Shown here piece after piece: positions 1-32,569 of a stretch of 32,569 nt of DNA. The stretch is taken from assembly GCF_024345475.1 (NCBI RefSeq), contig NZ_JAGQBE010000026.1:1-32569 (forward strand), in the 5' to 3' direction. The notes beneath the pieces are model-generated. The model worked only from the letters and a program-made list of their open reading frames with translations, made no database searches and was not told the DNA's origin. The position numbers and the translations under genes were made by a program. Every line of letters begins with the position of its first letter. Within the stretch, counting starts at the first letter, position 1. The stretch is from Cyanobium sp. T1B-Tous. GTDB taxonomy: Bacteria; Cyanobacteriota; Cyanobacteriia; PCC-6307; Cyanobiaceae.

Positions 1-182
1 AGATCCTGGTGGAGGGCACCAATCCCAAGGATCCCCAGCAGGTGATGGGCCGCACCCGCACCAACCGACTCACCTTTTTCCCCGGTCCGCGCGCCGATGG
101 CCGCCCCATTGAGGCCGGGGAGCTGGTGACGGTGCAAATCGAAGGGGTGCGCGCCTTCTCCCTCAGCGGCAAACTGACCTGA
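1..182 (+). CDS. miaB: tRNA-2-methylthio-N6-dimethylallyladenosine synthase MiaB, 3' end only
   Basis: This is the C-terminal 59 residues of an open frame that enters from the left edge and stops at 180-182. The segment reads as a TRAM domain: it starts at ILVEGTN, continues through [11 protein letters not shown] and ends in [11 protein letters not shown]. That is the typical tail of MiaB, the radical-SAM enzyme that adds the methylthio group to i6A37 of tRNAs reading UNN codons. The radical-SAM core lies outside the window, so the choice of MiaB over its paralogues RimO and MtaB is inferred from the GRTRTNR pattern and from its position just upstream of ddl, as I recall from picocyanobacteria. 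The family is fairly sure; the exact member is less so. Confidence 0.8.
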
Positions 183-214
183 GCTTTGGCCCCCTGGGGC
201 CCCTTCCGGCCGGC

Positions 215-1312
215 ATGACCCGCTCCCCCCTTCCCGTTGGTCTGATCTTCGGGGGGGCCTCCGGCGAGCACGCCGTCTCGATCCGCTCGGCCGCCACCGT
301 GGCCGCCGCCGTGCGGCATGCCGACAACGCCGGGCGCTACACGCTGCGCTGCTTCTACATCGATCCCGACGGGCGCTGGTGGGGCTCGGACGTGGCCGAA
401 GCGGTGCTGGCCCAGGGCACCCCGGTGCGGCCTGAGCAGCTGCCCCAGCCCCTACCGGAGCCCGGCTTCCGCGGCTTCCCGGCCGGAGCTCTCGAGGTGG
501 CGATCTGGCTGCCGGTGCTGCACGGCCCCAACGGCGAAGACGGCACGATCCAGGGGCTGTTCACCCTGATGCAGGTGCCCTTTGTGGGCTCGGGTGTGCT
601 GGGCTCGGCCGTGGGCATGGACAAGCAGGCCATGAAGGCCGCCTTCGCCGCCGCGGGCTTGCCCCAGGTGCCCTACGCCTGCGCCAGCGCCAGCCAGGTG
701 GCCCAGGATCCCAATGCCCTGCTCGATCGGCTGGAGGCCGAGCTGGGCTATCCCTGCTTCGTGAAACCGGCCAACCTGGGCTCCTCGGTGGGAATCAGCA
801 AGGCCACCGACCGGGCCAGCCTGCTGGCGGGTCTGCAGGCCGCCGCCGCCCTGGATCCGCGGCTGGTGATCGAACAGGGGGTGACGGCCCGGGAACTGGA
901 GTGCGCCGTGCGCGGCGGCGGCCACCAACCCCTGCAGGCCTCCGTGCTGGGGGAAATCTGTTTCGACGCCGACTGGTACGACTACGAGACCAAATACAGC
1001 GAGGGCAAAAGCCACACCGTGATCCCTGCGGTGGTGCCCGAAGCGATCGCCCAGCGGGCCCGGGCCATGGCGATCCAGGCCTGTGAGGCGGTGGCCGCCA
1101 TGGGGCTCTCCCGGGTGGATTTTTTCTACAGCGAGGCCAGTGGCGAGCTCTGGCTCAATGAGATCAACACCCTGCCGGGCTTCACCAGCCAGAGCATGTA
1201 CCCCATGCTGTGGGCTGCCTCCGGTGTGCCCCTGCCGATCTTGGTGCGCGAAATGCTGGAAGGGGCCCGAGAATGGCACCAGGCATCACTCCTGGGAGGC
1301 CCTTCGGCATGA
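215..1312 (+). CDS. ddl: D-alanine--D-alanine ligase
   Basis: This 365-residue ATP-grasp enzyme joins two D-alanines in the cytoplasm to make the dipeptide used for the peptidoglycan stem. The sequence shows the N-terminal [11 protein letters not shown] motif, the segment [11 protein letters not shown] near residue 105, the ATP-binding [13 protein letters not shown] near residue 183, and the C-terminal metal-binding signature [16 protein letters not shown]. The length matches the family. The ATG start lies 33 bases after the miaB stop. Its stop overlaps the next start as ATGA, which implies translational coupling. Together with ftsQ and ftsZ downstream it forms a shortened cell-wall and division cluster. 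Confidence 0.97.
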
Positions 1313-1719
1313 GTCACGGGCTGCTGTGGCTTCCACTGCTTCTGGTGTTCGTGCTGCTCACCGCCCTGGGCTGGCTGGAGCGGCGGCGCCAACACCTGTT
1401 CCGGGAATGGGCCGAAGGCTCGGAGCTCGCCAAGCTCGACAGCTGTGGAGCGGCCCGGCTGGTGGATGGCCTGCTCACCTGGTGCACCTTCGAGGCCGGC
1501 CAGCTCCAGGAGCAGGGGTCCTTTGTGATCAAGCAGCTCGAGCTGGTGGAGCTGCTGTCCCTGCATTCCGGCGAAGCGCCGCTCACGGAGGAGAGCCAGG
1601 GGGCCTGCCGGCTGCGGCTGGTGGGAGGGGGCGACCAGAAGGATCTGCCCTTCGCCGATGCGGAGCGGGCCCGGCGCTGGATCGACGAACTGATGTCCCG
1701 CTCCCGCTGCGAGCTGTGA
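1309..1719 (+). CDS. Small membrane-anchored hypothetical protein between ddl and ftsQ
   Basis: This 136-residue protein starts at an ATG that overlaps the ddl stop by four bases. It has one strong N-terminal membrane segment (about residues 3-20, [17 protein letters not shown]), followed by a basic stretch. The soluble domain is about 110 residues and ends in a segment rich in charged residues. I recognise no catalytic motif. The position between ddl and ftsQ, with overlap or very short gaps on both sides, suggests co-translation with envelope and division genes. An involvement in division or wall synthesis is inference from context only. The call as a real gene rests on the coupling and on codon use like its neighbours. 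Confidence 0.8.
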
Positions 1720-1726
1720 GCGTGCC

Positions 1727-2542
1727 GTGGTGAGTTTGACCCCCGCCCCACCCGGCTCGGAGCGCCGGCGTGTGCTGCGGCAGCAGCGGCGCCGGGAACG
1801 GCTGCGCAACCTCTGGCGCCTGGTGGTGCTGCTCAGCCTGTCCTGCGGCCTGGGCTATGGCCTATTGCGCCAGGGCTGGGTGCTCACCGGCCCCGACCAG
1901 GTGGAAGTGGTGGGCAGCCAGCAGGTGGGAGCGGAGCAGGTGGTGCAGGCCGCCCAGATCACCTTTCCCCAGCCACTGCTGGGCCTCCAGCCCAGGCGGA
2001 TCGCCGAGGCCATCGCCGGGGCCCTGCCGGTGGAGCAGGTGCAGGTGAGTCGGTTGATGGCGCCGCCGCGGCTGCGGGTGGAACTGGTGGACCGCCAGGC
2101 GGTGGCCCGGGCCCAGCGACGCACCTCCCAAGGCATCGAAACGGGCTACGTCGACCGGCTGGGCCACTGGATGAGCAGCCGCCAGGGTCAGGGCGTGGCC
2201 GCCAAAACCAGCACCAACCTGACGGTGGTGGGCTGGCAACCCCGCTACCGGCCTGCCCTGGCCCTGGTGCTGGAGGAGCGCGACCGACTTGGCACGGACC
2301 TACGCCAGATCCGCTTTGAACCGGGCGGCAGCCTCTGGCTGCAAAGCACCCGTCTGGGCCAGGTGCGCCTCGGCCCACCGGATGGCCAACTGGCGCGGCG
2401 GCTCGAGGTGCTCAGCCACCTGCAGCAGGAACTCCCGGCCCGGGTGAAGGGTCGCCAACTCCAGTCGATCGACCTCAGTGACCCCGAACAGCCGGAACTG
2501 GGCCTCCCCGTGCCGGCAGCCCCCCCCGTCGCGGCTCGGTGA
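1727..2542 (+). CDS. ftsQ: Cell division protein FtsQ (POTRA domain)
   Basis: This 271-residue protein has a basic cytoplasmic N-terminus (about residues 1-30), one membrane segment (about 31-47, [16 protein letters not shown]) and then a POTRA-like domain that begins [18 protein letters not shown] and continues through the FtsQ beta domain. FtsQ links the cytoplasmic Z-ring to the septal wall synthases and recruits FtsB and FtsL. Sequence similarity of FtsQ across phyla is weak, so the call rests on architecture plus its location directly before ftsZ. The start is a GTG at 1727; a second GTG at 1730 would serve equally well. The gap to the preceding gene is seven bases. Confidence 0.85.
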
Positions 2543-2621
2543 GCAATCCGGCAAGGGCCACACCAGGAATCCCGCAAAGGTGGGACACTGCCCAAATCCA
2601 GGGGCTCCAATCGCCGACATA

Positions 2622-3809
2622 ATGCAGCCGCAGATTCACAGCCCAGCTTCCCCCGATGCCGCTATGACCCAGAGCTCCTCCCAATCCGGCACCCCCCAGT
2701 CCAACGGTCTGCAGCCCTCGGGCAGCGCTGGCTCGGGCGGCATTGTTCCGAGCCAGTCGGCCCGGATCGAAGTGATTGGCGTGGGCGGCGGCGGCAGCAA
2801 TGCGGTGAACCGGATGATCGCCTCCGACCTCCAGGGGGTGGGCTATCGGGTGCTCAACACGGACGCCCAGGCCCTGCTGCAGTCGGCCTCCCAGAAACGC
2901 ATCCAGCTCGGCCAGAAGCTCACCCGCGGCCTCGGGGCCGGGGGCAACCCCGTGATCGGCCAGAAGGCCGCCGAGGAATCCAGGGCCGAACTGCAGGAAT
3001 CCCTCCAGGGCGCTGACCTGGTGTTCATCGCCGCAGGCATGGGCGGTGGCACGGGCACCGGTGCCGCCCCGATCCTGGCCGAGGTGGCCAAGGAAGTGGG
3101 CGCCCTCACCGTGGGCATCGTCACCAAGCCCTTCGGCTTTGAGGGCCGCAAGCGGCTGCGCCAGGCGGAAGAGGGCATTGCCCGCCTGGCCGAAAGCGTC
3201 GACACCCTGATTGTGATCCCCAACGACCGGCTGCGCGATGCGATTGCCGGAGCTCCTCTGCAGGAAGCCTTCCGCGCCGCCGACGACGTGCTGCGCATGG
3301 GCGTCAAGGGCATCAGTGACATCATCACCAAGCCCGGCCTGGTCAATGTGGACTTTGCCGACGTGCGCTCGGTGATGGCCGATGCCGGCACCGCCCTGCT
3401 GGGGATCGGCGTGGGCTCCGGTCGCTCCCGGGCCAGCGAAGCGGCCCAGGCAGCGATGAGCAGCCCGCTGCTGGAGTCGGCCCGCATCGATGGGGCCAAG
3501 GGCTGCGTGATCAACATCAGCGGCGGCAAGGACATGACCCTCGAGGACATGACCACCGCGTCAGAGGTGATCTACGAGGTGGTGGATCCGGACGCCAACA
3601 TCATTGTGGGCGCCGTGGTGGATGAGCGCCTCGAAGGCGAGATTCACGTGACGGTGATCGCCACCGGCTTTGAAAGCGGCGCCCCCTACCGGAGCGAGCG
3701 CACCACGGTGAGTTTCGCCGGCACGACGCTGTTCAGCAGCCCCCAGGAAGAGCGCGGCGCCAAAATCCCCCCGTTCCTGCTCAACCGTCAGAGCCAGACC
3801 GGCGACTGA
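2622..3809 (+). CDS. ftsZ: Cell division GTPase FtsZ
   Basis: FtsZ is the tubulin-like GTPase that polymerises into the division ring. The sequence shows the N-terminal nucleotide loop [13 protein letters not shown], the tubulin signature [15 protein letters not shown], the NDRL segment and the catalytic T7 loop ([11 protein letters not shown]). The C-terminal linker is very short and ends in [15 protein letters not shown], where IPPFL is the conserved partner-binding peptide. The ATG at 2622 gives 395 residues with a Ser/Gln-rich extension of about 50 residues before the GTPase domain. The ATG at 2664 gives 381 residues and is a real alternative. An open frame continues upstream to 2478 but overlaps ftsQ and has no family support. 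Confidence 0.97.
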
Positions 3810-3849
3810 AGCCTGGCTGAGCCGTCTGGGTGCGATGGCTGGTTGAAGG

Positions 3850-3945
3850 TGGTGACCCGGAGTCCACGCCTGCCCTGAGCATCCCGTGTGGCTGCTCCCT
3901 TCCGGTTCTGACCAGATTTGGGCGTCGGAGCCGCATGGGTCCGAG
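3850..3945 (-). ncRNA. ffs: Signal recognition particle RNA (4.5S/scRNA)
   Basis: Read on the minus strand, positions 3913-3890 match the conserved apical domain of bacterial SRP RNA: GGTCAG, then CCGGAAGG with the GGAA tetraloop (plus-strand TTCC at 3900-3903), then AGCAGCC. Flanking segments can pair into the rest of the rod: GACCC (3941-3937) with GGGTC (3858-3854), and ACGCC with GGCGT further in. The RNA binds the Ffh GTPase and targets membrane proteins co-translationally. The roughly 96-nucleotide size fits the small bacterial form. The ends are estimated from the helix, not from a mapped transcript. It fills most of the ftsZ-panB gap, antisense to both. Confidence 0.9.
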
Positions 3946-3962
3946 TCGTTTGGATGCTAGCA

Positions 3963-4832
<870 letters not shown>

Positions 4833-6112
4833 GGGCCAGCCCGGCGGGATCGCTGAGCCGCCAGCGGGGTCCCTCGATCCGCAGCAACCCCTCGCCGCAC
4901 CAGGGCTCCAGCCGCCGGCGCAGCTCCTCCAGGCAGCGCTGCTGCGACGCCCCATCCCAGCCCGCCTGCGCCAACAGCCGGGGCAGGTGCACCCCCTCGC
5001 GGCGGCGCAGGCCCACCAGCAACCGCTCATCGAGGGGCATGCCCATCCCCCCGTGCTGCGGCTGGGGATCCTGGTGCAGCCCAGCCAGCCAGAGGGCGTA
5101 GCCGTCGCGGGTGCGGGGCCGGGCGAGGCGCTCCCCCCAGGGGGCAGAGGTGGCCCCCATGCCGAAGCCCCACCAGCCGGCGCCGCTCCAGTAGACGCGG
5201 TTGTGGCGGGAGGCGTGGCCGGGCAGGGCGTAGTTGGAAATCTCGTAGTGGCCGTAGCCGGCGGCGCTGAGCTCGGCCCAGGTGAGCTCCATCAGGTCGG
5301 CGCCCAGATCGGCATCGGGCAACTCCAGCTGGCCGCGCTCGTGGCGGCGGGCAAACACCGTGCCGGGCTCGAGCGTGAGGTCGTAGACGGAGAGATGGGG
5401 TGGCGCCAGGGCGATCGCCTGGCCCAGCTGCTGGCGCCAGGCCCCCAGGGCCTGTTCCGACGCAGTCGAGCCCAAGCCAGCCGGCCCCGGCAGCCCCTGG
5501 ATCAGATCCAGACTCCAGCTGGCCAGCTGGCCGCGGTGCCAGGCCTCCCCCAGCCAGCCGGCGGCCTCCTGGAGGTCGGCGCCGCAGTGACGGCGCCCCA
5601 GGCTCGCCAACACGGCGTCATCAAAGCTCTGGCCCCCCAGGCTCACCCGGGTCACCCCGGCCCCCAGGTACCCGGCCAGACGGTCCTGATCGAAGCTGGC
5701 CGGATCCAGCTCCAGGCTGATCTCGGCGCCGGGAGCCAGGCCGAAGCGCTGGCGCAGGGCCTGCAGCAGGGCCCCCACCTGATCCGGCGTCAGCAGGGAG
5801 GGGGTGCCACCCCCGAAATACACCGTGGCCAGGGGGGGGCCAGGCGGGGAGGCGGCAATCTCCTGCTCCAGCAGGGCCAGGTAGGCCGCGATCGAGGCGG
5901 AACCCGGCTCGCCCGGCTCCCCGCCGGCCCGGTCGCCCAGGGGCACCACCGGGAAATCGCAGTAGAAGCAGCGCCGATGGCAGAAGGGAATGTGGAGATA
6001 GGCGCTGCGGGGCGGCACACACATCGTGAAGTGCGGGAACCCCTTCAGGCCAACGGCGGCGAAATCAGGCATGCTGCGAGCCTGAACGGATGGGCAGCCA
6101 CACAAGACGGGA

Positions 6113-7306
6113 ATGGTGGACTCCCTCATCCTGATCCTGTTTCTGATCTCCGGGGCGGCGGCCGGCTGGCTCGGGGTCGACCTGCTGCCCGAGCCCCTGC
6201 TGCTGCAGGTGGACAACCCGGAAGGACTGCGCACCGTGCTGGGGGGCTTCGGCGCCTTCTTCGGCCTGCTGGCGGGCTTCTTCTTTGGCCAGCTGCGCAA
6301 GCGCCTGATGGCCCAGGTGCGCTCCATGCCCACCGACCTGCTGGTGAGCCGGGCCGTGGGTCTGATCCTGGGCCTGCTGGTGGCCAACCTGCTGCTCGCC
6401 CCGATCCTGCTGCTGCCCCTGCCCTGGGAGGTGGTGTTCGTCAAACCGCTGGCGGCGGTGCTCAGCAACGTGTTCTTCGGGGTGTCCGGCTACAACCTGG
6501 CGGAGGTGCACGGCCGCACCCTGCTGCGCCTGTTCAACCCCACCAGCACCGAAGCCCTGTTGGTGGCCGATGGGGTGCTGATGCCGGCCAGCGCCAAGAT
6601 CCTCGACACCAGCGTGATCATCGACGGCCGCATCCGCGGTCTGCTCGACTCGGGGCTGCTGGAGGGCCAGGTGATCGTGGCCCAAAGCGTGATCGATGAG
6701 CTCCAGGCCCTGGCCGACTCGGCCAATGCCGAGAAGCGCGGCCGGGGCCGCCGCGGTCTGAAGCTGCTCAGCGAACTGCGCGAGCAGTACGGCCGCCGGC
6801 TGGTGGTGAACAGCACCCGCTACGAGGGCAACGGCGTCGACGACAAGCTGCTGCTGCTCACCGCCGACACCGGCGGCACCCTGCTCACCGCCGACTACAA
6901 CCTGGCCAAGGTGGCCGAAGTGAAAGCGCTGCAGGTGCTCAACCTAAGCGAGCTGGTGATCGCCCTGCGACCCGAGGTGCAGCCCGGCGACGAGCTGCTG
7001 CTCAAGATCGCCCGCGACGGCAAGGAGGCCGACCAGGGCGTGGGCTACCTCGACGACGGCACGATGGTGGTGGTGGAAGGGGCCAAGGGGCGCATCGGCG
7101 AGCGCCTGCCGGTGGTGGTCACCGGAGCGCTGCAGAACCCCACAGGCCGGATCGTGTTTGCCCGCAGCGATGGCCAGGCCGCCGAAAACGGGGCCGGCGA
7201 GGGCGCCGAAGCCGCCAAGCGCAAGAGCCGGAGCGAGCGGAACCGGCCCAAAGCGGGCCCCACCAATCCAGGCTCGGCGAATCCGCAGGCCGGCGGCCCC
7301 CGCTAG
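6113..7306 (+). CDS. Membrane protein with PIN and TRAM domains (YacL-like)
   Basis: This 397-residue protein has about four membrane segments in the first 130 residues: near 4-20, 44-60, 82-103 and 112-126. A PIN nuclease-type domain begins at AKILDTSVIIDGRI, with D165 as a likely metal ligand, VIDELQALAD after it and LLTADYNLAKVA further on. A TRAM-like nucleic-acid-binding domain follows at about 290-352. The tail is basic and low in complexity. The architecture is that of Bacillus YacL and its wide cyanobacterial family. A membrane-tethered RNase role is inferred from the domains; the substrate is unknown. It starts 89 bases from the divergent hemW start and lies just upstream of clpR. 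Confidence 0.85.
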   Translation: MVDSLILILFLISGAAAGWLGVDLLPEPLLLQVDNPEGLRTVLGGFGAFFGLLAGFFFGQLRKRLMAQVRSMPTDLLVSRAVGLILGLLVANLLLAPILLLPLPWEVVFVKPLAAVLSNVFFGVSGYNLAEVHGRTLLRLFNPTSTEALLVADGVLMPASAKILDTSVIIDGRIRGLLDSGLLEGQVIVAQSVIDELQALADSANAEKRGRGRRGLKLLSELREQYGRRLVVNSTRYEGNGVDDKLLLLTADTGGTLLTADYNLAKVAEVKALQVLNLSELVIALRPEVQPGDELLLKIARDGKEADQGVGYLDDGTMVVVEGAKGRIGERLPVVVTGALQNPTGRIVFARSDGQAAENGAGEGAEAAKRKSRSERNRPKAGPTNPGSANPQAGGPR

Positions 7307-7337
7307 GCTCCGCAAACGTGCTTCCCATCAACCGCGG

Positions 7338-8021
7338 ATGTCGGTGTCAGCCCCCTACTACGGCGATTCCGCGGTCATGCGCACGCCGCCGCCCGATCTG
7401 CCGAGCCTGCTGCTGAAGGAGCGGATCGTCTACCTGGGCCTGCCCCTGTTCAGCGACGACGACGCCAAGCGCCAGATGGGCATTGACGTCACCGAGCTGA
7501 TCATTGCCCAGCTGCTCTATCTGGAGTTTGACAACCCGGATAAGCCCATTTTCTTCTACATCAACTCCACGGGCACCAGCTGGTACTCGGGGGATGCGGT
7601 GGGCTTTGAGACCGAAGCTTTCGCCATTGCCGACACGATCAGCTACGTGAAGCCGCCCGTGCACACCATCTGCATCGGCCAGGCCATGGGCACCGCGGCC
7701 ATGATTCTCAGCGCCGGCACCAAGGGCCACCGGGCCGCCCTGCCCCACGCCTCGATCGTGCTGCACCAGCCCCGCAGTGGCGCCCGCGGCCAGGCCACCG
7801 ACATCCAGATCCGGGCCCAAGAGGTGCTGCACAACAAGCGCACGCTGATGGAGATGCTGTCGATCAACACCGGCAAAACGGTGGAACAGCTCTCCCGCGA
7901 CTCCGACCGGATGACCTACTTCACCGCCGAGGAGGCCAAGGAGTACGGCCTGATCGACCGGGTGCTCACCAGCCAGAAAGACCTGCCCGCCCCGCCCCCA
8001 GCCGCGGCCGGCCTGGGCTGA
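7338..8021 (+). CDS. clpR: ClpR, inactive paralogue of the Clp protease subunit
   Basis: This 227-residue protein has the ClpP fold throughout, but the nucleophile region reads [13 protein letters not shown] where an active ClpP has the ASMGA serine motif. The catalytic Ser is therefore replaced by Gly. The histidine is kept (IVLHQPRSG), and the aspartate position in the segment SDRMTYF is Met. Cyanobacterial ClpR is a known non-catalytic subunit that forms a mixed ring with ClpP3 and works with ClpC. The gene order clpR-clpP3, 65 bases apart on the same strand, supports this. The ATG at 7338 is chosen; a frame open upstream overlaps the PIN/TRAM gene. Confidence 0.93.
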
Positions 8022-8086
8022 GCCCCCGCCAGGCCCCCGCCCTACGCCAGCCATCCCGCGTTCCCCCGACCACCCCAACCAAACCC

Positions 8087-9746
<1,660 letters not shown>

Positions 9747-9766
9747 GCCCCTGGCCCTGGCTGCTG

Positions 9767-10822
9767 GTGCTGGCCGCCTGCGGCCTCGATCGACTGGTGG
9801 GGGACCCCCGTTGGTGCCTCCACCCGGTGGTGGTGATGGGCTGGTGGATCACGGTCCTACGCCGGCTGGCCGAAGCCTGGGCGGGTGATGCCCCCTGGAA
9901 GCTGCGGCTCGCCGGTGGGCTGATCACCCTGCTCCTGGTGGGCGGCAGTGGCCTGGCGGGCTGGGGTCTCGAGCAGTTGGTGCGGGTGCTGGCCCGGCAG
10001 GGCCCGCTGCTGGCGGGCGCCGGGCTGCTTACATCCACGATCGCCCTGGCCAGCGCCCTGGCCGGCCGCAGCCTGGAGCAGGCGGTGGAGCAGGTGCTGC
10101 GCGTGCTCCCACCGGCCGGCCCGCCAACCTCCCCATCCCACGCCCTCCAGGATCCCGAGAGCCTGAGCGCCGCCCGCCAGGCCCTGGCCTGGATCGTGGG
10201 TCGGGACACCACCGATCTTGAGGCTCCGGAGATTCTGCGGGCGGCCGCCGAAACCGCCAGCGAAAACGCGGTGGATGGCTTGTTTGCGCCGCTGTTCTGG
10301 ATGCTGGTGGGGGCAGGGCTCTGGACCCTGAACCCCGCCCTGCCCGGTCCGCTGGCCCTGGCCTGGGGCTTCAAAGCCAGCAGCACCCTCGATTCGATGC
10401 TGGGCTACCGCCAGGGGCGCCTGCGCTGGCTCGGCACCGCCGGTGCCCGCCTCGACGATCTGCTGGTGTGGCTGCCCTGTCGCCTGGTGGCCCTCAGCCT
10501 GCCGCTGGTGGCCGGGAAAGGACGGCGCTGCCTCCCACTCCTCAGCGCAGCCCTGCGGGATGGGGCCGCCGATCCCTCCCCCAATGCGGGGGTGTCCCAG
10601 GCCGCCTATGCCCATGCCTGCGGCGTCCAGCTGGGGGGCAGCAACCGCTACGGCACCCAGGTGCGCGACAAACCGCTGCTCGCGGCAGGCCTTCCCCCGG
10701 CCGATCGGGCAGCCGTGCTGCGCATGCTCCAGCTCAGCCGCAGGCTGGAATGGCTCTGGCTGGCCGTCACCGCCCTGCCGGAGGCCCTGCTGGCCTGCTT
10801 CATCACGAAAACTCTCAGCTGA
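9767..10822 (+). CDS. cobD: Adenosylcobinamide-phosphate synthase CobD/CbiB
   Basis: This integral membrane enzyme attaches aminopropanol phosphate to adenosylcobyric acid in cobalamin synthesis. The family signature GLDRLVGDPRWCLHPVVVMG is near the N-terminus, followed by AETASENAVDGLFAPLFW, FKASSTLDSMLGY and the late DPSPNAGVSQAAYAHACG and LGGSNRYG. Several hydrophobic helices are visible. The GTG at 9767 is the first usual start codon after ilvC and leaves little before the first helix; CTG codons at 9761 and 9764 precede it, so the true N-terminus may be a few residues longer. Length and motifs otherwise fit the family. It is likely co-transcribed with ilvC. Confidence 0.92.
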   Translation: MLAACGLDRLVGDPRWCLHPVVVMGWWITVLRRLAEAWAGDAPWKLRLAGGLITLLLVGGSGLAGWGLEQLVRVLARQGPLLAGAGLLTSTIALASALAGRSLEQAVEQVLRVLPPAGPPTSPSHALQDPESLSAARQALAWIVGRDTTDLEAPEILRAAAETASENAVDGLFAPLFWMLVGAGLWTLNPALPGPLALAWGFKASSTLDSMLGYRQGRLRWLGTAGARLDDLLVWLPCRLVALSLPLVAGKGRRCLPLLSAALRDGAADPSPNAGVSQAAYAHACGVQLGGSNRYGTQVRDKPLLAAGLPPADRAAVLRMLQLSRRLEWLWLAVTALPEALLACFITKTLS

Positions 10823-10872
10823 TTGCCCGGCCGGGGTGGCCTGCCGAAGCTGCAGGCACGCCCCTTGCGCCC

Positions 10873-11115
10873 ATGCCAATTCGCGAGCTGCTCGAAGATG
10901 CCCTGCGGGAGCCGGAAATCGGCTTAACCCCCTGCTTCCGCTGGCACGCCACGCCGGTGGGCATCGCGGCGCTGTGGCAAGCCGGCGCAGCCCCCAGCTC
11001 ACCGCCCTTTGAGGATGCCCTCAAGGAAGGCCTGCAGGTGGGGCTCGACCTGAGCCGCGAAGAACGGGAATTCCACCAACTCAACTCGGGCTTGGTGCTG
11101 CTGTTTCACAGCTGA
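10873..11115 (+). CDS. Small hypothetical protein after cobD
   Basis: This is an 80-residue, mildly acidic protein with no membrane segment. It starts at an ATG 50 bases after cobD. I do not recognise a domain. The C-terminal half (FEDALKEGLQVGLDLSREEREFHQLNSG) looks helical. Its stop overlaps the convergent YciI-like gene by ten bases. It could be a conserved cyanobacterial small protein, but its existence rests mainly on codon bias and the tight fit between neighbours. Confidence 0.6.
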   Translation: MPIRELLEDALREPEIGLTPCFRWHATPVGIAALWQAGAAPSSPPFEDALKEGLQVGLDLSREEREFHQLNSGLVLLFHS

Positions 11116-11441
11116 TCCGCAGGCCCGGTGCGCGGGAAGACCACGGCCCATTCGTGCAGGGTCCAGGTCACGCATCCCTGCAGGATCAGCGGATCGGTGC
11201 GGATCAGGGCTTCGGCTTCGGCCCAGTCGCCGGCGCGGAACAACAACATGCCCCCGGCCCCATCGCCGCTGCGGCCCACCCGATCAGCCCAATAGCCACT
11301 GCGGGGCTCATGGCCGCAGCGCTCCAACTCCGCCAGCCAGGCGAGATGGGCCGGGATCACCGCATCAAACTGCGGCTTGGCCACCACACCGGTTTCCAGC
11401 TTCACAAACCAGGGCACGCATCCACTCCAGCCCATTGGCAT
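11106..11441 (-). CDS. YciI-like (YCII-related) domain protein
   Basis: This 111-residue protein contains the ferredoxin-like YciI fold: WFVKLETG at the start, AHLAWLAELERCG in the middle, then GGMLLFRAGDWAEAEALI and DPLILQG. YciI proteins are small and often of unknown reaction; the His of the AHLAWL segment corresponds to the family's conserved histidine. The ATG at 11441 has a weak purine-rich site in front. A GTG at 11417, just before PWFVKLE, matches how many homologues begin and would give 103 residues. It is divergent from the secreted protein gene at 11491. Function is unknown. Confidence 0.8.
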   Translation of the reverse strand: MPMGWSGCVPWFVKLETGVVAKPQFDAVIPAHLAWLAELERCGHEPRSGYWADRVGRSGDGAGGMLLFRAGDWAEAEALIRTDPLILQGCVTWTLHEWAVVFPRTGPADQL

Positions 11442-11490
11442 CGCTCACCCGCTGAAGGTACCGTCCGGGCCAGAACGGGCACCAGGCGCG

Positions 11491-11916
11491 ATGCACAGAC
11501 CACCAAACCCTGATTCTCTGGCCCAACGGGGGAGACGGGCAACGGCTGCCGTATGCACCCTGGCGGCCCTGGAGCTGCTGCTTCACGGCACAGCGGCCCA
11601 GGCCCAATACTCCCCCAACTGCTGGCGCAACGGCAAAAAGGACTTCTGCGCCATCACCCAGGTGGCTGGCGCCACCACAGGGCAACAGGAGTTGGCCCGG
11701 ATCGTGTTTGCCGACCACACCGTGGTGGAGGTGCTGCGCAATGAAACCAGCTGCAAGCAGAACGGACCGGTGCGAACCTGCGACGCCAAGATCTTCACGC
11801 CACCGGGCCATCCCAAGGGCCTGCCGGCCTACTACCGCGGCACCGCCTATGAAGGCGGCTACCGGCACGAGTACGTGAGCAGCAGCCTGCGCATCACGTA
11901 CGCGTTTCTCGATTGA
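11491..11916 (+). CDS. Secreted hypothetical protein with two CxxNGx4C loops
   Basis: The protein has 141 residues. After a basic stretch (RRG-RR, about 13-16) there is a hydrophobic core (VCTLAALELLLHG) and a typical signal peptidase I site AQA before Q39. The mature part carries four cysteines in two equal pairs, C44-C53 and C88-C97, each of the form CxxNGxxxxC, which suggests two disulfide-closed hairpins. The C-terminal half is rich in Tyr and Gly. I do not recognise the family. The ATG at 11491 is preferred because the signal peptide starts there; the upstream open frame is antisense to the YciI-like gene. A periplasmic or exported location is inferred. Confidence 0.75.
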   Translation: MHRPPNPDSLAQRGRRATAAVCTLAALELLLHGTAAQAQYSPNCWRNGKKDFCAITQVAGATTGQQELARIVFADHTVVEVLRNETSCKQNGPVRTCDAKIFTPPGHPKGLPAYYRGTAYEGGYRHEYVSSSLRITYAFLD

Positions 11917-11934
11917 GGCGCAACCTGCCTCGGG

Positions 11935-12657
11935 CTAGCCCTGGGCTGCGGTGCTGAGCATGGCCCCCACCGTGGCCAACAACACCCGAGCCAACTCGAG
12001 CGAACCGATGGCGATGAAGCCATACCAAACCCGCTGGGCCCAGGCCGGCGGCTGGCCCTGCACCCAGGTGGGGGACCAGCTGGAGGCCCCATCCCCCGCG
12101 GGGGCACGCCGAGCCGTCATCTCGCGCCAGTAGCTGTCGTAGCGCGGGGCCTGCTGGTTGAACGGACGCTCGCCCACCGCTTGGCCCGCCAACACCCGGG
12201 AGCGCTGGTAGGGAACCTGGTCGTCGCCAAAGGCCTGCAGGTATTCGTCGGAATCGAGCAGGGCATCCACAAAACCGGGCAAGCCCTGCTCAGCGATCAC
12301 GATCGACCAGGCGATGCGCTCGGCATCCCCATGCACCGGACGCCCCAACACACGGCCAACCACCTGCTCGACCACCCGATAGTTGCTGTTGCAGCGGTAG
12401 AAGTCGTTGCGGAACTTGTCGGAGAGCAGCAGGCCGCGGATGAACTGACGGGTGCTGATCTGACCGGTGCGCAGCTGGGACTCCAGCACGACCTCCCGAT
12501 CCACCTTGAAGGCGTGAAAAAAGATCTGGCGGTAGGCCTGCTCGATCCGGGCGTTGCAATCGACCGACTGACGGGGGTTCTCCTCGGTGCCGGGCATGAA
12601 GTTGGCCACCCGGGCATTGTTGGTGAGGGGCTTGGTCGCCAGCAGGGGCAGGGCCAT
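11935..12657 (-). CDS. cpcL: Phycobilisome rod linker of the CpcG/CpcL type with hydrophobic C-terminus
   Basis: This 240-residue protein has one Pfam-type phycobilisome linker domain at about 22-150: the core YRQIFFHAFKVDREVVLESQ, then LRTGQISTRQFIRGLLLSD and KFRNDFYRCNSNYRVVE. The start MALPLL is typical of CpcG rod-core linkers. The C-terminal tail is not the usual core-binding extension: after WAQRV (about 205-210) comes a largely hydrophobic stretch, about residues 211-234, interrupted by E221 and R224. CpcL (CpcG2) proteins have such a membrane-anchoring helix and form rod-only phycobilisomes tied to photosystem I. The CpcL call is inference from the tail; CpcG is the alternative. The gene is isolated from any cpc operon within the window. 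Confidence 0.8.
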   Translation of the reverse strand: MALPLLATKPLTNNARVANFMPGTEENPRQSVDCNARIEQAYRQIFFHAFKVDREVVLESQLRTGQISTRQFIRGLLLSDKFRNDFYRCNSNYRVVEQVVGRVLGRPVHGDAERIAWSIVIAEQGLPGFVDALLDSDEYLQAFGDDQVPYQRSRVLAGQAVGERPFNQQAPRYDSYWREMTARRAPAGDGASSWSPTWVQGQPPAWAQRVWYGFIAIGSLELARVLLATVGAMLSTAAQG

Positions 12658-12793
12658 CGGTGAGACGCAGAGGTCGAAAACGGTCTGGAGAACGTATGGG
12701 AAGCCGCTGGCGAGCGCGCAGCCCCTTCATAGGACTTCACAGACAAAAACCCTGACCGCCCCAACTCAGACGCGGAGTCGCCGGAAATAAGCT

Positions 12794-13120
12794 ATGATTG
12801 TAAAGATTTTAAAAGCGAGCCCCGTGATTCATATTTTCAGTTTTCTTTTTGCAGCCCTGTCCTTCGTGCAGGTTCCGCAGTGGGACAACGACTGGACCAA
12901 GTGCTCGGTGACCGTTCCCGATACCGCCTGCCATTGGTACGTGGTGAATCCTGACAACACCTTTGGCAAAGGATTCAGCTGGATCACTGCTCCCCAATTT
13001 GACGTCGACGCCCTGAGGGACATCGGCATCCAACACGAAATCACCGTGGCCCAGGGCTACCAAACCACCGTGGAGCTGATGAATGCAACCACCGAGGTCA
13101 AATACGGCGACAACTACTAA
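12794..13120 (+). CDS. Small exported or membrane-anchored hypothetical protein
   Basis: This is a 108-residue protein starting at an ATG with GGAA about ten bases upstream. Residues 9-26 (PVIHIFSFLFAALSFVQV) form a hydrophobic segment that is either a signal peptide without an obvious cleavage site or a membrane anchor. The rest is rich in Trp, Asp and Thr and has two cysteines (near 37 and 46). I recognise no family. The gene opens with AT-rich codons that differ from the GC-rich neighbours, which may mean later acquisition. A short inverted repeat follows it at 13155-13172. Confidence 0.6.
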   Translation: MIVKILKASPVIHIFSFLFAALSFVQVPQWDNDWTKCSVTVPDTACHWYVVNPDNTFGKGFSWITAPQFDVDALRDIGIQHEITVAQGYQTTVELMNATTEVKYGDNY

Positions 13121-13154
13121 TTAGCAACCACACTCTTGAAGAAAGGGAATGAGC

Positions 13155-13172
13155 TGGTTGCATAGGCAACCA
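13155..13172. repeat. Perfect 7-bp inverted repeat between convergent genes
   Basis: The segment forms TGGTTGC, a four-base ATAG loop, and GCAACCA. It lies 35 bases after the stop of the 12794-13120 gene and just before the stop of the convergent gene at 13179, so it could work as a terminator in either direction. No T-run follows on either strand, so termination is a guess. Confidence 0.4.
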
Positions 13173-13178
13173 ACAGGA

Positions 13179-13382
13179 TCACTTGAAGGCAAACCAATCG
13201 ATCCGGATGCCCTCCCCCTGTTCTCTCTCCTCCACCAATTCGACACCCTTGACCGTTCCATCGCTCGTGTACCAAGGATCCTGACAGAGCGAAGCGAACG
13301 CTCCCCTTGCGTCCTCCAGCGTCTGGAAATGACCGACGTCCACGATTCCCCAGCCGTCGTGGATTTTGAGCGTAAACGTCAT
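13179..13382 (-). CDS. Small hypothetical protein, 67 residues
   Basis: The protein begins with MTFTLKIHDGWGIVDVGHF and continues through LEDARGAFASLCQD. This alternating beta-strand then helix pattern looks like a small folded domain, not random sequence. It is acidic in its second half. No family is recognised. The start ATG and TGA stop are clear, and the gene converges on the 12794-13120 gene. I consider it real because of the plausible secondary structure; no homologue check was possible. Confidence 0.55.
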   Translation of the reverse strand: MTFTLKIHDGWGIVDVGHFQTLEDARGAFASLCQDPWYTSDGTVKGVELVEEREQGEGIRIDWFAFK

Positions 13383-13449
13383 CGTATGCAGTGGCGCTTA
13401 ATCACAGTGCAATCGTGGTGTGGGCAGCCCTTGGGCTGAATGGCGGGGT

Positions 13450-13632
13450 TCACTTGCGGACGGCTTTCCAGACCCACCAGCCAACCAGGGCCAGCAGCAC
13501 CCAAGGCAGCAGGGCCCTGAAAACCAGCAACACCACCAGCACGACCAGAGCCGACACAGCAGTGCGCTGGGTCAGCGCCTTCGCTTCATCCGTCATGTAA
13601 CGCCAGCGGGGAATCAGGGACATCCGGGTCAA
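13450..13632 (-). CDS. Very small membrane protein
   Basis: This is a 60-residue protein with a soluble N-terminus holding EAKALTQRTAV and one long hydrophobic stretch (about residues 27-55, ending LPWVLLALVGWWVWKAVRK), which could be one long helix or a helical hairpin. The ATG at 13632 is the longest option; ATG at 13596 (MTDEAKAL) would give 48 residues and may be the real start. The function is unknown. Confidence 0.5.
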   Translation of the reverse strand: MTRMSLIPRWRYMTDEAKALTQRTAVSALVVLVVLLVFRALLPWVLLALVGWWVWKAVRK

Positions 13633-13785
13633 GGTGGTGGCTCAAGACCCAGGAAAACCACCGCCATCCCGGAGCGCCAGGGTGGAGTGGTCGCATTCAG
13701 CGCAGACCACTGGCAAGCGCTGCCAGCAGCTGACTGGGGGCACTCAAAGGACCCGAACATCGCCAAACCGCCGAGCCAGCTCAAG

Positions 13786-14616
13786 CTACTTTTCCTTGAG
13801 GTAGCCACGAAGCTCGATGAAACGCGGGTGATCGACATAATCACGGCGAACGATCAACGTATCGCCAACCTCAAGGGGTATCTGAACCGGCAGCACAACC
13901 TGAGGAGTCCGAAAGAGATGCATGGAGAAAGACGTTGCGTAACTGACAGCAAGCGCAGAAGGGATCTTCTCTTGCCAATTATCTCTGTAGCGTTGAACAT
14001 TGAGCGGGAGATTCCAAAGACCCAACCCCTGCAAAATTTCCTGAACCTTCGGGAAAGCATGATCAGGAAGCGCCAATGAGGGATAGCGCTTGACATCCTC
14101 CAAAGCAACCGAATCGCCCAGATCAAGCAACGGATGGTCCCGAGCAACCACCAAGTGAACAGGCAGGCGCGTGAGATGGAAACACATCAGGTCGCCATCG
14201 TCATCGCCAGGAACATCGGGGTAACACCCGATCCAGGCATCAATCACCCCTTCACGCAAATGCTTGAGCGGGGTATGGACCTCTAAGAAATCAAAGTTGC
14301 CAACATGCCAGCCGCTGAGAAGGCTGTCGCAAAACAGAGGGCCTGAGTAGTACTGGGCCTCAATTCGCAAAGGAAGCCCATGAAACCAGCGATACCGCTG
14401 GTGAACAGATCTCTCCAAGTTCAGCAACGTCGTATCGCCAACCAACTCCCATTCGCCATTGGGCTTCACAAGCTCAATGCCAAAAACCTCCGAAACCCGA
14501 GACACATTTCGGGACACGGTTGGCTGGGTGAGGCCCAAACGGCCTGCTGCTGCAGATCCGGAACGCAACCAGATCAAATAATCCAGGCAAGCGAGAGAAT
14601 CTATGGATACAACCAC
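13786..14616 (-). CDS. LysR-family transcriptional regulator
   Basis: This 276-residue protein has a winged helix-turn-helix at the N-terminus (about residues 8-50; recognition part LGLTQPTVSRNVSRVSEVFG) and a two-lobed effector-binding domain thereafter. The segment HLVVARDHPLLDLGD is typical of the LysR substrate-binding fold. The start is a GTG with GGAG a few bases upstream. It is slightly shorter than the usual 290-310 because the linker after the HTH is short. Base composition is lower in GC than the surrounding core genes. Two T-N11-A boxes lie 50-90 bases upstream and probably serve autoregulation. No divergent protein-coding target follows, so its regulon is not visible here. Confidence 0.88.
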   Translation of the reverse strand: MVVSIDSLACLDYLIWLRSGSAAAGRLGLTQPTVSRNVSRVSEVFGIELVKPNGEWELVGDTTLLNLERSVHQRYRWFHGLPLRIEAQYYSGPLFCDSLLSGWHVGNFDFLEVHTPLKHLREGVIDAWIGCYPDVPGDDDGDLMCFHLTRLPVHLVVARDHPLLDLGDSVALEDVKRYPSLALPDHAFPKVQEILQGLGLWNLPLNVQRYRDNWQEKIPSALAVSYATSFSMHLFRTPQVVLPVQIPLEVGDTLIVRRDYVDHPRFIELRGYLKEK

Positions 14617-14661
14617 AGGGACTCCGACTGCACGATCAACTTAGCCCCCCACAATTCCACC

Positions 14662-14690
14662 CTTCCCTATGCGATTTTCGCATAGGGAAG
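14662..14690. promoter_or_regulatory. 29-bp perfect inverted repeat, candidate LysR operator (site 1)
   Basis: Thirteen bases, CTTCCCTATGCGA, are followed by TTT and their exact reverse complement. The core at 14670-14682 is T, eleven bases, A, the classical LysR-type box. It lies about 46 bases upstream of the LysR start codon. No T-run follows, so a terminator role is less likely. Confidence 0.65.
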
Positions 14691-14692
14691 CC

Positions 14693-14707
14693 ATACGAAA
14701 ATCGCAT
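14693..14707. promoter_or_regulatory. Second T-N11-A box, candidate LysR operator (site 2)
   Basis: The 15 bases ATACGAAAATCGCAT equal the reverse complement of the core of site 1 with one mismatch. The centre is 24 bases from the centre of site 1, slightly more than two helical turns. Paired sites of this kind are the usual recognition and activation sites of a LysR tetramer. Confidence 0.55.
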
Positions 14708-14838
14708 CAAAAAATGCGGTGGCATCGCGCGATGAACCTGCTGATGGTTCTGCTCCAGCCCGCACCGCGCAGCACCAACGCCCCCACAGCCTCAGGGCGA
14801 GGGGACACTCGGGTGGCCTCCTGGGGACCTTCTCAAAA

Positions 14839-14923
14839 CGGAGAGGGTGGGATTCGAACCCACGGAAGGTTGCCCTTCAAACGATTTCGAGTCGTTCGCT
14901 TTCGACCACTCAGCCACCTCTCC
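14839..14923 (-). tRNA. trnS-CGA: tRNA-Ser (anticodon CGA)
   Basis: On the minus strand the acceptor GGAGAGG (14923-14917) pairs with CCTCTCC near 14840, with discriminator G. The D-arm begins TGGCTGAGTGG, the anticodon loop is CTCGAAA with CGA at 14889-14887, a long variable arm follows as in serine tRNAs, and the T-arm reads GGTTCGAATCC. CCA is not encoded. It reads UCG codons, which are common in this GC-rich genome. Confidence 0.97.
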
Positions 14924-14958
14924 AAGGGCCCACAGGCCCATGGCACTTTAAGGATCGA

Positions 14959-16944
14959 TCAGCCCCGCACCGCCTGCAGGGATCCACTGGGGCCGCTGGC
15001 CGCCCAGGACGACGGCCACCCCGGTGGGCTGGCACCGCTCAGCCACACCCGTTGGGCGCCCAGGCCGCGCAGCTGGGTGCGCTCCCGCGCCGATGGCCGG
15101 AAGCCCAGCCACACCCCATCCAACCGCTGCTGAGCTCGAGGCTGCTGCCCCCCAGCTTGCTGCTGCCAGGCCCAGAGCGCCTGGCGATCGGGCAGCAGCA
15201 GCCAACGCCACGGGCCCAGCTGCAGCTGCATGGCCCGGCTCTCGATCGCCACGGGGGTGGCACTGAGGCCGCGGCTGGCCAGGCGCTGGCCGGGGTGAAG
15301 CGGCAGGCTGCCATCCGCACTGGCCAGCACCAACCCAGCCTGGCCCTGCCAGCAGGCGGGCTGCTCCGGCGCCACTGGATCGAGCAGCAGGGCCCAGTCG
15401 AAGCGCTGCACCCCCAGCCCCTTGGCCAACTGGCCCGCCTGGCTGCAGCTGAAGCCATCGGCGGAGCCGCTCACCAGCGCCGCCCGGCCCTGGTGCCGCG
15501 CCACCAGCAGATCCAGCCGCCCCTGGTGCACCAACAACAGCTGGTCGGCGCCCAGCAGGCTGAGATGGAGGGCCGTCGCCAGGGCCAGCAGCCCCAGGCC
15601 AAGCACCCGCCAGCGCCGGGCCAGGTTCGGCACCGCCAGGCCGAACACAGCCAGGCTGAGCAACAGCACCAACCAGGGCGCTGGGCGCCCCAGTTGCCAC
15701 TGGGCCATGGGCAGGGCCGCAAAGGCCTTCACCACCAGCACCAGCCCACGGCACAGCCAGTCGACGGGCACCGTGGCCAGGGGCAGCAGCGGCGGGAGCA
15801 ACACCGCCAGCACGGCCAGGGCCATCGCCCCCAGGGTGAGGGGCGTCAGCAGGGGAGCCACCACCAGGTTGGCGGGCACCGCATAGAGCGGCACCACGCC
15901 GAAGTGCAGCAGCTGCAGCGGCAGGGTGTACAGCGAGGCCGCCAGGGGCACCGCGGTGGCCGCCGCCAGCCAGCCGGGCAGCCAGCGGCACAGAGCCAGT
16001 TCGAGCGGGCGGGCTGAGATCACCAGGGCAGCGGTGGCCACCACGCTGAGTTGGAAGCCCACATCCAGCAGCCAGTCGGGCCGCGCCAGCAGCAGGGCCA
16101 GCGCACTGGCCAGCAGGATCCCCAAAGGCCGGCTGCGGTGGCCGCTCTCCACCACCGCCAGCGCCAGCGCCCCCATCAACACGGCGCGCAGCACGGAAGG
16201 CTGGGGGCCGGCCAGCAGCACAAACAGGGCCATCGCCGCTGCGGCCAGTCCCAACCGACCCAGGCGCGGCAAGCCCCTGCCGAGGGGCAGCACCACGCCC
16301 AGCAGCACCGACAGGTGAAAGCCCGAGGCCGCCAAGGCATGGGAGAGGCCCGACGCCCGGAAGGCCTCGCGCAGCTCCGCCGGCACCGGCACCACCGCAC
16401 TGCCGAGCACCAGGGCGGCGAGCACCCCGCCGCGGTCGGGGCCGGCCTGCCGCAACAGGGCCTGGGCCATGCGCCGACGCAGGTCCGCCACCGGCGTAGC
16501 CGGCCGTTGCAGCACCTCGAACTCCTGCACCTGCAGCTGGGTGAAGGCCCCCTGGCGGGCCAGTCGCGCGGCGGGGGCCGCCAGCAGCGGATGGGGCGAC
16601 TCCTGGGGCCGGCGCAGGCGACCCCACACCCGCAGCCGCCAGCCCTCCTGAAGCGGCGGACAGGCCGGGAAGCGCAGTTCGGTGCGACCCACGGGCAACT
16701 CCATCAGGGCCCGACAGGGGAACCCGGTGCCGCCGCTGGCCAGCGGATCAGCCAGCAGCCGCCCCCGCAGTTCCACCTCCAGGGGGAGCTGGCTGGCCGC
16801 CTGCAACCGGAACACCGGATCGCCGGCGGCGGGCGCTGCCGGGGTGAAGGCCACCAGCGCCACCCGCAGCAGCAGCAGGGCCAGCACCCCAGCCCAGAGC
16901 CAGGCCAGCCAGCCACGCCGAACCGCACCCCCTTGTTCGGCCAA
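14959..16944 (-). CDS. comEC: ComEC/Rec2-family DNA uptake channel protein
   Basis: This 661-residue membrane protein has an N-terminal pair of helices, an OB-like domain (roughly 50-180, PVFRLQAASQLPLEVELRG onward) and the competence core with the signature ASGLSHALAASGFHLSVLLG and about eight further helices. The C-terminal soluble part (from about 490) corresponds to the metallo-beta-lactamase-like region of ComEC, but I see no HxHxDH metal site in it, so it appears degenerate. ComEC moves single-stranded DNA across the inner membrane during natural transformation. The start ATG at 16944 fits the first helix. It ends 36 bases from the tRNA-Ser 5' end. Confidence 0.9.
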   Translation of the reverse strand: MAEQGGAVRRGWLAWLWAGVLALLLLRVALVAFTPAAPAAGDPVFRLQAASQLPLEVELRGRLLADPLASGGTGFPCRALMELPVGRTELRFPACPPLQEGWRLRVWGRLRRPQESPHPLLAAPAARLARQGAFTQLQVQEFEVLQRPATPVADLRRRMAQALLRQAGPDRGGVLAALVLGSAVVPVPAELREAFRASGLSHALAASGFHLSVLLGVVLPLGRGLPRLGRLGLAAAAMALFVLLAGPQPSVLRAVLMGALALAVVESGHRSRPLGILLASALALLLARPDWLLDVGFQLSVVATAALVISARPLELALCRWLPGWLAAATAVPLAASLYTLPLQLLHFGVVPLYAVPANLVVAPLLTPLTLGAMALAVLAVLLPPLLPLATVPVDWLCRGLVLVVKAFAALPMAQWQLGRPAPWLVLLLSLAVFGLAVPNLARRWRVLGLGLLALATALHLSLLGADQLLLVHQGRLDLLVARHQGRAALVSGSADGFSCSQAGQLAKGLGVQRFDWALLLDPVAPEQPACWQGQAGLVLASADGSLPLHPGQRLASRGLSATPVAIESRAMQLQLGPWRWLLLPDRQALWAWQQQAGGQQPRAQQRLDGVWLGFRPSARERTQLRGLGAQRVWLSGASPPGWPSSWAASGPSGSLQAVRG

Positions 16945-16985
16945 CCACCCACTCCGCGCCGGGACCCCTCAGGGTTCCCACGCCC

Positions 16986-17180
16986 CTAGAGGCGGGGGAT
17001 CTTCAACAACAGGTCGCACAGCTCCCGGCTGGGCATCTGCTGCCCCAGCAAGGGCGCCACCAACCGGGCGACAGGCCGCAGACGGCAGGGCCAGACGGCC
17101 CGCTCACTGAGCCGGCCCAGCTGAAAGCTGCCGCCGGCCAACACCACCACCAGCAGCGTCCTTTGCAGCAGGCGTTTCAC
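16986..17180 (-). CDS. Small hypothetical protein translationally coupled to glyQ
   Basis: The 64-residue product starts at a GTG that overlaps the glyQ stop as GTGA. A hydrophobic segment at about residues 7-21 ([16 protein letters not shown]) is followed by a basic stretch and a C-terminal part with [14 protein letters not shown]. It has no recognised domain. The overlap and the same-strand arrangement with glyQ and comEC favour a real gene in that operon. A role as a small membrane-associated protein is inferred. Confidence 0.6.
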
Positions 17181-18079
17181 AGAGCCGCTGGGGCTGGGGC
17201 CGCCACCGGCGGCTGGGCCAGCAGCGGAAAGCCCAGGGCCTCGCGCTCGGCCAGCCAGGCCTCAGCCACCTGACGGGCCAGGTGGCGGATGCGGCCGATG
17301 GTGGCGGTGCGCTCAGTGACGGAGATCACGCCGCGGGCCTCCAACAGGTTGAAGGTGTGGCTGCACTTGAGCACGAAATCCAGGGCCGGGGCAGGCAGCT
17401 TGGCCGCCACCAGATCGGCAGCCTCGGCCTCATAGATGGCGAACAGCTGCTTGAGCCGCTCCGGATTGGACGCCTCGAAGTTGTAGGTGCACTGGCCCTT
17501 TTCAAAGGGCAGCCAGATGTCGCCGTAGGAGCGGTTGCCATCCCAGGAGAGATCCCAGATGCTCTCCACGTCCTGCAGATACATCGCCAGCCGCTCGAGG
17601 CCGTAGGTGATCTCAATCGAAACCGGCCGGCAGTCGATGCCGCCGCACTGCTGGAAGTAGGTGAACTGGGTGACTTCCATGCCATCGAGCCACACCTCCC
17701 AGCCCACGCCCCAGGCGCCGAGGGTGGGGGATTCCCAGTTGTCTTCCACGAAGCGGATGTCGTGGTCGCGGGCCCGGATGCCGAGAGCCTCGAGCGAGGC
17801 CAGGTAGGTCTCCTGGATGCCATCAGGGCTGGGCTTGATCAGCACCTGGTATTGGAAATAGTGCTGGGCCCGGTTGGGGTTATCGCCGTAGCGGCCATCG
17901 GTGGGGCGGCGGCAGGGCTCGGGGTAGGCCACCGCCCAGGGCTCGGGGCCAATCGCCCGCAGCACCGTGTGGGGACTCATCGTGCCGGCGCCCTTCTCGG
18001 TGTCGTAGGGCTGCAGGATCAGGCAGCCCTGGTCGGCCCAGAAGCGGTTCAGGGTCGCAATGATGTCCTGGAAATGCAC
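17177..18079 (-). CDS. glyQ: Glycine--tRNA ligase alpha subunit
   Basis: GlyQ is the catalytic alpha chain of the bacterial alpha2-beta2 glycyl-tRNA synthetase; it activates glycine and works with GlyS, which is not in this window. The 300-residue sequence is typical from [19 protein letters not shown] through [52 protein letters not shown] and [13 protein letters not shown]. The C-terminal Ala/Pro tail is an addition. The start ATG is supported by the conserved first residues. Separation of glyQ and glyS is normal in cyanobacteria. Confidence 0.97.
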
Positions 18080-18131
18080 GGGGGATGGGCACCTGTCGTG
18101 GCGCCATTGTCGATGGCGACGGGGCCCGGGA

Positions 18132-18896
18132 TCAGGAGGCGTTCAGCATCCGGCCCAGGGACTCGGTGACCGCGGCGCTGGGAACGGTGAGGCTTTCGAA
18201 CTGCTCGGCGGGGATGGCCTTGCTCCACAGCCAACCCTGGCCCTGGTTGACGCCGATGCGGCGCAGGAAGGTGGCCTCCGATTCCGTTTCCACGCCCTCG
18301 GCGCACACATCCACATTGATGGCGTGACAACCGGACACCAGCCACTTGAGGAAACGCTGGCGGAAGGAATCGGCATCGATACCGGAGACGATCGAGCGGT
18401 CCACCTTCACCTTGCTGAAGTTGAGGTTCAGCATGTGGGAAAGGGGCGCATCGCCGGTGCCGAAGTCGTCGACGGCGATCGTGTGCAGGGAGGTGAGCTC
18501 GTTGATGAACGACGACTCGTGCTGACCCGCAACCCCCTTCTCCGTGACTTCGACCACCAAGCGGCGACCCACCTTGCGGCGCATGCTGTCGAGGTCGCCC
18601 ACCGCCTTGGAAATGGGCCGGAAAAACATCTTGCCCGAGCCGATGTAGCGGCAGGAGAGGTTCACCGACAGCCAGACGTTGGCCTGCATCCGATCGAGCG
18701 CCCGCAGGGCGAACACGAAGGAGTCCTGGGTGACGGAGATGTTGAGCGCCGGATCCTCTTCCAGGGCCTGCAGCTCCTCGATGCTGGGGGGGGTGTCGTT
18801 CGGCCGCCACAGCACCTCCCCTCCGCACACGCGGCCGGAGGCCAGATCGATAATGGGCTGGATGTGAAAGTTTTCCAAAACCCTGAGGGGCGTCAA
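18132..18896 (-). CDS. Stand-alone EAL-domain protein (c-di-GMP phosphodiesterase family)
   Basis: The 254 residues are almost wholly one EAL domain. The motif positions are GGEVLWRP (EVL in place of EAL), [45 protein letters not shown] and [11 protein letters not shown]. The metal-binding and catalytic residues, including the Glu of EVL, the Asn, both Asp of DDFGTG, the Lys and the Glu of EGVE, appear kept, so hydrolysis of cyclic di-GMP is plausible. No GGDEF, PAS or membrane part is present. The start is TTG at 18896 and upstream choices are blocked by a stop. It may respond through a partner protein, which is not visible here. Confidence 0.9.
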
Positions 18897-18971
18897 CCCC
18901 TACGTGGTGGAGATATGGAAAGCGTAATCACAATCTGAGCGAACACCACCAGCCAGGATCCAAGCTGTCCA

Positions 18972-19010
18972 CTGGCTTCAGGCGGCTGAATCGGACTGCT
19001 GGCTTCAGGC
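18972..19010. repeat. 12-bp direct repeat at the menG stop
   Basis: CTGGCTTCAGGC occurs at 18972-18983 and again at 18999-19010, a 27-base period. The second copy covers the menG stop codon (minus-strand TGA at 19007-19005). It looks like a small local duplication. Confidence 0.6.
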
Positions 19011-19709
19011 CACCAGCTCCAGCAGTCCCATCAGGCCGCCGGCCAGGGGGCGATGGCGCGCCGCACGGAAGCCGGCCTCGAGGGCCAGGGCCTGCTGCTG
19101 AGCGCCGGTGGGGAAACGCTGCAGGCTCTCCTCCAGGTAGGCGTAGTGCTCGGGGATGCCGAAGCGCTCCGCGGTGGGCACCACCAGACGGCGCAGGTAG
19201 AAGCGCTGGAACGCGGCCACGCCACCACTGGGTCGGTTGAAATCGAGCACCGCCGCCCGTCCGCCATCGCGCAGCACCCGGCGCAGCTCCACCAGGCCCG
19301 CCCCCGGATCGGCCAGGTTGCGCAGGCCGTAGGCGATGGCGGCACCATCCCAACTCCCACGCGCCAAGCCGGTGGCCAAGGCATCGCCCTGTTGCCAGCG
19401 CACGGGCAACCAGGGCTGCAGCGCCGCGCGCCGGGCCGCCACGGCCAGAGGCGCGGCCGCCGCATCCAGGCCGAGCACCGCCCCCCCAGGTCGCACCCGG
19501 GACGCCAGCACCAGGGCCAAATCACCCGTGCCGCAGCAGAGATCCAGCAGCTGTTGCCCCGGCCGGGGTTGCAACCAGGCGACGGCCTGGCGCTTCCAAA
19601 GCCGATGCAGGCCGAAGCTGAGCCAATCGTTGAGCTGGTCGTAGCGCGGGGCGATCTGCTCGAACAGCTCCTGAACCGCCGCCGGATCGCCGGGCCTAAA
19701 GCTGCCCAT
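19005..19709 (-). CDS. menG: UbiE/MenG-type demethylnaphthoquinone methyltransferase
   Basis: This 234-residue SAM-dependent methyltransferase is of the UbiE/COQ5 family. Motif I is LLDLCCGTGDLALVLA, followed by GLDAA, the IAYGLRNLADPGAG segment characteristic of UbiE and VLRDGGRAAVLDFNRP. In cyanobacteria this enzyme methylates 2-phytyl-1,4-naphthoquinone in the last step of phylloquinone synthesis for photosystem I. The start overlaps the upstream membrane protein by 14 bases. It belongs to the minus-strand group hisF, small membrane protein, menG. Confidence 0.92.
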   Translation of the reverse strand: MGSFRPGDPAAVQELFEQIAPRYDQLNDWLSFGLHRLWKRQAVAWLQPRPGQQLLDLCCGTGDLALVLASRVRPGGAVLGLDAAAAPLAVAARRAALQPWLPVRWQQGDALATGLARGSWDGAAIAYGLRNLADPGAGLVELRRVLRDGGRAAVLDFNRPSGGVAAFQRFYLRRLVVPTAERFGIPEHYAYLEESLQRFPTGAQQQALALEAGFRAARHRPLAGGLMGLLELVA

Positions 19710-20034
19710 CCCAGGGCAGCACGATGGAATCCAGGCTCACCCCCGACTCCGCAGGCGCGGGTGGCAGCAGGCCGCGGGCTTCAAGGCGGCCCGGGCTGGT
19801 GAAGGTGAGCACCATCACCGTGGCCAGCCCCACGGCGGCGGAACACACCATGCAGCCGGCCAGCATCAACGAAAACTCACGCCGGTCGTTGGCGGCCTGC
19901 ATCAACTGCAGGGCCCAGGCCACCAACGCCACCACGCCCGCCACCATGCCCAGGGCGATCGCGGTGGAGGCGGGAGGGGGGAGGGCTGGCAGGGCGGTGA
20001 ACACGCGGAGGGAGCAGGGCCGGGAGCAGGCCAC
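19696..20034 (-). CDS. Small two-helix membrane protein between hisF and menG
   Basis: The product is 112 residues from a GTG at 20034, or 102 from a GTG at 20004, which I find slightly more natural. Two hydrophobic segments are seen: ALGMVAGVVALVAWALQLM and a second from LMLAGCMVCSAAVGLATVMVL. A short C-terminal tail follows, ending in VLPWDGQL. I do not recognise the family. The 14-base overlap with the menG start suggests co-translation with the phylloquinone methyltransferase, but a link in function is unproven. Confidence 0.75.
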   Translation of the reverse strand: MACSRPCSLRVFTALPALPPPASTAIALGMVAGVVALVAWALQLMQAANDRREFSLMLAGCMVCSAAVGLATVMVLTFTSPGRLEARGLLPPAPAESGVSLDSIVLPWDGQL

Positions 20035-20064
20035 GACGGGGCTCTTATCGAGATGTTACAAGCG

Positions 20065-20862
20065 TTAACAAGCTGACGTGAGCGGCAGGGCAAGCGGCCG
20101 GATCGGCAGACCGCGGCTCAGCAACTCGGTTTTGATCGCCTCCACGGTGAGCACCCCGTCGTGGAGCAACGAGGCCAGCAGGGCGGCTGAGGCGTGGCCG
20201 CCCTCGGGGCCGGGATCGAGGGCCTGGGCGAGGTGGTCGATGCAGCCAGCACCACCCGAGGCGATCACCGGCACCTCCACCGCATCGGCCACCGCCCGGG
20301 TGAGGTCGAGGGCGTAGCCGGCCTGGGTGCCATCGCCATCCATGGAGGTGAGCAGGATCTCGCCAGCCCCCCGGGCCACCACCTGCCGGGCCCAGGCCAC
20401 CGCATCGAGGCCCGTGTTCTCGCGGCCACCTGTGACATACACATCCCAGCCCCCGCCAGGGCGGGCCCGGGCATCGATCGCCACGACGATGCACTGGCAG
20501 CCGAAGCGCTCGGCCCCGCGGTCCACCAACTCCGGATCGCGCACGGCCGAGGAGTTGAGGCTCACCTTGTCGGCACCGGCCCGCAGCAGCTCGGTGATCC
20601 CCTCAACGCTGCTGATGCCGCCCCCCACGGTGAAGGGGATAGTGACGGCCTCCGCGGTGCGCCGCACCAGCTCCACCAGGGTGCCGCGGCCCTGGTGGCT
20701 GGCGGCGATGTCGAGGAAGACGAGTTCATCGGCACCCGCGGCGCTGTAGCGGCAGGCCAGCTCCACCGGGTCGCCGGCATCCCGCAGACCCACGAAGTTC
20801 ACGCCCTTCACCACCCGGCCATCGGCCACGTCGAGACAGGGAATGATCCGCTTGGCAACCAT
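20065..20862 (-). CDS. hisF: Imidazole glycerol phosphate synthase subunit HisF
   Basis: HisF is the cyclase half of the HisFH complex and uses ammonia delivered by HisH to make imidazole glycerol phosphate and AICAR in histidine synthesis. The 265-residue barrel shows [19 protein letters not shown] with the first catalytic Asp, [49 protein letters not shown] with the second Asp, [18 protein letters not shown]-like MDGDGTQ, and VIASGGAG. The ATG start fits. HisH is not in the window. Slight C-terminal extension after LLSRGLPIR. Confidence 0.97.
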
Positions 20863-20919
20863 GACCGGGAGCTCCGTTGGGCACTGTTAATGTTGCGCCA
20901 CTTTCCAGTCGCGCCGGCC

Positions 20920-21135
20920 ATGTCCCAGGCTGCCACCATCAACATCGGCTCGAAGGTGCGGGTCACCCGGGTGCGTGATCGCATCTCCAACGAGATGGTG
21001 GACTCGCTCAAGGCCGATTCCACGGGCACGGTGACCGGCTTCCGCACGGTGGACGGCAAGGGCATCGGCGTGGTGGTGGAGCTGAGCGGTGGCCAGACCG
21101 CCTGGTTCTTCGACGACGAAATCACCCTCGCCTGA
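20920..21135 (+). CDS. petP: PetP-like small protein (DUF2862), cytochrome b6f subunit
   Basis: The 71-residue protein is a small beta-barrel-like domain: INIGSKVRVTRVRDRIS, GTVTGFRTVDGKGIGVVVEL and TAWFFDDEI. This matches DUF2862, which includes PetP (Synechocystis Ssr2998), a cytoplasmic subunit of the cytochrome b6f complex that affects electron transport. The assignment is from memory of the family and is good but not certain. The ATG at 20920 is chosen because the domain begins soon after; an ATG at 20890 in the same frame would add ten residues. It is divergent from hisF and lies 11 bases upstream of chlG. Confidence 0.8.
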   Translation: MSQAATINIGSKVRVTRVRDRISNEMVDSLKADSTGTVTGFRTVDGKGIGVVVELSGGQTAWFFDDEITLA

Positions 21136-21146
21136 GGCCTAAGCCG

Positions 21147-22127
21147 TTGAGCAACAGCCCCAATCCCGAAGCGGCCAGCGGCGCCGGAGCCCGCCAGCTG
21201 CTGGGCATGAAGGGTGCCAGCGGCACCAGCTCGATCTGGAAGATCCGGCTGCAGCTGATGAAGCCGGTCACCTGGATTCCCCTGATCTGGGGGGTGCTGT
21301 GCGGCGCTGCAGCGTCGGGCAACTTCCACTGGACCCTGCCAGAGGTGGGCGCCTCGATCGCCTGCATGCTGATGAGCGGTCCCCTGCTGGCTGGCTACAC
21401 CCAGACGATCAACGACTACTACGACCGCGAGATCGACGCGATCAACGAGCCCTACCGGCCCATTCCCTCCGGCGCCATTCCCCTCGGCCAGGTGAAGGCC
21501 CAGATCTGGATCCTGCTGCTGGCGGGGCTCGGCGTGGCCTACGGCCTGGATCTCTGGGCCGGCCACAGCACCCCGGTGGTGTTTCTGCTGGCCCTGGGCG
21601 GTTCGTTTGTGAGCTTCATCTATTCCGCCCCTCCCCTGAAGCTGAAGCAGAACGGCTGGCTGGGCAATTACGCCCTGGGCGCCAGCTACATCGCCCTGCC
21701 CTGGTGGGCCGGCCAGGCCCTGTTTGGCCAGCTCACCTGGACCACCGCGATCCTCACCCTCGCCTATTCGCTGGCGGGCCTGGGCATCGCCGTGGTGAAC
21801 GACTTCAAGAGCGTGGAAGGGGATCGGGCCCTGGGCCTGCAGAGCCTGCCGGTGGTGTTCGGCATTGAGAAGGCCAGCTGGATCAGCGCCGGCATGATCG
21901 ATGTGTTTCAGCTGGCGATGGTGGCCGTACTGATTGCCATTGGCCAGCACTTCGCCGCGGTGCTGCTGGTGCTGCTGATCATTCCCCAGATCACCTTCCA
22001 GGACATCTGGCTGCTGCGCGATCCGGTGGCCTTCGACGTGAAATACCAGGCCAGCGCCCAGCCGTTCCTGGTGCTGGGGATGCTGGTGACGGCCCTGGCG
22101 ATCGGCCACAGCGTGCTGGTTGCCTGA
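21147..22127 (+). CDS. chlG: Chlorophyll a synthase ChlG
   Basis: ChlG attaches phytyl or geranylgeranyl diphosphate to chlorophyllide in the thylakoid or plasma membrane. The 326-residue UbiA-family prenyltransferase has about eight helices. The prenyl-diphosphate binding motif is NDYYDREIDAINEPYRPIP near residue 90-110, and the second Asp-rich motif is VVNDFKSVEGDRALGLQS near 215. The start codon is TTG at 21147, eleven bases after petP. Its stop lies a few bases past the first possible start of the penicillin-binding protein gene. The three genes form a likely operon of photosynthetic and envelope functions. Confidence 0.96.
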   Translation: MSNSPNPEAASGAGARQLLGMKGASGTSSIWKIRLQLMKPVTWIPLIWGVLCGAAASGNFHWTLPEVGASIACMLMSGPLLAGYTQTINDYYDREIDAINEPYRPIPSGAIPLGQVKAQIWILLLAGLGVAYGLDLWAGHSTPVVFLLALGGSFVSFIYSAPPLKLKQNGWLGNYALGASYIALPWWAGQALFGQLTWTTAILTLAYSLAGLGIAVVNDFKSVEGDRALGLQSLPVVFGIEKASWISAGMIDVFQLAMVAVLIAIGQHFAAVLLVLLIIPQITFQDIWLLRDPVAFDVKYQASAQPFLVLGMLVTALAIGHSVLVA

Positions 22128-22128
22128 G

Positions 22129-24258
22129 GTGGCCCGCTCCGGCAGCAAGGCCGCTCCCAAGGCCCCAACCCACGCGCGGCGGACCAATTTGGTGGGAGCG
22201 GGGGTGCTGGCGGCCCTGATCGGTGGCGGCGTGGCCTGCGGCCAGGCTGCCCTGGTGGCGGGCTTCGACAACCTGCTGCCCGACGCCCGGGGCATCAACC
22301 ACTTCAACCGCCCCGGCACCCTGACGATCCTCTCGGCCGATGGCCAGGTGGTGCACAAGATCGGGCCGGTGACCCGCGAAAAGCTCACCCCCGAAACCCT
22401 GCCCGCCCTGGTGGAAGAGGCCTTCATCGCCGCCGAGGACCGGCGCTTCTACCAGCACGACGGCATCGACCCGGTGGGCATCGGCCGGGCCCTGGTGCGC
22501 AACATCACCCAGCGGTCGGTGGAGGAAGGGGCCAGCACGATCACCCAGCAGCTGGCCCGCACGGTGTTCCTCAGTCAGGACCGCACCCTGGTGCGCAAGG
22601 TGAAGGAGGCGGCCCTGGCCGGCAAGCTCGAGCGCCAGCTCAGCAAGCGCCAGATCCTCACCGAATACCTCAATGTGGTGTATTTGGGCTCGAGTGCCTA
22701 CGGCGTGGCCGATGCGGCCTGGGTGTACTTCTCGAAAGCCCCCGACCAGCTCAACCTCGCCGAGGCCGCCCTGATCGCCGGGCTGCCGCCCGCCCCCTCG
22801 GTGTATTCACCGCTGGTGAACCCCGATCTCGCCCTGGAGCGCCGGGCCGTGGTGCTGCGCCGCATGCAGGAGGCCGGCTTCATCAGCGAGGCGGAGCAGC
22901 TGCAGGCCCAGGCCGCGCCCCTGCAGCTCAAGCCCGCGGAGCCCAAGTATTGGGACAGCCAGGCCCCCTGGTTCAGCAGCTGGGTGCAGCAGGAACTGCC
23001 GGGCGTGCTCACCAAGGAGCAGCTGGAGGTGGGCGGTCTGACGGTGCGCAGCAGCGTCAATCTGGCCTGGCAGGGCCAGGCCCAGAAGGCGATCGACACC
23101 TATGCCACCGGTGGCATGGAAGGGGCCCTGGTGGCGATGGAACCCGGCACCGGCCTGGTGCGGGCGATGGTGGGCGGCACCGACTTCAAGGCCAGCCAGT
23201 TCAACCGGGCCGCCCAGGCGCTGCGCTCGCCCGGCTCCACCTTCAAGCTGTTCGTGTATCTGACAGCGCTGAAGGAGGGGATGCTGCCGGAGCGGGTGTT
23301 CCGCGATTCGGCCCGCTGCTTCGCCGGCTACTGCCCGAAGAACTTCGGCAACCGCTACCTGGGTTCGGTGTCGATGGTGGTGGCCCTGCAGAACTCGCTC
23401 AACACCGTGGCAGTAGCGCTGCTGCAGGAGCTGGGCTTCGACAAGGTGATCGACACGGCCAAGAGCCTGGGCATCACGCGGGAGTTGGGGCGGTTCTACC
23501 CGATGGCGCTGGGGGCCTATGAGCAGACCGTGGTTGACATGACCGCGGCCTATGCGGCCATCAACAACGGCGGCATCTATGTGAAGCCCACACCGTTTGA
23601 GGAGATCCTCGGCCCCGATGGTGAGCTTCTCTGGAGCCGCCGGGTGGAGGGCGACGCGGGCCGGCGCGCCGTGAGCAGCGACCTCGCCGCCATGATGCTG
23701 TGGATGCTGCAGCGGGCGGTGCAATCGGGCACCGGCGGTGGGGCGGCCCTGCCCGATCGGCCCGTGGCAGGCAAAACCGGCACCTCAGAGGGGGGCCGGG
23801 ATCTGTGGTTCATCGGCTCCATCCCCCAGCTCACCACGGGGGTGTGGCTGGGCTACGACAGCAGTCGCGAAACCAAGAACACCAGTGTGGTGGCCACCTA
23901 CGCCTGGCGGGCCTTCATGGCGCCGATCAGCAAGGACCTGCCGGTGCGCCAGTTCCCGCCAAGGCCCGTGCTGCAGGACAGCTACAAGCCGGGGCGCAAG
24001 GGCCCATTCCGCCGCAACGACGGCCCGCCCCCCAACGACGCCCCGCGGGACTCCGCGCCCCAGCCCTGGGACCTCGATCCCACCCCCAGCGTTGAGGAGC
24101 GCCCAGCAGACGGCACCGGCGCCCCCGCCGCTCCGGCCCCCAGCCCCGCCGCTCCCCAGGCCGCTGCGCCCAGCGAACCGGCGCCGGCCCCCGGCCCGGC
24201 CACGCCCCCCCCGCTGGACGCCCCGCCACCGCCGGTGGTGGCGCCACCACTGCCTTAA
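22129..24258 (+). CDS. Class A penicillin-binding protein (bifunctional PBP1a type)
   Basis: About 709 residues from GTG at 22129; a TTG at 22120 would overlap chlG and give 712. A membrane helix at about 22-42 precedes the glycosyltransferase domain (GT51), recognised by EEAFIAAEDRRFYQHDGID and GASTITQQLARTVFL. The transpeptidase domain has SPGSTFKLFVY (SxxK), NSLNT (SxN) and VAGKTGTSEG (KTG). Both activities build peptidoglycan in the periplasm. After about residue 620 the protein turns into a Pro/Ala-rich low-complexity tail of some 80 residues. The paralogue is not specified. Confidence 0.95.
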   Translation: MARSGSKAAPKAPTHARRTNLVGAGVLAALIGGGVACGQAALVAGFDNLLPDARGINHFNRPGTLTILSADGQVVHKIGPVTREKLTPETLPALVEEAFIAAEDRRFYQHDGIDPVGIGRALVRNITQRSVEEGASTITQQLARTVFLSQDRTLVRKVKEAALAGKLERQLSKRQILTEYLNVVYLGSSAYGVADAAWVYFSKAPDQLNLAEAALIAGLPPAPSVYSPLVNPDLALERRAVVLRRMQEAGFISEAEQLQAQAAPLQLKPAEPKYWDSQAPWFSSWVQQELPGVLTKEQLEVGGLTVRSSVNLAWQGQAQKAIDTYATGGMEGALVAMEPGTGLVRAMVGGTDFKASQFNRAAQALRSPGSTFKLFVYLTALKEGMLPERVFRDSARCFAGYCPKNFGNRYLGSVSMVVALQNSLNTVAVALLQELGFDKVIDTAKSLGITRELGRFYPMALGAYEQTVVDMTAAYAAINNGGIYVKPTPFEEILGPDGELLWSRRVEGDAGRRAVSSDLAAMMLWMLQRAVQSGTGGGAALPDRPVAGKTGTSEGGRDLWFIGSIPQLTTGVWLGYDSSRETKNTSVVATYAWRAFMAPISKDLPVRQFPPRPVLQDSYKPGRKGPFRRNDGPPPNDAPRDSAPQPWDLDPTPSVEERPADGTGAPAAPAPSPAAPQAAAPSEPAPAPGPATPPPLDAPPPPVVAPPLP

Positions 24259-24268
24259 CGCCGCAGCC

Positions 24269-25651
24269 CTAGCCGGGAGCTCCCGCCGGCGCCTGCACCA
24301 GGGCCGCGAAGAAACCATCCCCCCCGCCGGGCGCTGGCCAGCGCTGCCATTGCTGCCGCCGCACCCAGCCGGGATGGTCGGCGAGGAAGGCCTCGATCAG
24401 CTCGCCGTTTTCAGCCGGATGCACGGTGCAGGTGGCATACACCAGCTGGCCGGCGGGCTTGAGCAGGGGCACCAGGGCCTCCAGCAGCTGGCGTTGCAGC
24501 CCCACCAACTCTCGGATCGTTTCAGGGGAAAGCCGCCAGCGGGCATCGGCGTGTCGGGCCAGGGTGCCGAGCCCCGAACAGGGTGCATCCAGCAAGATGC
24601 GGTCAAACCAGCCGCGCCACTCCGGCTTCTGGGCCACCAGCTCCGCCGCATCGGCGGCCAGGGTGTGGATGCTCTGCAGGCCGAGGCGGGCGGCATTGAC
24701 ACCCACCCGGCGCAGCCGGCCCTCGGAGCGATCCACGGCCCACACCTCCCCCTGGTCGCCCATCAGCTCGGCCAGGTGGGTGCTCTTGCCGCCGGGGGCG
24801 GCGCAGGCATCGAGGATCCGCTCGCCGGGCTGGGGATCGAGCAGCAGGCCCACCGCCTGGGCGGCGCGGTCCTGCACACACCAGTGGCCCTCGGCGTAGC
24901 CGGGCAGGGCGCGCAACTCGCCGCTGCGGCCCAGGAGCGTGAGGCCGCCGGGCAGCTCCGGTAGGGGGGCCGCCTCGATGCCGGCGGCAATGAAGGCCTC
25001 CAAAGCACCAGCAGGCGTGGTGCGCAGCGGATTGACGCGCAAGTCGAGGGCGGGGGGCTGGTTGCAGGCCAGGCCGAAGGCTTCCGGATCCGGCCAGGTG
25101 AGCACCAGCTCCGCCAGCCAGGGGGGCAGGGAGTGGCGCAGGCCCAAGGCGGCGGCGGGATCGTCGGGGAGGGGGCCCAGACCATCCCAGGGCTCAGGCC
25201 CGGCCCCCGCGCGCCGGCGCCCGCAGGCCCGCAGCAGGCCATTGGCCACCGGCGCCAGCCGGCCCAGTCCACCCCGCTTGGCCAATTCCACGGTGGTGCT
25301 CACCGCCGCCGAGGCCGGCACCCGGCTGCTGAACAGCAGCTGGTAGAGCCCCAAGTGCAGCAGCCAGCGCAACTTGGGTGGCTGGCGCGCAGCGGGCACC
25401 TTGCCGAGGGCATCGAGCCAGGCATCCAGCAGGCGCCGCTGGCGAATGGCGCCGTAGGCGAGTTCGGTGGCCAGGGCGCGGTCGGCGCCTTCGAGGGGAT
25501 GGCGCTGCAGCTCCCGCTCCAGGGCCACATCGGCGTAAGCGCCGCCGCCCACCGCCAGCAACACCTGCCAGGCCAGCTGGCGCGGCGCCAAACCGATGGC
25601 GCTGGATTCAGGGGTGGCGGCAGGGGGCAGGGGGACGGACGACTGGGGCAT
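24269..25651 (-). CDS. rsmB: 16S rRNA (cytosine-967-C5) methyltransferase RsmB/Sun
   Basis: This 460-residue enzyme has an N-terminal NusB-like helical domain (about 20-150; LAWQVLLAVGGGAYADVALE) and a C-terminal SAM-dependent methyltransferase. The motifs DACAAPGGKSTHLAEL (motif I), DAPCSGLGTLARHADARW (motif IV, PCS) and VYATCTVHPAENGELIE (motif VI, catalytic TC) are intact. The ATG at 25651 is used because conserved sequence begins at LAPRQLAW soon after; an open frame extends upstream into the next gene. It converges on the penicillin-binding protein gene with a 10-base gap. Confidence 0.95.
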   Translation of the reverse strand: MPQSSVPLPPAATPESSAIGLAPRQLAWQVLLAVGGGAYADVALERELQRHPLEGADRALATELAYGAIRQRRLLDAWLDALGKVPAARQPPKLRWLLHLGLYQLLFSSRVPASAAVSTTVELAKRGGLGRLAPVANGLLRACGRRRAGAGPEPWDGLGPLPDDPAAALGLRHSLPPWLAELVLTWPDPEAFGLACNQPPALDLRVNPLRTTPAGALEAFIAAGIEAAPLPELPGGLTLLGRSGELRALPGYAEGHWCVQDRAAQAVGLLLDPQPGERILDACAAPGGKSTHLAELMGDQGEVWAVDRSEGRLRRVGVNAARLGLQSIHTLAADAAELVAQKPEWRGWFDRILLDAPCSGLGTLARHADARWRLSPETIRELVGLQRQLLEALVPLLKPAGQLVYATCTVHPAENGELIEAFLADHPGWVRRQQWQRWPAPGGGDGFFAALVQAPAGAPG

Positions 25652-25661
25652 GGCTCCACAC

Positions 25662-25970
25662 CTAGCGCGGCTGCCAGCGGTGGCGGGCCAGGGGCAGGCG
25701 ACCGGCGGTGTCCACCGGGATGCCCTCGGCCAGCAACAGCTCCCGTTGGATCCAGTCGCTGCCTTCGCGGCTGGGGGTGAAGCTGATCTGGCCGCGGGCA
25801 TTCACCACCCGGTGCCAGGGAATCGGCGAGGGCAGGGGCAGGCGGCGCAGGGCCCAACCCACCTGGCGCGCCGCACCCCAAACGCCGATCAGCTCGGCGA
25901 TCTGGCCGTAGGTGGCGAGCTGGCCCGGGGGGATCTGGGCCACGGCATCCCATACCCTCTGATCAAAGGA
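25662..25970 (-). CDS. Alkyltransferase-like protein (Atl family), start codon unclear
   Basis: The frame encodes the DNA-binding domain of O6-alkylguanine-DNA alkyltransferases: FDQRVWDAVAQIPPGQLATYGQIAELIG, then ARQVGWALRRLP, and the active-site region as PWHRVVNARG. The cysteine of the PCHRV motif is Trp here, so the protein cannot accept alkyl groups. This is the known pattern of Atl proteins, which flag O6-alkylguanine for nucleotide excision repair. Length is about 100 residues. No ATG, GTG or TTG lies just before the conserved FDQRVWDAV; the nearest internal one is GTG at 25943, and an upstream GTG would run into trmH. The coordinates mark the conserved domain. Confidence 0.8.
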   Translation of the reverse strand, partial: SFDQRVWDAVAQIPPGQLATYGQIAELIGVWGAARQVGWALRRLPLPSPIPWHRVVNARGQISFTPSREGSDWIQRELLLAEGIPVDTAGRLPLARHRWQPR

Positions 25971-25982
25971 GTGCTGCCGCCC

Positions 25983-26678
25983 ATGCCCCTGCTGCCCCGC
26001 CGCTTCGAGCGGCTCAAGGCCGTGCTCGATCGCCGCATGGGCGACCTCACCGTGGTGCTGGAGCACGTGGACAAGCCCCACAACCTCTCGGCCATCCTGC
26101 GCAGCTGCGATGCCGTGGGGGTGCTGGAGGCCCATGTGGTGAGCCTGGCAGGCCGCACCCCCACCTTCAACTGCACGGCCAAGGGCAGCGAGAAGTGGGT
26201 GCCCCTGCACCGCCACAGCGACGGCGACTGCGTGGCGCTGCTCACCCAGCTGAAGGCCCAGGGTTTCCGGCTCTATGGCACCCACCTGTCGGTGGAGGCG
26301 GTGGACTACCGCCAGTGCGACTTCACCGGCCCCAGTGCGCTGGTGCTGGGGGCCGAGAAGTGGGGCCTGAGCACAGCGGCGGCCGCGTTGGTGGACCAGC
26401 CGATCGTGATCCCGATGCAGGGCATGGTGCAGTCGCTGAACGTGAGCGTGGCCTGCGCCACCTTGCTGTTTGAAGCGCTGCGCCAGCGGCAGGCGGCCGG
26501 GGTGCTGCCGAGCCACGGCGAGGGCGTGCCGGCCGAGCGCTACGGGCCGTTGCTGTTTGAGTGGGCCTACCCGGAGGTGGCGGCCTGGTGCCGGAAGGAG
26601 GGGCGCCCCTACCCGGCCCTGGATGCCGAGGGCGCCATCTGCGAAACCCTGCCCCGCACGGTCAAGCTGCGCTACTAA
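25983..26678 (+). CDS. trmH: tRNA (guanosine-18-2'-O)-methyltransferase TrmH (SpoU family)
   Basis: This 231-residue SPOUT enzyme methylates the ribose of G18 in the D-loop of tRNAs. Motif 1 is KPHNLSAILRSCDAVGV, motif 2 ALVLGAEKWGLS and motif 3 IVIPMQGMVQSLNVSVACATLLFEA, which form the knotted SAM site. A C-terminal extension carries a GAICETLPRTVKLRY end. The ATG at 25983 is preceded by AAAGGAG, a strong ribosome site about nine bases upstream. It is divergent from the alkyltransferase-like gene. Confidence 0.93.
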   Translation: MPLLPRRFERLKAVLDRRMGDLTVVLEHVDKPHNLSAILRSCDAVGVLEAHVVSLAGRTPTFNCTAKGSEKWVPLHRHSDGDCVALLTQLKAQGFRLYGTHLSVEAVDYRQCDFTGPSALVLGAEKWGLSTAAAALVDQPIVIPMQGMVQSLNVSVACATLLFEALRQRQAAGVLPSHGEGVPAERYGPLLFEWAYPEVAAWCRKEGRPYPALDAEGAICETLPRTVKLRY

Positions 26679-26685
26679 GAACGCC

Positions 26686-26898
26686 CTACTGAAACCGGCG
26701 GGCACTGGGCAGCCACAGGGCCAGGCCGAGGGCCGCCAACTCGAGCAGGATCTGGCGGCCACCCAGCAGCACCACGGCCAGGGCCACCGCGGCGATCAGC
26801 TTCTGGAACAGGCTCCAGACGTCGTCGGCATTGGCGCTGCCGCTGCACCACAGGGTGGCCGCGACGGCCAGCAGGAGTAGATCCAACCACCAGGGCAT
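26686..26898 (-). CDS. Small membrane hypothetical protein
   Basis: The product is 70 residues with three hydrophobic stretches (WLDLLLLAVAATLW, LIAAVALAVVLLGG and LLELAALGLALWLP) and a short basic end. The ATG at 26898 places the first hydrophobic stretch at the very start. I recognise no family. It converges on trmH with a gap of seven bases. Strong hydrophobic pattern supports coding. Function unknown. Confidence 0.6.
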   Translation of the reverse strand: MPWWLDLLLLAVAATLWCSGSANADDVWSLFQKLIAAVALAVVLLGGRQILLELAALGLALWLPSARRFQ

Positions 26899-26900
26899 GG

Positions 26901-27125
26901 GTGATCCACCGGGTGACGGGAGTGCTTCCATTGTGGAGCGCCTTCATCGCCCTGGCGCGGGCCGTGTACATCACCAATGACGAACGGGCCGCCGTGAAAC
27001 GGGCCATCAACGAGCGCCACGGCTCGGTGATTGTGGAGGAGAAGCTCTATGCCGATTACACCACCTGCTTCACGACCCCCCAGACACAACCGAGCGAACA
27101 CCGCAATCCCGTGCAAAATGGCTAG
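26901..27125 (+). CDS. Small hypothetical protein
   Basis: A frame of 74 residues from GTG at 26901, or fewer from GTG 26922 or TTG 26931. The central part, AFIALARAVYITNDERAAVKRAINERHGSV, looks helical and natural, while the last 20 residues are low in character. I do not recognise it. It begins almost back to back with the membrane protein gene at 26898, so either the real start lies downstream or one of the two is not expressed. It may be a fragment of a larger gene. Confidence 0.4.
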   Translation: MIHRVTGVLPLWSAFIALARAVYITNDERAAVKRAINERHGSVIVEEKLYADYTTCFTTPQTQPSEHRNPVQNG

Positions 27126-27149
27126 CAAAACTCCATTTCGGCTGCGGAT

Positions 27150-28289
27150 ATGGCGGCAGTGCGGCGATTTTTGCAGCCACCTCCTGGCAGCTTCTTCCTG
27201 TTTGGCCCCCGCGGCACCGGCAAGTCGACCTGGCTGGCACAGGTGTTCCCCGAAGCCCTGCGGTTGGATCTGCTGGCACCGGATGTACTGAGGGCCTACC
27301 AGGCCCGGCCAGAGCGGCTTTCGGACTTCATCGCTGCCGCTGGCACGACCGCTCACACGGTGGTGATCGACGAAATCCAGAAAGCCCCCCAGTTGCTCGA
27401 CGTGGTGCATGTCCTGGTGGAGCAGCGGCGGGATCTGCGTTTTGTGCTCACCGGTTCGAGTGCCCGCAAGCTGCGCCACGGGGCCGCGAACCTGCTCGGT
27501 GGGCGGCTGGTGGCCGTGCACATGGGGCCCTTCATGGCTGCTGAGCTCGGCCAGGATTTTGATCTGATGCGGGCCCAGGCCAACGGACTGGTGCCCCTTG
27601 TGTGGCAGGCCGTGGACCCCCAGGCCACCTTGGCGGCCTATGCCTCGCTGTATCTGCAGGAAGAGGTGCAGGCGGAAGCCCTGGTGCGTCAGATCGGCGA
27701 CTTTGCAAGGTTTCTGGAGGTGATCAGCTTTTCGCAGGGCACCCTGCTCAACCTGGCAAACCTGGCCCGGGAAACCGAGATACCCCGCAAAAGGGCTGAA
27801 AGCTATCTGGGAATTCTTGAGGATCTGTTGATCAGCTTTCGGCTGCCGGTGTTTCAACGGCGAGCCCAGCGGCAGCTGGTGCAGCACCAGAAGTTTTTCT
27901 GCTTCGATGCCGGAGTTTTCCGCTCCCTCAGGCCCCGCGGCCCGCTTGATGGGCCGGAAGAGATTGGTGGCATCGCTTTGGAATCCCTGGTGGCACAGCA
28001 CCTGCGGGCGCTCTGCCAGCTGCGGCCAGGAGGGGCCCAACTCAGCTTCTGGCGCACCCGATCTGGACTGGAGGTGGATTTCGTCGTGTATGGCCCAGAC
28101 CTATTTATGGCCATCGAGGTGAAACACAGCCGTCGCATCGATCGCAGCGACCTCAAGGCGCTGCGGGCCTTCGGTGAGGACTACCCAGAGGCAGAGCGCT
28201 TGCTGCTCTCCTTGTGCCCAGAACCGCTGCTGATCGATGGCATCCGCTGTGAACCTCTGGAAGCCTGGTTGAGGCAACTGCGCCCTTAG
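27150..28289 (+). CDS. AAA-type ATPase with DUF4143 domain
   Basis: The 379-residue protein begins with a P-loop domain: GPRGTGKST (Walker A, residues 19-27), VVIDEIQKAP (Walker B, D74 and E75) and a sensor-like VLTGSSARKL. This is the AAA_14 family. The C-terminal DUF4143 domain ends in a nuclease-like pattern, GLEVDFVVYG and AIEVKHS (D310, E323, K325), which matches a PD-(D/E)xK fold. These proteins are widespread, patchily distributed and often horizontally moved; their function is unknown. The end converges on the ABC permease with a four-base overlap. The start ATG is upstream of the P-loop by 18 residues, which fits the family. Confidence 0.9.
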   Translation: MAAVRRFLQPPPGSFFLFGPRGTGKSTWLAQVFPEALRLDLLAPDVLRAYQARPERLSDFIAAAGTTAHTVVIDEIQKAPQLLDVVHVLVEQRRDLRFVLTGSSARKLRHGAANLLGGRLVAVHMGPFMAAELGQDFDLMRAQANGLVPLVWQAVDPQATLAAYASLYLQEEVQAEALVRQIGDFARFLEVISFSQGTLLNLANLARETEIPRKRAESYLGILEDLLISFRLPVFQRRAQRQLVQHQKFFCFDAGVFRSLRPRGPLDGPEEIGGIALESLVAQHLRALCQLRPGGAQLSFWRTRSGLEVDFVVYGPDLFMAIEVKHSRRIDRSDLKALRAFGEDYPEAERLLLSLCPEPLLIDGIRCEPLEAWLRQLRP

Positions 28290-29146
28290 CGCTGACCGGC
28301 GCCCCCACTGAGCCAGCTCTCGAGCCCTTCCCCCAGAAACGACAGGCCTAGCACCAGCACAAACAGGGCCAGGCCGGGGTAGAGGGCCGTCCACCAGATA
28401 CCGGTGGGTACGGCGGTGAGGGCCTGCTGCAGGTCGCCGCCCCACTCCGGGATGGTTTCGGGCAGGCCCAGGCCCAGAAAACCCAGACCACCCAGCACCA
28501 GCACCGCATCGGCGGCGTTGAGGGTGAGCAGCACCGGCACCGAGGTGATCACGTTGCGCAGCAGGTAGCGGCGCAGGATCCAGAGGGGCCCGGCGCCAAG
28601 GGAGCGGGCCGCCTCCACAAAGAGCTCCGCCTTCACCTGGGCCGTCTGGTTGCGCACCACCCGGAAGTACTGGGGGATGTACACCACACAGAGGGCAGCG
28701 GCGGCGTTGGGCAAACCGCGGCCCAGCAGGAAGGCCAGCACCACCGACAGCAGCAGCACCGGCAGGGTGTAGAGGGTGTCCATCAGCAGCACCAGCACGC
28801 GATCCACCCAGCCGCCCAGGTAGCCGCTCACCATGCCCAGGGGCACCCCGATCGCCAGCGCAATCACCAGGGCCAGCAGCACCACCTGCAGGGCCACACC
28901 GCTGCCGGCCAGGGTGCGCACGCACACGTCACGGCCGAGCCGATCGGTGCCGCACCAATGCTCAAGAGACGGGGCGGCGTAGATCGGGTTTTGCAGGCCG
29001 GCATTGGGATCGGCCAACCAGCCGGCGTGCACCAGCAGGGGCGTGACCAGGGCCACCAGGGCGTAGGCCACCACGATCACCAGACCCCAGCGGGCCATGC
29101 GGCCCGAAAGGCTGGTGGCGCGGCGAAGGGCAAAGCCTGCAAACAC
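28286..29146 (-). CDS. ABC transporter permease, dipeptide/oligopeptide type (DppC/OppC-like)
   Basis: This membrane permease has about six helices. The family motif EAARSLGAGPLWILRRYLLRN (EAA loop that contacts the ATPase) and HWCGTDRLGRDVCVRTLAG, the N-terminal OppC signature, are clear. It is the second permease type of dipeptide, oligopeptide or nickel importers. No partner permease, ATPase or binding protein is in the window, so the substrate is unknown. The GTG at 29146 gives 286 residues; ATG at 29098 and GTG at 29170 are alternatives, and a longer frame upstream is not family-like. It is a lone transporter component between accessory genes. Confidence 0.9.
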   Translation of the reverse strand: MFAGFALRRATSLSGRMARWGLVIVVAYALVALVTPLLVHAGWLADPNAGLQNPIYAAPSLEHWCGTDRLGRDVCVRTLAGSGVALQVVLLALVIALAIGVPLGMVSGYLGGWVDRVLVLLMDTLYTLPVLLLSVVLAFLLGRGLPNAAAALCVVYIPQYFRVVRNQTAQVKAELFVEAARSLGAGPLWILRRYLLRNVITSVPVLLTLNAADAVLVLGGLGFLGLGLPETIPEWGGDLQQALTAVPTGIWWTALYPGLALFVLVLGLSFLGEGLESWLSGGAGQR

Positions 29147-29251
29147 AGGGCCGGCAACAGCAATGGGCACCAGTTGAGCAGAGACGGGGCTGCAGCGCCA
29201 TGGCGAGCAGCAACCGAACCCCTTCGCCGCGACAGGCGGACACACCAGCTG

Positions 29252-29270
29252 CGCATGCATAACGCATGCA
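29252..29270. promoter_or_regulatory. Tandem 8-bp repeat upstream of the toxin-antitoxin genes, candidate operator
   Basis: CGCATGCA occurs at 29252-29259 and again at 29263-29270, with TAA between, a period of 11 bases, so both face one side of the helix. Each copy holds the palindrome GCATGC. Ribbon-helix-helix antitoxins bind such paired short boxes, and the antitoxin starts 39 bases downstream. It also sits upstream of the divergent permease. Confidence 0.5.
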
Positions 29271-29308
29271 CTTGTCCTACAGTCGCCCCAAAGCCTGGCC
29301 TTCCGCCA

Positions 29309-29554
29309 ATGCCGTCGCTGCAGATTCGCGACCTGCCGGAGCCGCTGCATCGGCTGTTGCAGCGGCGTGCCCAAGCCCACAAACGCAGCCTCAGTCAGCA
29401 GGCCTTGGCCGACCTCGAAACCCTGGCGGGCGGCGATCCCCGCCTACGGCGCCGGGCGGCCTTGGAGCGCATTGAGCAGCGCTGGACAGAGCGGCTGCCT
29501 CTGCAGTGGGTCCAGTCGCCCGAGGAGCTGATCCGGGCCGACCGCGACCGCTGA
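29309..29554 (+). CDS. FitA-like ribbon-helix-helix antitoxin
   Basis: This is an 81-residue protein. Residues 1-40 (MPSLQIRDLPEPLHRLLQRR and then AHKRSLSQQALADLE) follow the FitA/VapB ribbon-helix-helix pattern: a short strand that pairs in the dimer and two helices. The C-terminal part is basic and amphipathic and would wrap the toxin. The ATG at 29309 is chosen because the RHH strand starts there. Its TGA shares its last base with the toxin ATG, so the pair is translationally coupled. It would neutralise the toxin and repress the operon. Confidence 0.88.
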   Translation: MPSLQIRDLPEPLHRLLQRRAQAHKRSLSQQALADLETLAGGDPRLRRRAALERIEQRWTERLPLQWVQSPEELIRADRDR

Positions 29555-29958
29555 TGCCTTTTCCCTCTCAGGCCACCTGTGTTTTGGATGCCTCAGCAGC
29601 GGTCAGGCTGGTCACGGGTGATCCGGAGGCCGTCCAGTGGGCCCAGCAGATCGCGCAGGCCCCACTGGTGCTGGCGCCTGAATTGATGCTGAGTGAGGTC
29701 GCCAACACGCTCTGGAAACTGCATCGGGCCGGCAGCCTCGAGGGACAGGATCCCCAGGAGCTCCTCGTGGATGCCCGCGATCTGGTGGACCAGATCGAAC
29801 CCGATCGCCACCTGCAGGTGGAAGCCCTGGCCCTGGCTTGCCATCTCGACCATCCTGTTTATGACTGCCTCTATCTGGCCCTGGCCAGGCGGGAAGCGGC
29901 CGGGCTATTGACGGCGGATCAGCGCCTGCAAAAACTGGCCACCAAAGTGCTGCCGTGA
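29554..29958 (+). CDS. VapC-type PIN-domain toxin
   Basis: The 134-residue protein is a single PIN domain: VLDASAAVRLV (D12), SEVANTLWK (E48), YDCLYLALARR (D104) and LLTADQRLQ (D122). These four acidic residues form the metal site, so an RNase that cuts tRNA or rRNA is expected. It follows the antitoxin with a one-base overlap. Its stop overlaps the start of the response regulator gene (GTGA), so read-through transcription into that gene is possible. Confidence 0.9.
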   Translation: MPFPSQATCVLDASAAVRLVTGDPEAVQWAQQIAQAPLVLAPELMLSEVANTLWKLHRAGSLEGQDPQELLVDARDLVDQIEPDRHLQVEALALACHLDHPVYDCLYLALARREAAGLLTADQRLQKLATKVLP

Positions 29959-30671
29959 CGACCCGATCCCCCATGCCCAGCCACCGGCTGCTGATCGTCG
30001 ATGACGACCCGGAACTGCGCCAGTTCCTGCGCACCGAACTGGAGATCGAGGGCTATGGCTGCAGCGAGGCGGCTACGGGCCAGCAGGCCCTGGCCCAGAT
30101 CCGCGCCGAACGCTGGGACCTGCTGCTGCTCGACTGGACCCTGCCCGACTTCAGCGGTGTGGAGATCTGCCGGCGGCTGCGCGCCAACGATGACCACACG
30201 CCGGTGCTGATGCTTACCGCCCGCGATGACGTGCGCGAACGGGTGGAGGCCCTCGATGCGGGCGCCGACGACTACCTCACCAAGCCCTTTTCGATTGAAG
30301 AACTGCTGGCCCGAGTACGGGCGCGGCTGCGGCGGCGCAGCAATGGCACGGATGCGCAGGAGAGCCTGCGGCTGGCGGATCTGGAACTCACGCTGGCCAG
30401 CCGGGAGGTGAGCCGCGGCGGCGAGCCGGTGCTGCTCTCCGGCCGGGAATTTGAGCTGCTGCTACTGCTCCTGCGCGAGCCCAACCGGGTGCACAGCCGC
30501 GAAGCCATCCTCAGCGCCGTGTGGGGCAACCAGTGGGTGGGCGACGACAACGTGCTGGATGTGTACATCCGGGCGCTGCGGCGCAAGCTGGAGCGCGAGG
30601 GCCAACCCACCCTGATTCAGACGGTGCGCGGCGTGGGCTTCATGCTGAAGGAGGGACTCCCAAAGACCTGA
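29955..30671 (+). CDS. OmpR-family response regulator
   Basis: The receiver domain (about 10-125) shows LLIVDDDPE for the acidic pocket, LLLLDWTLPDFSG with D60 as the phosphorylation site, MLTARDD and LTKPF with K110. The C-terminal winged helix (about 135-235) has LSGREFELLLLLLREPNRVHS and NVLDVYIRALRRKLE, ending IQTVRGVGFML. It is a DNA-binding transcription factor of a two-component system. A GTG at 29955 gives 238 residues; ATG at 29973 would give 232. Its end overlaps the histidine kinase end on the other strand by 32 bases. Confidence 0.93.
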   Translation: MTTRSPMPSHRLLIVDDDPELRQFLRTELEIEGYGCSEAATGQQALAQIRAERWDLLLLDWTLPDFSGVEICRRLRANDDHTPVLMLTARDDVRERVEALDAGADDYLTKPFSIEELLARVRARLRRRSNGTDAQESLRLADLELTLASREVSRGGEPVLLSGREFELLLLLLREPNRVHSREAILSAVWGNQWVGDDNVLDVYIRALRRKLEREGQPTLIQTVRGVGFMLKEGLPKT

Positions 30672-31965
30672 CCACAGGCAGATGCAGCTGGAAATCCGCT
30701 CCGCCGCCGGGGGCATCAGCCGCCACCACATAGCCACCCATCGCCTCCATCAGCAGCCGCACCACGGCCAGGCCGATGCCACTGCCCCGGCTGTTGGCGT
30801 TGATGGCGGCGCTGCCGCGGGAGAAGCGTTCAAAGATCGCCTCCCGTTCGCTGGGGGCAACCCCCGGGCCCTGATCCCGCACATGCAGCACCAGGGCATC
30901 GCCCTGCTGATCGGCCGCCAGGCTCACCGGCAGGGGCGTGGGGCTGTAGTGGAGGGCGTTTTCAATCAAAGCCGCCAGACACTGCTGCACCCGTTCCGGA
31001 TCACCCAGGCCCACAGGCAGCTGCGCTGCTGGTGGGTCCAGATGCAAGCGCCAGCCGCTGCTCGGGGCCAGCCGCTCATAGGCCTGCACCAGGGCCTCGT
31101 CGGCCAGGATCGGTCGGCGGCGCAGCACCAAGCGGCCGGAATCCTGGCGGGCCAGATCAAGCAGATCGCTCACCAGGGTTCCCATACGCTGGGCCTCCTG
31201 CTCAATCAGCCGCAGGGAGGGGGCCACGGCCTCCAGGCTGGGCTGGCGCAACAGCCGCTGGGCGTGGCCGGAGATGAGGGTGATCGGCGTGCGTAACTCA
31301 TGGGCCACCCCATCCACAAAGGAGCGCTGCCGCTCCCAGGAGGTGGCTAAGCGGCCCTGCAGATCGTTGAAAGCCGAGGCGATCGGCTGGAATTCCTCGG
31401 GCTGGTCGACCACAGGGATCTGGTCACCGGGCACCGGCGGGGCCTGGGTGGAATCAAGAAGGGCCGTGAACTCTTGCAGGGGCTGCACTAGGCCCCGCTG
31501 CAGCACCAGCCGCAGCAGGCCACTGGTAAAGAGGCTCGACACCCCAGCCGCCACCGCCAGCAGCCAGAACGCCAAACGCTCTTGCTGGAGAGAGGCGGTG
31601 ACGTTCTGCTCGACCATCAGGGTGAAGGAGGAGCCGTCGTCGAGCTGGAGGGGCTGCACGCTGGTGAGCCAGCCCTCGCCATCGCGCCGCTGCAACTTGG
31701 GAGGGTTGGCCCTAGGGGAAGCCCCGCGCAGCACCCTCAGCCGCAGGCTGGGCAACAGGGCCTGACTCAGCAACGGCTCCAGCTGCTCGCCGTTGGCGGC
31801 CCGACTCTGGAGTTCGCCCACCAGCTCACCCACCAGCTGCTCATGGGCCAGGCGCCGCTGCAAGCCAGCCACACCCTGATTGAGCAGGAGCAGCAAGCTG
31901 TAGCCCGCCAACACCGCCAGCAGCGAGGTGGACTGGAGCCAAAGCCGCAAGGGCGAAATGCGCAT
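30640..31965 (-). CDS. Sensor histidine kinase
   Basis: The 441-residue protein has a membrane helix at about 8-29, a periplasmic sensor of about 100 residues, a second helix near 131-155, a HAMP-like linker, the H-box FVDGVAHELRTPITLISGH with H222, then the ATPase domain with LIENALHYS (N box), DQGPGVAPSE (G1), IFERFSRGS (F box) and SGIGLAVV (G2). The sensor domain is not recognised. The ATG at 31965 is chosen because the helix follows closely; an upstream ATG at 31998 is less likely. It is probably the partner of the response regulator at 29955-30671, since the two converge. Confidence 0.93.
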   Translation of the reverse strand: MRISPLRLWLQSTSLLAVLAGYSLLLLLNQGVAGLQRRLAHEQLVGELVGELQSRAANGEQLEPLLSQALLPSLRLRVLRGASPRANPPKLQRRDGEGWLTSVQPLQLDDGSSFTLMVEQNVTASLQQERLAFWLLAVAAGVSSLFTSGLLRLVLQRGLVQPLQEFTALLDSTQAPPVPGDQIPVVDQPEEFQPIASAFNDLQGRLATSWERQRSFVDGVAHELRTPITLISGHAQRLLRQPSLEAVAPSLRLIEQEAQRMGTLVSDLLDLARQDSGRLVLRRRPILADEALVQAYERLAPSSGWRLHLDPPAAQLPVGLGDPERVQQCLAALIENALHYSPTPLPVSLAADQQGDALVLHVRDQGPGVAPSEREAIFERFSRGSAAINANSRGSGIGLAVVRLLMEAMGGYVVAADAPGGGADFQLHLPVVRSLGVPPSA

Positions 31966-32107
31966 CGAAGGCGACCTGCACCAGAGCGATGCCGGCATTT
32001 TCAGCCAAATTTCAGAAAACGCTCAGGTTGCCGCCCTGTTCAAACCCAGCCCAACGCCGCAAGCTGGGGGAGATTCCATTTCTTAGGGCTGCCCAGCCCC
32101 TCACTCG

Positions 32108-32569
32108 ATGGCCTCAAGCCTGAGCTCCAACCAACTGCTGATTTCCGCCTTGGCCAAGCGCCAACGCTCCAAGAACCCCCTGCAGGCCGGCTTCACGCTG
32201 ATTGAGCTGCTTGTCGTTATCATCATCATTGGCATATTGGCCGCAATTGCGCTACCATCGTTTCTGAATCAAGCCGACAAAGCCAAGGGCAATTCGGCCA
32301 AATCTCTTGCAAGCTCAGCAGCGAAAGAATGCCAAGTTTGGCTAGTAGATCAAGACCCATCAACCTTCACTCAAACCACAGGAGGAAGCGGACAGCAAGT
32401 TACACTTGCCCCAGCTCAAGGAAGCACAACTTCTTGCTCTGTCGCCAACGGGGGAACATTTACCGCCACCGTAACAGGTAAAAACTGGACCTACACAGCA
32501 GCAGTTACATCCGCAGGAGCCGTGTCCCGCTCCTGCTCAACTGGAGGCTATGGCTGCACCACCACCTCT
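32108..32569 (+). CDS. Type IV pilin-like protein, cut by the window edge
   Basis: The frame is open to the last base (154 codons, no stop seen). A leader of 28 residues ends in LQAG, followed by FTLIELLVVIIIIGILAAIALPS, the class III signal and the hydrophobic pilin helix with Glu at mature position 5. The rest is Ser/Thr/Gly-rich with paired cysteines. Prepilin peptidase would cut after G28. Codon use after about 32280 is poorer in GC than in the core genes, which is common for surface pilins. It is a major or minor pilin; the subtype cannot be judged. Pili of this class serve adhesion, buoyancy and DNA uptake. Confidence 0.9.
   Translation, partial: MASSLSSNQLLISALAKRQRSKNPLQAGFTLIELLVVIIIIGILAAIALPSFLNQADKAKGNSAKSLASSAAKECQVWLVDQDPSTFTQTTGGSGQQVTLAPAQGSTTSCSVANGGTFTATVTGKNWTYTAAVTSAGAVSRSCSTGGYGCTTTS

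Follow-up and report, generated by a model that had tools for sequence, protein, structure and literature searches.

The rod linker encoded by a cpcGII gene of Cyanobium sp. T1B-Tous ends in a predicted membrane helix that looks like a module carried by several kinds of picocyanobacterial protein, and at the centre of this helix are a glutamate and an arginine which, across its relatives, are kept or lost only together. The shared anchor and its coupled pair are the new and most interesting result of this analysis; a literature search, with most subscription journals outside its scope, found no earlier description of the shared anchor. The linker itself is probably anchored in the membrane and acts in the manner of CpcL, docking a core-less rod to a membrane complex, most likely photosystem I (PSI). 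Its gene lies in the 32,569-nucleotide stretch of DNA that was analysed (the window), with the following features.

11935 to 12657, minus strand: cpcGII / cpcL-like gene for a tail-anchored rod linker (240 aa, ATG start)
12202 to 12564, minus strand: PF00427 linker domain, residues 32-152 (Pfam profile match)
11944 to 12045, minus strand: predicted C-terminal helix, residues 205-238 (AlphaFold2)
11956 to 12027, minus strand: hydrophobic part of the helix, residues 211-234
11995 to 11997, minus strand: codon of E221, partner of R224
11986 to 11988, minus strand: codon of R224, partner of E221

Linker domain and C-terminal tail

The first-pass annotation had described a CpcG-type linker domain followed by a hydrophobic stretch in place of a core-binding extension, and both halves of this description are borne out. 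Like a CpcL, the 240-aa protein has an N-terminal CpcG-type PF00427 domain: a profile search matches residues 32-152 with an E value of 3.2e-39, and in a PDB search its single-domain matches comprise CpcL chains, rod-core linkers and further linkers of phycobilisomes. With 145-172 bits, under cut-offs of 420-440, the four NCBIfam CpcG models cover residues 1 to 181-185. Phycobilisome linkers are found throughout the 50 of 141 Foldseek matches listed, none of these 50 being specific to the C-terminal tail.

Tail hydrophobicity was taken as the best 19-residue Kyte-Doolittle mean. The 149 loci gave 151 distinct single-domain linkers, and 145 were analysed after removal of six fragments or near-copies: 74 anchored linkers lie at 1.31-3.06, 70 CpcG-type linkers at 1.26 or below, and the last is a frame-shifted gene. 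The tail of the 240-aa linker, at 1.70, is only moderately hydrophobic. AlphaFold2 (39-row alignment) predicts it as one single helix, residues 205-238, with mean pLDDT by block of 79, 90 and 92 over residues 201-230 and of 74 over residues 231-240 (76 overall). The tail is conserved amongst kin, W211 and G218 each being kept in 63 of the 64 CpcGII rows of the family (Cyanobiaceae), and it has no trace of the GFPQ...VPYRS pattern of family CpcG tails. With this hydrophobicity split, this missing pattern and this predicted helix, the protein carries the hydrophobic C-terminal helix of a CpcL instead of the core-binding extension of a CpcG, and it is very probably anchored in the membrane.

A second rod-core linker, with its hydrophobic tail packed into the allophycocyanin core as in a CpcG variant of hemidiscoidal phycobilisomes, would suit the sister relationship of the linker domain to family CpcG (see below) and the single sighting of CpcGII in a phycobilisome fraction, that of WH8102, noted by Six et al. 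in 2007 (PMC2246261). The absent CpcG tail pattern and the one long predicted helix speak against such a protein, as does mass spectrometry of phycobilisome bands in the same study, which as reported there detected CpcGI and did not detect CpcGII; this reading is very unlikely. The bands were cut from WH5701, WH7803, WH7805, RCC307 and RS9916, the sentence on CpcG speaks of 'all four strains', and the mpeF product is reported as undetected in RS9916 and the mpeG product as undetected in RCC307. Absence of CpcGII from the bands is to be expected if the protein stays with the membrane, and could alternatively be caused by low expression. A membrane location may be the plain reason why CpcGII and the MpeF and MpeG products sought by Six et al. 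are missing from isolated phycobilisomes.

Descent of the linker domain and of the anchor

A tree of the linker domain (88 rows, 191 columns, tail excluded) places the family's tail-anchored linkers in one group (28 rows, 99/87), which joins family CpcG (together 100/94). Of the 22 tail-anchored linkers from other families, 20 make up a clade of their own (99/95), with L058 and L121 elsewhere. A second tree, of 83 rows, adds two solved CpcLs and omits seven rows that are long or broken. Here the CpcL of Synechocystis (8hfq) lies inside the other-family anchored clade (21 rows, 100/95), and 9wd5, the other solved CpcL, is part of a heterocyst-type CpcG cluster (14 rows, 100/100). The solved CpcLs themselves fall into two clades, 9wd5 too being outside the Synechocystis CpcL clade, and the 240-aa linker is in neither, standing as sister to Cyanobiaceae CpcG. 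A single clade of the family's anchored linkers and the Synechocystis-type ones was rejected under C20 (AU p 0.0016; 0.0017 with the solved CpcLs) and not rejected under plain LG+G4 (AU p 0.067), for a group that left out L058 and L121 after inspection of the tree and was thus partly named post hoc.

The earlier proposal that the protein is a CpcL is upheld in its CpcG-type domain and its membrane-type tail. It is not supported for descent, as the trees, and the AU test under C20, put the domain outside the Synechocystis CpcL clade, and the trees place it beside Cyanobiaceae CpcG. Nor does the protein belong within the CpcG1 clade or bear a core-binding tail: it is sister to family CpcG and its tail differs. 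Judged by the descent of its linker domain, the 240-aa protein is a picocyanobacterial CpcGII. CpcL and CpcG clusters have been reported to be intermixed, with tails that may come and go by domain reorganisation (PMC10053587), and the mixed descent seen here is a new instance of that published idea rather than a new idea.

The tail was compared with known CpcL tails separately from the domain. Tail types were defined after the tails had been read, type A being those with the E/R pair and type B those without it. Against the tails of Synechocystis-type CpcLs (type i), type A gives an hhalign E value of 8.6e-5 (probability 60%, 9% identity); none of 300 column shuffles is as good, the observed score being 24.8 and that of the best shuffle, not far below, 21.8. 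Against type-ii CpcL tails, 49 of 300 shuffles are as good. An hmmsearch with the E/R-tail profile raises four of 14 type-i tails and none of eight type-ii tails above the 99th percentile of shuffled decoys, and with the type-B profile none of the 14 type-i tails is above decoys (type-B tails 0/20). The 26 other-family tails pooled give no hhalign match (E 0.12), and ExxR is in none of the 26 within the last 32 residues. A tail-only phmmer search of the PDB, where 8hfq_n (249 aa) is long enough for the tail, has no match up to an E value of 10.

In L121, the kin of the solved CpcL 9wd5, a domain of the CpcG cluster is followed by a type-ii tail, which scores 27.7 bits where the highest of 60 decoys reaches 9.0, and within the Cyanobiaceae tail type and linker tree disagree, on a tree with few well-supported branches. 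Most simply, the anchor and the linker domain may have had partly separate histories, through fusion or gene conversion; site likelihoods are patchy along the linker domain, which would fit gene conversion. The 240-aa protein would be a mosaic of a CpcG-like linker domain of the family and a tail that weakly resembles that of Synechocystis-type CpcL.

These comparisons bear on the docking partner. The CpcLs of Synechocystis and Anabaena, which have a PF00427 domain and a hydrophobic tail, are reported to be tied to PSI (PMC10322944, PMC11165356, PMC9415938). A membrane-anchored linker that docks rods to some other target (PSII, NDH-1 or the bilayer alone) would be in keeping with the lack of a match to type-ii tails, the type of the Anabaena-type kin L121, with the lack of ExxR in the other-family tails, and with an anchor common to phycoerythrin-type linkers and a free peptide (see below). 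The nearest relatives of the tail are nonetheless Synechocystis-type CpcL tails, and it is with PSI that CpcL is connected in print, so that docking elsewhere is unlikely and PSI is, by analogy, a likely partner. In the CpcL-like mechanism, the PF00427 domain would fill the membrane-proximal hexamer of a phycobiliprotein rod, as the solved CpcLs suggest; in CpcL phycobilisomes the linker domain is described in the rod's membrane-side hexamer (PMC10322944). The helix of residues 205-238 would cross the thylakoid membrane and attach the rod to a membrane complex, most likely PSI, with no allophycocyanin core involved. In mid-membrane, E221 and R224 lie a helical turn from each other and would be joined by a salt bridge within the helix or would together contact the docking partner.

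A coupled residue pair in a shared anchor

E221 and R224 lie at the centre of the predicted helix. Amongst the 64 CpcGII rows of the family, both are present in 31 and neither in 32, and the remaining row is a broken gene. A wider set that adds other anchor-bearing proteins comprises 92 tails, three of which are not alignable; in the 89 that are, both residues occur in 40, neither in 49 and one alone in none. In a control over 166 column pairs, all of which show each state in no fewer than 15 rows, E/R is the sole pair without a mixed row, and the next best has nine. In CpcGII rows without the pair, R is replaced by G in 28 of 32. The paired positions hold E/R in five and H/G in five of ten phycoerythrin-type linkers, and H/G in ten free peptides.

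Because the two residues are kept or lost only together, it is somewhat probable that E221 and R224 are a physical pair, bridged within the helix or jointly contacting the docking partner. The rows are kin, and the E/R label on the CpcGII linker tree makes at least five changes on the best tree with only two forced by well-supported branches, which is too few for a sign test. Half of the tails are without E/R, so the pair is dispensable for anchoring as such. The first-pass annotation had seen the Glu and Arg in the middle of the stretch as a hint of a protein contact; their coupling strengthens that hint, or the case for an intrahelical pair. They are two candidate residues for how the rod recognises its photosystem.

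A profile of the tail alone matches 110 of 201 Cyanobiaceae genomes, on cpcGII or on other anchor-bearing proteins; the figure is 93 of 131 for good genomes and nine of ten for the genomes of the linker's own genus. One genome of that genus (G158) is 99% complete and has seven phycobiliprotein matches and none to the anchor profile. Beyond CpcGII, the profile matches two other kinds of sequence in presumed marine genomes, short ORFs and larger proteins of about 300-320 aa, and 20 of these loci, ten of each kind, were examined.

L269, L270, L273, L274, L278, L279, L282, L283, L286, L287: phycoerythrin-II-type linkers with the anchor
L271, L272, L275 (minus strand), L276, L277, L280, L281, L284, L285, L288: free 57-59 aa protein

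The anchor forms the end of all ten large linkers (E 5e-11 to 3e-6). A 2022 paper on the pigment types of marine Synechococcus may discuss MpeG. PF00427 is present in the one large linker scanned. The rod cluster encodes a two-domain linker of 548 aa, with whose amino half the two large linkers that were compared share 52% and 46% identity. This match fits the description of MpeF and MpeG by Six et al., in which both are relatives of the amino end of MpeD and have genes outside the rod cluster (PMC2246261), and the large anchored linkers fit the MpeF/MpeG type, names that are presumptive here.

The ten short ORFs match at E 9e-14 to 2e-6, run for 57-59 aa from a conserved ATG and contain little beyond the anchor. 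Their codon differences over 45 pairs number 384, 159 and 957 at positions 1, 2 and 3, and with changes mostly in the third position the short ORF behaves like a gene. The free peptide may be Unk6 of Six et al. (57-61 aa), but no phycobilisome gene was recognised beside the L271 copy.

A class-wide search of 195 genomes had 18 matches at E 0.01, eleven of them Cyanobiaceae; the seven others comprise four loci that were examined, a match in G202, which is the CpcL of L089, and two further matches outside these. Two of the four loci (L289 and L290, family f23) encode another, divergent type of linker that ends in an E/R tail and has a counterpart in the Cyanobiaceae (L293). The other two (L291 and L292) are not linkers, so the weak class-wide matches include chance ones. 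A further tail-anchored CpcG, with a diverged tail without E/R, is present at L131, L134, L139, L142 and L143, and two of these five tails align to the anchor profile; this copy is perhaps the CpcGIII of Six et al.

By these sequence matches, the anchor looks like a module: CpcGII, phycoerythrin-II-type linkers and a fourth linker type carry it, and it also occurs by itself as a protein of 57-59 aa. It is a tentative and rather doubtful extension that one picocyanobacterial membrane plug, marked by W, G and an all-or-none E/R or H/G, serves on all of these, with core-less phycoerythrin-II rods docked to a photosystem and a free peptide that could hold or block the docking site. In ocean Synechococcus, light may then pass straight from core-less phycoerythrin rods into a photosystem; should PSI be the docking site, a second, core-free antenna would have to enter the energy-balance models of these organisms.

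Place in the genome and relation to known systems

The genome, a 2.71 Mb draft assembly of 122 contigs, has ten PF00427 matches: five on contig C2 (rod linkers, one truncated), one on C90, one on C42 and three in ApcE (C101). The C90 match is an ordinary CpcG of 254 aa beside a CpeS-family gene, and the cpcG paralogues found are this ordinary CpcG and the one tail-anchored paralog. The cpcGII gene stands on C42 amongst housekeeping genes (named by eye), and cpcBA is on C2. The claim that the gene lies away from the cpc operon is thus right for this genome and some relatives, but in others cpcGII is in the cpc cluster, beside a CpeT/CpcT-family gene, as in Synechococcus WH5701 (L221), G064 (L156) and other relatives. 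The WH5701 copy lies between CpcT- and CpcC-like genes near cpcBA, and in a genome of the same genus (G081, L178) the order is CpcT, small gene, cpcGII, cpcB, cpcA. Still other relatives have cpcGII beside hisI (L157, L160, L181), and the hisI site of the present genome (L188) is without it. On C2, the interval between cpcB and the small gene with CpcT has no cpcGII and contains two other features.

L039:14638-15399: integrase-core (transposase-type) ORF
L039:15887-16279: truncated PF00427 linker

Together with the cpc-cluster copies in relatives, this interval points to a cpcGII that was relocated, perhaps with the element's help. A Baltic study reports cpcGII copies whose phylogenies conflict (PMC4139726). 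Beside a glucose-6-phosphate dehydrogenase gene, the genome also encodes an FNR-L, a protein of 390 aa that combines a CpcD domain with an oxidoreductase NAD-binding domain; FNR-L is reported on CpcL rods elsewhere (PMC6479007).

Damaged copies occur in other genomes. In G102 (L145:992-1831) a type-A CpcGII with a frame-shifted tail is near an intact type-B copy in the same cluster, and one G180 copy (L013, left out of the trees) has an in-frame stop near its start and an open frame from position 1594. In G076, the tail profile matches a similar separate frame. In-frame stops in L030, L032, L034, L036 and L038 were considered as gene breaks and are simply where shorter tails end normally. A paralog that is unexpressed or in decay would account for the damage in G102 and G180 and for the lack of a tail-profile match in G158 alongside its phycobiliproteins. 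Here, however, the gene is intact and conserved in the family down to W211 and G218, and a gene called cpcG2 in WH7803 is reported to change its transcript level with nitrogen (PMC9430850); decay is most improbable, and a membrane-anchored linker that works like CpcL remains the preferred reading.

By kinship and context, the 240-aa linker is the "CpcGII" of marine Synechococcus as named by Six et al. (PMC2246261). The WH5701 CpcGII (L171/L221) belongs to the same family group, resembles the 240-aa linker in its kind of tail and holds the cpc-cluster position that the paper gives for it. In both cases cpcGII is a second cpcG besides cpcGI, and the ordinary CpcG of the present genome adjoins a CpeS-family gene as cpcGI does there. 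The two differ in position, as cpcGII is a rod-cluster gene in that study, and in relatives here, but is outside the rod cluster in this genome. In the main text of Six et al. the word 'hydrophobic' is absent and 'transmembrane' appears once, for unk3. A cpcL has already been claimed in Cyanobium sp. NIVA-CYA 375 by homology or analogy (PMC13342260), and a PSI role of the second cpcG of freshwater picocyanobacteria was assumed earlier by analogy (PMC10161378); the available portions of these two papers carry no analysis of tail, E/R pair or shared anchor, all three of which are given here. In Acaryochloris RCC1774, three of the four CpcG-like proteins are reported to resemble CpcL in their hydrophobic C-terminus (PMC6002478).

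The CpcL of Synechocystis PCC 6803 (PDB 8hfq_n) shares the CpcG-type domain and the hydrophobic tail, and its type-i tail class is weakly but detectably similar to the Cyanobiaceae tail; in contrast, its linker domain belongs to the other clade, and the tails of its kin L078 and L081 are without ExxR. PDB chains 9wd5_1, 9w4j_1 and 9w7k_1 we take to be the CpcL (CpcG3) of Anabaena PCC 7120. That CpcL has the same architecture as the 240-aa linker and is tied to PSI, but its domain lies in the heterocyst-type CpcG cluster and the tail of its kin L121 is of the other type. The phycoerythrin-II linkers MpeF and MpeG, to whose description the proteins of about 300-320 aa found here conform, differ from CpcGII in being another linker class, and these proteins bear the CpcGII anchor.
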